Positions 1 through 53,565 of a stretch of 53,565 nucleotides of DNA are shown here, one piece after another. The notes under the pieces were generated by a model. That model was not told where the DNA came from. It worked only from the letters and a program-made list of their open reading frames with translations, and searched no databases. The position numbers and the translations under genes are program-made. Within the stretch, counting starts at the first letter, position 1. Each line of letters opens with the position of its first letter. Source of the DNA: Selenomonas ruminantium subsp. ruminantium ATCC 12561 (GTDB lineage: Bacteria > Bacillota > Negativicutes > Selenomonadales > Selenomonadaceae); the NCBI RefSeq assembly GCF_000424065.1, contig NZ_KE384128.1, positions 14,194 through 67,758 on the forward strand, given 5' to 3'.

Positions 1-96
1 GCTAAAGCAAAGGCCGAAGCCGAAGCCAAGAAAAAAGCTGCTGCTGAGGCTAAAGCAAAGGCCGAAGCCGAGGCTAAGAAAAAAGCTGCCGCTGAG
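1..96 (+). repeat. 48-bp tandem coding repeat, two copies
   Basis: Bases 1-48 and 49-96 are near-identical and encode the same 16-residue Lys/Ala/Glu unit. The differences are mostly synonymous third-position changes. The array may continue to the left of the window. Confidence 0.85.
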
Positions 97-558
97 GCTA
101 AGGCTCGCAAACAGGCTGAAGCCAAACGCAAAGCTCATGAAAAGCAGCTCCGTCAGGAGATATCCACTATGGATAACCTGGACGCTATTTTGGACTTTGC
201 CTATGAAGCCAAAGATTCAGAACCAAAAGATGCAATCTTTGCATATCAGGAAGCGATTGCCCGTTATGCGGATGACGATTATACACCATTCCTCGTTATT
301 GAACTGGGTAATCTGTACAAAGCACAAGCCAACTATAGCGGCGCTATCGCCACCTATAAGAAGGCGCTTGATATGCCGATAATCGCCCAAAACGATGCCA
401 TGTGTCAGGAATTCACCAAAAATATCCATTACCTTGGCACCGTTCAGGATATACTCGCCAAACATGCTGCGCTTTCTACGCCTTTCCCGCAGATTCCGGG
501 AGATATTATGCAGGAAATTGAAAAGGAATTTCAAGCTCATAGTGACAGCGCAAAATAA
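1..558 (+). CDS. Lys/Ala-repeat, TPR-like protein (5'-truncated by window edge)
   Basis: The reading frame is open from base 1, so the gene starts before the window. The visible part begins with about 50 residues of Lys/Ala/Glu-rich sequence, including a 16-residue unit (AKAKAEAEAKKKAAAE) repeated twice, as in TolA-like or coiled-coil stalks. It continues into a helical domain of about 130 residues whose spacing (DAIFAYQEAIARY, then GAIATYKKALDMP) resembles a pair of tetratricopeptide helices. It ends 14 bases before the next gene, which has its own Shine-Dalgarno site, so the two are probably co-transcribed. The function is not recognised. A role in the envelope or in protein-protein contact is an inference from the repeat and TPR-like parts only. 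The ATG at 169 is internal and is unlikely to be the start, because the repeat upstream is in frame and codon-like. Confidence 0.7.
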   Translation, partial: AKAKAEAEAKKKAAAEAKAKAEAEAKKKAAAEAKARKQAEAKRKAHEKQLRQEISTMDNLDAILDFAYEAKDSEPKDAIFAYQEAIARYADDDYTPFLVIELGNLYKAQANYSGAIATYKKALDMPIIAQNDAMCQEFTKNIHYLGTVQDILAKHAALSTPFPQIPGDIMQEIEKEFQAHSDSAK

Positions 559-572
559 TTGGAGGAATTTTA

Positions 573-1589
573 ATGAAGAAAAGTGTAGAAATCCTGGGCC
601 TTCCCATTATCAGCATCACGGAAGGCCGTGAGCTGGGTGTCAGCAAAACCCTGCTCATCGATGCTAAAAACGGTACGGTAGCAGCCATCACCATTGAAGA
701 TGCCGACTGGTATCTGGGTGTGAAACTCATTCCGTACGAATCGGTCATTGCTATCGGTGACGATGCAGTAACCATTACCAACAGCGAAAACATCCTTACT
801 CTCGACGATGCTGGTGATTACAAAGATCTGTTGATTACGAACATCCGCATCCTTGACACCAAGGCTATAACCAAATCCGGTACGATTCAAGGTAAAGTCA
901 CCGAACTCTACATCGGTGACGACGGCAAAATTGAAAAATGCGAAATCACAGCACCCGATGGCACAACTTCCGACATTGCTACTGACCAGATTTCCATCTT
1001 TGGTAAGCAGGTAACGGTTATTGACCCCACCGGGGAAAAAAAAAATGATGTGATGTCCCGAGTTTCTAAAGCCCCGGAAGCAGCTCCAAGCCCCAAGGCA
1101 GCGCCAGCAGCTCTGGAAGTACCGGCTGCTCCAGCCGCTCCGGTTGCTCCGGCAGTTCCAGAAGCTCCGAAAGCTGAAGAAATGCCAAAAGTCGAAGAAG
1201 CACCGAAGGCTGAAGAAACTCCGAAAGCCGCAGAGGCTCCGAAAGCTCCCGAAGTTACCCCTGCTCCTGCAGAGAAAGCAGAAAAGGCAGAGGAAGCACC
1301 GAAGGCTGACGCTCCAAAAGAAGACGAAAAAACGGACCCCAAGAAAGAAGCTCCAAAGGCTGAGCCTAAGAAAGATGCACCGAAAGCTGACGCCGCAAAA
1401 CAGGCTGCTGCTGACAAAGCATCCGAGGAACGTCATCGTCGATTTCTCCTGGGTAAAAAAGCCGCTCGCGACATTAAGATGGATAACGGCATCGTTATCG
1501 TAGAAGCTGGCCAGGACATCACCGAAGAAGTTCTGCAGAAGGCAAAACTGGCTAACAAGTTCATCGAACTTTCCATGAACGTACAGTAA
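573..1589 (+). CDS. PRC-barrel domain protein with long Ala/Pro/Lys/Glu linker
   Basis: A 338-residue protein with start ATG at 573 preceded by GGAGG at a normal distance. Residues 1 to about 80 form a PRC-barrel-like beta domain (VEILGLPIISITEGRELG, later IPYESVIAIGDDAVTI). A second similar unit follows at about 88-160 (GTIQGKVTELYIGDDGKIE). Residues 165-285 are a low-complexity linker rich in EAPKAEE-type repeats. The last 55 residues (GKKAARDIKMDNGIVIVEAG and following) look folded. PRC barrels occur in RNA-processing and photosynthesis proteins, but this architecture does not point to one job. It sits directly behind the TPR-like gene and is followed by a strong terminator. No signal peptide is visible, so it is probably cytoplasmic. 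Confidence 0.8.
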   Translation: MKKSVEILGLPIISITEGRELGVSKTLLIDAKNGTVAAITIEDADWYLGVKLIPYESVIAIGDDAVTITNSENILTLDDAGDYKDLLITNIRILDTKAITKSGTIQGKVTELYIGDDGKIEKCEITAPDGTTSDIATDQISIFGKQVTVIDPTGEKKNDVMSRVSKAPEAAPSPKAAPAALEVPAAPAAPVAPAVPEAPKAEEMPKVEEAPKAEETPKAAEAPKAPEVTPAPAEKAEKAEEAPKADAPKEDEKTDPKKEAPKAEPKKDAPKADAAKQAAADKASEERHRRFLLGKKAARDIKMDNGIVIVEAGQDITEEVLQKAKLANKFIELSMNVQ

Positions 1590-1590
1590 T

Positions 1591-1638
1591 AAAAAAAGAG
1601 ATTCGATATGTCAAAACGCATACCGAATCTCTTTTTTA
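1591..1638. terminator. Bidirectional rho-independent terminator
   Basis: A-rich lead, then a stem of AGAGATTCG(A)TATG against CATACCGAATCTCT, ending in a T-run. It lies between the forward PRC-barrel gene and the end of the reverse-strand polysaccharide operon, and it has A/T runs on both sides, so it can serve both. Confidence 0.85.
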
Positions 1639-1815
1639 TTACCATGATTTATCATCCTGTGGCAAATTCTCCAATGCATATTCACAGCATTGCTTTACGA
1701 GATTATTGACCGAAACATTCTTTTCCCTTGCGACCCGTTCCAACTGGTCTAAGAGTTCCTGCGGAAACCGGAAGGTCTTATTCACCATATCCTGACTTTG
1801 CTTTACCACAAACAC
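1639..1815 (-). CDS. Small ribbon-helix-helix (Arc/CopG-like) protein
   Basis: A 58-residue ORF read from a GTG at 1815 to TAA at 1639, with a GGAGGG Shine-Dalgarno site 5 bases upstream of the GTG. The pattern is typical of ribbon-helix-helix DNA-binding proteins: a short beta strand (NKTFRFPQELLDQLER), a helix, then a turn and second helix (REKNVSVNNLVKQCCEYALE). It lies 14 bases after the resolvase-like gene and is the last gene of the reverse-strand operon before the bidirectional terminator. It could autoregulate the tail of the operon or act as a repressor elsewhere. No toxin partner is recognisable next to it. The call rests on pattern, Shine-Dalgarno site and codon use, not on a search. 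Confidence 0.75.
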   Translation of the reverse strand: MFVVKQSQDMVNKTFRFPQELLDQLERVAREKNVSVNNLVKQCCEYALENLPQDDKSW

Positions 1816-1829
1816 GCTATCCCTCCTTC

Positions 1830-2396
1830 CTAACTCTGTCGATACCGTTTTGCCAACCGATAAAATGTTGCCCGCGATATTTTAAGTTCATTACTGGCCT
1901 CCAATGCACGGATTTCCTTGGCCTGATAGCGGCCAAAAATACGTTTCCAGCCCTTGGGATAACCAATCGCCGGACGCCCAAACTGACGTCCGGCATTTTT
2001 GGCTGCCTGTATCCCTTCCTGCTGACGTATACGGTGCAATGCCTGCAAACTATCTTGTCTCTGTTGTAGCACAAGCAATATTTCCTTCAACGTCTGAAAA
2101 ACTACCGCCGCAGATACTTCATCCAAATCCTGCAAAGTTATCGGCAGATCCAAAATCCGCAGCCGGATATGCTCTGCCTGCAAAGAATCCAACTCTGCAC
2201 CAATCGCCGCCGCACTATCGCCCAATGCAGACCAATGTACCACGACAAGCGTATCTCCTTCCCGCATAAACCGCCGCAGAATTTGATACTGCCCTCGCTC
2301 CGCCATGTCCTCTAAGATGATATCCATGGCAGCATAAGCACATAACGCATCCGCATCTGCATCAGACTCCGCATATCCATATACCTTTGCCGCCAT
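1830..2396 (-). CDS. Serine-recombinase-like protein lacking the catalytic residues
   Basis: A 188-residue protein. The ATG at 2396 is chosen because GGGAGGTGAT sits just upstream; a longer start at 2417 has no such site. The overall layout is that of a small resolvase/invertase: N-terminal beta strand KVYGYAES, a segment GDTLVVVHWSALGDS where active enzymes have the LDRLGRS-type motif, a long helix, then a C-terminal helix-turn-helix (KEIRALEASNELKISRATFYRLAKRY). The nucleophile context (normally R-V-S in YxRVS) reads A-E-S, and the conserved Asp/Arg/Arg cluster is lost. The protein is therefore probably a DNA-binding remnant or regulator and not an active recombinase. It follows fnlB by 49 bases on the same strand and precedes the ribbon-helix-helix gene. 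Confidence 0.75.
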   Translation of the reverse strand: MAAKVYGYAESDADADALCAYAAMDIILEDMAERGQYQILRRFMREGDTLVVVHWSALGDSAAAIGAELDSLQAEHIRLRILDLPITLQDLDEVSAAVVFQTLKEILLVLQQRQDSLQALHRIRQQEGIQAAKNAGRQFGRPAIGYPKGWKRIFGRYQAKEIRALEASNELKISRATFYRLAKRYRQS

Positions 2397-2445
2397 AAAT
2401 ATCACCTCCCGCACCAAAAATGGTTATCCTGCGTCTATAAGTAAA

Positions 2446-3681
2446 TCAAACCGGCTCAAAAAACGTATCCGGTCTATTGGCATCAAACAATTCATTAGCC
2501 CACATAACCGTCACTAAATTTTCAGTTTCGGACAAATTGATAATATTATGCGTATATCCCGGCAGCATATGAATCGCCTGTATCCTATCGCCGCTGACTT
2601 CGAACTCGATAACTTCATCCGTACCGATTTTTCGTTCCTGTATCAAGCCATGACCGGCAACCACAATAAAGAACTCCCACTTGCTGTTATGCCAATGCTG
2701 TCCTTTGGTTATTCCCGGCTTGCTGATATTCACCGAAAACTGACCATGCTCAGCGGTCTTCAGCAGCTCCGTAAAGCTGCCGCGGTCATCGCAGTTCATC
2801 TTTAAATCAAAAGCGACTTTCTCCTTCGGCAAATAGGACAGATACATACTATATAGTTTCTTGGCAAAGCTGCCTTCTGGAATTGCCGGCATGATAAGAT
2901 TCTGCGGCTGGTCATGGAAGGTATGCAGAAGTTCCACAATCTGCCCTAACGTAGCCTTATGCGTAACCGGGGCATAGCAATAACGACCAGTTTCAGTTGG
3001 TTTCGCCGTCAAGCCATCATATGTAATGCCCTCAATCACTTCTCCTGTTTTGGGATACTCACAGCGCACAGCCTTGCCTTCGAGCAAGTCATACATAACT
3101 TCCAACAGGTCATCAATGAACAACATTTCCAATTCTACGGACGGATCATTTACCGTTATCGGCAAATCATGGGCAATATTATGGCAAAAGGTTCCTAATG
3201 CAGAATTATAGTTGGGACGTACCCATTTACCAACCAAATTAGGAAAACGATACACATAAACAGGCGCACCTGTTTCCTCACCATACCGGAAAAACAGTTC
3301 CTCCCCGTCCCGCTTGCTCAGGCCATACTCCGACGTTCCAAAACGGCCAGCCAGCGTTGCCTGCAAAGACGAACTCAACATCACTGGGCATTTGTTATTG
3401 TGTTTTTTCAACGTATCGAGCAGGACACTGGCAAAACCAAAATTCCCTGCCTTAAATTCTTTCGGGTCTTTGGGGCGGTTTACCCCTGCAAGGTTAAAGA
3501 CGAAATCACAGTCAGCACAAAACTGCTCCAAATCCTCTACCGTGTTATGACGGTCATATTCATAAATCGCCTGAATGGATATATTGGGCCGCGTTCTATT
3601 CTTTCCAGCCTGAATATTTTTCAAGTTCTCTACAAGATTGCGGCCGACAAAGCCCGCCGCACCTGTTACCAGTATCTTCAT
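2446..3681 (-). CDS. fnlB: UDP-2-acetamido-2,6-dideoxy-hexulose/talose reductase, FnlB/CapF/WbjC type
   Basis: A 411-residue bifunctional enzyme. The N-terminal two-thirds is an SDR with GAAGFVG in the first Rossmann loop and a YGLSK catalytic Tyr/Lys motif. The C-terminal part, from about residue 280, is a cupin (KPGITKGQHWHNSKWEFFIV and following). This domain pair is characteristic of the second enzyme of the UDP-N-acetyl-L-fucosamine pathway. In the family, the cupin epimerises and the SDR reduces the 4-keto sugar. The start at 3681 gives an ATGA overlap with fnlC; an in-frame ATG at 3696 is possible but deeper in the upstream gene. It is the last of three consecutive genes (fnlA, fnlC, fnlB) for one pathway. 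Confidence 0.9.
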   Translation of the reverse strand: MKILVTGAAGFVGRNLVENLKNIQAGKNRTRPNISIQAIYEYDRHNTVEDLEQFCADCDFVFNLAGVNRPKDPKEFKAGNFGFASVLLDTLKKHNNKCPVMLSSSLQATLAGRFGTSEYGLSKRDGEELFFRYGEETGAPVYVYRFPNLVGKWVRPNYNSALGTFCHNIAHDLPITVNDPSVELEMLFIDDLLEVMYDLLEGKAVRCEYPKTGEVIEGITYDGLTAKPTETGRYCYAPVTHKATLGQIVELLHTFHDQPQNLIMPAIPEGSFAKKLYSMYLSYLPKEKVAFDLKMNCDDRGSFTELLKTAEHGQFSVNISKPGITKGQHWHNSKWEFFIVVAGHGLIQERKIGTDEVIEFEVSGDRIQAIHMLPGYTHNIINLSETENLVTVMWANELFDANRPDTFFEPV

Positions 3682-4850
3682 ACTTCTTTTCTCCAAACCA
3701 TCTTATTAACCACACCAACATAGGATTGAATAAGCTTTACGACCTTATCCGACACATTGATGTCCGTATAGTCCGGCACCGGTATGGCACCGCCATTTTT
3801 CTCATCCTTTACCATCTCTACAGCGGTATCTACAGCCTGCAGCAATCCCTTTTCATCAATTCCGGACAGGATAAAGCAGGCCTTGTCCAAAGCCTCAGGC
3901 CGCTCGGTCGAGGTGCGGATGCAGACTGCCGGAATCGGCTGCCCGATTGAAGTAAAAAAACTGCTTTCCTCCGGCAGTGTGCCGGAATCCGAAACAACCG
4001 CAAACGCATTCATCTGCAGACAGTTGTAATCATGGAAGCCCAGCGGTTCATGCTGAATTACACGCGAATCCAGCGTAAATCCGGAAGCCTCCAGCCTCTT
4101 CTTGGAACGCGGATGGCAGGAATAAAGAATCGGCATGTCGTATTTTTCGGCCATGCGGTTAATCGCCGTAAAGAGACTCGTAAAATTCTTTTCTGTATCA
4201 ATATTCTCTTCGCGGTGAGCAGACAGGAGAATGTATTTGCCCTTCTCCAAGCCAAGGCGGGCATGCACATCCGATGCCTTGATTGCTTCCAGATTATTGG
4301 TCAGCACCTCAGCCATAGGCGAACCGGTTACATAAGTGCGTTCCTTCGGCAGGCCGCAGTCCGCCAGATAACGGCGGGCATGCTCCGAATACGCCATATT
4401 CACATCGCTGATGATATCGACAATGCGACGATTCGTCTCTTCCGGCAGGCATTCATCCTTGCAGCGGTTGCCGGCCTCCATATGAAAAATGGGGATATGC
4501 AGACGCTTGGCACCAATAACAGATAGGCAGGAATTCGTATCGCCCAGTACCAGAACCGCCTCCGGCTGCAGTTCTGCCATAGCTTTGTAGGAAGAGGCGA
4601 TAATATTGCCCATCGTTTCGCCCAAATCACTGCCCACAGCATTCAAATACAATTCCGGATCTGCCAGGCCTAAATCCTTAAAAAATACCCCATTCAGGTT
4701 ATAGTCGTAATTCTGTCCTGTATGTACCAGTAACGTATCAAAATACTTGCGGCACTTCTTGATTACAGCAGCCAGGCGGATGATTTCCGGACGCGTGCCT
4801 ACAACAATCATCAGCTTGATTTTGCCATTATTTTGCCATTTTTCTTCCAT
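3678..4850 (-). CDS. fnlC: Non-hydrolysing UDP-N-acetyl-hexosamine 2-epimerase, FnlC type
   Basis: A WecB-family 2-epimerase of 390 residues. Visible family signatures include GTRPEIIRL near the N-terminus, HMEAGNRC around residue 115, LSAHREEN in the middle and SDSGTLPEES toward the C-terminus. Sitting between fnlA and fnlB, it is expected to do the last step, converting UDP-2-acetamido-2,6-dideoxy-L-talose to UDP-L-FucNAc, and not general UDP-ManNAc formation. The start at 4850 follows GGAGGGCATC. An alternative ATG at 4862 overlaps the fnlA stop as TAATG and adds four residues. Its 3' end overlaps fnlB by 4 bases. Confidence 0.88.
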   Translation of the reverse strand: MEEKWQNNGKIKLMIVVGTRPEIIRLAAVIKKCRKYFDTLLVHTGQNYDYNLNGVFFKDLGLADPELYLNAVGSDLGETMGNIIASSYKAMAELQPEAVLVLGDTNSCLSVIGAKRLHIPIFHMEAGNRCKDECLPEETNRRIVDIISDVNMAYSEHARRYLADCGLPKERTYVTGSPMAEVLTNNLEAIKASDVHARLGLEKGKYILLSAHREENIDTEKNFTSLFTAINRMAEKYDMPILYSCHPRSKKRLEASGFTLDSRVIQHEPLGFHDYNCLQMNAFAVVSDSGTLPEESSFFTSIGQPIPAVCIRTSTERPEALDKACFILSGIDEKGLLQAVDTAVEMVKDEKNGGAIPVPDYTDINVSDKVVKLIQSYVGVVNKMVWRKEV

Positions 4851-4861
4851 GATGCCCTCCA

Positions 4862-5926
4862 TTACGCTTCCACAGCATGTGGACGCCCTTCCAATTCTTC
4901 CTTCACATAGTCCGTAGTCATAATCTTTTGCACAACACCATCCACATCCAGTCGATTGGTATTATGAGAAGTATATGCTTCATCACCTTCCGTGAGGACA
5001 TCCCCCTGCACATAGAACTTGTCATAATTGAGCCCACGTGCATCCGGGCTGATACGGAAATAATCGCCCATATCCGTAGAACGCAGGCGTTCCTCGCGGG
5101 TCATCAAGGTTTCATAAAGCTTTTCACCATGGCGTGAGCCGATGATTTTCTTCTCCGTCTGGCCAAAGACCTTCATTACACCATCTGCAAGGTCGCCAAT
5201 CGTGCTGGCATCTGCCTTCTGAATGAATAAATCGCCCGGCTCAGCATGCATGAACGCAAAAGCTACCAAATCCACCGCTTCATCCAGATTCATCAGAAAA
5301 CGGGTCATATTCGGGTCGGTGATGGTAATCGGCGCCTTACGCTTAATCTGGTCAATGAACAACGGAATGACCGAACCACGGCTGCACATAACATTGCCAT
5401 AGCGCGTGCAGCAAAGGACCGTACCGCTGCGGTCAAACGCAGCCTGCGCCCGGGCGCCGACGACCTTCTCCCCTAACATCTTCGTACCGCCCATCGTATT
5501 GATGGGGTATGCCGCCTTATCTGTAGACAGGAAAACAACCTTCTTTACCGCATTTTCCACGGCTGCCGTAATCACATTATCCGTGCCGATAATATTCGTC
5601 TTTACTGCTTCCATAGGGAAGAACTCACAGGACGGAACTTCTTTCAACGCTGCAGCATGAAACACATAATCCGCCCCATACAAACAATCTCGCACAGATG
5701 AAATATTCCGGACATCCCCAACATAGAACTTAACCTTGGAAGCATACTCAGGATACCTTGCCTGCAAAGTATGACGCATCGTATCCTGCTTCTTTTCGTC
5801 ACGGCTGAGGATACGAATCTCTCCCAGCTCGGAACTAATAAAATGCTTCAGCACTGTGGAACCAAAAGAACCAGTACCGCCGGTGATAACCAAAGTCTTA
5901 TCTTTAAATGATTCACCAATATTCAT
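4862..5926 (-). CDS. fnlA: UDP-GlcNAc 4,6-dehydratase/5-epimerase, FnlA/CapE/WbjB type
   Basis: A 354-residue extended SDR starting with a cofactor loop TGGTGSFGS (residues 15-23) and carrying the STDKAAYPINTMGGTK active-site segment of the soluble inverting dehydratases. Family knowledge places it as the first enzyme of UDP-L-FucNAc synthesis from UDP-GlcNAc. The start ATG at 5926 is preceded by AAAGGAGG with a slightly long spacing. It lies 363 bases after the AT-rich gene upstream and begins the fnlA-fnlC-fnlB block, which has normal GC for the window. Confidence 0.9.
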   Translation of the reverse strand: MNIGESFKDKTLVITGGTGSFGSTVLKHFISSELGEIRILSRDEKKQDTMRHTLQARYPEYASKVKFYVGDVRNISSVRDCLYGADYVFHAAALKEVPSCEFFPMEAVKTNIIGTDNVITAAVENAVKKVVFLSTDKAAYPINTMGGTKMLGEKVVGARAQAAFDRSGTVLCCTRYGNVMCSRGSVIPLFIDQIKRKAPITITDPNMTRFLMNLDEAVDLVAFAFMHAEPGDLFIQKADASTIGDLADGVMKVFGQTEKKIIGSRHGEKLYETLMTREERLRSTDMGDYFRISPDARGLNYDKFYVQGDVLTEGDEAYTSHNTNRLDVDGVVQKIMTTDYVKEELEGRPHAVEA

Positions 5927-6289
5927 ATAATGTATATCCTCCTTTAAATATCCATTTTATATGTATATTTTTATAAAAATCATGTTGCTATATCCTTAGA
6001 AATAAATATATTTCTGAATTTGACTTCCTCTTTCGTAATTTTCAAGTTATCATTTAGAAAAGTACGTTATTTTAACGTATAGCCGAAAATGATATTTTTG
6101 ATACATGACTGCCAATTTATTATGTAATATGTACAATCATCAAGATAGAATTTTTTAAATAATTCCACATATATTATATATATCAAAGACAAGTAAACTG
6201 ATGGACTAGAACTTCTGGTAAAATTTAAGATCGACTAGACTTAGTGAACGCACAATCATTACATTAAAATTCTATTAAAACACATTAAT
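5927..6289. other. AT-rich intergenic region before fnlA
   Basis: No convincing ORF, hairpin terminator or RNA gene seen. The sequence is strongly AT-rich and marks the junction between the AT-rich core of the polysaccharide locus and the fnl genes. A promoter for fnlA could lie here, but no hexamer pair with good spacing stands out. Confidence 0.5.
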
Positions 6290-7462
6290 TCATAAAAATT
6301 TCTTTATTAACTTGTTTTTCAACGAAATTATCGTCCCACACTTTCTCTCAATTTTTTCTCTAATTGTTCCCTCCCCATATTTTTTTAAAATCATCATAAT
6401 CCCATCACGATTATATGTATTCCAAAACTCTTCTCTATTTTTTTTGTTTAAATATATAGGTTCTTTTAATTGCGGTTGTAAGTAATGATTAATATCTATT
6501 TCTACAACATCGGCCTCTCCTCTTATTTCATCAAAAAGCATCTTTCCTTTTCTCGTATTTATAATAGCAATAGATATCCCCTTATCATCATCTAATTCAG
6601 GATGTTTTTCTTCAATCCCCCAGCAATCTCCTATTGTTACATCCGACACTCGATTAACATTAGTAAATTTACATGAAAAACATGATTTTCTTATTGCACC
6701 ATGATTAAAGAATATTCTTCCATATTTATCACTCATATAGTTCTTATTATCAAACTCAATTTTTTCTACAAAGCTATGCCATCCATATTTTTTATCACGG
6801 AACACAATGCGACGAGGACTACTGCCATATTCATTCGATATTGCCCTAACATATTCTCTCCATATCTTAGGGCTTGGCACACCATGACAGACTATATCTA
6901 CTAACACAAGATTATCTCTATAAACTTTTTTTAATTTCGAAACAAACTTAATAAGCCCTTCTACCTGACATGGAGTCCCCGAAAAAAGTACGCATCGATT
7001 TTTTAACAAATCATCTTTCACTTGCTTATACACATCTAATAAATGACTTTGAACATATTTTGAACCACACATCAAATCTCGTTCTATATATGTTTCCGCT
7101 CGACTATGTACAGCTCGAAAATCCGAATCTAAAATACAACCATACACAACGCCATCTTTTTTTATAATTTGTGTCGATAAAAGCGAAAACACCCCACCAG
7201 ATTGACTTTTCATTCTGACCTCATCATTTTTAGCCTTAACTGCATATGTGTATTGAACATCACTATCTGACTTCATACTCTCTATTCCAGATAAATAAAA
7301 ACATGTTTTTTCACACAAATGACATTTCACACATTTATCTCTATCAACCTTAGGATATAAAAAACCCTCTTTATCTTCTTCCAGAGATATCGCTTTTGAG
7401 GGGCATACACTAACACAAGCACTACAACCACAACATTTTTCTTGAACATTAGCAATATCCAA
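6290..7462 (-). CDS. Ferredoxin-type F420-hydrogenase/dehydrogenase beta-subunit-like protein (polysaccharide locus type)
   Basis: About 390 residues. The N-terminus carries two Cys clusters of a 2[4Fe-4S] ferredoxin (CCGCSACVSVCPSKAI and CVKCHLCEKTC). A Coenzyme-F420 hydrogenase/dehydrogenase beta-subunit-like body follows, with further cysteines (CSGTP-like SGTPCQVEG, IRKSCFSCKFTN, GDCWG). Relatives are common in capsule and O-antigen clusters next to pyruvyl transferases, with no proven substrate. F420 itself is not implied. A TTG start at 7462 fits the AGAGGTG Shine-Dalgarno site best; TTG at 7468 is two codons longer. It is the first gene 3' of wzx in the AT-rich core, separated from it by about 125 bases. 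Confidence 0.75.
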   Translation of the reverse strand: MDIANVQEKCCGCSACVSVCPSKAISLEEDKEGFLYPKVDRDKCVKCHLCEKTCFYLSGIESMKSDSDVQYTYAVKAKNDEVRMKSQSGGVFSLLSTQIIKKDGVVYGCILDSDFRAVHSRAETYIERDLMCGSKYVQSHLLDVYKQVKDDLLKNRCVLFSGTPCQVEGLIKFVSKLKKVYRDNLVLVDIVCHGVPSPKIWREYVRAISNEYGSSPRRIVFRDKKYGWHSFVEKIEFDNKNYMSDKYGRIFFNHGAIRKSCFSCKFTNVNRVSDVTIGDCWGIEEKHPELDDDKGISIAIINTRKGKMLFDEIRGEADVVEIDINHYLQPQLKEPIYLNKKNREEFWNTYNRDGIMMILKKYGEGTIREKIERKCGTIISLKNKLIKKFL

Positions 7463-7588
7463 TATCAATCACCTCTTTCTTATGCAATATTGCAAAATTC
7501 CATTAAAAAACATACTTTTATACCTACAACTAAAAGGCATCAATATACAATAAACAGACCATAAATAAAACATTATCTACAACACCTA

Positions 7589-9046
7589 TTATTCTACTCG
7601 TTTACCAAGTGTTAATATCTTAGTAATTTCCCCTATAACGAATTGGCGTCGCACATAAATCGTCAACAACATTATAAAAAGAATAACATATCGAGCAATG
7701 CATTTCTCATATGTAAAATAGAATATCCCTGATAAAAACATAAATACAAATACTATCTTTATTATAGTAGATAAACTATAAATTCTTGTCCTACCCATCT
7801 TTTCTCTAACCACTCGTAGCATAAACACATAATGACCAGCTGCATAAATGATATAACACAAAAGAGTTGTGTAACCTGCTACTATATAGCCAAAAACTGG
7901 AATCAACCAATAATTCAATCCTAAATTTATTACAGCGCCTAGAACTGTAGCTATTGAGATAAACTTTGTCTTTTCAAAATAAAACTCAAATGTAGCAAAA
8001 AAACTATATAAAAACGTAAAATAAGCTCCCATTGCTACAGGTGCAACCACCCAAATAGCATCATAATATTCTCGCGGCGCAAAAAATGCAATCAATTCTG
8101 GAGCAAAAGCAATTAGAATTATATTCAATCCTGCAATCAACACAAAAGAAGTATAGGCAACCGGAGCAATATCCATTACCCTACCCAAATTTATCTTGCG
8201 ATACAACCATGGCTCTAAGGTTTGTAACAGCGAACTATTAAACAAAGACATCACCAATGCAACAGAGCACCCCAAACTATATATTCCCGCCTCAGCATTA
8301 CCTACCATTTGTTGAATCATAATTCTATCAGAACTTGAAAGCAACAACATTGATAAATAATGTGGGATTAATGGAATATTAAACGCTAATGCATAACGCC
8401 AATAATAAGCAGAGAAGAACACCTTACCATGGCAAATCTGTTTAAAAAACAAACCTGTATACAAAAAAAGATACACAACCAATACACTAAGAATTCTTGC
8501 AAATACCTTATCATCAAAATCAAGCACAAGTAATACACCAAGCGCTGGTGTCAATACCGACATAAGCAGTGAAATAACAACAACTTTGCGATAAAGAAAC
8601 TCTACCCGCTGTGTCATAGACCAAAATCCCCATACCGCACTAAGCCATATCAGCAGTAACATTGAAAGCATTTGTATGGTAGTAAACCCAAATAATTGAT
8701 TCCAAAATCCCTCTAATAAAAGGTATATAATTGTCCATATGCAGCAAAGCACCAAGCACAAACCTTGTAATGCGGAAACAAATGCAGCTCTTTCTTTAGC
8801 AAACTTTACTACTCCTTGTGCCAAAACGCCTGCATTGATATTTAATGTCACAAATACGCTAATGATACCTTGCCACGAATTGAATACGTTATATTGTCCA
8901 TATTCATCTGGTGTCATAATACGCGTAAAAACAGGTGTCGTTATAGTACCAATTCCTTTTTGCAAAGCAGTACAAACCACAAACCATATAGATGCTTTTA
9001 CAGGAATAGGTAACCGCTCATATTGTTGCCATATTTTTTTAATCAT
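7589..9046 (-). CDS. wzx: Polysaccharide/oligosaccharide flippase, Wzx family
   Basis: A 485-residue integral membrane protein with about 12-14 hydrophobic segments and the N-terminal layout of the polysaccharide transporter family (IWFVVCTALQKGIGTITTPV, then RIMTPDEYGQYNVFNSW). It is expected to flip the undecaprenyl-linked repeat unit across the inner membrane for Wzy. The start overlaps the pyruvyl transferase gene by 8 bases, and its own Shine-Dalgarno site is weak, which suggests translational coupling. The gene is AT-rich like its neighbours. Confidence 0.85.
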   Translation of the reverse strand: MIKKIWQQYERLPIPVKASIWFVVCTALQKGIGTITTPVFTRIMTPDEYGQYNVFNSWQGIISVFVTLNINAGVLAQGVVKFAKERAAFVSALQGLCLVLCCIWTIIYLLLEGFWNQLFGFTTIQMLSMLLLIWLSAVWGFWSMTQRVEFLYRKVVVISLLMSVLTPALGVLLVLDFDDKVFARILSVLVVYLFLYTGLFFKQICHGKVFFSAYYWRYALAFNIPLIPHYLSMLLLSSSDRIMIQQMVGNAEAGIYSLGCSVALVMSLFNSSLLQTLEPWLYRKINLGRVMDIAPVAYTSFVLIAGLNIILIAFAPELIAFFAPREYYDAIWVVAPVAMGAYFTFLYSFFATFEFYFEKTKFISIATVLGAVINLGLNYWLIPVFGYIVAGYTTLLCYIIYAAGHYVFMLRVVREKMGRTRIYSLSTIIKIVFVFMFLSGIFYFTYEKCIARYVILFIMLLTIYVRRQFVIGEITKILTLGKRVE

Positions 9047-10118
9047 GAACAGCTGCCTTTATTGACGCCTTTAAACATGACAAAGATTTATTTCTTAACA
9101 CTTCCATTTTTTCCAGAACATTCTGCCATTTAATCTCTCTATCATCTGGTAAACAATCTCCATTAAATATTCGATTCTGCAAGCCAAAAACATTCAACAA
9201 ATTATTAATACGTTCTCCTGTATTCGGTGGAATTTCAACAAAGAATTTCTTCTGAAAAATCAAAGAAAAAGCAGTAGCATGAAAGGATCCACTTACCACA
9301 TATTCTGCACCAGCCAACAATGATAAAAAATCATCAGGTCCTAATGATAATCGACTATCAGAAACGTTATCATTAATATTCTTAAATGATATGTCATATG
9401 CACAATGAATGAGTTTTAACTTTTTCCTATTGGCCAATTCTTGTGCAACCCTTATAGTATATTTCCCCGGCATATAAACAAAAACATATCCAGTTTCTTT
9501 TATATTTGACATAACATTACGCCAACAATCTTCTGTTTGTAAGAATACTGGGTCCAATACAACATCAGCTTGACGACCACAAAGTTGTTCAACAAGCTCA
9601 GCCCCTGCACGTTCCCTAACGGAAATATGTCCCATACCTTCAATATTTTTACAATAAAATTCATAAAACTCTTTGGGTATTTCTTTAACGCCAAAACTTG
9701 CAGCATAAGAAAGACGTTTTTTTCTATTTGAAATAAAGCCTAAAAAATAGGCATCATCACAACCTGTTAATTTATAATTCCACACTTGGTCACTACCAGT
9801 AATTATTACATCATAATCATCTTCCACTCTTCGCAGGTCTTGATAACTATATTTACAACTTTTAGATATATATTTCTTTATAAAATTATCGTAATTACGT
9901 TTTCTTTGATAATAATAAGGAAACAAGATTAAGGACTTTATGAATTTAAAATACGTTTCAGTCTTAACCAATCTATACTCTCTAGATATTATTTTACAAT
10001 CATAATCCAATACATCAGAATCATACCCCAAGTCTTTTATTGTCTTTTGTAAGGCAAAGCATTGTAAAACAGCTCCGTAGTTAAGTGCCCTATGAAATGT
10101 CAATGTAGCTATCTTCAT
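9039..10118 (-). CDS. Polysaccharide pyruvyl transferase family protein
   Basis: A 359-residue soluble protein beginning MKIATLTFHRALNYGAVLQ. This is the usual opening of the polysaccharide pyruvyl transferase family, followed by a DVIITGSDQVWN-type motif and, near residue 275, GAEYVVSGSFHATAFSLIF. Members add pyruvate ketals from PEP to sugars, so the glycan may be acidic. Good Shine-Dalgarno site GGAG 7 bases before the ATG. It overlaps wzx downstream. Confidence 0.85.
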   Translation of the reverse strand: MKIATLTFHRALNYGAVLQCFALQKTIKDLGYDSDVLDYDCKIISREYRLVKTETYFKFIKSLILFPYYYQRKRNYDNFIKKYISKSCKYSYQDLRRVEDDYDVIITGSDQVWNYKLTGCDDAYFLGFISNRKKRLSYAASFGVKEIPKEFYEFYCKNIEGMGHISVRERAGAELVEQLCGRQADVVLDPVFLQTEDCWRNVMSNIKETGYVFVYMPGKYTIRVAQELANRKKLKLIHCAYDISFKNINDNVSDSRLSLGPDDFLSLLAGAEYVVSGSFHATAFSLIFQKKFFVEIPPNTGERINNLLNVFGLQNRIFNGDCLPDDREIKWQNVLEKMEVLRNKSLSCLKASIKAAVHD

Positions 10119-10162
10119 TATTGTACTCCTATCTCCTGTATAGCTCGTATAATTTCAACATT

Positions 10163-11134
10163 CTATTTCAACCAATTTCTAATCAATGACAGTAAATGCG
10201 GACTATGGAAAAATAATCTAAACTTAAAGACATCTTTATTCGGCAAAAGCCCTCCATTAATAACATCTATATAGTATTTACAATATAATTCATATAGATT
10301 ATCCAAAATATCCTTTTTCTGCTTATTTTTCGACGCTTCTATATAAAAACTATAGCAAAATCTTAGATATATTGTTTTCAAAACCAAACTGGCATTTTGC
10401 CAATTATCCATTTTTTCTATATCATTTAACCATTCTTCAAATTCGTTAAATATACACATTTTACTTATTTTAAACGAAGACAAGGTGTTTCCTGGTCTAT
10501 CTATACGATAATGATGATATATACTATTAACATGCACAATCTTATTTGCTTTCATGAACAATAATCTGTCAAATTTAACTTCTTCACACAGTTGCCCTTC
10601 TGTAAAACGACATTCTCCAATAAAATCACGTTTCCATAATTTATTCCAAACCTCAAAACGGAGTTCAACCTGTGTAAACAATGCCGTAATAATATCCAGC
10701 GATTTAAATATTTTTACTTCATTATTAATTTGCACATCTTTAATTTCTTTAAAAGGTGATATATTATTTGACAAACATGAACTTATATCTGCATTATATT
10801 TATATATTAACTCATAAAGTTTCTCATACATATCAGGCTCTATCCAGTCATCACTATCTATGAACCCAATATATTCACCATGTGAAGCATCTATTCCCTT
10901 ATTCCGTGCAGATGCTTGTCCTTTATTTTCTTGATGAATAACACTTACATTTTTATATTTATTTTTAAAATAATCACATATTTTCGCACTAGAATCTGTA
11001 GAGCCATCATTAATTAGTATTATTTCTATATTCGGATATGTTTGTGCTAGAATAGAATCGACACATTGTCTCAAATATTTTTCCACATTATAAACCGGAA
11101 CAATAACACTAATTAATGGTTTTATTCTTCCCAT
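10163..11134 (-). CDS. Family 2 glycosyltransferase
   Basis: A 323-residue GT-A enzyme. It opens with ISVIVPVYNVEKYLRQCVDS and has the NDGSTDSS and FIDSDDWIEPDMYE motifs that bind the nucleotide sugar and metal. This is typical for cytoplasmic enzymes extending a lipid-linked repeat unit. The donor sugar cannot be read from the sequence. The ATG lies 26 bases inside the end of the wzy gene, with AGGAAGG upstream. Confidence 0.9.
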   Translation of the reverse strand: MGRIKPLISVIVPVYNVEKYLRQCVDSILAQTYPNIEIILINDGSTDSSAKICDYFKNKYKNVSVIHQENKGQASARNKGIDASHGEYIGFIDSDDWIEPDMYEKLYELIYKYNADISSCLSNNISPFKEIKDVQINNEVKIFKSLDIITALFTQVELRFEVWNKLWKRDFIGECRFTEGQLCEEVKFDRLLFMKANKIVHVNSIYHHYRIDRPGNTLSSFKISKMCIFNEFEEWLNDIEKMDNWQNASLVLKTIYLRFCYSFYIEASKNKQKKDILDNLYELYCKYYIDVINGGLLPNKDVFKFRLFFHSPHLLSLIRNWLK

Positions 11135-12350
11135 TATATATTTTCCTTCCTAAATCCACCATAAAAACTATAATTATCATACACGTAATATCAGATATCA
11201 TGTATACCTGCCCTTTTACATCCAATATCGGATACAAAACCATCATAAACCGCCCTAAAAAAGATGCTATATCATTTTCACTCTTTGCCATTTCAAAAAA
11301 AACATACTCATATACCGCAAATAACATTATAGTAAAAAAATATCCGCCTATCCAAATATCATTTATGAAACCAATATCTGAAGAAAAAAACATATTTTCT
11401 CCGCCAAAAACACGCTTTCCTGTCCCCAAAATACGATCTTCTATATTAGCCGGCAACAAATAATTACCTAAGTCTGTTACGTATGAAAAATATCCCGTAC
11501 TAGTATCTCCTTGCGTCATATCTATTATTTCATTTATCCCCTCATTTATCCATTTCATCGTCAAATTATCTTCAAATTCCAGCATGCAATAATAAGCTAT
11601 AAGAGCCAGTGCGCCACCTCCAAATGAAATTATAACCATCTTCTCTACCAAAGACCTTTTGGCAAATATAATATAGACCATCAATCCAATAAAGAATGCT
11701 ACTATTGTTGTTCTCGCATTTATAACTCCTGATAATAAAATAAACAAAAAAAACATAACACTTGCTATATTTTTTTTACGAACCCAGAGTATATATATCC
11801 ATGATATAACACCTTGAACAACTGCTGATGAAAAAGTCAAGGAATCTGCAAACCCAAACATTCTTTTATCAGATAACTTTTCAAATATATCGCCATATGT
11901 TTCCACCATAATCCCCACAAAAAACATCTGAATCGATTCATTAAAAAAAGATAAATATACCATTATAGCTTCAATTGCAGAACATATAATTACTATTTTA
12001 TATATATAATTTTCCTTGAAGCACGAAAGATACGATGATAAAATTATTGCAAAAGGAAGCAAATCAACACATACATATAAATAGAACGAGACAATCGTAA
12101 GCTTTTCACCATTAGCAACAGCAATCAAGAATACATATATAGGTAACAACGAAAACAAAACCAGCACTCTTTTTACAGTTTTATTTTTGAGCACATATTT
12201 ATAATACCGCCAATTTATTATAATCCAAAATATCGAACCAATTCCTATTATATGTTTTACATTAATCGGCAATATCGGCGGACTGTATATCATAAAAAAA
12301 GTCAACAATATAAACCAAATTGTTTTCAACTGTTTTAAGGTAATACACAT
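11109..12350 (-). CDS. wzy: O-antigen/EPS polymerase-like membrane protein (Wzy)
   Basis: About 413 residues with roughly 10-12 transmembrane helices and a large polar loop near residues 270-340, which is the Wzy pattern. Wzy proteins have little sequence conservation, so the call rests on topology and on its place between glycosyltransferase genes in a locus that already has wzx and wzz. The start at 12350 follows AAGGATAAAAAT. A longer ATG at 12374 lies within the previous gene and lacks a Shine-Dalgarno site. Confidence 0.7.
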   Translation of the reverse strand: MCITLKQLKTIWFILLTFFMIYSPPILPINVKHIIGIGSIFWIIINWRYYKYVLKNKTVKRVLVLFSLLPIYVFLIAVANGEKLTIVSFYLYVCVDLLPFAIILSSYLSCFKENYIYKIVIICSAIEAIMVYLSFFNESIQMFFVGIMVETYGDIFEKLSDKRMFGFADSLTFSSAVVQGVISWIYILWVRKKNIASVMFFLFILLSGVINARTTIVAFFIGLMVYIIFAKRSLVEKMVIISFGGGALALIAYYCMLEFEDNLTMKWINEGINEIIDMTQGDTSTGYFSYVTDLGNYLLPANIEDRILGTGKRVFGGENMFFSSDIGFINDIWIGGYFFTIMLFAVYEYVFFEMAKSENDIASFLGRFMMVLYPILDVKGQVYMISDITCMIIIVFMVDLGRKIYNGKNKTIN

Positions 12351-12354
12351 ATTT

Positions 12355-13539
12355 TTATCCTTTTTCGAGTTCATCCAATAAATGTGAAATATTTATAATA
12401 AATTTCTTCTTTAAGTCTTTTATCATACTCCGACTATCATAAAATGAATCCATATCAATACTCTTTATACAATTTGCTATATCTTCCGGAGTCTGTTTTT
12501 TGTAAAAATATAATATATCAGCCACATCAGAATTTCTAATAGCAGGTATATCAACCGCCACCACTCTCAATCCATTTGCTAAATAAGACAATATTTTACT
12601 AGGGAAAGATGTTTCCGTAAAGCTAGCATTAGGATCTTGTGTGCACATCCCAATATCACACGATTGTAAGAACTTATTATATTCTATACCAGTCTTTTTA
12701 CCCAAAAGCTTCACCTTCGCGCCCCCCCTAGTATTTACATTCTCAATCAATTTATTAAGAACATCAAAATTCTCAGGTCTATCCGTCCCTAATATCGAAA
12801 CACGATACTGTTTAGGTAGTAGCGCCGCCATTTTAATGGTTTCTATACATCCTTTCCTAATATCTAAAGTCCCCGCATATACAATATGTATAAAATCACG
12901 ATTTTTATCACCACGCATGCATATACCATCATGTATATCATATGTTCCATGAATCACAACATAGGGTTTCCTATTGATATTACAAATTGATTCTAATTCA
13001 TAAGAAGGAAAAATTAATGCATCTGCTAAATTTATTATATTAAATTCAGCACTTCTATATTTATCATTTTCTAATACATCTGAATAAATTTCTTCCACTT
13101 CTAAAATTAATTTGAATCCAATAATTTTTTTTAAAACAGGAATTATTTTATAATACGCTAAAGAATGATACACTACAACCGTATCTTCTTTTTTTATATT
13201 CATTAATAAATACATAACAAAGCGTATATAGAATTGAATAGAATCCATAAATCTAACAATTATATTTTTGCGACCGTATGATTTAAATAATTTCAAATAA
13301 ACATTATTCCCCAACTCCACATAGTGACTCTTCCCAAGCTGGTCATTGTGCACCATACTAATTGAAATAATTTCTATTTTTTTTTTTATTCTTTGAAACG
13401 AATCTATAATACTATCAATTTTCGCAGCGCCCGAAAGCGGGTAATATCTATTCTCATTTATAACCTCCGGATTATTATAACTGCATATATAATAGATTTT
13501 TTGCACAATAAATCTCCCCCCTACATTTATCAGATACAT
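12355..13539 (-). CDS. Glycosyltransferase, GT-B fold (family 4-like)
   Basis: A 394-residue protein with a GT-B layout. The N-terminal part opens KIYYICSYNNPEV, the linker contains HIVYAGTLDIRKG, and the C-terminal half contains FTETSFPSKILSYLANG, where family 4 enzymes have an E-x7-E-like donor site. Two good starts exist. The ATG at 13539 has GGGAG upstream. An internal GTG at 13506 has GGGGAG upstream and gives the more typical N-terminus. Its stop is 4 bases before the chosen wzy start. Confidence 0.8.
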   Translation of the reverse strand: MYLINVGGRFIVQKIYYICSYNNPEVINENRYYPLSGAAKIDSIIDSFQRIKKKIEIISISMVHNDQLGKSHYVELGNNVYLKLFKSYGRKNIIVRFMDSIQFYIRFVMYLLMNIKKEDTVVVYHSLAYYKIIPVLKKIIGFKLILEVEEIYSDVLENDKYRSAEFNIINLADALIFPSYELESICNINRKPYVVIHGTYDIHDGICMRGDKNRDFIHIVYAGTLDIRKGCIETIKMAALLPKQYRVSILGTDRPENFDVLNKLIENVNTRGGAKVKLLGKKTGIEYNKFLQSCDIGMCTQDPNASFTETSFPSKILSYLANGLRVVAVDIPAIRNSDVADILYFYKKQTPEDIANCIKSIDMDSFYDSRSMIKDLKKKFIINISHLLDELEKG

Positions 13540-13550
13540 CTTTTATCTCC

Positions 13551-14600
13551 CTAAAAGATGCCAATCCTCCTTCTTAATATGTCTATAACCTTATCCCACG
13601 AATTATCGTCGCCTTTATCCATTTCGATAAATACTTTTTTTCGCGTAATTTTTCCTGAAGCTACGTTCTCCATCAAACGACTTAATTCAAGACTATCAAA
13701 AGGATTAAAAAAATATGCATTAGAGTAGCCATCCAACAACTCATGTGAAAATTCACAATCAGACGCTAATATAATCGCTCCCATTTTCTTTGCTTCTATC
13801 AACGGGTAACCAAATGTTTCTATATATGAAGGAAATACTAAACACGAATTTTTATACTGGCTGAGAACATCTTCTCTTGATAACCTACCTAAAAAACTAA
13901 TTTTTTCAGTACTCTGTCCATCCACAGTTAAATTCAAGTGATAACACAAATCTAACTTTCTACACGCCTCTAATAGTGTATTAATATTTTTATAATAAGC
14001 ATCACTAGTTGGATAGAAAAATATATTAGTTGTCTGATATCTGCATGCATTCTCCAAATCAATCTTATTAACAGTCGGATATATTTGCAAAACTTTACCT
14101 TGTTCAATTTCACATTGCTGTAAAATTGCATTTTTCATCCATTTTGTTTGGACAATAACAAGATCAGCTGAAGATACTGATGATTTTATAATCCCGCCCA
14201 GCAAATACTGAACAATCGCCATACTACGCTCTTCTTTTTTTAAAAATGAAAACTTGTATGTACTTTGAAACGGCACAGGCTGGTGCACATATACTACCTG
14301 CGGAACATTAGCTCCCCTAATTATTGTATTCTGAAACGATAATACAAGATTAGGTTTTATTTCCTCTACAAATTTCCTCCCCGTTATATAATCAAAAGCG
14401 AGTCTATTTAAGCGCGGTTTAAGTGAAGGTTTAATAATTATTTTTATGTTTGTTTTTGCCTCAATATAAGGTCCAGACACCAAAAAAATCCATTCAATAT
14501 CCTTTGATTCATATTCTACAACAGCTTTATAAAAATCTTGTAAAACAGTCAGCGCTCCTCCACCACTCGCTGCAGTATCAACAACAAGGATCCTTTTCAT
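13551..14600 (-). CDS. Family 4-like glycosyltransferase
   Basis: A 349-residue GT-B enzyme beginning MKRILVVDTAASGGGALTVL, with a glycine-rich acceptor loop. The C-terminal half has FPSYIETFGYPLIEAKKMGA, which is the EFGxPxxEA nucleotide-sugar motif of GT1/GT4 proteins. GGAGGG precedes the ATG by 5 bases. It is part of the AT-rich core and is followed 11 bases later by another glycosyltransferase. Confidence 0.88.
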   Translation of the reverse strand: MKRILVVDTAASGGGALTVLQDFYKAVVEYESKDIEWIFLVSGPYIEAKTNIKIIIKPSLKPRLNRLAFDYITGRKFVEEIKPNLVLSFQNTIIRGANVPQVVYVHQPVPFQSTYKFSFLKKEERSMAIVQYLLGGIIKSSVSSADLVIVQTKWMKNAILQQCEIEQGKVLQIYPTVNKIDLENACRYQTTNIFFYPTSDAYYKNINTLLEACRKLDLCYHLNLTVDGQSTEKISFLGRLSREDVLSQYKNSCLVFPSYIETFGYPLIEAKKMGAIILASDCEFSHELLDGYSNAYFFNPFDSLELSRLMENVASGKITRKKVFIEMDKGDDNSWDKVIDILRRRIGIF

Positions 14601-14692
14601 TTTCCCTCCACATATCCGCTATTATAATTTTATAATTATAATCTGTAATACATCTTCATATTCATTGCCAAGGCTATAATTATATCTCAACC

Positions 14693-14989
14693 TCACCTAA
14701 CATTGGCACTAATAAGCGGTGATGGCGTACTATTTTTCAGAGTAAGCTCACTACCTTTTTGCATATTATGAAAGTGACATGTAGGTATTATCCATTCACG
14801 CCTGTCCACTGAAGGACAATACATATGTGCACCGTCTGTTGCCTTTTCATAACACCCTTCAACACAGCAATATTCAGGCCACTTCTGTCCATTTGTGTTT
14901 TTTTGCCAATATTGCTTCCAACTTCCACCGGGAGCATTTCTATCACTTGTACCGCCTTTATTCTTCCAACCATTTAATGGATATCCCAT
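14693..14989 (-). CDS. Small Cys/His-rich protein, HNH-like zinc motif
   Basis: A 98-residue protein with start ATG at 14989, eight bases after GAGGAGG. Residues 40-75 carry CCVEGC, then TDGAHMYC, then WIIPTCHFHNMQ. This order of Cys-x-x-x-Cys, a G-A-H segment and a late C-x-F-H-N resembles the zinc-binding ββα core of HNH-type folds. No larger nuclease domain is present. It sits alone between glycosyltransferase genes in the same direction. Nuclease activity is not claimed: the fold is a pattern match, and the function is unknown. Confidence 0.6.
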   Translation of the reverse strand: MGYPLNGWKNKGGTSDRNAPGGSWKQYWQKNTNGQKWPEYCCVEGCYEKATDGAHMYCPSVDRREWIIPTCHFHNMQKGSELTLKNSTPSPLISANVR

Positions 14990-15046
14990 ATAATCCACCT
15001 CCTCATGTTATCATTATTGATACTTTATTATGTCCTTAATAAGTAG

Positions 15047-16270
15047 CTATCTTCTTATATATAAATCGATATCATCCATCAATTTTTTTTTATCATAATG
15101 TGCTTCAAAATAAATTCTAGCATTCTTACCCATGGCTACACTGTCATTACTCATCATTTTTCTTACGCCAGCTGCCAAAGCCCCCGGATTGCCTATTTCT
15201 GTACAAATACCGCATTGCGATTCGTGAATGACTCTTTTTGTCTCTCCAGAAGCCGAAGCAATAATGGCTTTGCCGCAGGCCATATAGGACTGCAACTTGG
15301 CCGGTATCGTATTTTCCCATAGCGGAGTCTTGTTAAAGCTGATAAAGCCTGCATCGCAAGCAGACAAAATCTTCGGAACACGTTCAGCTGGCACCCTAGG
15401 AATCATCACGAACTTATCCTGCACATCATGCAATCTTATCTGCCGTTCAAATTCCGGCTGGTAGCGGCCATCTCCGACGATGATGAATTTTACGTTGTCA
15501 TTTTTCAGCAGTTCTGCCGCTTTAGGCAAGACATCCAGCCCCTGCGCGGTGCCGATATTTCCCGTGAAAGCTATCTTGTAGCAGCCATCATCTTCAATGC
15601 CTTCGATTTTCTGTGGCTCCATCGGTCTGTAAAATTCTTCAGCATACTGCGGCCAATAATGAACCTTGCTTCTAGGCACAGGATGTTTGCGATTGACGAT
15701 TGCCTCAACAAAGCTGGGGCTCGTGGTAAAAATTGTATCCGTTTCCCGGTAAATCTTGTCGACCATACGATCTATGGGGCCGATAATTGCACGATTATGG
15801 ATGCCAGTTACAGTCTCTACATTCTCCGGCCATAAATCCTGCACATACAGATAAGTGGGCACATGATACCGTTTCCCATACCAGATACCTATCAAGGCCT
15901 GCGTCATGGGCGAAACTTCCACAGTAAACACAATGTCCGCGTGAAGATTTGCTGCTTCTTTGCTTTTCACCCATTTACGTCCACTCCGCACAAAACTAAG
16001 ATAGTTTGCCGCCATCCCTGCAGCATTCATGAGTTTATTGCGGCTATTTCCTCTGGCTATCAAGGGAATCCGGATGATGTTCACGCCATTCCAAGTTTCA
16101 CGCGTACGATGTTTCCGGTCATATCCATCAAAGAATTTCCCCATCGGATAATTGGGGATACCAGTCAACACCGTGACCTTATAGCCACGCTTCACCCACT
16201 CGCAGGCCATGTCATTAACACGAAAGGTTTCGGGATAGAAATATTGGGTTATGAGAAGAATGTGTTTCAT
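15047..16270 (-). CDS. wbuB: WbuB-like glycosyltransferase (putative L-FucNAc transferase)
   Basis: A 407-residue GT4 enzyme opening MKHILLITQYFYPETFRVND, followed by GIPNYPMGKFFDGY and YVQDLWPENV, as in the WbuB/WcaI group. The donor half has IAFTGNIGTAQGLDVL and a C-terminal PAKLQSYMACGKAIIAS. In E. coli O26 and related loci, WbuB accompanies fnlABC and transfers L-FucNAc, and fnlA-C are present here. The assignment to L-FucNAc is therefore an inference from locus content. Its start overlaps the stop of the next upstream gene by one base, so the two are translationally coupled. Confidence 0.8.
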   Translation of the reverse strand: MKHILLITQYFYPETFRVNDMACEWVKRGYKVTVLTGIPNYPMGKFFDGYDRKHRTRETWNGVNIIRIPLIARGNSRNKLMNAAGMAANYLSFVRSGRKWVKSKEAANLHADIVFTVEVSPMTQALIGIWYGKRYHVPTYLYVQDLWPENVETVTGIHNRAIIGPIDRMVDKIYRETDTIFTTSPSFVEAIVNRKHPVPRSKVHYWPQYAEEFYRPMEPQKIEGIEDDGCYKIAFTGNIGTAQGLDVLPKAAELLKNDNVKFIIVGDGRYQPEFERQIRLHDVQDKFVMIPRVPAERVPKILSACDAGFISFNKTPLWENTIPAKLQSYMACGKAIIASASGETKRVIHESQCGICTEIGNPGALAAGVRKMMSNDSVAMGKNARIYFEAHYDKKKLMDDIDLYIRR

Positions 16271-17157
16271 TATCCCTCTGTCCTTTCAATGGATGTTTTA
16301 AGGTCTGCGACAATATAGTCAAAATCATATCGGCTCATACTTTGGTCATAAGACATATTGCCAAAGGCTTTATTGGCCAAGCCGCCGATTTTCCCCGGCA
16401 TTTTGCTAGCCAAAACAACCGCCCAGTTCCATACTCCCGATACCCATATCGTATGGCCAACTACCGTTGCAATCTGCTGTACCAATTCACTAGTCCTACT
16501 ATATTCTGCATTTTGTGGCCAAAACACACCGCCTTCGCCTCGCAAAATAACCTGACACAGAAATTCGCAAAGGTTTTCGATATAGAGCATGGAGCGTTCA
16601 TTATCAATATCTGGGAAAAACAGCATTTTTTTCGCCATTTTGCCTAGAATCGGATAATTTCCTTTACTGCCTTTTCCATAAATCATAGGCGGTCTTAAAA
16701 CCGTTACGGTAAAACTGTCATCAGCCAGTTTACGAACGCCTTTGTCCGCCTGCCATTTACTATCACCATAAAAGTTTGCCGGTTTAGGGTCTGTATCTCT
16801 GGTAATGCGTTTTTTCTTCCCGTAAGGTGCAGATTCACCATAAATGATGGCAGAGGACATAAATACAAACTGTCTTACCCCTTGGGCTTTTGCTTTTCGA
16901 GCTGTCTCAATAGCTAAATCTGTATTGACTGCATAGTATTTTGCCTTGACCGCTTCACTGACATTCCCCACATCAGCATGTGCTAGTCCCGCTACATGAT
17001 AAACAACATCATAAACCGAAAAATCTTTTTTCCTCCAGCTGCCATCAATCATATCCACCGTATCTATCGATATTTCTTTCGGATAATGTTCTGCGACATA
17101 TAGCTCAAAACTTATACCAATATAAGAGTTAGCACCCGTTATAAGGACTTTCTTCAT
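16270..17157 (-). CDS. NAD-dependent sugar epimerase/dehydratase (extended SDR)
   Basis: A 295-residue SDR with ITGANSYIG at residues 5-13, VYHVAGLAH, SSAIIYGE and a YGDSK catalytic Tyr-x3-Lys. Relatives sit next to priming sugar transferases in many capsule loci (WbpV/WbpK-like) and reduce or epimerise a UDP-4-keto sugar made by a CapD-type dehydratase. With the WbpM/CapD-like protein three genes upstream, it could make UDP-FucNAc or UDP-QuiNAc. Overlaps of 4 bases with the sugar transferase and 1 base with wbuB point to one transcript. Confidence 0.82.
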   Translation of the reverse strand: MKKVLITGANSYIGISFELYVAEHYPKEISIDTVDMIDGSWRKKDFSVYDVVYHVAGLAHADVGNVSEAVKAKYYAVNTDLAIETARKAKAQGVRQFVFMSSAIIYGESAPYGKKKRITRDTDPKPANFYGDSKWQADKGVRKLADDSFTVTVLRPPMIYGKGSKGNYPILGKMAKKMLFFPDIDNERSMLYIENLCEFLCQVILRGEGGVFWPQNAEYSRTSELVQQIATVVGHTIWVSGVWNWAVVLASKMPGKIGGLANKAFGNMSYDQSMSRYDFDYIVADLKTSIERTEG

Positions 17158-17921
17158 TTCACTGTTTCCTCATGTTTTTTCATTTCACCAGTTCCACCTT
17201 CAACGACACCTTCACTGCGCAAAACAGAAAAAATAGTCCCCAGAAAGCATCTTATATCAAAGAAAAACGCCTTCATGCCACCGTTTTTCAATGTGCTTGT
17301 ATAGTCACCATCCAGCTTTGCTTTTGCCGGTATCTCCAGTTCATCTCTGCCATTAATCTGCGCCCAACCAGTCAGCCCTGGTTTTATATCATTGGCACCA
17401 TATTTATCACGTTCGGCAGTAAGCAAATCTTGGTTCCATAAACCAGGACGTGGCCCAATAATACTCATGTTTCCTATGAATATATCCCATATTTGTGGCA
17501 ATTCATCCAAGCTGTGTGCACGAATAAATTTACCAGCTTTAGTTATATATTGTTCCGGATTATCCAACATATGTGTAGGTCTGTCATGTGGTGTACACAT
17601 TTTCATTGAACGGAATTTATGCAGCTGGAAGTATCTCTTATTATTGCCGATACGTCTTTGTGAAAAAAATATAGGGCCCGGATCATCCAAATAAATCCAT
17701 ATACTAAGTGCTAAAAAAATAGGCGATAACACCAGCAGCCCAACTAAAGATAGAATTATATCAAGGCTTCTTTTTATATATGCTTCATATACGGTCGGTA
17801 CATGATGAATATCTGCTACAGCCTCCAAATGACCTCTGACCCCATCAGCATTTTCCGGTTCCATAATGTTCTCTACAAAAACAACTTTTTTCCCTTCCAT
17901 AGGGTTGATTTCTGTATGCAT
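17154..17921 (-). CDS. Priming undecaprenyl-phosphate sugar-1-phosphate transferase
   Basis: A 255-residue bacterial sugar transferase (WcaJ/WbaP C-terminal type). One membrane helix at about residues 50-72 (SLDIILSLVGLLVLSPIFLA) is followed by the catalytic domain with DPGPIFFSQRRIG, FQLHKFRSM, SLDELPQIWDIFIGNMSIIGPRPG and GLTGWAQINGRD. It starts glycan assembly by moving a sugar-1-phosphate onto undecaprenyl phosphate. It lacks the N-terminal four-helix bundle of larger members. The motif set is complete, so it is probably active. Confidence 0.92.
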   Translation of the reverse strand: MHTEINPMEGKKVVFVENIMEPENADGVRGHLEAVADIHHVPTVYEAYIKRSLDIILSLVGLLVLSPIFLALSIWIYLDDPGPIFFSQRRIGNNKRYFQLHKFRSMKMCTPHDRPTHMLDNPEQYITKAGKFIRAHSLDELPQIWDIFIGNMSIIGPRPGLWNQDLLTAERDKYGANDIKPGLTGWAQINGRDELEIPAKAKLDGDYTSTLKNGGMKAFFFDIRCFLGTIFSVLRSEGVVEGGTGEMKKHEETVK

Positions 17922-17943
17922 CTATTCCTTGCTACCTCCTGAT

Positions 17944-18294
17944 TTATTCATGAAGCTCAATTGTATTTCCATCCGGATCCTTAATAAAACAACAACGTGC
18001 ACCTACCCAATCATTCATAATTGGACTATTTATCAGACCTAAATCCGCAATTACCTTTTCAATATCATCCACTTTTAATGCAATATGACGTAAGCCTAAT
18101 GGCTCTGGCATGGAACGCAACGGATGAGATGCATCCACAAACATTTCCAATTGAATTCCATCCCCCTGCAATAGAAGTACTATATCCAAATTTCGTTCAA
18201 TTCGCTTAAACTCTTTAAATCCGAATTTTTTATAGAACTTCACACATTCTTCACTGCTGACAATAATCGCCAAATGATGAATACCTTGCATCAT
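17944..18294 (-). CDS. VOC (glyoxalase/bleomycin-resistance) family protein
   Basis: A 116-residue protein made of two βαβββ units: residues 1-55 (GIHHLAIIVSSEECVKFYKKFG) and 60-116 (LGLRHIALKVDDIEKVIADLG, then FIKDPDGNTIELHE). Possible metal ligands H6, E50, H71 and E113 (approximate) are in the usual places. Small VOC proteins occur in several polysaccharide loci, where no substrate is established. It lies between the WbpM-like and priming transferase genes, 13 and 22 bases from each, so it is part of the operon. Confidence 0.85.
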   Translation of the reverse strand: MMQGIHHLAIIVSSEECVKFYKKFGFKEFKRIERNLDIVLLLQGDGIQLEMFVDASHPLRSMPEPLGLRHIALKVDDIEKVIADLGLINSPIMNDWVGARCCFIKDPDGNTIELHE

Positions 18295-18307
18295 AAAAAT
18301 CCACTAC

Positions 18308-20158
18308 CTATTGTTCCTCTTTAGAATCAACCAACTGCTTACTTTTGTAAGTCGGTATCATATGTTTTAAAGTTTTAAGAATAGTTATTTTGTCCGTGGT
18401 TTCGTTTAACTTTTTCAAACTTTCCTTTAAATCTTGCTCATCCAATGGCTGAATATGGGCCTTGAAGATTTTCTTGTGTTTGGTACTGGTTGTACCTTCT
18501 TCACTGGTTAAGAGTTCTTCGTAGAGCTTTTCGCCGGGGCGCAGGCCAGTGTAGGTTATCTTGATGTCCTTGCCCGGTGTAAATCCGTGAAGCCGGATGA
18601 GGTCTTCGGCCATATCTTTGATTTTTACCGGCTTGCCCATATCAAAGAGGAAGACTTCGCCACCTTCAGCCTGACTGCCGGCCTGCAGAACCAGTTGGAC
18701 GGCTTCGGGAATGGTCATGAAGAATCTCGTCATATCCTTATGTGTAACGGTTACCGGGCCGCCTGCGGCAATCTGTTTTTCGAAGAGCGGCACTACACTG
18801 CCTCGGCTACCCAGAACGTTACCAAAGCGAACCGTTACGAACTTTGTATTGCTATGCTGATTGATTTCCTGCAGAACCAACTCTGCCGTACGCTTGGTCG
18901 CGCCCATTACGCTGGTTGGATTAACTGCTTTATCCGTGGAAATCAACACAAAGATTTCCGCATGGTTTGCGTCGGCTAGTTCAGCTACATTCTGCGTACC
19001 GAATACGTTGTTGCGGATGGCTTCATCCGGCTGGATTTCCATCAGCGGTACATGTTTATGGGCAGCTGCATGGAATACGACCTGTGGCTGGAACTTCTGA
19101 AAGATTCGTGCCATACGTTCCTTGTCGGTGATATTGGCAATGACCGTATGGTAGGTCTGTTCCGGGAATTTGCGTTTTAGTTCCTGATGGATTTCGTAGA
19201 TGCTGTTTTCGCCGCGGCCCAACAGGATGATTTCCTTGGCACCTACCCGGCTAATCTGACGGCTGATTTCGGAACCAATGGAACCGCCTGCGCCAGTAAT
19301 GAGCACCGTTTTGCCAGCAATATAGTTGGTGATTTTCGCAAAATCCAAATGGATGGGGTCGCGGCGCAAAAGGTCTTCCAAGCGGATTTCGCGCATTTCC
19401 CCCATATTGGTTTCATCCGTTACCATTTCATAGATGCCCGGCATAATGCGTACCTTGGCCCCTGTTTGACGGCATTGGTTGTCAATATGCCGGATGGTGT
19501 CACCATCTGCCGAAGGAATTGCGATAACAATTTCATCTACTTTGTTGACTTTGACAATCTGCGATAATTCGTTAATCGTGCCTAAGATGGGGAACCCCGC
19601 CAACCGGCCATTTTTCTTTTTTTCATCATCATCCACAAAGCCAATAATATTTGTAGTAGCGGCTGCATTCTGTTCCAGTTCCCGCACCAGCAAAGCACCA
19701 GCATCACCGGCACCGACAATGACTAGATTTTCCTTACCGCCCTTGGATTCAGTAACCATGTCCAAATTAATCTTGAACATAAGACGAATCGCACCAATAG
19801 CGCTGATACTGAGCAGCCAGGTGAGGATAATCACACTTCTGGGCACAGGAATCTCTGCCATCAAAGTAACTATGAAAATCAAGGCCTGTGCCAATGTCAC
19901 AGCGCCGACGATGGCGATTAAGTCACGTATGCGGGCATAATGCCAAATGCGGTGATATAAGCCGTAGAAATAAAAGATACCGATATTAATTAGTACCATC
20001 CATGGCAGGCAACTGCGGAAGGTTAAATAATCCAATTCCGGAATTGTGCCTTCATAACGCAGGAGCATGGCCAATATGGGAACGACAGCCAAAATTGCGG
20101 CGTCAATTAAAATCAGCTTTATTTTGTCTCGAATTTGTCCCAAATAACTCACTATCAT
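18308..20158 (-). CDS. Membrane-bound UDP-GlcNAc 4,6-dehydratase, WbpM/CapD/PglF family
   Basis: A 616-residue protein with four N-terminal transmembrane helices (residues 14-130). A CoA-binding-like Rossmann unit follows (VGAGDAGALLVREL, about 148-160), and then a catalytic SDR domain from about residue 290 (ITGAGGSIGSEISRQ, STDKAVNPTSVMGATKR). Family members convert UDP-GlcNAc to the 4-keto-6-deoxy sugar at the membrane. Together with the soluble FnlA, the locus has two dehydratases, which suggests two different 6-deoxy-amino sugars in the glycan. Its start overlaps the end of wzz by 4 bases. Confidence 0.93.
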   Translation of the reverse strand: MIVSYLGQIRDKIKLILIDAAILAVVPILAMLLRYEGTIPELDYLTFRSCLPWMVLINIGIFYFYGLYHRIWHYARIRDLIAIVGAVTLAQALIFIVTLMAEIPVPRSVIILTWLLSISAIGAIRLMFKINLDMVTESKGGKENLVIVGAGDAGALLVRELEQNAAATTNIIGFVDDDEKKKNGRLAGFPILGTINELSQIVKVNKVDEIVIAIPSADGDTIRHIDNQCRQTGAKVRIMPGIYEMVTDETNMGEMREIRLEDLLRRDPIHLDFAKITNYIAGKTVLITGAGGSIGSEISRQISRVGAKEIILLGRGENSIYEIHQELKRKFPEQTYHTVIANITDKERMARIFQKFQPQVVFHAAAHKHVPLMEIQPDEAIRNNVFGTQNVAELADANHAEIFVLISTDKAVNPTSVMGATKRTAELVLQEINQHSNTKFVTVRFGNVLGSRGSVVPLFEKQIAAGGPVTVTHKDMTRFFMTIPEAVQLVLQAGSQAEGGEVFLFDMGKPVKIKDMAEDLIRLHGFTPGKDIKITYTGLRPGEKLYEELLTSEEGTTSTKHKKIFKAHIQPLDEQDLKESLKKLNETTDKITILKTLKHMIPTYKSKQLVDSKEEQ

Positions 20159-21489
20159 GCCTCTTCTCGTTTATATTGAATAAGTCCATAGCCAAAACTG
20201 ATTAAACAGCCGATAACAAAACCAATGGCGGTAATCAACAGCTTTTTCGGTCCTGCCGGTTTATCTTCATCCGGCAGATCTGCTGGGTCGATAACCTGAA
20301 TATCCATAGACTCCATAGCCTCTTTGATCTTGCTGTCTTCACATTGCTTGACCAGGCTGCTGTAGATTCCCTCTTTAATACTGACCTCACGCTGAAGGCT
20401 GAGGTATTCCAACATTTCCTGAGGGAAGTTTTCCAGTTCTTTTTCCTTTTCTGCTCTGCGGTCCTTAATGGCGGCTTCACTGGCCTGCGCAACGGCTATG
20501 CTGGCTTCTGCATTGGCTTGAGTCTTAATTAAGTCAGCCTGAGCAGGATTGATACTGGTATATTGAGAAGCAACAATGGTATTGACTTCTTCGGATAGTT
20601 TCTGTTGCAGTGCAGCAATTCTTTCCTGCGCAGAAATCACACTTGGATGTTCTTCTGTATAGCGTTCCCGCAGGCCAACCAAGTTCACCTGAGCATCAAC
20701 AATCTGTTTGCGCAGTGCCATGACATTAGCATTATCGTTGATATGAAAAGCCTGGCTACTGCTGCGCATATCACCGAGTTTTGCCGATACGCTTTCGAGT
20801 TTTGCCTGATTGGCTTTTTGCTGCACAACCATATTACCGAGAGCGTCATCAAAGGCATTCATTTTGGCTACGGCAGCTTTTGCCTGAGTATCTGGACTGT
20901 AGACCTTGTGTTTTTGCTGGTATTCCGCAAATTTCGTACGGGCATCTTCGGCCTCTTGTTTTGATTCGCTTATACGTTCGTCAAGAAACTTGATTAACGT
21001 GCTCTGGGTCTGCTTAGCTTTATCGGTCTGCATAGCAAGGAAGTTGTCCACAACGTTTTGGCTGATCATCTGTGCCTCTTCCGGGCTCTTGCCTGTAGCT
21101 GTGACAGTAATCAGGTTCGTCTGCTTGGTATTTTCGATTTTGAGAAATTTCTTGGCAAAATCCTTGGCCTCTGGCTTTTTCTTTTCATCTTCCCATTCCA
21201 TCTGGTCGATAATCGGTTCCAGAACAGTGCGGGATTTCATCAGTTCGATGAAGTTAAGCTCTGCTCCGCCCGAACCACCGCCCAGCATAGCGGCCATCGC
21301 AGCCGCACCACCAACACCTGTGTTGCTACGCGTCTGCACCAAAGTGGTGGATTCATACGTTTTCGGCAAAGCCAATGACACGATAAGTGCCAGTGCTGTA
21401 CAGCCGCCCACAATAACACCTACAGTCTTGCGGCGGTCGTATAGGATATGCATTAATCTACCGAGGTCAATGCTTTCTTCGTTTTCCAT
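20155..21489 (-). CDS. wzz: Polysaccharide chain-length determinant, Wzz family with GNVR domain
   Basis: A 444-residue protein with transmembrane helices at about 23-42 and 415-437 and a long periplasmic coiled-coil between them. The N-terminal part has ALPKTYESTTLVQTR, and a Gly/Ala-rich insert follows. The region before the second helix carries PDEDKPAGPKKLL, which is the Pro-rich Wzz signature. No tyrosine-kinase domain is attached and no kinase gene is in the locus. This is the first gene of the operon: ATG at 21489 with AAGGAG upstream, and a sigma-A promoter about 75 bases before it. Confidence 0.9.
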   Translation of the reverse strand: MENEESIDLGRLMHILYDRRKTVGVIVGGCTALALIVSLALPKTYESTTLVQTRSNTGVGGAAAMAAMLGGGSGGAELNFIELMKSRTVLEPIIDQMEWEDEKKKPEAKDFAKKFLKIENTKQTNLITVTATGKSPEEAQMISQNVVDNFLAMQTDKAKQTQSTLIKFLDERISESKQEAEDARTKFAEYQQKHKVYSPDTQAKAAVAKMNAFDDALGNMVVQQKANQAKLESVSAKLGDMRSSSQAFHINDNANVMALRKQIVDAQVNLVGLRERYTEEHPSVISAQERIAALQQKLSEEVNTIVASQYTSINPAQADLIKTQANAEASIAVAQASEAAIKDRRAEKEKELENFPQEMLEYLSLQREVSIKEGIYSSLVKQCEDSKIKEAMESMDIQVIDPADLPDEDKPAGPKKLLITAIGFVIGCLISFGYGLIQYKREEA

Positions 21490-21559
21490 GGTTAAACTTC
21501 GCTCCTTATTGTGTCACTATGTGTTCTTGTATTGTTATTTGTCACACTTTGCAACTCCT

Positions 21560-21588
21560 ATTATATGTTTCAGTACATCATAAGTCAA
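21560..21588 (-). promoter_or_regulatory. Sigma-A promoter of the polysaccharide operon
   Basis: On the reverse strand TTGACT (21588-21583), a 17-base spacer and a perfect TATAAT (21565-21560). The predicted start near 21553 leaves a leader of about 60 bases before wzz. It is the only strong promoter seen ahead of the roughly 20-kb operon. Confidence 0.8.
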
Positions 21589-21602
21589 TATAATATGTTT
21601 CA
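21563..21602. repeat. Two direct TGAAACATAT repeats, 30 bp apart, around the operon promoter
   Basis: The 10-mer TGAAACATAT (reverse strand) occurs at 21602-21593 and 21572-21563. One copy is just upstream of the -35 box and the other overlaps the -10 box. The 30-bp distance is close to three helical turns, so both face the same side of the DNA, as expected for an operator bound by a dimer or by cooperating regulators. The divergent XRE regulator is an obvious candidate. Confidence 0.6.
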
Positions 21603-21616
21603 TTATGACCCTATTT

Positions 21617-21646
21617 TTACCACAATGAACAATGTTTACATATAAT
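21617..21646 (+). promoter_or_regulatory. Predicted promoter of the XRE regulator
   Basis: TTACCA (21617-21622), an 18-base spacer and TATAAT (21641-21646). The start would be near 21653, leaving a very short leader that contains AAGGAG at 21665-21670. Confidence 0.55.
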
Positions 21647-21660
21647 GTAGGTAGTTTTAC

Positions 21661-22053
21661 TTGCAAGGAGTGATTCACATCGAAAACAAGCTTCAATATT
21701 TACGGGAACTGCGCGATTGGAAACAGCAAGATGTAGCCGATGCCTTAGGTGTCAGTCGTTCTACCTATGCCAATTATGAATCTGGGCGCAGAGCTCCTGA
21801 CCTCAGCATTCTGATGAACTTAGCCGATATTTACGGTATTTCCCTGGATGAACTGACCGGGCATAAGGTAAAGCAGGCCAACAGCCTGCAGCTCACCAAT
21901 CAGGCCTTGCGTCTGCTCAAGAGTTTCAATCAGCTGCCCCTTCATGCGCAGGAATGGTATATTGCCCATATGGCATTTGATGTTAAAGAAAAGCACTATG
22001 CACTGGGAATGCAGCCAGCTACGGTTGCGGATAAAATGGACATAAAAAAATAG
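21661..22053 (+). CDS. XRE-family helix-turn-helix regulator
   Basis: About 125-130 residues. The N-terminal Cro/CI helix-turn-helix (LQYLRELRDWKQQDVADALGV, then SRSTYANYESGRRAPDLSIL) is intact, followed by a helical C-terminal half. It is divergent from the polysaccharide operon with 170 bases between the starts and may regulate it through the direct repeats there. The start is unclear: the frame opens at TTG 21661 and has GTG at 21670. The only good Shine-Dalgarno site (AAGGAG, 21665-21670) is eight bases before an ATC at 21679, which would give a normal IENKLQ N-terminus. The gene ends inside the stem of a terminator. Confidence 0.85.
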   Translation: MQGVIHIENKLQYLRELRDWKQQDVADALGVSRSTYANYESGRRAPDLSILMNLADIYGISLDELTGHKVKQANSLQLTNQALRLLKSFNQLPLHAQEWYIAHMAFDVKEKHYALGMQPATVADKMDIKK

Positions 22054-22090
22054 GCATTTCGATTGCTGTTAATCGAAATGCCTATTTTTT
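22044..22090. terminator. Bidirectional terminator between XRE and MFS genes
   Basis: Perfect stem AATAGGCATTTCGATT / AATCGAAATGCCTATT with loop GCTGTT and A/T runs on both sides. It overlaps the stop codon of the XRE gene and also faces the 3' end of the MFS gene. Confidence 0.92.
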
Positions 22091-22111
22091 ATTATGATAT
22101 TTTTTACCGGA

Positions 22112-23449
22112 TTATTCCGTTGCCAAAACGGCTTCTTCTTCCGCTTTCAGCTGGGCCATATCCTCGCGGACCTGTCCATTCCAGCGGTATTTGACAGTCA
22201 GCACCAGTACAGCGGCAGCAAGCATAAAGGCGGCCATGATGTAGTAGCCTAAATCAAAGGCGCCGGTACTCTTCTGCACCCAGGCCATCATATTGGGGCC
22301 TACCCAGCCGCCGATATTGCCGCAGGAATTAATGAGGGCAACAGAAGCTGCAGCCGCAGGGCCAGTCAGGAAGGTGGTCGGAATCGTCCACCAAACGCCC
22401 ATTGCAGCATAGATGCCGATAGCGGATAAGCAGACGAGGAACAGCGCCATGCCCATGCTGTCCACGAGTGGCGAACAACCAAGACCCACGGCACCAACCA
22501 GGAGTGCTCCTGCTACATGCCAAACTTTATCGCCGGTCTTTGTGGAGGTATGACCGATGATGACCTGCACCACGAGCGCCGCCAGCATCGGAATGGCGAT
22601 AGCCCCGCCCAGAAGGGAAGTCGACCAGCCGGAAAGGCCTTTGAGTACGGTGGGCATCCAGAAGTTAAAGCCCCAAAAACCGACAACCCAGAGGAAATAA
22701 ATCAGACAGAGTTTCAACACCTTAGGTTCACAGAAGGCCTGCCAAACAGTGTATTTCTTGACGCGATGCATAGCTGCCTGTTCTTCTTCATATACTTTGT
22801 TGAGATATGCCTTTTCCTCTGCGGTCAGCCAAGCAGCCTGTTCCGGACGGTCTTTGACGGCAAAGAAGAAGTAAACCGCAAAAAGCAGTGCCGGCAAAGC
22901 TTCCAATATAAAGAGTTCCTGCCAGCCATGCAGGCCGAACAACGAGGTTTCGAGCAGGACGCCGGCCAGCGGTGCACCGACAATCGTGGAAATCAATAGC
23001 GACGTCAGCATAAGCGAAGTGGCTCTTGCGCGCTCCCCTGCGGCAAACCAGCGCGGGAATAATACCGAATAGATTACCGGATACAAGCTGGCTTCTGACG
23101 CCCCCAGCAGGAAACGGCACAGATAGAATTCCGACGGTGTTTTGACAAAGGCCATATACACGCACACCAATCCCCAGGTGAACATGATACGGGCAATCCA
23201 CTTCGTTGCCGAGAACTTCGCCGCCACCAGCGAACCCGGCACTTCAAAGAGCAAATAGCCGATGAAGAAAATTCCGGCCCCCATGCCGAAGATTTCCGGT
23301 GTCAGCCATGGCATATCCTCCGTCATGGTGAGTTTGGCATAGGCCACATTCACCCGGTCGATACAGGCGATAATGGATACCAAAAACACCGGCAGAATGA
23401 TGCGCCAGTCCCGTTTGCTTTTTAAGCGTTCAAGATTTACAGCTTCCAT
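22112..23449 (-). CDS. MFS transporter, anion:cation symporter (ACS)-like family
   Basis: A 445-residue carrier with 12 predicted transmembrane helices. The N-terminal part (RDWRIILPVFLVSIIACIDRVNVAYA) and later RFLLGASEASLYPVIYS are typical of the ACS group, which moves organic anions such as sugar acids, tartrate, phthalate or pantothenate. The substrate cannot be read from the sequence. It is preceded by GGAGG and by a complete T-box leader with its own promoter. This is unusual for this family and suggests that expression follows the charging of one tRNA. Confidence 0.85.
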   Translation of the reverse strand: MEAVNLERLKSKRDWRIILPVFLVSIIACIDRVNVAYAKLTMTEDMPWLTPEIFGMGAGIFFIGYLLFEVPGSLVAAKFSATKWIARIMFTWGLVCVYMAFVKTPSEFYLCRFLLGASEASLYPVIYSVLFPRWFAAGERARATSLMLTSLLISTIVGAPLAGVLLETSLFGLHGWQELFILEALPALLFAVYFFFAVKDRPEQAAWLTAEEKAYLNKVYEEEQAAMHRVKKYTVWQAFCEPKVLKLCLIYFLWVVGFWGFNFWMPTVLKGLSGWSTSLLGGAIAIPMLAALVVQVIIGHTSTKTGDKVWHVAGALLVGAVGLGCSPLVDSMGMALFLVCLSAIGIYAAMGVWWTIPTTFLTGPAAAASVALINSCGNIGGWVGPNMMAWVQKSTGAFDLGYYIMAAFMLAAAVLVLTVKYRWNGQVREDMAQLKAEEEAVLATE

Positions 23450-23489
23450 AATGATTCCTCCCCAATATAAGTCCTATATATAATGAAAT

Positions 23490-23519
23490 AAAAAAAGCCC
23501 GTCCCGCAAAGGGACGGAC
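23490..23519 (-). terminator. T-box-controlled terminator
   Basis: GC-rich 9-bp hairpin followed by seven T on the reverse strand, about 40 bases before the MFS start codon. It competes with the T-box antiterminator. Confidence 0.9.
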
Positions 23520-23790
23520 TCATTATCCGTGTTACCACCCAAATTCCCTGCGCAAGAGCAGGGCACTCTGCAACGTACCAACATACGCGGCTTCTGTAAC
23601 GGGAAACGCCCGTGGCCGCTTACTGAATTTGACTATGCAAATACTTCAGCGCCATACCTCAAGGATGATTTTCCATTTGCGCTGGACTATCGGCTTCCAC
23701 CTTTCCGACTCGCTGGCAATCCGCTGACAAATTTACTCTTTCCTATCATCGATTGTATTCTATATGGAGATTTTTGTTTTCCAAATCACA
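23490..23790 (-). promoter_or_regulatory. T-box riboswitch leader of the MFS gene
   Basis: Read on the reverse strand, the leader has the stem I hallmarks: AGAGTA near the base, then CAGCGAGTCGG, GGTGGAAGCCGA. It also has the T-box antiterminator sequence GGGTGGTAACACGG at 23540-23527, followed by a terminator hairpin (GTCCGTCCC / GGGACGGGC plus T-run) at 23519-23490. The UGGU in the T-box implies a tRNA with discriminator A. The specifier triplet cannot be fixed by eye. In the lower 3' side of stem I (TGGAAAATCATCC) the readings ATC (Ile) and AAA (Lys) agree with an A discriminator, while GGA (Gly) does not. Confidence 0.88.
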
Positions 23791-23796
23791 TAACAC

Positions 23797-23825
23797 ATAC
23801 TAGCACTGAAGTGTAAACTTGTCAA
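23797..23825 (-). promoter_or_regulatory. Sigma-A promoter of the T-box/MFS unit
   Basis: Perfect TTGACA (23825-23820), a 17-base spacer and TAGTAT (23802-23797) on the reverse strand, placing the start near 23790 just before stem I of the T-box. Confidence 0.85.
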
Positions 23826-23932
23826 CGATATTTTCAAAATTCTGCAGGATTCTTTTACTTTTTCACGAAGTATATGGTAAAAAACCAATCTGTCCAGCAG
23901 ATTTATCACGGAAGAAAGCGAGTGTGATCACT

Positions 23933-25984
23933 ATGCCTAAGGGCAGCATCAAGACATTATTTGTGGTCAGCATTATACTGCTCACCGGTATACTTCTCAG
24001 TATACAAACCTTTATCAATATCAGCCAGTTCAAAGGCGGTATGGAAACACAGGTCAAAGCGACTTTGGAAAGTCACGCCGGAGAAATCACCGGCAAGCTG
24101 GATCAGCGGATTTTGCAGGTGGCACAAAAGACCAGCGGGCTTGCCTTAGGGGTCAGCCAGCTGAAGGATTATGATACCGATGTCATGTTTGGCATGGCGG
24201 ACGGTTATGTACTCTCCGACCCACTGATTATCGGCAGCGGTTTTTGGTTTGAACCCTTTGCCTATGACGAGGACATTGAATATTATGGCCCCTATCGCAC
24301 CAAGGGTAATGACAATAAAGTTTCTCTCGACATGAGCTACAGCAATGCCGAATACGGTTACACCAAATTTGACTGGTATCTGAATGCCATGAAGTCTCCC
24401 GGTACAGTTGCCTGGACAGGGCCCTATCTGGACGAAGTGAGCCATACGACCATGCTCACCTCCGCAGCCGCCATCCAGAAAAATGGTAAGCCTGTCGGCA
24501 CAGTCACCTTGGATATCGGCATTACGGAACTGGAAGATTATGTCAAGAACATCACCATCGGCAACAGCGGTTATGCCTTCCTCGTCAGTCAGGACGGATT
24601 CTATCTTGCCTCGAAAGATGACAGCAAGAATATGAAGGCCAAAATCACTGAGGAGAGCAATAAGGATTTAAGCGCCTTAGGCCAGAAAATTGTCGGCCTG
24701 AAAAATCTTGAACTCGTGGAAACCGATGTTTTCGGTGAAGACAGCTATGTGATGGGTGTCCCCCTCTGCATTGATAATATGAAGCTCGTGCTCGTAGCCC
24801 CCAAGGCTGATTATCAGGAAGCAATCACCAATTCCATCTACACCAGCATCATCATGTCGATTTTGGTTATGATTATCCTCTGTGCGGCCATGATTGCTAT
24901 CTTCAATCGGCGGGTTGGCACCCCGATTGCCCATTTGATGGAAGAAGCCAGCAAAGTAGCCGCTGGCGATTTGACGCGCAAGGTGAATATCACCGCCAAT
25001 GATGAAATGGGGACACTGGGAGAGGCCCTCAATCATATGATTGAAAATATCCGCGGCGTTATCGGTCATGTAAATGATATGACCCAGCACGTAGCGGAAG
25101 CCAGCGACCAGCTCACCACCAGTGCCGACCAGTCAGCGCAGGCCTCTCATATGGTCGCAGAAAGCATCGTATCCATCGCTGAAGGTGCCAGCGAACAGGC
25201 TGTCGAAGCCAGCAACATTCAAAATACCGCTGAAGAAGTGACCAGCACGGCGCAGCATATCGTCAGCGGCACCCAAAAAGTACTGGACCATGCCATCAGC
25301 GCCCGGGATAAAATCGACACCGGACGCGGGGCTATTCAGGAAGCGGTTCGGCAGATGAACAACATCACGGCTACTACCGACAGCATTCAGGAATCCATCA
25401 ACAAGCTGAACACCAGTTCCCAGCAGATTGCTGATATCGTCGAGATGATTACAAGCATTGCGGAACAAACCAACCTGCTGGCCCTCAATGCGGCGATTGA
25501 AGCCGCCCGCGCAGGCGAAGCCGGCCGTGGCTTTGCGGTAGTTGCCGACGAAGTCCGGAAACTGGCCGAAAGCTCCAATCAGTCCTCTCAGCAGATTGCC
25601 CAGCTGGTACAAGGCAATCTCAGCGACATGAAATCTGCCGTGGAAGCCAGCAGCAGCGGTGCCCAAAGCGTACAGGCAGGCATCGACACGGTGCAGTCGG
25701 CTGACCAGGTATTTGCCGAAATTGTCACGGTTATTGATGACCTGACGGAGCAAATCAAGAAAATCGCTCAGGGCATTGAATCCATGGCCAAGGAAAACGA
25801 GAATATGCTCAAAGCCAGCATCAACATTGCCGGCACCAGCGGCAAGAACTCGGACGAAGCCCAGTCCGTATCGGCTGCCGGTGAGGAGCAGAGTGCTTCC
25901 ATGCACGAAATCTCCGATGCCGCCCGCAATCTTGCCCAGCTGGCCAGCGATTTGCAGACCGAAATGAACAAGTTCAAACTTTAA
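23933..25984 (+). CDS. Methyl-accepting chemotaxis protein with periplasmic dCache-like domain
   Basis: A 683-residue receptor. N-terminal transmembrane helix (about 7-30), an extracytoplasmic region of about 260 residues with the double-Cache pattern (GSGFWFEPF, then [38 protein letters not shown]), a second helix around 300-322, a HAMP segment ([20 protein letters not shown]) and the signalling tip [21 protein letters not shown]. It should sense a small organic ligand and signal to CheA. The ligand is unknown. Start: ATG at 23933 or GTG at 23924, which has GGAAG nine bases upstream. Longer in-frame starts overlap the divergent MFS promoter and are unlikely. Confidence 0.9.
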
Positions 25985-25985
25985 T

Positions 25986-26024
25986 AAAAAAATCCCCCGC
26001 GATGGCAGTCGCAGGGGATTTTTT
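25986..26024. terminator. Bidirectional terminator between chemoreceptor and phosphorylase genes
   Basis: AAAAAATCCCC and GGGGATTTTTT flank an inner GCGA/TCGC pair. The core CCCCCGCGATGGCAGTC is identical to that of the terminator at 48666-48699. Confidence 0.9.
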
Positions 26025-26032
26025 GTACCTCA

Positions 26033-26884
26033 TTATCCTTTTGCCGATACCTCGTTGTAAACGTCCTTGAGCAGGGTTTCCTTGCGCAGGGACCGGCATT
26101 CGCAATGATGTTCCTCAGCATCAATCGTGCGAATGGTTTCGAGGATAATCTCACCAATCATCGGCGCATCATCGTAGAAGATATCCGCCATATCCTGATG
26201 GGACCATTTTTCCTTGATGCCTTCGCCGTAATTCACCGTGAAGTACAGCCCTGCATAGCAGGCGCCGATTTCCCGTGCTAGATAGACTTCGGGGCAGATG
26301 CTCTGCCCTACGATATCGGCATGACCATTCAGCATAGCAACTTCTGCCGGGCTTTCAAAATGACGGCCATCGGTCACCGCATAGGTACCGCGGGTGAACA
26401 CTCTTCCGTCAAAACGCTTTTTCGTGGAGGCAATCAGGGCCTTGCGCATTTCCGGACACAGGGCATCTCGCATAACCAGCAGATACCGTCCGTCCAGCAT
26501 AACATCCTTGCGCACCGACAAATCGAGATAATCGTCGGGGATAATGAAATCCCGCAAGTCCAGGAGCTTGTTGACTGTACCGACACCGCCCTCGGAAATA
26601 ATGCGCTTGACACCGGCTTCGCGGAAAACCCAGAATACCTGCCGCGAAGCATCTGCACGGGTTACACCGCTGCGCCAGCCGTGCATTTTAACCGTGAGCA
26701 CGCGCTTTTCGCCCACACGGAACAGCCGCATAGCCGGGCTTTCGCCGTAAGGCGTGTCAAAGCGCAGATTGTCGGCTAAAATTTCCACATCATCGGCTTT
26801 GACATTTGCCGGAAAATTACTGGAAAGTGTCCCCGATCCGCCGACGACAGCGTAGGCGGCTGCAGGAATTTTATTGTCTGTCAT
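26033..26884 (-). CDS. MTAP/PNP-family nucleoside phosphorylase, divergent
   Basis: A 283-residue protein with the fold signatures of the methylthioadenosine phosphorylase family: AVVGGSGT near the N-terminus, DTPYGESP, KMHGWRSG where the family has RHGRxH, and ESPAEVAMLNGHADIVGQSICPEVYLAREIG. Near residue 230 it has FTVNYGEGI where adenine-specific enzymes have a TDYDxW segment. An Asn at this point is found in 6-oxopurine-specific relatives such as methylthioinosine phosphorylase. It follows mqnC on the same strand, 39 bases away with AAAGGAG before its ATG, so it probably belongs to the menaquinone unit. A role in removing the purine from futalosine is an inference. Confidence 0.75.
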   Translation of the reverse strand: MTDNKIPAAAYAVVGGSGTLSSNFPANVKADDVEILADNLRFDTPYGESPAMRLFRVGEKRVLTVKMHGWRSGVTRADASRQVFWVFREAGVKRIISEGGVGTVNKLLDLRDFIIPDDYLDLSVRKDVMLDGRYLLVMRDALCPEMRKALIASTKKRFDGRVFTRGTYAVTDGRHFESPAEVAMLNGHADIVGQSICPEVYLAREIGACYAGLYFTVNYGEGIKEKWSHQDMADIFYDDAPMIGEIILETIRTIDAEEHHCECRSLRKETLLKDVYNEVSAKG

Positions 26885-26923
26885 AATCGTAACTCCTTTC
26901 GCCTTCCCCTCTGGGGAAGGCTT

Positions 26924-27976
26924 TTAAAATCGCCTTATTACATTGTACTCTGTATCTCTTTGCGCTGCTTGTTTGCCAGCACCTTTTATCATATCCACCA
27001 TCTTTTGGATGGACATTTCATACTGCGTGCCAGCAGCCCGCACGACGTTTTCTTCGAGCATGATGCTGCCGAGGTCATCGGCACCAAAGCCTAAAGTCAG
27101 CTGGCCAATGCGCTCGCCCTGCGTAACCCAGGAGCCTTGGATATGCTTGATATTGTCCATATACAGGCGCGTCACAGCCAAAGTCTTCATATAGTCCCAG
27201 CCGCTGGTCTTTTCACCGCCCAGTTCCGTATTGCCGGGCTGGAACGTCCAGGTGATAAAGGCGCGGAAACCGCCGGTCTTGTCCTGCAGGCGGCGGATTT
27301 TTTCCATGTGTTCAATGCGCTGTGCCATGGTTTCACCAAAGCCGATAACCATGGTGGCCGTGCTCTCCATGCCAATGCTATGGGCGCACTCCATCACATG
27401 CAGCCAGTCCTCGGTCATGATTTTCTTGGGGCTGACGCGTTTGCGCACTTCATCTACAAGGATTTCTGCACCGCCGCCGGGCAGGCTGTCCAAGCCAGCT
27501 TCCTGCAAGCGTTTCAATGTATCGAGAATCGACAGCCCTGCCTGCTGGGCAAAATACTGGATTTCCGTTGCCGTGAACGAATGAATGGTAATTTGCGGGT
27601 ATTTTTCCTTGATGCTGCGCAGCATCGTTTCGTAATAGTCAAGACCCAAATCCGGGTAAAGCCCGCCTTGAATCATGACCTGCGTGCCGCCTGCCGCAAC
27701 CGTTTCGCCCACCTTTTGCAGGATTTCCTCATTGGTCAGCAGATACGCATCCTTGGACTCCTTGCGGCGGAAAAACGCACAGAATCTGCACTCGTTTTTG
27801 CACACATTGGTGTAGTTGATATTCCGGTCAACGATGAAAGTCACCGTATCATCAAACAGCTGTCGCCGCTTTTCATCAGCGCGGATTCCCAGCTCAATAG
27901 GGTCGCCCCCCTCAAGCAGGCGAATGCCTTCCTCAACAGACAGGCGCGAGTTCTGTTTTTTCCCTTTCGCTTTCAT
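26924..27976 (-). CDS. mqnC: Cyclic dehypoxanthinyl futalosine synthase (radical SAM), MqnC
   Basis: A 350-residue radical SAM enzyme of the futalosine menaquinone pathway. The cluster motif is CKNECRFC within RNINYTNVC, the usual MqnC form. GGTQVMIQGGLYPDLG, SLPGGGAEILVDEVR and GFGETMAQRIEHM follow. The family cyclises dehypoxanthinyl futalosine to the spiro intermediate. The start at 27976 gives an ATGA overlap with the upstream mqnE gene and follows GGGAGG. The three radical SAM genes in a row and the phosphorylase behind them form one reverse-strand unit. Confidence 0.92.
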   Translation of the reverse strand: MKAKGKKQNSRLSVEEGIRLLEGGDPIELGIRADEKRRQLFDDTVTFIVDRNINYTNVCKNECRFCAFFRRKESKDAYLLTNEEILQKVGETVAAGGTQVMIQGGLYPDLGLDYYETMLRSIKEKYPQITIHSFTATEIQYFAQQAGLSILDTLKRLQEAGLDSLPGGGAEILVDEVRKRVSPKKIMTEDWLHVMECAHSIGMESTATMVIGFGETMAQRIEHMEKIRRLQDKTGGFRAFITWTFQPGNTELGGEKTSGWDYMKTLAVTRLYMDNIKHIQGSWVTQGERIGQLTLGFGADDLGSIMLEENVVRAAGTQYEMSIQKMVDMIKGAGKQAAQRDTEYNVIRRF

Positions 27977-29058
27977 GGCTGCACCTCCCGATAAAAGGTA
28001 TCCCGCTGCACCGGCTCATAGCCTGTTTCGCGAATAAAACGCTCCAAATCAGTGCGGGTAATGCCCGTATTGGTTTGGGCGCCTGCCGCATGGATAATCT
28101 TTTCCTCGCCAATGGTGCCGTCCAAATCGTCAGCGCCAAACCCCAAAGCTAATTGTGCAATCGGCATAGTCAGCATAATCCAGAACGCCTTGATATGGTC
28201 GAAGTTATCGAGTATCAGGCGGGAAAGCGCCAGCATCTTCATGTCCTCCCAGGAGCCAACGCGCTTTAAGCCTTGTTCCTCGCCCAGTTCCGTATTGGCC
28301 GGATGGAAGGGGAACAGCATAAACGCCTGAAAACCATGGGTTTCATCCTGCAGCTCCCGCAGGGTGATCAGATGCTGCAGACGTTCCTCAATGGTTTCCA
28401 CATGACCATACATGATGGAGGCATTCGTACGGATTCCAAGCTTATGCGCGGTGCGCATAACTTCCAGCCATTCGCTCGTAGTGGCTTTCTTTGGACAGAT
28501 TATCTCCCGCACCCTGTCCGAGAGAATTTCTGCACCACCGCCGGGCAGGCTGTCGAGTCCTGCTTCTTTAAGCTCGGTCAACACTTCCAAAATGCTCTTG
28601 CCGCTGATTTTGGCAAAGTTTACGATTTCCACGGGAGTAAATGCCTTGACATCCGCTTCCGGCAATGCCGCCCGCACCTGTTTGACAATATTCTTGTAGT
28701 AGGCAAAATCCTTATCGGGGTGCAGGGCACTGACGATATGGATTTCCGAGAGATTTTTAAGCTCTTTGGCGCTGTCCAAAATCTTGGCCACATCATCTGT
28801 TTCCAGCACAAAGCCCCGCTTATCCCCGTCCTTTACCTGAAAGGCACACAGGGGACAGTTTGCACTGCAAATATTGGTCAGGTTGATATGACGGTTTACG
28901 GTATAAAAGACCTTCTTGCCGCTTTTGGCTTCCTTTATGCGGCGGGCGCATTTGGCCAGAAACAACAGGTCATTATCTTCATATAACGCGAGCGCATCGG
29001 CAAGCGTCAGCCGTTCACCGGCAGACGCTTTTATCCGCGCCAGTTTTATCTTTTCCAT
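27973..29058 (-). CDS. mqnE: Aminofutalosine synthase-type radical SAM enzyme, MqnE
   Basis: A 361-residue protein with CSANCPLC in NRHINLTNICS, then EAGLDSLPGGGAEILSDRV, TAHKLGIRTNASIMYGHVET and LRELQDETHGFQAF. This matches MqnE, which joins the 3-[(1-carboxyvinyl)oxy]benzoate made by MqnA to the adenosyl radical. It is the more canonical of two adjacent MqnE-like proteins (SLPGGG is kept). Shine-Dalgarno site GAGGAGG is five bases before the ATG. It starts 9 bases after the upstream paralogue and overlaps mqnC. mqnA and mqnD are not in the window. Confidence 0.85.
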   Translation of the reverse strand: MEKIKLARIKASAGERLTLADALALYEDNDLLFLAKCARRIKEAKSGKKVFYTVNRHINLTNICSANCPLCAFQVKDGDKRGFVLETDDVAKILDSAKELKNLSEIHIVSALHPDKDFAYYKNIVKQVRAALPEADVKAFTPVEIVNFAKISGKSILEVLTELKEAGLDSLPGGGAEILSDRVREIICPKKATTSEWLEVMRTAHKLGIRTNASIMYGHVETIEERLQHLITLRELQDETHGFQAFMLFPFHPANTELGEEQGLKRVGSWEDMKMLALSRLILDNFDHIKAFWIMLTMPIAQLALGFGADDLDGTIGEEKIIHAAGAQTNTGITRTDLERFIRETGYEPVQRDTFYREVQP

Positions 29059-29067
29059 GCGTCCTCC

Positions 29068-30165
29068 TCAAGCAAATTTCCGCAAGATGTTGAAGTTGCA
29101 GTCACAGGCTGCCGGAATACGGCCGGCCTCCCGAATGATGCGGATAATCTTGTCTTCAGATAGCGATGTGGGGCTTTCCGCACCGGCATCGTGGAGAATG
29201 GTCTCCTTGTGCACTGTGCCGTCAATATCGTTGGCACCAAAGCCCAAGGCTACCTGCGCCACAGGTACCGTCAGCATGACCCAATACGCCTTGATATTGG
29301 TAAAGTTATCGAGCAGCAAGCGGGAAATCGCCATCGTGCGCAAGTCGTCCCAATGCGAGGTCTGTTTGATTTTGAGTCCCAGTTCCGTATTCTTGGGCAG
29401 GAAGGGGAAGCAGATAAAGGTCTGAAAGCCGCCGGTTTCATCCTGCAATTCACGCAGGCGCAGCAGGTGGTCTACACGTTCCTCCAAGGTTTCAATATGA
29501 CCATACAGCATACTGGCATTGGATTTTATCCCGAGTCTATGGGCTGTTCTAGCCACTTCGAGCCATTCATCCGCCGTGGCCTTGTTGGGACACAGTTCAT
29601 CCCGCACCCGGTCGGAAAGAATTTCCGCACCGCCGCCGGCAATGGCCTGCAGGCCGCCTTCATCACGCAGACGAATCAGCACCTCCTCCACCGACAGCCC
29701 GGAGATTTGCGCAAAATGGGTAATCTCTACACCGGTAAAGCCCTTCATATAGAGCTGGGGATAGGTTTCATGGATAGCCTTGACAATCCCCAGATAATGA
29801 TCAAAACTCCAGGTCGGATGCAGGCCGCTGACCACATGCAGCCCGGCAAGATTCGGGTCTTTCATGGCATCCGCTACGAGATTCAATGCCTGTTCCTTGG
29901 TCATCTCATAAGCACCTTTTTCATCACAGTCCCGGCCAAAGGCACAGAATTTGCAATGCGAAGTGCAAATATTCGTCAGGTTCACATGACAGTTCACGTT
30001 ATAATAAACGATATCCCCGCACTTGCGCTTCCGTACCTTGTCGGCCATAGCCCCCAGCCAGGCGATATCGTGACAGTGAAACAGCCGTATGCCCTCCTCA
30101 CGGGTAAGGCGTGTCCCACGCTCAATCTTTTCTTCTATATCCTTATACTCTTCTGCCGCTAACAT
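29068..30165 (-). CDS. mqnE: Second MqnE-like radical SAM enzyme
   Basis: A 365-residue paralogue of the next gene. The cluster motif is CTSHCKFC within NCHVNLTNIC. The body has FTGVEITHFAQISGLSVEEV, NASMLYGHIETLEERVDHLL and LRELQDETGGFQTF, as in MqnE. It differs at the usual GLDSLPGGG, which reads GLQAIAGGG, so the substrate site may have shifted. It could be the true aminofutalosine synthase with its neighbour specialised, or the reverse. The ATG at 30165 follows GGAGG; the longer start at 30189 lacks a Shine-Dalgarno site. First gene of the menaquinone unit. Confidence 0.78.
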   Translation of the reverse strand: MLAAEEYKDIEEKIERGTRLTREEGIRLFHCHDIAWLGAMADKVRKRKCGDIVYYNVNCHVNLTNICTSHCKFCAFGRDCDEKGAYEMTKEQALNLVADAMKDPNLAGLHVVSGLHPTWSFDHYLGIVKAIHETYPQLYMKGFTGVEITHFAQISGLSVEEVLIRLRDEGGLQAIAGGGAEILSDRVRDELCPNKATADEWLEVARTAHRLGIKSNASMLYGHIETLEERVDHLLRLRELQDETGGFQTFICFPFLPKNTELGLKIKQTSHWDDLRTMAISRLLLDNFTNIKAYWVMLTVPVAQVALGFGANDIDGTVHKETILHDAGAESPTSLSEDKIIRIIREAGRIPAACDCNFNILRKFA

Positions 30166-30198
30166 ATCCGTCCTCCAAACAATAAACATACTTTATTA

Positions 30199-30336
30199 TT
30201 ATAACGCCATTGTTCCAGTTTTGCCACAGGCAAAACTTCCTCTTAGCGTTTCCCCAAAGGACTAGCTTCGCGTCGCAACGAGGCTGAAGATATATTCATC
30301 CTCAGCCTCGTTATAACGCCGTTGTTCAAGTTTTGC
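30199..30336. repeat. Direct repeat pair flanking a hairpin
   Basis: A 26-base sequence with core TTATAACGCC, TTGTTC and AGTTTTGC occurs at 30199-30224 and 30311-30336, 112 bases apart, with only a few mismatches. Between the copies lies a perfect 11-bp stem, AACGAGGCTGA (30277-30287) / TCAGCCTCGTT (30302-30312). The segment may be a small inserted element or duplicated end. No ORF is present in it. Confidence 0.6.
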
Positions 30337-30403
30337 TATAAACAAAAATAAATCATAAAGTTGACCAGGTTAATTTTTTAATGGAAATTTAATGCCCTTC
30401 TTC

Positions 30404-30431
30404 TTGTATTTTAATCTTGACCGCCTATAAT
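30404..30431 (+). promoter_or_regulatory. Predicted promoter of small secreted protein gene
   Basis: TTGTAT, a 16-base spacer and TATAAT (30426-30431), about 50 bases upstream of the chosen start codon. Confidence 0.55.
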
Positions 30432-30488
30432 GACCCATGTAGTAAGGAATTAACAACTCACATAACTTTTGTAAAGGAGATGTGTAAG

Positions 30489-30734
30489 ATGTTCAGCAAG
30501 AAAAATGTAAAAATGACAGCAGTTGCCCTTGCCGGTGTTATGAGCCTGGGGATTGGCTCACTCACCGCCACGGCAGCAGAAGCCAGCCCATTCCATCATG
30601 GGCATGACTATGAAGTTCAGGAACTTGCCAACAAGCACCACCGCTCTCATCCGAAGAAGTATTCCGAAGGCGAGCGCAATACGGCCGCTATCGTCGGTGC
30701 CGTAGTTGGTGCAGTTATTGCCAAAAACACCTGA
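30489..30734 (+). CDS. Small secreted/envelope protein of unknown function
   Basis: An 81-residue protein with ATG at 30489, nine bases after AAAGGAG. Residues 1-33 form a signal peptide (MFSKKNVKMTAVALAGVMSL, cleavage probably after an Ala near residues 28-31). The mature part is short and His-rich at its start (SPFHHGHDYEVQE, HHRSHPKKY). It ends with a Gly/Ala/Val stretch (AAIVGAVVGAVIAKNT) that resembles a glycine-zipper helix. It may insert into or attach to a membrane, and the His residues could bind metal. Neither is shown. It has its own promoter and terminator. Confidence 0.7.
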   Translation: MFSKKNVKMTAVALAGVMSLGIGSLTATAAEASPFHHGHDYEVQELANKHHRSHPKKYSEGERNTAAIVGAVVGAVIAKNT

Positions 30735-30807
30735 TTTTTACCTTGGTAATTCTTCCCCACGAAGGATTATATATATTTTTTCGATTCCTAAATTCTCTAA
30801 TTCTCTG

Positions 30808-30844
30808 CTAAAAAGGACATGCCCCCACAGCATGTCCTTTTTAG
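30808..30844. terminator. Bidirectional terminator between secreted protein and DUF6056 genes
   Basis: Stem CTAAAAAGGACATGC / GCATGTCCTTTTTAG around loop CCCCACA, 15 bp with A/T runs on both sides, between convergent genes. Confidence 0.92.
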
Positions 30845-30849
30845 TCTGT

Positions 30850-32538
30850 TTATTTATCCGTATTCACTTTGATATCTTTTATGCCATAGAAAATGCACAG
30901 ACCATGCTTAGTTACACCATTATCGAAATCCGCAAAGAAGACATGGCGCAGAGCACGGTTCTGCATCGCAATCGGCTCCATATAGGCAATCGGCTCACCC
31001 TTTTGCGCCGCCTCCTGTACGATGGCAATACGGGCATCATTTTCCTGGCGCATGGTATAGGTAACCAGGAGGGCTGCCGACATCGTGAACGCCGCCAGTC
31101 CCAGCGCCCCCGCCGTCAGCACCTTCTGTCCATGACTAGCGAAATAACCGCGAATCAAGGGCTCTCGCAAAATGGCAATCGCTGCAATGATAATCATAGC
31201 CACCGAGCTAAAGGTTGCCCGCGCAGGGAACGTCGGCGCAGCAATCATCACGAAATTGTTCAGCAAAGCCAAAGCCAGCATACAGCCAGCATAGCGCACA
31301 GCGGGGAATGCCTGCCAAACATCCCGCGCCTTGACTTTCTCAGCCAGCAACTTGATAACCGGCGTGGTCAGCCCCAGCTGTTTTTTGACCAAAGCGTAGA
31401 CAAAGAAAATGGTCAGCCAGTAAATGGCCATTTCATCAAAGCCCTTGAACAGATTATCGAAATGGTCAATGGTCTTCTGCTTGGTCAGCCCCAACGGCAC
31501 CATCACAGCCGCATAGAGGATATCCCGTACAGTCCAGGCCACGAAACTGTCATTGAAGTAGGAAACAACGAGGAGCAGGATAATCCCCAAAATCAGCCAT
31601 TGCCGCCAGCCAAAGCTCAACAAACCACGCTCAATCTGCTCCCCCTTTTGACTGGCCAGTTCCAGCTTAAAGACACGCCAGGCGCACAGCAGCAACAAAA
31701 CCATCGGCAGAATATAGAGCAGCATTTCACCATTGCCCGCAAACTGATTGCCGATATGCGCAAAAATGCCTTTGCCAGCCCCTTGGTCATCATAACGGAC
31801 AAAATTGCCCGGCGCGCCCACAAGGCCGATAAGCCCAAGCAATGCGCCCAAAGCTCCGGCAGGCATCCAGCCCGCCATCTTCCCCTGATGGCGCAGATAC
31901 CAGCTGCTGCCAGCCGTCAGTGCCACCACGGTCACGGCCAGATTTTCCACCGACCAGCCCGCGATAATACCCAACAAAAACATGGGGAGTATTGCCCATT
32001 TTCCAAGCGCCGACGTTCCTTTGGCCAATGTAATATTGTAGGGCAGGAGAAAGAGCGCTGCCGGTACGGCCGACCAAAGGTAAACCGTAGAGCCGCTTTT
32101 CCAGACAGCGACTTCACCAAAGTGCGGAAAGGAAAGCCAGGCCAAAAGCCCCGTAACGGCTAACATCAACGGCTCCTGTCGCAATTCCACCGAACGTCGG
32201 GCATGAAAATACATCAGCACGACCAAGGCCGTAAACATCAAGGCATTAGCCATATCAAAAGCAAACTTGCCCACCCAAAGGAAGAAATTCAAACATAAAA
32301 CCGTAAACATGCGCCCGCCGTGGAGCATATAATGACGATAGGCAGAATATACCACATCCTGCACACTGCCCAGATGTTCTGCCGTCATCCACACCACCGA
32401 GTAATCGTAGTCATCACGATGCAGCGGCATCAAATAGTTCAGTACCAACATAAACAGAAACAGCCCTAGTAATACCAGCAAATTTCTGCCTAAACAGTTT
32501 TGACTCTGCGACAAATCCTCACTCTCCCCTGTTGTCAA
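30850..32538 (-). CDS. DUF6056-type polytopic membrane protein (putative GT-C glycosyltransferase)
   Basis: A 562-residue integral membrane protein with about 10-12 transmembrane helices. The first loop, after the first helix, carries MPLHRDDYDYSVVW. This H-x-D-D motif is shared by the DUF6056 family and resembles the Asp pair of GT-C glycosyltransferases. A second loop has GGRMF, and a later loop has WKSGSTVYLWS. Its start overlaps the preceding GtrB-like gene as ATGA. That arrangement is typical of Gtr-type systems, in which GtrB charges undecaprenyl phosphate and a polytopic GtrC-like protein moves the sugar to a surface glycan. The transferase role is an inference from context and motif. 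Confidence 0.75.
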   Translation of the reverse strand: MTTGESEDLSQSQNCLGRNLLVLLGLFLFMLVLNYLMPLHRDDYDYSVVWMTAEHLGSVQDVVYSAYRHYMLHGGRMFTVLCLNFFLWVGKFAFDMANALMFTALVVLMYFHARRSVELRQEPLMLAVTGLLAWLSFPHFGEVAVWKSGSTVYLWSAVPAALFLLPYNITLAKGTSALGKWAILPMFLLGIIAGWSVENLAVTVVALTAGSSWYLRHQGKMAGWMPAGALGALLGLIGLVGAPGNFVRYDDQGAGKGIFAHIGNQFAGNGEMLLYILPMVLLLLCAWRVFKLELASQKGEQIERGLLSFGWRQWLILGIILLLVVSYFNDSFVAWTVRDILYAAVMVPLGLTKQKTIDHFDNLFKGFDEMAIYWLTIFFVYALVKKQLGLTTPVIKLLAEKVKARDVWQAFPAVRYAGCMLALALLNNFVMIAAPTFPARATFSSVAMIIIAAIAILREPLIRGYFASHGQKVLTAGALGLAAFTMSAALLVTYTMRQENDARIAIVQEAAQKGEPIAYMEPIAMQNRALRHVFFADFDNGVTKHGLCIFYGIKDIKVNTDK

Positions 32539-33515
32539 TCGCGTTCATGGGGCAGCCAATTAGCCTGACTGCCATAAATCATCTTTTTCCCATTATGCTC
32601 ATCTATCAAGTAGACCGGCCTGCCCTTGCTCTCTGTAAACACGCGGCCCAGATACTCACCGATAATTCCCAAAGACAGCAGCTGTACGCCGCCCAAAAAG
32701 AGGATAACCGTCATCATCGTGGGATATCCCGCTACGGGATCACCATAACAAAGGGCATTAAACAGCACCCAACACATAAAAATCATCGCCAGCCCCGATA
32801 CACCCAACCCCAAAATTGTGGTCAAACGCAAAGGCGCTGTGGTAAAGGAGGTAATGCCCTCCACTGCCAGATTATACAAGGCGAAATAACTCCATGTCGT
32901 CGTGCCCGCGGCCCGCTGCCGCACATGAAACGGAATTTCTTTTTTGCGATAGCCCACCCAGGTAAACATGCCCTTGGTAAACCGCTGATTCTCCCGCATC
33001 AGACGCAGCGCCGCCACGCAGCGTTTATCGAGCAGACGGAAATCGCCTACATCCCGCTGTACCCGAAAGCGGGAAACAGCCTGCAGGCAACGATAAAACA
33101 GATTCGCCATAGTGCGCTTAAACCAGGTTTCATCGGCCCTGTCCGTACGCTTGGCGCAGACATCATCATAGCCCTTGTGCCACCAGTCAATCATCTCCGG
33201 AATCAGCTCCGGCGGATGCTGCAAATCCGCATCCATGATGATCACCGCATCACCATCAGCATAGTCAAGACCAGCCATCATAGCCGCTTCCTTGCCGAAG
33301 TTCCGCGACAAGCTCAAATAATTCACCGCCGCCTCACGCGCTGATAACGCCTGCAACAACGAAAGCGTATTATCCCGGCTGCCATCATTAACAAATAAAT
33401 ATGTAAACTCACATCCCGGAACCCCATTCAGAATCCGAGACACTTCCGTATAAAATTTCTCGATTACTTCCTGCTCGTTATAACAGGGAACAATTATTGT
33501 TATTTTGTCCATCAC
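32535..33515 (-). CDS. GtrB-like polyprenyl-phosphate glycosyltransferase (GT2)
   Basis: A 326-residue protein. The GT-A domain has ITIIVPCYNEQEVIEKFY, VNDGSRDNTL, IIMDADLQHPPELIPEM and FRLLDKRCVAAL, as in GtrB/DPM1-like enzymes. Two C-terminal transmembrane helices (about 232-254 and 268-290) anchor it. It should transfer a hexose from UDP- or dTDP-sugar to undecaprenyl phosphate, feeding the DUF6056 protein behind it. A GtrA flippase is not seen here. A tandem array of palindromic elements lies directly upstream. Confidence 0.9.
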   Translation of the reverse strand: MMDKITIIVPCYNEQEVIEKFYTEVSRILNGVPGCEFTYLFVNDGSRDNTLSLLQALSAREAAVNYLSLSRNFGKEAAMMAGLDYADGDAVIIMDADLQHPPELIPEMIDWWHKGYDDVCAKRTDRADETWFKRTMANLFYRCLQAVSRFRVQRDVGDFRLLDKRCVAALRLMRENQRFTKGMFTWVGYRKKEIPFHVRQRAAGTTTWSYFALYNLAVEGITSFTTAPLRLTTILGLGVSGLAMIFMCWVLFNALCYGDPVAGYPTMMTVILFLGGVQLLSLGIIGEYLGRVFTESKGRPVYLIDEHNGKKMIYGSQANWLPHERD

Positions 33516-33590
33516 AACCTCCTTTCGGCCGTCCCCATTCTAACACTTTTGACAGGGCTTGTCGATAGCACAAACCAGTCTACAACGAAC

Positions 33591-33985
33591 TAAGCCGAGG
33601 GGATAGATGATGTTTTTCTGCAGCGTTTGACAAGCCTGTCTCAGCGAAAGAAAAATATTATCTATCCCCCCGGCGCCTTCGCACTTCACTGTAATGTACG
33701 CACTAAGCCCGCGGAGCTGGTGATGTTTTTCCGTAGCTTTTGACAAGCCTGTCTATGGCGAAGGAAAAATATTACCAGCTCCACGGGCGCCTTCGCATAT
33801 CGCTGTAATATACGCAGTAAGCCCGGGGGCCAGTGATGGCTTTCCGTAGCGTTTGACAAGCCTGCCTAAGCGAAGCAATTCATCACGCAGTAAGCCCGGG
33901 GGCTGGCAATGACTTTCCGCAGCGTTTGACAAGCCTGTCTAAGCGAAGGAAAGCCATTGCCAGCCCCCGGGCGCCTTTATAGCAC
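33591..33985 (+). repeat. Tandem array of four long palindromic elements (family A, copies 1-4)
   Basis: Units begin at 33591, 33704, 33818 and 33891 with (C)TAAGCCCG or a close variant, period about 113 bases (copy 3 lacks most of its 3' arm). Each full unit is a 5' arm of about 25 bases, a conserved core of about 27 bases containing TTTGACAAGCCTGTCTA, and a 3' arm that is the reverse complement of the 5' arm. Arm sequences differ between units, but each stays complementary to its partner. Between units there is a related linker (CTGTAATGTACGCA / CTGTAATATACGCA). It lies between the Crp/Fnr gene and the GtrB-like gene, both reverse-strand. Confidence 0.85.
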
Positions 33986-34000
33986 GATGTTAGCTTAGCG

Positions 34001-34699
34001 TTACAGGTATTCCTCAAACCTCTCCATATCCAGCACCCGAACCTTCTTCCCCTCGACCGCCAGAATCCCTTCCCGCTGCAAAGCCGAAAGTTCTCTGGAC
34101 AACGAAGGCCTGGTGACCGCCAGATAGGACGCCATAAACTCCCGGCTGCCGGCCAGTTCCAATTCCCGCCTGCCCTGCAATTCAATAAACAGGAAGCGGA
34201 TAATTTTCTCCCGCAGGGAACCGCTGGCCAGCACCTTGATTTTATTGTGCATAAAATAGGCCTTGCGGGCAAAGATGCGCATAAGGTTTCTTTGGATTTT
34301 CAACGCACTGCGGCTCATCTCGCCGCCGGCATCAAAAGAAAACAAACCGCTGGATATTTCCAGCAGTTTCACGGGCGTTACCGCCTCCACATACATATCG
34401 TAGGGCTGTTTCAAGACCTCGTAAACCTCACCGAACATATCCCCCGGCTCATTGATTTCCGACAGGAAAATACGCCGCCCGGAAAACGTATCCTTCAGGA
34501 TATGCACTTCGCCTGCCAATAGAATGTAGAGCGATTTGGGCATATCCCCCTCATGAAAGATGATTTCACCCTTGCTATATTCGCACTGGCGCACCTGTGC
34601 CGAGGCCAAAAGTTCCTGAACTTCCCCATCACTCATCCCCTGTGCCAATGAACATTGTTTCAGCAGGGAGCGCAACGACTCATTAGCTGTAGCTGCCAT
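34001..34699 (-). CDS. Crp/Fnr-family transcription regulator
   Basis: A 232-residue protein with an N-terminal cyclic-nucleotide-binding fold (KGEIIFHEGDMPKSLYILLAGEV and GDMFGEVYEV). A dimer helix and a C-terminal winged helix follow (REFMASYLAVTRPSLSRELSALQREGILAVEGKKV). The cAMP-contact residues are not conserved, so the ligand is unknown. No N-terminal Cys set for an Fe-S cluster is seen, unlike Fnr. It is 3 bases after the flavin reductase gene, so the two are one operon. That pairing suggests a redox or nitrogen-oxide stress role, which is an inference. Confidence 0.88.
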   Translation of the reverse strand: MAATANESLRSLLKQCSLAQGMSDGEVQELLASAQVRQCEYSKGEIIFHEGDMPKSLYILLAGEVHILKDTFSGRRIFLSEINEPGDMFGEVYEVLKQPYDMYVEAVTPVKLLEISSGLFSFDAGGEMSRSALKIQRNLMRIFARKAYFMHNKIKVLASGSLREKIIRFLFIELQGRRELELAGSREFMASYLAVTRPSLSRELSALQREGILAVEGKKVRVLDMERFEEYL

Positions 34700-34702
34700 A
34701 GC

Positions 34703-35206
34703 TTATTCCTGCACGAGAATTTTTTCGATTTCCACAATGTACATCGTATGGTAATCATCCTGATACCAGCGTTCATCAGCAGCTTTATCCACAAAGCACT
34801 CCTGTTTGAGTTCCTGTGCGTAGAGCTTGCGGCACAGCATGGTCACACGAGCCTCGTCAAAATAAGTACGGCCATTGTCGTGTTTTACCGTAAGGCCGCT
34901 CTTGGCGATTTTATCTTCATCACGGCCGGACACCGTACCAAAGTAATTCATCATCTTGCGGCGGTCTTCACCGAATACGGACAGCGTAAGGCCCTCGGAC
35001 TTATCCACAAATTCCTTGGTATAGCGGGACGGACGAATGAAAATATAGGCAACAGGCTTGCCCCACATAATGCCCATGCCGCCCCAGGACGCCGTCATGG
35101 CGTTGCTTTTGCCTTCGGCCTCACCGGCAATCAGCAGCCAGTCCTTGCCAATTACCTTGAATACGCTTTCGTTAAAATCATCGGGGCGAATTTCCTTTAC
35201 TGCCAT
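34703..35206 (-). CDS. Flavin reductase-like, FMN-binding split-barrel protein
   Basis: A 167-residue protein of the flavin reductase-like domain family. SNAMTASWGGMGIMWGKPVA in the first third is the FMN-binding loop, followed by VAYIFIRPSRYTKEF, LSVFGEDRRKMMNYFGTVSGR. Such proteins reduce flavins or act as electron carriers in anaerobes. The ATG at 35206 is chosen because GAGAGGA is eight bases upstream. Longer versions up to 35314 would run through the DnaA-box region and lack a ribosome site. Operon with the Crp/Fnr regulator. Confidence 0.85.
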   Translation of the reverse strand: MAVKEIRPDDFNESVFKVIGKDWLLIAGEAEGKSNAMTASWGGMGIMWGKPVAYIFIRPSRYTKEFVDKSEGLTLSVFGEDRRKMMNYFGTVSGRDEDKIAKSGLTVKHDNGRTYFDEARVTMLCRKLYAQELKQECFVDKAADERWYQDDYHTMYIVEIEKILVQE

Positions 35207-35221
35207 TTGAAACATCCTCTC

Positions 35222-35328
35222 TTTTCCACAATTATCCACAATAGGTATGTATAATTCTACACAAAATCCACAAAACATTGTAGTTATCCACAGTTTCATG
35301 GTGGATATCCCCAATATTTTGTGGATAA
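35222..35328. promoter_or_regulatory. Cluster of DnaA boxes
   Basis: Four strict DnaA boxes (TTWTNCACA): TTTTCCACA at 35222-35230, TTATCCACA at 35232-35240 and 35284-35292, and the reverse-strand TTATCCACA at 35328-35320. Three near matches lie at 35255-35263, 35264-35272 and 35300-35308. All are within 107 bases of the 146-base gap between the flavin reductase and sufU. An AT-rich tract follows at about 35334-35362. No dnaA, dnaN or rpmH is nearby, so this is called a DnaA-binding cluster and not an origin. Confidence 0.75.
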
Positions 35329-35352
35329 CTTGCTTTTATCTGTTCGTTATTT

Positions 35353-35784
35353 TTATTTTTGGTCTTTCAATGCATCGTCGAGCGTATGCCAGGCCAAAAC
35401 AGCACATTTCACGCGTGCAGGCATATGCGCCACGTTTTTGAGCGCCAAGGCTTCATCGAGTTCTTCAAGTTCGTCCTCGTCCACCAGCTCGCCCTTAATC
35501 ATGGAGATAAACTTATTCGCAAGGCGGCGGGCGTCCTCAACGCTCTTGCCGCGGATAAGCTCGGCCATGATATCGGTGCTGGCCTGGGAAATGGCACAGC
35601 CAATGCCGGTAAAGGCAGCTTCTTTTACGACGCCGCCTTCCACCTGCAATTCAATGGTGATTTCGTCACCGCAGCTGGGATTCTTGCCCTTCATCTGGCA
35701 GGTAGCACAACTGAGTTTATGTTTATGGTCAGGGTTGCGGCTATGTTCTCCTAAAACTTCCGTATACACATCATCAAGCGCCAT
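35353..35784 (-). CDS. sufU: Fe-S cluster assembly protein SufU
   Basis: A 143-residue IscU-fold protein. Zinc/cluster ligands are visible as NPSCGDE (Cys and Asp), GIGCAISQAS and RVKCAVLAWHTL. The stretch MIKGE between the second and third Cys is typical of SufU and not IscU. In Firmicutes SufU relays sulfur from SufS. The ATG at 35784 follows AGAGGTG; a GTG four codons upstream is possible. Its start overlaps the end of sufS by 11 bases, and it is the last gene of the suf operon. Confidence 0.92.
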   Translation of the reverse strand: MALDDVYTEVLGEHSRNPDHKHKLSCATCQMKGKNPSCGDEITIELQVEGGVVKEAAFTGIGCAISQASTDIMAELIRGKSVEDARRLANKFISMIKGELVDEDELEELDEALALKNVAHMPARVKCAVLAWHTLDDALKDQK

Positions 35785-37009
35785 AACCAAGTACACCTCT
35801 TACTTTCTTTAACGATTCAATCCAGCGGTCAATATCTTCCCGCGTGTTATACAGGTAGAAGCTGGCCCGGCAGGTCGCATTCTGCCCGAGATAACGGTGC
35901 AGGGGCTGGGCGCAGTGATGGCCCGCCCGCACGGCTACTCCGTCATTGTCGAGGATGGAGGCCACATCATGGGGGTGCACATCCTTGACATTAAACGCGA
36001 TAATACCCGTCTTGTTATCCTGCGTGCTGTCACAACCGTATAGCTCAATAAACGGCAGTTCCCTAAGCTTAGGCAGGGCATAGTTCAGTAAATCCGCTTC
36101 GATGGCCTCAATGCGGTCAAAGCCGATTTTTTCGAGATAGTCGATAGCCGCGACAAGGCCTGCCGCCCCGCCGACATTCTGCGTGCCAGCCTCGAACTTG
36201 GCTGGCACTTCAGCCCAGGTGGAATCCTGTTCTTCCACATACTCAATCATATCGCCGCCGCGCAGGAAGGGTTCCATCGCATCGAGCAGCGCATATTTGC
36301 CATAGAGCACGCCAATACCCATGGGTGAGAGCATCTTATGGCCGGAAAAGGCGAAGAAATCGCAGTCTAAATCGGACACATCCACAGCCATATGGGCTAC
36401 ACTCTGCGAGCCGTCCACCACACAAATGGCACCGACACTATGGGCTTTTTTGACAATGGCCTTGACGTCATTTTTGAGGCCCAACACATTGGAAACCTGC
36501 GTTACGGCGACGATTTTCGTGCGTTCCGTAATCTTCGTTTCGATATCCTCTGCGGACAGATTGCCATCTTTTTCGAGATAGATATATTTGAGCGTTGCGC
36601 CCTTGGCCTTGGCCACCATCTGCCAGGGCACGCAGTTGCTGTGATGTTCAGAAATCGAAATCACGATTTCGTCCCCGGCATTGACATTGTGCAGGCCATA
36701 GCTGTACGCCACGAGGTTCAGCGCCTCTGTAGCGTTTTTCGTAAAGATGATTTCCTGCGGGCGCTTGGCTTTGATAAATTCTGCCGTGCGTTTCCGCGCA
36801 CCCTCGTAAATATCCGTGGCCTTGATGGACAGGGCATAGGCGCCGCGATGCGGATTGGCATTGCAGCCGCCATAGTAGCCGCAGATAGCCTGAATCATCT
36901 GCTCCGGCTTTTGCGTAGTCGCGCCATTGTCGAGATACGCCACCTTGCGGCCATTGATGTTATGATTCAATAAGGGAAAATCCTTCAAAAATTCCTGTGC
37001 ATCAGCCAT
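35774..37009 (-). CDS. sufS: Cysteine desulfurase SufS
   Basis: A 411-residue class II PLP enzyme. It has VAYLDNGATTQKPEQMIQ near the N-terminus, SEHHSNCVPWQ, the PLP-lysine motif FAFSGHKMLSPMGIGVLYG, and RAGHHCAQPLHRYLG with the catalytic Cys. It removes sulfur from cysteine for the SufBCD scaffold. Start ATG at 37009 has AAAGGAGG upstream; the frame is open to 37039. Overlaps sufD by 8 bases. Confidence 0.95.
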   Translation of the reverse strand: MADAQEFLKDFPLLNHNINGRKVAYLDNGATTQKPEQMIQAICGYYGGCNANPHRGAYALSIKATDIYEGARKRTAEFIKAKRPQEIIFTKNATEALNLVAYSYGLHNVNAGDEIVISISEHHSNCVPWQMVAKAKGATLKYIYLEKDGNLSAEDIETKITERTKIVAVTQVSNVLGLKNDVKAIVKKAHSVGAICVVDGSQSVAHMAVDVSDLDCDFFAFSGHKMLSPMGIGVLYGKYALLDAMEPFLRGGDMIEYVEEQDSTWAEVPAKFEAGTQNVGGAAGLVAAIDYLEKIGFDRIEAIEADLLNYALPKLRELPFIELYGCDSTQDNKTGIIAFNVKDVHPHDVASILDNDGVAVRAGHHCAQPLHRYLGQNATCRASFYLYNTREDIDRWIESLKKVRGVLGYGA

Positions 37010-37838
37010 TAGAAAGCCTCCTTTGCAGGTAAGCGTCAATTTCTGCCTTTAATTCATCGTTATCAATGCGGTCAAGAACCGGCTGGAAGTTTGCTTCCAC
37101 CACGAGTTTCTGCGCTTCAGCCAAATCGAGACCACGGCTCATCAGGTAAAAGAGCTTCTCTTCGTCCATCTTGCCGATGCTTACCGCATGATGGCCGTCC
37201 ACATCGTCCTCATGGGACAGCATGATGGGTACGCTGCGGTTCTGCACATGGTCAGAAAGCACCATAACTTCCTCGTCCTCACGGCCCACCGAGCCTTTGG
37301 AGCCTTCGAGGAAATCCAGCGTGCCGCGGAAGGTCTTTTCCGCACCGCCGAGCAGCGCGCCGCGCACCTGCATATTGGCGTCCGTGCGCTTGCCCTGCTG
37401 ACGGATGATGTAGTTGAGGTCAATCCTGCGCCCGCCATCACCGAAGTACAGCCCCCAGACATCGGCAACACTGTCGTCACCGGCCATATCCACAGTCAGT
37501 TCAGCCGCCGTATGTTTGGCGCCTGCTTCCACAGTCGTATAATTAAACTTTGCGCCCTTGCCCACATAGACTTTAATGCGGCTCGTGGCAGCTTCGTTCT
37601 CGTCCACCAGCTGAGCATAAATCAAGTTCAGTTCCCCGCCGTCGGCGATATGGGCCTGTACTTCCAATGCGCCGCCCTCGCGTCTGTCGAGCACGATGCT
37701 CTTGCTTTCGCCGGACTCCACGAGAATCTTTTCCGTCTGCACATTCTCGCTAAGTCCTGCCGGAACGGAAACTTCATTGACCTTCAGCCACCGCCAGGTA
37801 CGCATGGGAATGGCGGAAAAAATTTCTTCATTTAACAT
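37002..37838 (-). CDS. sufD: Fe-S cluster assembly protein SufD
   Basis: A 278-residue SufB/SufD-family protein, short compared with E. coli SufD. The C-terminal core is clear: RGTLDFLEGSKGSVGREDEE, VMVLSDHVQNRSVPIMLSHE, then DDVDGHHAVSIGKMDEEKLFYLMSRGLDLAEA. It partners SufB in the SufBC2D scaffold. The ATG has GGAGG upstream, and the gene lies 21 bases after sufB. Confidence 0.92.
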   Translation of the reverse strand: MLNEEIFSAIPMRTWRWLKVNEVSVPAGLSENVQTEKILVESGESKSIVLDRREGGALEVQAHIADGGELNLIYAQLVDENEAATSRIKVYVGKGAKFNYTTVEAGAKHTAAELTVDMAGDDSVADVWGLYFGDGGRRIDLNYIIRQQGKRTDANMQVRGALLGGAEKTFRGTLDFLEGSKGSVGREDEEVMVLSDHVQNRSVPIMLSHEDDVDGHHAVSIGKMDEEKLFYLMSRGLDLAEAQKLVVEANFQPVLDRIDNDELKAEIDAYLQRRLSNG

Positions 37839-37859
37839 TGTCTTTTCCTCCTTAATCCC

Positions 37860-39269
37860 TTAACCCATAGTACCTTCAAGCTCGATGTTGACGAGATTGT
37901 TCATTTCGAGTGCATATTCGAGCGGCAGTTCCTTGGCAATCGGCTCCACAAAGCCGCGCACAATCATGGCGCGGGCTTCTTCCTCATCAATGCCGCGGCT
38001 GGTCAGATAGAAGATGGCCTCATCGCTGATGCGGCCAATCTTGGCTTCATGCCCGATATCGGCCTCGTCCCCTTCGATATCCATAACCGGCAGCGTATCA
38101 CTGCGGCTCAGATTATCGAGCATCAGGGATTCGCAGTTTACGGAGCACTTGGCGTAAGGCGCATTCTTCGTCACCTTGACCGCACTGCGGTAGGTCGCCA
38201 TGCCGCCCGCCTTGGAAATCGTACGGGTGTTGATGTTGGCCGAGGTATGCGGTGCCGCATGGATAACACTCGCGCCCGTATCGAGGTTCTGCCCCTTGGA
38301 AGCAAAGGTTACGCCCGTGAACTCACAGCGGGCATTTTCGCCGTGCAGCACACTGCAAGGATAGAGGCAGGAAATATGGGACCCAAAGGACCCGGACACC
38401 CATTCGATAATGCCGTCCTTTTCCACCAAGGCACGCTTGGTGTTGAGGTTCATCATATTACGCGACCAGTTCTCAATCGTGGAATAGCGCAGGCGTGCGC
38501 CTTCCTTGACGAAAAGTTCCACACAGCCGGCATGGAGATTGGTCACATTGTGCTTCGGTGCGGAGCAGCCTTCGATAAAGTGCAGGCTGGCATTTTTCTC
38601 CACGATAATCAGCGTATGTTCAAACTGACCGGCACCAGCCGCATTGAGGCGGAAGTAGCTCTGCAAGGGCATTTCCACATGGACGCCCTCCGGCACATAG
38701 ACGAAAGAGCCACCGGACCAAACAGCGCCATGCAGGGCCGCAAATTTATGGTCCTTAGGCGGTACAAGGGTCATAAAGTATTCCTTGACGATATCCCCGT
38801 GCTCTACGAGCGCCGTTTCCATATCGGTATAGATTACGCCCTGCTTGACCATGTCTTCCTGAATGGAGTGGTAAACCACTTCCGAGTCATACTGCGCACC
38901 AACGCCGCCCAAAGAGGTCTTTTCTGCTTCGGGAATACCGAGCCGGTCAAAGGTATCCTTGATATCCTCCGGTACTTCCTCCCAGCTGCCGGTCATCTTG
39001 GCATCGGGCTGCACATAGGTCACGATATCGTCCATATTTAATTCTTCGAGGGACGGCCCCCAGGTGGGCAGTTCCAGCGAATTATAAACTTCCAGGGATT
39101 TTAAGCGGAACTCGGTCATCCATTCCGGGTCATGCTTGCGCTTGGAGATATCCCGCACGATTTCCGGCGTCAGGCCGCTATGGGATTTGTAGACCGAATG
39201 GTCTTCATTTTTGATATCGTAGAGGGTGCGCTCGATATCCTCTACATAGGTTTTCTTCTTCTCAGCCAT
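37860..39269 (-). CDS. sufB: Fe-S cluster assembly protein SufB
   Basis: A 469-residue scaffold protein with the usual SufB features: IYTDMETALVEHGDIVKEYF, GSFVYVPEGVHVEMPLQSYFR, HFIEGCSAPKHNV, RSAVKVTKNAPYAKCSVNCESLML and SRGIDEEEARAMIVRGF. It builds the nascent cluster with SufC and SufD. ATG at 39269 with AGGAAGG upstream; a TTG three codons earlier is less likely. It starts 5 bases after the sufC stop. Confidence 0.96.
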   Translation of the reverse strand: MAEKKKTYVEDIERTLYDIKNEDHSVYKSHSGLTPEIVRDISKRKHDPEWMTEFRLKSLEVYNSLELPTWGPSLEELNMDDIVTYVQPDAKMTGSWEEVPEDIKDTFDRLGIPEAEKTSLGGVGAQYDSEVVYHSIQEDMVKQGVIYTDMETALVEHGDIVKEYFMTLVPPKDHKFAALHGAVWSGGSFVYVPEGVHVEMPLQSYFRLNAAGAGQFEHTLIIVEKNASLHFIEGCSAPKHNVTNLHAGCVELFVKEGARLRYSTIENWSRNMMNLNTKRALVEKDGIIEWVSGSFGSHISCLYPCSVLHGENARCEFTGVTFASKGQNLDTGASVIHAAPHTSANINTRTISKAGGMATYRSAVKVTKNAPYAKCSVNCESLMLDNLSRSDTLPVMDIEGDEADIGHEAKIGRISDEAIFYLTSRGIDEEEARAMIVRGFVEPIAKELPLEYALEMNNLVNIELEGTMG

Positions 39270-39274
39270 AGCGC

Positions 39275-40027
39275 TCAACCTTCCTGTTCTTCGCGGATAT
39301 GGGCAAAGCCGCGGCTGTTGATGTCCTCAATGAGTTCCGGGCCGCCTTCTTCCACTATCTGACCGTTCATCAGAACATGTACCTTGTCCACCTTGAGATG
39401 TTCGAGAATACGCGTGTTATGCGTGATAATCAGGCAGGAATTTTCCTCGTTATGGAACTTGGCCACACCTTCGGAAACAATCTGCACCGCATCGACATCC
39501 AGACCGGAATCCGTTTCATCGAGCAGAGCCAGTTTCGGATTAAGCATGAGAAGCTGCAGGATTTCCGTGCGCTTTTTCTCACCGCCAGAGAAACCAACGT
39601 TGAGATAACGCTGGGCGTATTCCGGGTCCATCTTGAGTTCCTGCATGGTGGCCTTGAGTTCCTTGCGGAAGGGCAGGAGTTTTACCTTTTCGCCCGTGAT
39701 AGCCTGCTTGGCCGTACGGAGCATATTTTCCACAGTAATGCCGGGGATTTCCTCCGGGGTCTGGAAGGACAGAAACAGGCCTTTGCGGCTGCGCTCGAAG
39801 GTCTTCATCTCCGTCATATCCTCGCCCTCAAACGTCATGGAACCGCCAGTTACCGTATACTTGGGATGGCCCATGATGATGTTCATCAGTGTAGACTTGC
39901 CGGAGCCATTCGGCCCTAAGATAACATGCACTTCCCCCTTGCCTACAGACAGGGAAAGGCCCTTCAGGATTTCCTTATCCTCTACACCGGCATGGAGGTC
40001 CTTGATTTCCAAAAGCTGCTCTGCCAT
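39275..40027 (-). CDS. sufC: Fe-S cluster assembly ATPase SufC
   Basis: A 250-residue ABC ATPase. Walker A is GPNGSGKST at about residues 38-46. The signature motif is GFSGGEKKR, and Walker B is LALLDETDSGLD, the SufC form. It drives conformational change of SufBD. First gene of sufCBDSU; GAAGGAGAG precedes the ATG. The promoter and a palindrome lie about 70-120 bases upstream. Confidence 0.96.
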   Translation of the reverse strand: MAEQLLEIKDLHAGVEDKEILKGLSLSVGKGEVHVILGPNGSGKSTLMNIIMGHPKYTVTGGSMTFEGEDMTEMKTFERSRKGLFLSFQTPEEIPGITVENMLRTAKQAITGEKVKLLPFRKELKATMQELKMDPEYAQRYLNVGFSGGEKKRTEILQLLMLNPKLALLDETDSGLDVDAVQIVSEGVAKFHNEENSCLIITHNTRILEHLKVDKVHVLMNGQIVEEGGPELIEDINSRGFAHIREEQEG

Positions 40028-40095
40028 TACTAAACTCTCCTTCTAAAAACAACAGTGTGAACCACTGTAAAAACTTCGCTCATTTAATCCTTAGT

Positions 40096-40119
40096 AAAAT
40101 TGTCGGGATTAACAATTTT
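40096..40119. promoter_or_regulatory. Perfect inverted repeat over the suf start site (putative operator)
   Basis: AAAATTGT, eight bases, ACAATTTT. The predicted transcription start of sufC (near 40114) falls within it, the position expected for a repressor. An inner reading TTGTT-N6-GACAA has the size of a Crp/Fnr-type site, and a Crp/Fnr gene sits just beyond the other end of the operon. Confidence 0.6.
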
Positions 40120-40120
40120 T

Positions 40121-40149
40121 ATTTTAGGGATAATGGCCTAAAAAGTCAA
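40121..40149 (-). promoter_or_regulatory. Sigma-A promoter of the suf operon
   Basis: TTGACT (40149-40144), 17-base spacer, TAAAAT (40126-40121) on the reverse strand. Confidence 0.7.
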
Positions 40150-40311
40150 TAGAAAAAGGTCCTCACCATAAATAAATTGCATAATTGATAATCCGTATCA
40201 ACGCCTGTTCACCAAAAAGCTGCCGATTTTTTTGCAGGATTCTCCCCTTCTATCACGAATAGTATTTGATAAGAATAATCGCTCAGAATTCCCCAAGGAG
40301 GAGGGTGTTCC

Positions 40312-42957
40312 ATGAGTTTTTGGCTACGGTTGCTCATCGTCGCGGCACTAGCTTGGACGCAGCTTGCCGCCGCAGGGCTTTGTGCGGATTTTTTGCGGCC
40401 TACGCTGCGCATCGGCTTCACGGATAAAGAGGGCGATATCTGGCAGGACAGCCGTCTGCTCTATCACGGTGCTGCTTATGAATTTTCCGAAACCATCAGT
40501 ACCTATATGAGCATGAAAAACAGCTATACCAACGGTACCATGGAGGAAAACCTGCTGCGTCTGAAAGCCGGCAGCATTGACCTCATCATGATTCCCGATG
40601 GTGATTTTATTACCGGCTATACTGAACCAGCTCCAGCTGACCAGCCGCCAGGCACCATATCCGTGGCACTCGGCAAAGGCATCGGCTGGCTGCTGGCTGA
40701 CGAAAACCGTCCGGAGCTTGTTGAACGCCTGCGAAATGCTGTCGCCGACATCAATGAGGTCAACAGCTTTTATCAAAGTGATTTGCAGGAAAAGTATCAT
40801 ATTAGCGGTACAAAACTGCTGCTGACCGCCGAAGAGAAAAACTATCTTGCTGCTAATCCGGTTATCCGTATCATGGTATCGCCCAATCAACCTCCCTATA
40901 CTTATCTGCAGAACGGACAGCCGCAGGGCATTATTTCCCATGTCATCAAACGAATTGAAGATGATTTGGGCATTACCCTGGCCATTGCCCCGGAAACCAC
41001 ACATCAAAGTATGATGGATGCCCTGACCAATGGAGAAATCGATATGGTCATGGATTTTTACACCGACTACAACTGGGCGCGGGCGCATAATGCCGATTTG
41101 ACCATCCCCTACCTTAAATTGAACTATATATCCGTTCAACGTAAGGATAAGCCCCTGCCCGAAAAGCCTGTTATTGCCTGCGCCCGTGCACATTTCTACA
41201 GTCAGATGCATGTCGAGCGGGCCTATCCGGCAGAGCAGCTGCGTTATTATGATGATGTGGCTGACTGTATGGCAGCCGTCAATGACGGCGAAGCCGATAT
41301 GACCTTTGTCAAATCTATCACAGCGCAAAGTGACATTTATCAGGGAAATTATTACAATCTCTACACCAACGGCAATGTTGTATTTTCCCACAGCGTATCC
41401 ATTGCGGTCAGCAACCATGCCAATCCGATTCTCATTCGCATATTGAACAAAGAAATCGCCCATATCCCGCCACAGGATATCTCCAGTATCATCACCAGCG
41501 AAGTTTACAACGTACGAGCAAAAGATACCCTACAGGCACTCATTTACCGCAATCCCGTAACCGCATTATGCCTGTTGGGCGGCACCCTGCTGGTCATTAT
41601 TTTCGCACTGCTCTATGTGCTGCGGATGCGTCGGGAGCACGATAATGAATTGTGGCGGCAAGCCAATATGGTAAAAGGTCTGGACATCTATAACCTGCAC
41701 TGGTTCAACCAGCAGCTGCCGCGGGTCATTGCCGCGAACAAAGAAGCCCAGGAATCCGGCGAGCTCTTTGTGCTGGTCATCTCAGCACAGCGCATTGCCT
41801 TTTTAAAGGAACTCTATGGTGTCAAAATCTTTGCCGAGGCGGTCAAAAACATCATCAATGAGCTTCATGGCAAATTACCCTGGATTTTACTCCATGGTCT
41901 GTCGGCAGAAATCACCCATGCCTATCTGCTCTGCCACAAACCTAAAGGCTATACGTTAAAACAAGCTGCCGAGCGTATTGAAAAAGCTGTCCACATCATC
42001 GACATCAATGGCGTCTCCACCAGTTTTACCTACCATATCGGCATCTGTCCGGTGCCGCGGCATGGCGAGATTGATGCTGAAATTCTGATGGATAACGCCA
42101 TGATGGCTCGCAATGAAATCATCAGCCATAACCAGTCCATCGGGCTTTTTAACACCCTTATGCATGACGAAATGCTCAAACATCAGCAGATTGAGCTCTA
42201 CATGGAAAAAGCGTTGGAAAATGATGAATTTGAAATCTACCTGCAGGCCAAATACGATATGAACCGCTGTGCCATCTGCGGTGCCGAAGCTTTGATTCGC
42301 TGGCAGAGTCCTGAAATGGGCTTCCTCACGCCGAATCACTTTATCCATATCTTCGAGCGCAACGGTTTCATCCTGAAGCTTGACTACTATGTATTGGAAA
42401 AAATCTGCGCCGTTCTGCAGAAACGGTTACAGAAAAAACTGCCTGTGGTTCCCATTTCCGTAAACCAGTCCGGTCTGCATATGTCCGAACGAGGGTATCT
42501 CTCCAATATGCAGGCCATTGCCGACCGCTATAAGCTCCCCCGCAAACTCGTGGAACTGGAGCTCACCGAGACAGCCTTCATTGACTTTAATGCCCAGACG
42601 GAAAGGGAAAATGCCCTGCATATAGCCAGACGGCTGAAAAGCATCGGCTTTGCCCTCTCGATGGACGACTTCTGTACAGGCTATTCCTCGATTGCCATGC
42701 TGCGCACCTTGCCGATAGACATTATGAAAATCGACCGCAGTATGCTCCTGTCTGCCGAAACCTCCGAACGCTCCCTGACCATCTTCAAACAAATCATTGA
42801 ACTGGGCAAGCGGCTCAATATGACGGTTTTGGTCGAAGGCATTGAAACCGAAGCACAAAGCCGGTTGACGCAGGCTGCCGGCTGCCATATCGCACAGGGC
42901 TTCCTCTTTGCTAAGCCTATTCCCATGGAGCAGTTCTTTGAGGGGCTTGACAAATAA
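40312..42957 (+). CDS. Membrane c-di-GMP phosphodiesterase: solute-binding sensor, degenerate GGDEF, EAL
   Basis: An 881-residue protein. Signal peptide 1-25; a partial (about 30-130) and a full (about 175-395) solute-binding family 3-like domain outside the cell; one helix around 412-436; a degenerate GGDEF-like region (450-610) with no GGDEF motif; and an EAL domain from about 630. The EAL domain keeps GAEALIRW, NQSG, ELTETA, DDFCTGYSS, KIDRSML and VEGIET, so the catalytic Glu, Asn, Asp and Lys residues are present. The Gly usual in DDFGTGYS is Cys. It probably hydrolyses c-di-GMP in response to an amino acid-like ligand. Strong ribosome site AGGAGGAGGG. Divergent from suf, followed by a terminator. 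Confidence 0.9.
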   Translation: MSFWLRLLIVAALAWTQLAAAGLCADFLRPTLRIGFTDKEGDIWQDSRLLYHGAAYEFSETISTYMSMKNSYTNGTMEENLLRLKAGSIDLIMIPDGDFITGYTEPAPADQPPGTISVALGKGIGWLLADENRPELVERLRNAVADINEVNSFYQSDLQEKYHISGTKLLLTAEEKNYLAANPVIRIMVSPNQPPYTYLQNGQPQGIISHVIKRIEDDLGITLAIAPETTHQSMMDALTNGEIDMVMDFYTDYNWARAHNADLTIPYLKLNYISVQRKDKPLPEKPVIACARAHFYSQMHVERAYPAEQLRYYDDVADCMAAVNDGEADMTFVKSITAQSDIYQGNYYNLYTNGNVVFSHSVSIAVSNHANPILIRILNKEIAHIPPQDISSIITSEVYNVRAKDTLQALIYRNPVTALCLLGGTLLVIIFALLYVLRMRREHDNELWRQANMVKGLDIYNLHWFNQQLPRVIAANKEAQESGELFVLVISAQRIAFLKELYGVKIFAEAVKNIINELHGKLPWILLHGLSAEITHAYLLCHKPKGYTLKQAAERIEKAVHIIDINGVSTSFTYHIGICPVPRHGEIDAEILMDNAMMARNEIISHNQSIGLFNTLMHDEMLKHQQIELYMEKALENDEFEIYLQAKYDMNRCAICGAEALIRWQSPEMGFLTPNHFIHIFERNGFILKLDYYVLEKICAVLQKRLQKKLPVVPISVNQSGLHMSERGYLSNMQAIADRYKLPRKLVELELTETAFIDFNAQTERENALHIARRLKSIGFALSMDDFCTGYSSIAMLRTLPIDIMKIDRSMLLSAETSERSLTIFKQIIELGKRLNMTVLVEGIETEAQSRLTQAAGCHIAQGFLFAKPIPMEQFFEGLDK

Positions 42958-42973
42958 CCGCCATCACTATTCA

Positions 42974-43005
42974 CGGACGCTTTCCATAAGCGTCCGCTTT
43001 CTTTT
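42974..43005 (+). terminator. Terminator of the EAL gene
   Basis: CGGACGCTT / AAGCGTCCG, 9 bp, then CTTTCTTTT. It ends at the -35 box of the next promoter. Confidence 0.8.
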
Positions 43006-43032
43006 GCCAAAAGCAGGATTTTGCTTTAAAAT
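43004..43032 (+). promoter_or_regulatory. Promoter of the iron alcohol dehydrogenase gene
   Basis: TTGCCA, 17-base spacer, TAAAAT; start near 43040, about 38 bases before the ATG. Confidence 0.65.
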
Positions 43033-43077
43033 AGATAATATACAATACGATAGCAAACAATCTAAGGAGGCAGAAAC

Positions 43078-44262
43078 ATGCAAGCATTTAATTTCAAAGT
43101 TCCCACGGAAATCGTCTTTGGCCGCGGTGCTGAGGATAAGGCCGCTGAAAAACTTATCGCTTACAATGCCCATCGGGTATTTATCACCTATGGCGGCGGC
43201 AGTGTAGTCAAAAACGGCCTGCTGGGAAAAATCGAAAAGTCATTGCAGAACGCAGGCCTGTTTACGCAGGCAAAAGGCGGTGTAAAACCCAATCCGCGCC
43301 TGAGCTGGGTGCGGGAAGCGGTTCAGGAAGCCATTGCCTTTAAGGCCGATTTTATCCTGGCTATCGGTGGCGGCAGCGTGATTGATTCGGCTAAGGCTGT
43401 AGCACATGGCACCGCCAATCCCGAAATCGATGTCTGGTCGTTTTGGAACGGCACGGCCAAGCTCACGCAAAGCCTGCCGGTGGGTGCTGTGCTGACGCTC
43501 TCGGCTGCGGGCAGTGAAACCAGTGATTCTGCCGTTATCACCAATGAGGAAACGGGTAAAAAAGCAGGCCTCAACACGCCCTTTAACCGTCCGGCGCTGG
43601 CCTTTATGAATCCGGAACTTACCTATACCATTCCGAAAAAGCAGCTTATCTGCGGCACGTCCGATATTCTCATGCATACGCTGGAGCGCTATTTCACCAG
43701 CGTCAAGGAAGAAAACGCCCTGACGGACCGGATTGCCGAAGCCTTGATGGTAACGGTGATTGACGCGACCCGCCGCGCCATCAAAGACCAGACGGACTAC
43801 GATGCCATGAGCGAAATCATGTGGGCCGGCAGCCTTTCCCATTGCGGCCTTACGGAACTGGGCCGCTGCAAGGACTTTGCCTGCCATAAGCTGGGGCATG
43901 AACTCTCCGGGCGCTTTGACGTCACCCACGGCGCCAGCCTGACCGCTGTCTGGGGTGCCTGGGCAAATTATGTCTATCGGGACGATATTCCCCGCTTTGC
44001 CCAGTTTGCCGCCAAAATCTGGGGCATTACGGACGGCAGCGAAGAAGAACGTGCCAAGGCCGGTATTGAGGCAACCCTCGCCTACTTTAAAGAAATCGGC
44101 ATGCCTGTAAACTTTACCGAATTGGGTATTGGCGTACAAGACGCAGACGTGCTGGAGGCGCTGGCCGACTCCTGCACTGCCGGCGGCACTAAGGTCGTCG
44201 CTAATTTCCACCCCATTGACAAACAGACCGCCATCGCGATTTACCAGCTGGCCAATCAATAA
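43078..44262 (+). CDS. Iron-containing alcohol dehydrogenase, butanol dehydrogenase (BdhA/YqhD)-like
   Basis: A 394-residue group III alcohol dehydrogenase. It opens MQAFNFKVPTEIVFGRGAE. The NAD(P) site shows YGGGSVVKNG and AIGGGSVIDSAK. Metal ligands are seen as TSDILMHTLERYF (Asp, His) and, about 70 residues later, CHKLGHELSGRFDVTHGASL (two His). The family reduces aldehydes with NADPH or NADH in fermentation or detoxification. Its own promoter and AAGGAGG site precede it. It stands alone between the EAL and acyl-CoA synthetase genes. Confidence 0.92.
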   Translation: MQAFNFKVPTEIVFGRGAEDKAAEKLIAYNAHRVFITYGGGSVVKNGLLGKIEKSLQNAGLFTQAKGGVKPNPRLSWVREAVQEAIAFKADFILAIGGGSVIDSAKAVAHGTANPEIDVWSFWNGTAKLTQSLPVGAVLTLSAAGSETSDSAVITNEETGKKAGLNTPFNRPALAFMNPELTYTIPKKQLICGTSDILMHTLERYFTSVKEENALTDRIAEALMVTVIDATRRAIKDQTDYDAMSEIMWAGSLSHCGLTELGRCKDFACHKLGHELSGRFDVTHGASLTAVWGAWANYVYRDDIPRFAQFAAKIWGITDGSEEERAKAGIEATLAYFKEIGMPVNFTELGIGVQDADVLEALADSCTAGGTKVVANFHPIDKQTAIAIYQLANQ

Positions 44263-44283
44263 ACCGCCCTTACACGAAATCTC

Positions 44284-44312
44284 TTTACATTTTTTATGAC
44301 CTGGTATAAAAT
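44284..44312 (+). promoter_or_regulatory. Promoter of the acyl-CoA synthetase gene
   Basis: TTTACA, 17-base spacer, TAAAAT; start near 44320, about 45 bases before the ATG. Confidence 0.65.
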
Positions 44313-44365
44313 TTATCTTGTATGAGCTAATCAATGTAGTTTAGAAAAAAGAAAGAGGTAATATC

Positions 44366-45856
44366 ATGTTTGTTCATGACTTGATTATGCAGGGAAAACC
44401 TGAGGCTATGGCCATTGTGGACCATGAGCGCCGCTTTACCTATAAAGAAGCCCAGGAGGCTGTAAAAAACTGCCGTAACCGTCTCTATGATGCCGGTGTG
44501 CGCGAAGGCGACCGCGTGGGTATCTTCTCCCGCAACAGCGCCGACTTCGTCTTTGCCTATATGGGCGCCACTTCTTTAGGTGCCATTGCCGTGCCCATCA
44601 ACTTCCAGCTCAGCAACCGCGAAATCGCCTACATCATCAAGGACTCTGGTATTCGCGTGCTCTTAACCTACCAGCCCTTGAACCTGGTGGATGCACTGGC
44701 TGCCCTGCGCTGTGATTTGAAGGTCACCCAATACGATATCAAAACCATGGGCAAGCCCAAGAAAGGCCTTGCCGAAGCTCCGGCACTGAGCGCAGATTTT
44801 GACGAGCATAAGCCCTGTGCTACCATCTACACCTCCGGCACCACAGGCAACCCCAAAGGCGCCGTACTCTCCCACCGCAATCTCGTGGCTAACTGCGAAC
44901 AGATGCGGGATAACGGTATGGGCTGTAAGCCGGAACACAACGTACTCTGCGTCCTGCCCATGTACCATGCCTTTGGCTGGACCTGCTCCGTACTTTATTC
45001 CTTCTTCTGCGGCGCTGAAGTGGTCATCTTAGACTCCTTCACACCGAAGGAAACCATTGCCGTCATTCGCGAGGAAAAAGTCACCGACCTCTACATCGTG
45101 CCGTCCATCTGCAGCCTGCTCACGAAGCTGGCCAGCACCGAAGATATGAAGACCCTGCGTCTCGTGGTCAGTGGCGGCACCACCCTGCCCCTGCAGATTC
45201 AGCAGGACTTCATCAAGAAATTCGGCGTGGATATCTGCGAAGGCTATGGCCTCTCGGAAACCAGCCCGGTTGTCACCATGAACCCGCCGGAGAAGCCGAT
45301 TGTCGGCTCCTGCGGCAAGATTGTACCGGGCATCACCTGGAAACTCATTGACGGCGAAGGCAAGGAAGTTCCGCAGGGCGAAGCCGGCGAACTCATCGTC
45401 AAGGGCGAAAACATCATGCTCGGCTATTGGAACCTCCCGGATGTAACCCAGGACGCTATGCGTGGCGGCTGGTTCCACACCGGTGACGTGGCGCGTGCGG
45501 ACGAAGAAGGCTATATCTACATCGTCGACCGCATCAAGGATATGATCATCAGCATGGGTGAAAACATCTACCCTCGCGAAGTCGAAGAACTCGTTTACCA
45601 GTTCCCCGGCATCTTCGAAGCCGCCGTCATCGGCATCGAGGACAAACTGCGCGGTCAGGCCGGTGCCTGCTTCTACAGCACCCATGACGGTAAGGACATC
45701 AACGTGCGCGAACTCAAAAAATTCCTGCAGGCCAACCTCGCCCTCTACAAAATCCCCCGCGAGTTCCACCTCATGGACAAACTCCCCCGCACCTCAACGG
45801 GCAAAATCGCCAAACGCATGATTCTCGACGAATTCCGCAAGAGTAAAAAGAAATAA
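44366..45856 (+). CDS. AMP-forming fatty acyl-CoA synthetase
   Basis: A 496-residue ANL-family ligase. Core motifs are present in order: YTSGTTGNPKGAVLSH (P-loop), a MYHAFGW segment, EGYGLSETSP, WFHTGDVARADEEGYIYIVDR (with the ribose-binding Asp), and C-terminal PRTSTGKIAKRM with the catalytic Lys. Similar to long- or medium-chain acyl-CoA synthetases; chain length cannot be read. It is followed after 20 bases by two palindromic elements and has no classical terminator. Confidence 0.9.
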   Translation: MFVHDLIMQGKPEAMAIVDHERRFTYKEAQEAVKNCRNRLYDAGVREGDRVGIFSRNSADFVFAYMGATSLGAIAVPINFQLSNREIAYIIKDSGIRVLLTYQPLNLVDALAALRCDLKVTQYDIKTMGKPKKGLAEAPALSADFDEHKPCATIYTSGTTGNPKGAVLSHRNLVANCEQMRDNGMGCKPEHNVLCVLPMYHAFGWTCSVLYSFFCGAEVVILDSFTPKETIAVIREEKVTDLYIVPSICSLLTKLASTEDMKTLRLVVSGGTTLPLQIQQDFIKKFGVDICEGYGLSETSPVVTMNPPEKPIVGSCGKIVPGITWKLIDGEGKEVPQGEAGELIVKGENIMLGYWNLPDVTQDAMRGGWFHTGDVARADEEGYIYIVDRIKDMIISMGENIYPREVEELVYQFPGIFEAAVIGIEDKLRGQAGACFYSTHDGKDINVRELKKFLQANLALYKIPREFHLMDKLPRTSTGKIAKRMILDEFRKSKKK

Positions 45857-45876
45857 AGAAAACAAATTCATCATAC

Positions 45877-46082
45877 TAAGCCCGTGGGAGCTGGTGATGT
45901 TTTCCGCAGCTTTTGACAAGCCTGTCTATGGCGAAGGAAAATATTACCAGCTCCCACGGGCGCCTTTGCACAACAATAGCAATACACAAACTAAGCCCGC
46001 GAGACTGGTGATGTTTTTCCGCAGCTTTTGACAAGCCTGTCTATGGCGAAGGAAAAATATTACCAGTCTTGCGGGCGTCTTA
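45877..46082 (+). repeat. Two tandem palindromic elements (family A, copies 5-6)
   Basis: Units at 45877-45967 and 45992-46082, same design and core (GCAGCTTTTGACAAGCCTG, then TCTATGGCGAAGG) as the array at 33591-33985, 12 kb away. Copy 5 arms: CCCGTGGGAGCTGGT and ACCAGCTCCCACGGG, perfectly paired and continued by G-T wobbles. Copy 6 has different arms (CCCGCGAGACTGGT, ACCAGTCTTGCGGG) that still pair. Located between two forward genes. Confidence 0.88.
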
Positions 46083-46104
46083 GCAACCAGATGTAAACCG
46101 CCCC

Positions 46105-46133
46105 TTTACCAATCACCGCATTAGTGCTAAAAT
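46105..46133 (+). promoter_or_regulatory. Promoter of the panS-panC-panD operon
   Basis: TTTACC, 17-base spacer, TAAAAT (46128-46133), about 255 bases before the first start codon. Confidence 0.65.
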
Positions 46134-46394
46134 ATGACTCATGGCAAAAGATGACATCATTGCTGTGAGTCATACTTTTATGAACAGGATTAATCTTAGC
46201 ATATAAAGGAAACTGCCTGGATTGTCAGAAACCGGGACAGTTTTAGGGGAATATGCTCGATTAAGGTTACTTTCCGTGCAATCAGTAAACAACAAGGCTG
46301 TGAAAGCATCTTTGCCGTTCTTGCGGGAACGCGTATGCTTTACAGCCTTTTTCTTTTGCCTGAACCATTTCCATTTTTATGAGGAGGTTTTTTT
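46134..46394 (+). promoter_or_regulatory. Structured leader with attenuator upstream of panS (candidate pan riboswitch)
   Basis: Three structures in order. (1) A dyad at 46134-46173 with ATGACTCA / TGAGTCAT ends. (2) A nested hairpin at 46190-46264: outer TTAATC..GCATAT with ATATGC..GATTAA; inner AAACTGCCTGG with CCGGG-A-CAGTTT, leaving one bulged A at 46237. (3) A terminator-like stem AAGGCTGT(G)AAAGCAT / ATGCTTTACAGCCTT at 46294-46349 followed by TTTTTCTTTT. The 'pan' RNA motif known from Firmicute pantothenate genes is a hairpin with bulged A residues; whether this leader belongs to it was not tested. Confidence 0.65.
46294..46357 (+). terminator. Attenuator hairpin before panS
   Basis: 15-bp stem with one bulge, GC-containing, ended by a T-rich tract, 37 bases before the panS start codon. 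It is placed to stop transcription before the operon. Confidence 0.8.
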
Positions 46395-47342
46395 GTGCAA
46401 AAAATTGTCAAAAAAATTGTCGACAATCTGGCCCTGCTCGTGGTTGCCATTGGTATTTTGGGCGCCTGGCGGCCGGAAACGCTGACCTGGGTTGGGCCTT
46501 ATGTTTCCTGGATGCTGGGCATTGTCATGTTCGGCATGGGCATGACGCTGAAGGTAGAGGATTTTCAGCGCGTTCTTCAGCACCCCAAAGAAGTGGCTAT
46601 CGGCGTAGGCGCCCAGTTCATCATCATGCCACTGGTGGCACTGGCCTTAGTCAAGGTCTTTGCCTTGCCGCCCGAGCTGGCCATCGGCGTCATCCTCGTG
46701 GGCACCTGCCCCGGCGGTACGGCTTCCAATGTTATCGCCTATCTGGCCAAGGGGGATGTGGCACTCTCCGTATCCATGACGATGACCACGACGCTCTTAG
46801 CCCCCATCGTAACACCGGCGCTGACCTATTTTCTTGCCGGTGCCTGGATTGATATTTCCTTCACGGCCATGATGATTTCCATTGCCCAGATGGTACTGGC
46901 TCCGGTAATCCTCGGCCTTCTGGTACACCACTTTATGGCTGACACGACGAAAAAAATCATGCCCGCCATGCCTTTGGTATCGGTAATCTGCATCGTGCTA
47001 CTGGTCGGCTGTGTGGTAGCGCTCTCCGCAAGCAAACTGGCAACAGTCGGTCTTACCATGGCGGCTATCGTCATCCTGCACAATGCCTTCGGCCTTGCCC
47101 TGGGCTTTATAGCCGCCCGTCTGCTGCATTTGGACAGCCGCAAAGCCCGTACAGTGGCTATTGAAGTGGGTATGCAGAACTCCGGCATGGCCGCGAGCCT
47201 TGCCGTCATGTACTTTAACCCCGCCGCCGCCCTGCCCGGTGCCATCTTCAGCGTCTGGCACAATGTCTCCGGCTCGCTCGTAGCCAACTTCTGCGTGCGC
47301 CGTGATGAACAAAAAAACGAATTTAATCCCTGTGTCGAATAA
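46395..47342 (+). CDS. panS: BASS-family transporter, putative (keto)pantoate importer PanS
   Basis: A 315-residue membrane protein with 9-10 helices. Family motifs are MFGMGMTLKVEDF, ILVGTCPGGTASNVIAYLAKGDVALSV and, near the C-terminus, EVGMQNSGMAASLA. The GTG start has GAGGAGG seven bases upstream. Bile acid:sodium symporter relatives in enterobacteria (PanS) import ketopantoate or pantoate. Here the gene heads an operon with panC and panD and no panB or panE in sight, so a pantoate role is likely from context. Transcription is probably controlled by the leader upstream. Confidence 0.82.
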   Translation: MQKIVKKIVDNLALLVVAIGILGAWRPETLTWVGPYVSWMLGIVMFGMGMTLKVEDFQRVLQHPKEVAIGVGAQFIIMPLVALALVKVFALPPELAIGVILVGTCPGGTASNVIAYLAKGDVALSVSMTMTTTLLAPIVTPALTYFLAGAWIDISFTAMMISIAQMVLAPVILGLLVHHFMADTTKKIMPAMPLVSVICIVLLVGCVVALSASKLATVGLTMAAIVILHNAFGLALGFIAARLLHLDSRKARTVAIEVGMQNSGMAASLAVMYFNPAAALPGAIFSVWHNVSGSLVANFCVRRDEQKNEFNPCVE

Positions 47343-47353
47343 AGGAGAACTAC

Positions 47354-48202
47354 ATGAAACTCTTAACTACGATTAACGAAATAAAAAAATATGCCGCCAA
47401 CGCAAAAGCGCAGGGCAAGGTCATCGGCCTTGTACCGACCATGGGCGCCCTGCACGAAGGTCATCTTACCTTAATGCGCGCCGCTCGGGAAAAATGCGAT
47501 ATCGTCATCGCCTCGGTCTTCGTCAATCCCACGCAGTTTGGCCCCAATGAAGACTATGATGCCTACCCGCGCCAATTTGCCGCCGACTGCGAAAAGCTCG
47601 AAAGCGTAAATGTCGATGCGGTCTTCCATCCGGAACCGGCTGAAATGTACCCGGAAGGCTACTGCACCTATGTCAACGTGGATGGCGATATCACCCACAA
47701 ACTCTGCGGAGCCCAGCGCCCCGGCCATTTCCGCGGCGTAGCCACCGTTGTGACCAAACTCATCAACCTCGCCCGCGCGGACGAAGCTTTCTTTGGCCAA
47801 AAAGATGCCCAGCAGGTGACGGTTATCCGCCGTTTCGTGGAGGACCTCAACATCAACGTGCATATCAATATGGTGCCCATCGCCCGCGAAGAGTCCGGCC
47901 TTGCCCGCAGCTCCCGCAACACCTACCTTTCTGCTGAAGAAAAAGAAGCTGCTCTCGTCCTCTCCCGCAGCCTGAAGGAAGCCCAAACCGCCTTTGCACA
48001 AGGCGAAACAAAAGTAGCCGCGCTGGAAAATATCGTCAAAGACGAAATCAGCAAAGAACCTATGGCCTCCATCGACTATGTCAAAGCCTACGCTTACCCT
48101 TCGCTCAAACCGCTGACCGAAGTAACTGAGGACACGCTGCTGGCCATTGCCGTAAAAATCGGCAAGACCCGCCTGATTGATAATGTAATTCTCACTGCCT
48201 AA
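47354..48202 (+). CDS. panC: Pantothenate synthetase PanC
   Basis: A 282-residue pantoate-beta-alanine ligase. Nucleotide-binding motif [15 protein letters not shown] (HxGH) near residue 30, then [40 protein letters not shown], and [11 protein letters not shown] in the KMSKS position. It uses ATP to join pantoate and beta-alanine. It starts 11 bases after panS with an AAAGGAGA site. Confidence 0.97.
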
Positions 48203-48219
48203 GGAAAGGACACCAAACC

Positions 48220-48603
48220 ATGCTCTTAAATATGCTCAAAGGAAAAATTCACTGCGCTACCGTTACCGAAGCCAATCTTGCCTATATGGGCAGTATCACC
48301 ATTGATGAAGAACTGATGGAAAAAGCCGGCATCCTGCCCAATGAACGGGTACAGGTCGTCGACAACAACAACGGCGCCAGACTCGAAACCTATACCATTC
48401 CCGGCCCCAGAGGTTCCGGCGTAATCTGCCTTAACGGCGCCGCCGCCCGCCTCGCCCAGCCAGGCGATATCGTCATCATCATGGCCTATGCCCTGTTCAC
48501 CGAAGAAGAAGGCCGCGCCCATAAGCCCAAAGTCGTTATGGTGGACGAAAAGAACAAAATCAAAGAAATCCGCACCGTAGAATATCACGGACAGACGTAT
48601 TAA
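48220..48603 (+). CDS. panD: Aspartate 1-decarboxylase PanD
   Basis: A 127-residue pyruvoyl enzyme making beta-alanine. The proenzyme cleavage site is GS in [13 protein letters not shown] (about residues 24-25). Later [18 protein letters not shown] and [15 protein letters not shown] match the family. It completes the operon: panS supplies pantoate, panD beta-alanine and panC joins them. Confidence 0.97.
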
Positions 48604-48610
48604 ATCTTTA

Positions 48611-48638
48611 TTGATTTTTCCTGGTACAAGGCTATAAT
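48611..48638 (+). promoter_or_regulatory. Promoter-like site downstream of panD
   Basis: TTGATT, 16-base spacer, TATAAT, only about 30 bases ahead of a terminator and with no ORF between. Together they could give a transcript of about 55 bases. Confidence 0.45.
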
Positions 48639-48665
48639 AAAAGCAACAGAGGACAATAGAATCAG

Positions 48666-48699
48666 AAAGCCCCCCGCGATGGCAGTCACGGGGGCTTTT
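48666..48699 (+). terminator. Terminator after panD
   Basis: AAAGCCCCCCG / CGGGGGCTTTT with loop containing CGATGGCAGTCA. The core is identical to the terminator at 25986-26024. Confidence 0.88.
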
Positions 48700-48737
48700 A
48701 GATTATAAAAGTTTTTTTGCCCGAGCACAGAAGGAAT

Positions 48738-48766
48738 TTGCCCTTCTCTTCCGAATATACTATACT
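48738..48766 (+). promoter_or_regulatory. Promoter of the LacI-family regulator
   Basis: TTGCCC, 17-base spacer, TATACT (48761-48766), about 36 bases before the start codon. Confidence 0.6.
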
Positions 48767-48801
48767 TAGGGATAAGAGAAATGACAAAGGAAGGTTAGGC
48801 T

Positions 48802-49821
48802 ATGGTTACGATAAAGCAAATCGCGGAACTCTGCGGAGTATCCCGCGGCACAGTGGATAGAGTCCTGAACAAACGTGGGAATGTCAAGCCGGAAAAAGAA
48901 CGGCTGATTATCGAAATGGCCAAAAAACTCAACTACCACCCCAACCCTGCCGGCAAGGCTTTGGCCGCCCGCAAAAAACACCCAGTAGTTGGTGTGGTGA
49001 TTGCATCTGAAGGTGTACACTTCTTTGATGATGTACTCTCTACCATGCATCGTGCAGCCGACCGCTTTTCCTCCTATGGCATGGAGGTCATCTGGCGCAG
49101 CATGAAAGGCTTTGATGCTGCCGAGCAATGCCATGTTATCGACGAACTAAAGGATAAAATCAGCGGTCTGATCATCAACCCGGTCAATGACCCGCGGGTC
49201 ATTGACAAAATCAATGACTGCGTAGACGACGGAATGTTCGTTGTGACGCTCAACAACGATGTAGAAGCCAGCCGTCGCCATTGCTATGTGGGCAGCGACT
49301 ATCTGCAGGGGGGGCGCACTGCCGGAGCGCTCCTCAAGATGATTTGCCCCACCACCTTGAAAGCAGGCGTGCTCCTGGGCTCACTGAATATGCTGGGCCA
49401 CAATCAAAGGCTCGAAGGCTTTCAGGAGGTCATGTTTAACCATCCGGATTTCACCCTGATGGGCGTAGCCGAGACCGCCGATGATGACCTGCAGGCCTAC
49501 GAGGCTGCCCGCCAGCTGATTGCCAACAATCCGGAAATCAACGCCATTTTCGTGGTATCGTCCGGCGGCTATGGAACGGCCCGCGCCATTCAGGCCGCTG
49601 GCCGCGAAGACATCATCATCGTGGCCTTTGATACCATCCCCAGTACCATCGAAATGATGAAAAAGGGGCTTATCAAAGCCGCGCTCTATCAGCATCCCCA
49701 CCAGCAGGGCCGCCGCGCCATGCAGGTGATGTTTGATTACCTGGTAAATGGCAGTCTGCCCGAAAAAACCGCCTATATCATGCGCAACGAAATCCGCATC
49801 GCAGAAAATGTTGCCGACTAA
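48802..49821 (+). CDS. LacI-family transcription regulator
   Basis: A 339-residue protein. The N-terminal helix-turn-helix and hinge (TIKQIAELCGVSRGTVDRVL, NYHPNPAGKALAARK) are typical. A periplasmic-binding-protein-like effector domain follows (VVGVVIASEGVHFFDDVLS to PHQQGRRAMQVMFDYL), closest in type to sugar-binding members. The effector is unknown. The gene stands alone between terminators, so its targets are probably elsewhere. AAGGAAGG precedes the ATG. Confidence 0.9.
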   Translation: MVTIKQIAELCGVSRGTVDRVLNKRGNVKPEKERLIIEMAKKLNYHPNPAGKALAARKKHPVVGVVIASEGVHFFDDVLSTMHRAADRFSSYGMEVIWRSMKGFDAAEQCHVIDELKDKISGLIINPVNDPRVIDKINDCVDDGMFVVTLNNDVEASRRHCYVGSDYLQGGRTAGALLKMICPTTLKAGVLLGSLNMLGHNQRLEGFQEVMFNHPDFTLMGVAETADDDLQAYEAARQLIANNPEINAIFVVSSGGYGTARAIQAAGREDIIIVAFDTIPSTIEMMKKGLIKAALYQHPHQQGRRAMQVMFDYLVNGSLPEKTAYIMRNEIRIAENVAD

Positions 49822-49866
49822 AAACAGCTCCACAAGTACGAACTGTACTTGTGGAGCTGTTTTTTA
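49822..49866. terminator. Bidirectional terminator between LacI regulator and phosphohexomutase genes
   Basis: 18-bp perfect stem AAACAGCTCCACAAGTAC / GTACTTGTGGAGCTGTTT with A/T runs on both sides, between convergent genes. Confidence 0.95.
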
Positions 49867-51372
49867 TTTATCAAATACACTCATATCCAAGCTATCAAAG
49901 CCTGTGAGCAGCTCTTTTACTTTATCTGCGATGACCTGTACCCCACCAGCTTTGCGGCTTTCTACATTCAGCGGCATATTGGGGTCATGGAGAGACATTC
50001 TTAAGAGAGCCCAGCCGTCCGGGAATACCAGACGCACACCCTCGAAAGAAGGTTTGGCAATCTTTATGCCAGCTTCTACGGCTCTTTCTTCAAAAGTTTT
50101 GAGGACATCGTTGCCATAACCACGGAAATCTTCTTCACCCTTGATTTTCAGCCGGAATTCACGGCCTTCCACGGGTTCGCCTAACTTAGCCACAAGATCC
50201 GAAAGTTTCTTGCCCTTTGCTTTGGCTTTGGCAGCAGCAATCAAAAGCTTCACGGCCAGATAAGCACCATCGTCCAGATAGTAGTTTTCCGACAGCGCAC
50301 CGTGGCCGGAAGTCTCAATCGCCAACGGAGAAACCGTACCAGCCTTGTTCTGGCGGATGCATTCGTCAATGACATTCTTATAGCCACGCATATAACGCAA
50401 GTGCTTGAGGCCCAGTTCCTTTTCGAGGAAGATGGTCAGTTCATCACTGGTAACGGAGTCGGTGATAATCGTGCTGCCCGGATAATCCGGCGCCAGGATT
50501 GCTGCCATCATGGCAATCAGGGCATTGCGGCTGATTTCCTTGCCGTTTTTGAGTACGGCACTCATGCGGTCAACATCCGTATCAAAAATCAAACCGAGGT
50601 CAGCATGGCTGTCCAGCACAGCTTTTTTGATGGCTGCCATAGCCTGCTTGTTTTCCGGATTAGGAATATGATTGGGGAAGTTCCCGTCCGGCTCCAAGAA
50701 CACCGAGCCAGAAGTGTTGGCACCCAAACGGCTCAGCACCTGCGCAGCAAAGAAACCGCCCGCACCATTACCGGCATCTACGACAATATGCATGCCCTTC
50801 AATGGCTCATTTTCCCCGCCCAAAGCCTGACGGATTTTCTTGCGCAGGTGATGCCCATAGCGCTCGATGAGGTCATACTTCTGAACCTTGGCCAAATCAC
50901 CCTCCACGACCGGATTGCGGGAGGCATTTTTAAGGATAGCGATAACTTCATCATGCTCTACGCCGCCATCTTTGGTGAAAAACTTCAGCCCATTGCGGTT
51001 GTAGGGCAAGTGACTGGCCGTAATCATAATCGAGCCGTCCATTTTCGTTTCCGGGAAAACGATGGACATAAACATCGCCGGCGTAGAGGCCATGCCGCAG
51101 TCCACAGCGACTACGCCCGCTGCCGTCAGGGCATTTAAGACCGCTTTTTTGAGGTCGCCAGCTGACAAGCGGGAATCATGGCCTACCGCAATACGCAGCT
51201 CCTTTTTCTTCTTGCCGGTCTTGTCGGCCAGAAAATCAAGGAAGCCGCTGGCAATGACATTGGCGGCCTCACAGCTCAGTGTCACCGGCTCATCAGCCAC
51301 ACCTTCGATAGCCACGCCGCGCACATCACTGCCGTTAGCCAGTTTCATGAGATTCTTTTCCGGAATAATCAT
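49864..51372 (-). CDS. Phosphomannomutase/phosphoglucomutase family protein
   Basis: A 502-residue alpha-D-phosphohexomutase. The phosphoserine loop is ITASHLPYNRNG (about residue 115; most relatives have TASHNP). The metal loop is FDTDVDRMSAV. The sugar loop is ETSGHGALSE. The phosphate loop lies near the C-terminus. It interconverts hexose 1- and 6-phosphates and may supply GDP-mannose or UDP-glucose routes for surface glycans, or heptose precursors with GmhA upstream. ATG at 51372 with GGGGAGG upstream; the frame is open to 51399. Confidence 0.88.
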   Translation of the reverse strand: MIIPEKNLMKLANGSDVRGVAIEGVADEPVTLSCEAANVIASGFLDFLADKTGKKKKELRIAVGHDSRLSAGDLKKAVLNALTAAGVVAVDCGMASTPAMFMSIVFPETKMDGSIMITASHLPYNRNGLKFFTKDGGVEHDEVIAILKNASRNPVVEGDLAKVQKYDLIERYGHHLRKKIRQALGGENEPLKGMHIVVDAGNGAGGFFAAQVLSRLGANTSGSVFLEPDGNFPNHIPNPENKQAMAAIKKAVLDSHADLGLIFDTDVDRMSAVLKNGKEISRNALIAMMAAILAPDYPGSTIITDSVTSDELTIFLEKELGLKHLRYMRGYKNVIDECIRQNKAGTVSPLAIETSGHGALSENYYLDDGAYLAVKLLIAAAKAKAKGKKLSDLVAKLGEPVEGREFRLKIKGEEDFRGYGNDVLKTFEERAVEAGIKIAKPSFEGVRLVFPDGWALLRMSLHDPNMPLNVESRKAGGVQVIADKVKELLTGFDSLDMSVFDK

Positions 51373-51472
51373 AGATAATGCCTCCCCTGTTGTTGTCATA
51401 TATTAGATAAATTCGTCGTATACTGGATGATTTCCTGCAAGGAATATGATATATATCCGCATGGCTACCGAA

Positions 51473-52129
51473 CTAATCGCCAAAGAACTCATTTTCCACC
51501 GCAATGCACAACATATGGTACACCGGCAGATGCAGTTCCTGAATCTTGAAGGTTTCGTCTTCCGGCACGCAGATATTGATGTCAGCAAGACCACGGGCCT
51601 TGATTTTGCCGCCGCTATGTCCCAGCAGGCCGATGGATTTTACGCCCTTGACCTTCGCCATTTCCAAAGCATAAATCACGTTGGTGCTGTTGCCGGAAGT
51701 GGAGATGGCGAGCAGTACATCGCCTTCATCGCCCATCCCCAAAAGCTGCTGGGCAAAAGAGAGGTCAGGTGCCTGGTCATTGGCAAAGGCAGTATTGAGC
51801 GCCACCTGATTGACCAGCGAAAGTGCCGACAAAGCGCCCTGCAGATTGTCAATGAGATACTGCGCATCTTCGCCGCAGTTTGCACGGATTTTCTCGGCCA
51901 GTTCGCCCTTGATTTCCCGCTTTAAGAGAAACCCCTTCATCAATTCGCCTACGATATGTTCGCTGTCCGAAGCGCTGCCGCCATTGCCGCAGGCAATCAG
52001 TTTATGGCCGCCGCGGTAACTCTCGCAGATTGCCTCCACTGCCGCCCGCAAATCAGCACGGCACTCCGCCATTTGCGGGTAGCGGGAAATTAAATCTTCG
52101 ACACATTTCAATGTAGATTCTTTAACCAA
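51473..52129 (-). CDS. gmhA: Phosphoheptose isomerase GmhA-like, SIS domain
   Basis: A 218-residue SIS-domain protein. LIACGNGGSASDSEHIVGEL and the later LLAISTSGNSTNV are the phosphosugar-binding loops. ETFKIQELHLPVYHMLC carries the Glu/His expected for sedoheptulose-7-phosphate isomerase. It is about 20 residues longer than E. coli GmhA, with an insert near residue 75 (LLKREIKGELAEKIRANCG). It makes the precursor of ADP- or GDP-heptose, consistent with an outer membrane. It lies 100 bases upstream of the phosphohexomutase gene on the same strand. Confidence 0.85.
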   Translation of the reverse strand: MVKESTLKCVEDLISRYPQMAECRADLRAAVEAICESYRGGHKLIACGNGGSASDSEHIVGELMKGFLLKREIKGELAEKIRANCGEDAQYLIDNLQGALSALSLVNQVALNTAFANDQAPDLSFAQQLLGMGDEGDVLLAISTSGNSTNVIYALEMAKVKGVKSIGLLGHSGGKIKARGLADINICVPEDETFKIQELHLPVYHMLCIAVENEFFGD

Positions 52130-52175
52130 AACAAAAACTCCCTAATATATTGGTAAATCGTTGCTCAGCGCCCAA

Positions 52176-52838
52176 TTATTTATTCCGATATTTGTCTGCC
52201 GTGCTGCGGGCCTCATAGCCATCCTGCGGGCCACGAATGTCCTGAATCGGCTGATTGTTGCGCGGCGTGATATCAATCGGCTCATTCGGACGATTGTAGC
52301 TATTCATCTGCGACGCATATGCATTTTCCTTGCCGCGGTTGCGAAACTTATTCCAGGCCCAACGAATCAGCATAAATACAGCCAGGAACATCACCACATT
52401 GGCAATGACACCAAAGATATCCCCGAGCATCGAGCTGCCAAAGAGGTTGCCCAGCATGGAACCGAGCAGCATCCCACCAGCCAGCAGGCCTACCGTACGC
52501 AGGGCATTGCCCCAGCGGCTGCCGCTCTGGGCATTCGTGGCATTATTGGCCGCAGCATTCGTCTTGCTGCCCGCCGTCGGTGCATTCTTATCCAAACTCT
52601 TGGCATCTTTGGACGGCTTATAGGTATCGCCGCTGCCCGATACCGATTTATGGGTATCGTTATTGGCTGCAGGTGCCTTCGGCGCGGCAGCCTTGGGAGC
52701 ACTCTTGGCCCCACCGCCCAGCTTAGCGCCGCCCTTGGCGGCATAAGCCGTAGCGGCAAAATCAGCATTTATCACGGGAACAGTTGTCATAACCATTGCC
52801 CCTACCATCAGCGAGGCGAGGATTTTCTTCATCTTCAT
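52176..52838 (-). CDS. Secreted/membrane protein with Gly-rich helical segment, Tim44-like layout
   Basis: A 220-residue protein with a signal peptide (residues 1 to about 33, cleavage probably after an AYA or ATA site). A long Ala/Pro/Lys/Asn-rich linker follows to about residue 105. Then come a glycine-rich hydrophobic stretch (LLAGGMLLGSMLGNLFGSSML), a transmembrane helix (IANVVMFLAVFMLIRWAW) and a short polar tail. This order is like bacterial Tim44-like proteins, although the C-terminal Tim44 domain is absent. Function unknown. The ATG has AAAAGGAG eight bases upstream. It lies 46 bases before gmhA on the same strand. Confidence 0.7.
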   Translation of the reverse strand: MKMKKILASLMVGAMVMTTVPVINADFAATAYAAKGGAKLGGGAKSAPKAAAPKAPAANNDTHKSVSGSGDTYKPSKDAKSLDKNAPTAGSKTNAAANNATNAQSGSRWGNALRTVGLLAGGMLLGSMLGNLFGSSMLGDIFGVIANVVMFLAVFMLIRWAWNKFRNRGKENAYASQMNSYNRPNEPIDITPRNNQPIQDIRGPQDGYEARSTADKYRNK

Positions 52839-52862
52839 GTCAATTCTCCTTTTGACGTCTAT

Positions 52863-53141
52863 TTATTCTTCCTTATAGGATTTGATATCTTCCGGGAACG
52901 CATAGATTTCCCCTACTGTGTCCAGCTCACCGGACAAATAGCGGTCAATATCATCCACATCAATGTAAAGCTTGCAATCGAGGTCAAGATAGCCCTGCTC
53001 CGCGCCATTTGACAGGTCGCGAATCGCCATCAGTTTTTCCCGGAGCTTTAACAGCTCACTGCGGGTGGCATGAATATCCAGCTTAATCTGCGGCACGCCA
53101 TACTCTTTCAATACTTCGTCCATGGTCATACGCTGTGACAT
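52863..53141 (-). CDS. Small conserved-looking protein of unknown function
   Basis: A 92-residue acidic protein with ATG at 53141 preceded by AAAGGA at eight bases; an ATG at 53150 has no site. A helical first half (QIKLDIHATRSELLKLREKL) is followed by an alternating hydrophobic/acidic segment (YLDLDCKLYIDVDDIDRYL). No signal peptide or membrane segment. The family is not recognised. It lies 24 bases before the Tim44-like membrane protein gene and is probably co-transcribed. Confidence 0.7.
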   Translation of the reverse strand: MSQRMTMDEVLKEYGVPQIKLDIHATRSELLKLREKLMAIRDLSNGAEQGYLDLDCKLYIDVDDIDRYLSGELDTVGEIYAFPEDIKSYKEE

Positions 53142-53199
53142 AGTGTTCATCCTTTCGTCTTTGACTTTTTGATGTTTATTATTCTAACAGGATATACTG

Positions 53200-53422
53200 A
53201 AAATAACATGAACATTTCACTTGTTGTTTATTTTTTCCGTTACTGAAAACTTATAAAAAGCCATAAACCTTCCGTAGAAAGTTAACTTTTATGTTCCATT
53301 CCTCATTCACCGCGTCCGCTTTTGCCGTCCCGAAGAACAGACTACTCACGTTTGATATAACGCTCCAGAGGCTTAAATTCCCGACTAACGAATCGGTACA
53401 TATCTGCATTGACTTGTTGGTG
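53200..53422 (-). other. Sequence downstream of tnpB: candidate omega-RNA / right-end region
   Basis: About 220 bases between the tnpB stop and the small gene at 52863-53141, with no convincing ORF. In IS605-family elements the 3' end of tnpB and the following bases form the omega (guide scaffold) RNA and the right end. A short hairpin AACTTTC-TACG-GAAGGTT is present near 53260-53285 (reverse strand). Exact ends cannot be fixed from this window. Confidence 0.4.
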
Positions 53423-53565
53423 TCAGCTTGCAGATTCAGATAGCTCCGCTTCCCCATAACGTTTGAGATTCAAAGATGCTTGGAAGTCACGGTCTATCAC
53501 ATTGCCACAGACGGGACAGACATATGTCCTGTCTGACAGCTTCAGGTCTTTATTTATATATCCGC
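53423..53565 (-). CDS. tnpB: TnpB (IS605-family OrfB), C-terminal part only (cut by window edge)
   Basis: The reverse-strand frame is open from the right edge to a TGA at 53425-53423. It encodes [20 protein letters not shown] followed by [18 protein letters not shown] and a short tail. The CPVCG knuckle with downstream DRDxxAxxNLxxYG is the zinc ribbon and last RuvC segment of TnpB. The start lies beyond the window, so completeness cannot be judged. Only one CxxC of the ribbon is visible; the first would lie further upstream. Confidence 0.85.

Follow-up and report, generated by a model that had tools for sequence, protein, structure and literature searches.

A family of long REP/MITE-like palindromic repeats with covarying arms in Selenomonas

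Introduction

REPs are palindromic, extragenic sequences that occur in high copy number, often within about 20 bp of the 3' ends of open reading frames (ORFs), where they sometimes supply the stop codon (PMC3733652). In the parts of that survey drawn on here, they are described as lying mostly between tandem or convergent genes and as forming head-to-head dimers, including heterodimers. REPs are 20-40 bp long, and the CGTC REPs, with stems of 8-9 bp, have no known transposase according to the same parts (PMC3733652). Longer interspersed hairpins, of about 100-170 nt, are described for ERIC, YPAL and other long-hairpin MITE families in the sections cited of another paper (PMC2267715). In addition, template switching at quasi-palindromes is presented as an established mutation mechanism in microbes, and copying of one arm onto the other has been proposed to maintain the hairpins of RNA genes (Monttinen and Loytynoja 2022, PMC8794818, in the sections used here).

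The repeat discussed here is present in Selenomonas ruminantium subsp. ruminantium ATCC 12561, in a window of 53,565 nt (the whole stretch of DNA that was analysed; contig NZ_KE384128.1, 14,194-67,758). Like the REPs and REPINs of the survey sections cited above, it is palindromic, extragenic, high in copy number and near ORF 3' ends, and it forms head-to-head dimers; as with the CGTC REPs of those sections, an associated transposase is missing, as judged from a search for Y1 genes. Unlike those REPs, its arms are about 25-39 nt long and hypervariable, with a conserved apical part and tail, and head-to-tail arrays are common. Compared on these features alone, and from the cited parts of the ERIC and YPAL literature, it resembles these families as a long interspersed hairpin and differs from them in lineage. 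The repeat works like a REP or MITE, and its kind is known (a REP/BIME/MITE-like palindromic interspersed repeat); it is not assigned to a named family here. The earlier note on this DNA named no matching family, and no Rfam family reaches its gathering score on the window array: searches in gathering and E-value modes gave only sub-threshold hits, the best of them to microRNA hairpin models. No report of such repeats in Selenomonas was found among the papers listed in the literature searches, with subscription journals and preprints outside the search.

The Window Array and the Repeat Unit

The array at window positions 33591-33985 lies on the + strand between two genes of the - strand. These are a family 2 glycosyltransferase gene (32535-33515), with its 5' end towards the array, and a Crp-family regulator gene (cNMP_binding and HTH_Crp_2; 34001-34699), with its 3' end towards it. 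The earlier note had read four units with arms. Three of these are complete hairpins, at 33594-33674 (arms 33594-33619 and 33649-33674), 33707-33788 (arms with the apical part 33707-33745 and 33750-33788) and 33894-33972 (arms 33894-33918 and 33948-33972), and the third in order, from 33821 to about 33884, is truncated to a 5' arm and core. Since this unit is without a 3' arm of its own and the next unit follows 73 bases on, the array consists of three complete units and one truncated unit; the truncation is also present in the relative L084. Tails that act as linkers follow the first unit at 33675-33706 (GCCTTCGCACTTCACTGTAATGTACGCACTAA, with related tails at other loci) and the second at 33789-33820, and a terminal 3' tail at 33973-33994 (GCCTTTATAGCACGATGTTAGC) faces the stop codon of the regulator gene. 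A second + strand array, of two complete units, lies at 45875-46085, with cores at 45912 and 46027.

What had been noted about the architecture of the array was borne out in part. The units have a common core: TTTGACAAGCCTGTC, with at most three mismatches, matches the window 10 times, compared with a mean of 1.5 in shuffled sequence, and none of 100 shuffles reaches 10. The arms vary between units and each still pairs with its own partner in the three complete hairpins; the linkers are related, with a unit spacing of 113, 113 and 73; and all units have one orientation, opposite to both flanking genes. The repeating unit is also larger than the hairpin, as the 3' tail recurs at other loci. DNA folding of the three complete units gives z-scores of -6.0 to -9.0 on either strand.

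Around a 4-base loop stands an apical stem of 4 bp (GACA/TGTC). Moving outward, the unit continues with a small internal loop, a GC pair step and a second small internal loop, followed by a mostly conserved CC-TTT/AAA-GG step, a patch with a tendency to TATT in the 3' arm and to RATG in the 5' arm, the hypervariable arms, a foot and the 3' tail. The tail consensus, GYCTTAGCAY..CGATGTAAAC, is conserved at unrelated sites. The apical internal loops hold fixed non-Watson-Crick contacts (T.G 61, C.A 92, other 478). As read from the sequences, arms of the GGAGGG type and a CTTGTRYYTCGAA-like tail characterise a second subtype, and the versions in G017 and G004 have a different apical sequence in which pairing is still possible. 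The possibility that the arms derive from host terminators whose loop received an insert was rejected, because the sequence beyond the arms (foot and tail) is conserved at unrelated sites. An integron attC site, also considered, is improbable, the linkers being about 30 nt with no cassette.

Several other features of the window and its relatives were observed. A core-like sequence, TTTTGACAGGGCTTGTC, lies at 33546-33563 and is perhaps a decayed copy or a chance match; L084 reads differently there. In the reverse complement of L084 (2251-3330), two small ORFs stand in place of window units 1 and 2; by eye, we take them to be a RelB/RelE-type toxin-antitoxin pair. Rfam gathering scores are reached by a pan motif directly downstream of the second array (46148-46244, +), a RAGATH-18 RNA (53299-53371, -) and a T-box leader (23507-23758, -).

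Family Size and Distribution

A 15-base core with at most two mismatches gives 86+109 matches in the 3.39-Mb S. ruminantium genome (G000) against 5+1 in the control, and, as the core is nearly palindromic, certain places contribute a match on each strand. In the genome stretches analysed, 161 core matches were reduced to 143 by filtering out N-containing stretches, cut ends and matches that repeat a palindrome on its reverse strand, and 135 of the 143 are well-formed hairpins with good stems; at least one of the 143 is a chance match (L014, 3529, beside a tRNA). A covariance model (R1) was built from 50 copies out of 95 diverse ones (81 of type A and 14 of type B, themselves drawn from 130 well-folding copies), with odd-looking copies excluded by eye.

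The model has at least 150 matches in G000, 144-149 in G005 (146), G008, G016 and G020, 104-109 in G006, G010 (104) and G011 (105), and 20-38 in G003, G004, G013 and G017, counts in which one palindrome can match on both strands. A search of this kind across the class had been proposed in the earlier note. The model gave matches in 12 of the 22 genomes of the genus and none in the other 10, and the outcomes named beforehand as contrary (matches only within this strain, with random orientation and no covariation beyond recent duplication, or identity with a known MITE or transposon end) did not arise. With stricter filters, 200 genomes sampled evenly from the class included eight with matches, five from this genus and three from another family; the latter gave weak hits only (E 1e-7 to 6e-6), which by eye are a different long hairpin. 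An exact 21-base pattern was found in at least 94 stretches of named genomes, and the 80 matches listed are all from S. ruminantium MAGs. Plasmids, phages and viral contigs were searched for the repeat and gave no match. Judging from these comparisons of sequence, the repeat is probably a clade-specific family.

Some side observations were made in these searches. The three genomes of the other family (L238, L239, L240) carry another hairpin with long arms (GGTGGCAGATACC..GGTATCTGCCACC-like), whose interior is unrelated; it may represent an independent family of this kind. Contigs C3 and C7 of G000 have no core among the matches listed, despite the high genome average, and might be plasmids. 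Another dispersed repeat of intergenic DNA (..TTTAGAGCTATTTT.., matched on both strands) lies in the 3' flank of L031; the nine relatives searched have many matches to it, of about 70-79% identity.

Covariation of the Arms and Polarity of Mispairs

The proposal that pairing and not sequence is kept in the arms was supported. In the 50 copies, 97.1% of cells are paired, against 78.5% when shuffled and at most 56.8% when slid, and both sides are changed in 202 cells against 47. Changes on both sides are present in 18 of 24 pairs, and none of 500 shuffles reaches any of five covariation measures. In addition, the own partner arm beats a random partner in 131 of 143 copies.

Related sequences can exceed shuffles without structure, and orthologous copies at one site were therefore compared. 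Such pairs have flanks at least 85% identical (mean 92.5%), and 119 of 148 candidate pairs were kept, with 22 dropped by the flank rule, three for poor stems, one for gaps and three as duplicates. These pairs contain 131 changes from one Watson-Crick pair to another, patch included (e.g. L029, L073, L118, L158). When counted per site (49 sites with 120 copies, five dissimilar sites having been dropped), there are 36 extra Watson-Crick types outside the patch, 14 of them unreachable through G.U, and eight inside it. The covariation thus exceeds what recent duplication would leave, since paired changes also separate orthologous copies at one site. Subfamilies with common arms do exist, which would fit covariation as the mere common ancestry of subfamilies spread by recent duplication; given the paired changes at single sites, this explanation deserves next to no credence, unless gene conversion between sites explains all of them.

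The imperfect pairs had been described as mostly G-T on the + strand. This is the case in the stems of the five complete window copies (9 G.T and 3 A.C at stem positions 13-37, counted from the loop and without the apical internal loops), and across all 135 stems the excess is confined to the patch. At the same positions of 135 of the 143 stems, again excluding the apical internal loops, the patch, 19-23 nt from the loop, contains 196 G.T to 7 T.G, whereas outside it G.T/T.G and A.C/C.A number 40 and 45 in 2692 cells. The orthologous copies give a similar picture. Single changes in the 119 pairs are 43 G.T, 2 A.C and 4 others inside the patch and 44 G.T, 52 A.C and 59 others outside it; mispaired types at the 49 sites are 86 G.T, 4 A.C (p=4e-21) and 8 others inside and 24 G.T, 26 A.C (p=0.89) and 38 others outside. 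The fixed polarity of G.T makes one strand special in the patch. If an RNA helix were under selection, G.U would be expected to outnumber A.C on the transcribed strand; this excess was sought across the stem and was absent outside the patch (40 to 45 and 24 to 26).

The strand-symmetric mispairs of the stem outside the patch tell against a + strand RNA under selection and in favour of pairing maintained at the DNA level. Strand symmetry alone separates DNA from RNA weakly, as intrinsic terminators at the same loci, used as a control (48 orthologous matches of 62 terminators), gave only 24 G.U to 17 A.C in 478 pairs, and RNA from both strands would produce symmetric mispairs too, which counts against the DNA-level reading. 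In rRNA, 78.5% of two-step compensatory changes involved G-U, according to the section cited (PMC8794818); outside the patch, G.T makes up 24 of 88 non-Watson-Crick types, a measure that is not identical to the rRNA figure.

Arm-to-arm copying would produce paired changes without selection on RNA. It can be proposed, tentatively and with less than even confidence, that the arms covary through template switching at the DNA level with no RNA function, and that only the polar G.T patch is selected, for the + strand need of an enzyme that reads the hairpin. Adjacent compensated changes are in slight excess (14 against 8.9 expected, in 19 distinct sets, p=0.04), which fits copying of multiple bases at once. 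The orthologous sites have 88 mispaired types outside the patch against 36 compensated ones, and copying, if it acts, would thus not be instantaneous. Like the template-switch hairpins in the cited part of PMC8794818, the Selenomonas stems are perfect and renewed by paired changes; unlike them, the arms belong to a dispersed DNA repeat without G.U preference outside the patch and not to RNA genes.

Arrangement and Gene Context

Copies occur as solitary units, as head-to-tail arrays and as head-to-head pairs with the tails outward. The 3' neighbour (142 copies) is an element in the same direction in 56 cases, a gene 3' end in 51, a gene start in 25, far away in 10 and an inverted element in none; the 5' neighbour (139 copies) is an element in the same direction in 56, an inverted element in 36, a gene start in 19, a gene 3' end in 18 and far away in 10. 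According to these counts, tails tend to face stop codons, and inverted pairs stand head to head (36 copies) and never tail to tail. Among the 86 copies with no further element downstream, 51 have the 3' tail towards a stop codon, at a median of 24 nt from the approximate stem end, and in several cases the tail itself supplies the stop codon (e.g. L010, L021, L040). The orientation rule is a bias, as 18 copies have their 5' end towards a gene 3' end, at a median of 25.5 nt. Gene calls were simple longest ORFs of at least 110 codons, so that single assignments may be wrong.

The 60 clusters lie between tandem genes in 35 cases, convergent genes in 18 and divergent genes in 7, and between tandem genes 55 copies run against the gene direction and 25 with it. 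Orthologous loci of close relatives were compared 42 times, and in 23 of these comparisons the copy number was different; the set consists only of loci chosen for bearing the element, in which empty sites cannot appear. The change is by whole tandem units (L036 against L081) or by deletion at short repeats (G010 against G011).

These arrangements bear on the suggestion, made earlier from the covariation and the G-T pairs, that the repeat is a new + strand structured RNA (an sRNA or a cis-regulatory RNA) with its helix under selection. The strong covariation, the polar patch and the conservation of the internal loops and apical sequence would all suit such an RNA. It is nevertheless improbable and was not sustained: the stem mispairs are strand-symmetric outside the patch, most copies between tandem genes run against them, copy number changes between relatives, and the array is without an Rfam match at gathering score. 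A single + strand TTGACA-type promoter match (10 of 12 letters) is present in the array, and the scanned region has two against a shuffle mean of 0.7.

The Terminator Slot and the History of Single Sites

The repeat occupies the same post-gene slot as intrinsic (Rho-independent) terminators, and at three of five aligned sites the two alternate between genomes; it differs from them in its much longer stem, mostly without a T-run, and in being dispersed with a conserved core and tail. At the sites of L028 (L194, L195, L198, L199), L003 (L204-L206, L228) and L007 (L221, L227), element-free genomes carry, by eye, a short terminator-like hairpin in the slot, mostly with a T-run. The other two aligned sites, L039 and L040, have no clear terminator in element-free genomes. 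The L007 element in G010 and G011 has lost its apical part and kept its arms and tail.

Another junction, within the gene pair around L021:8551-8973, is element-free in eight other genomes of the genus (L168-L175). It contains elements in G000, G005, G010 and G017, remnants in G006 and G011, elements with an ORF between them in G008 and longer inserts without a core match in G003, G004 and G020; G016 has none. The empty junction is probably ancestral.

A strict terminator (hairpin with T-run) outside the element accompanies 2 of 58 element-bearing gene ends, against 22 of 92 element-free ones (Fisher p=5e-4), with unequal mean search lengths of 93 and 209 nt; when only ends with 40-200 searchable nt are taken, the counts are 1 of 45 and 10 of 39. 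With the element included in the search, 6 of the 58 element-bearing ends have a T-run hairpin, and no GC hairpin with an immediate T-run was found at window positions 33450-34100. Since canonical T-runs are rare beside the hairpin, it is position from which a terminator role is inferred.

A domesticated 3'-end element, with the hairpin selected on both strands for ending or protecting the mRNAs of the preceding and the converging gene, would also produce strand symmetry. The position after stop codons, the rarity of other canonical terminators there and the terminator-like hairpins in the slot of element-free genomes all favour it. We regard it as rather unlikely, since few element-bearing gene ends have a T-run, loss of the apical part is tolerated at one site (L222, L223), and truncated or deleted hairpins occur.

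Search for a Mobilising Enzyme

In head-to-head pairs, outward tails and post-stop position, the repeat matches the REPs of the survey sections cited (PMC3733652), as would be expected of a true REPIN mobilised by a RAYT/Y1 transposase. This identity is very doubtful. Y1_Tnp was not found in the element-rich G005, G010 and G011 and is present in five element-free genomes (G007, G012, G015, G019, G021); none of ten Y1 loci in G000 has an element core, most of these loci being cut by contig ends. In these same four genomes, a RAYT (Y1_Tnp) gene flanked by the repeat was accordingly not found, and the consensus of 50 copies contains no GTAG, the tag that stands unpaired at the hairpin foot of GTAG REPs. 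As for the CGTC REPs, which have a stem of 8-9 bp and a loop of 4-5, CGYC is present at the 3' foot of the repeat, but its stem is far longer than theirs. Contigs C4, C8, C20, C24, C27, C37, C39 and C59 of G000 end in fragments of an IS200-like Y1 transposase, probably from a multi-copy insertion sequence that breaks the assembly.

The tail was also searched as a terminal repeat. It occurs at 53 places in G000 against one in the control, and 28 of 205 tail matches in the loci analysed do not adjoin a core. An autonomous element with such tails was rejected, as the places read look like decayed copies, variant-core copies or chance matches; a transposase flanked by two tails was not seen. The head-to-head pairs have inverted tails at their ends, and solitary units carry the tail at one end only. 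The large inserts at the L021 junction (L176, L177, L179) were likewise set aside, being by eye not an evident mobilising enzyme. In L176 of G008 (501-3302), a 933-aa ORF, presumably flagellin-like (named by eye), lies inside an element array, between genes that adjoin in other genomes of the genus. No clean insertion with a target duplication, and no parental transposase, was recovered at the aligned sites or by the tail search; several of the sites examined are common to close relatives.

Conclusions

When the symmetry of the mispairs is combined with the polar patch, the variable copy number and the predominance of antisense positions, the best reading is a palindrome kept paired at the DNA level, with one strand-specific site. 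Somewhat better than even confidence is given to the explanation that these are clade-specific, large REP/MITE-like palindromes, probably spread by an enzyme, that lie in post-stop slots and have arms kept complementary at the DNA level. The repeat would be a non-autonomous element, spread by an enzyme that reads the folded + strand hairpin through its apical part and polar G.T patch and that may now be lost or unrecognised. Places after stop codons would have been tolerated or targeted, native terminators would then have decayed, and the hairpin would now mark the 3' ends of transcripts. Complementarity of the arms would be maintained at the level of the DNA palindrome, and the simplest means would be template switching from arm to arm during replication.

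In terms of biology, the family places a repeat at terminator positions across a clade, without a known mobilising enzyme, and it widens the range of REP-like elements by a lineage and a size class outside those in the survey sections cited here (PMC3733652). Covariation is widely taken as proof of RNA structure, and the Selenomonas family covaries strongly without an RNA-type strand preference except in a small patch. This makes the family well suited to testing whether mutagenesis at DNA hairpins can, by itself, imitate RNA covariation. If copying at the DNA level is true, strong covariation statistics would arise without selection on RNA, and the mechanism could be measured on the more than 100 orthologous copies, whose divergence is known.
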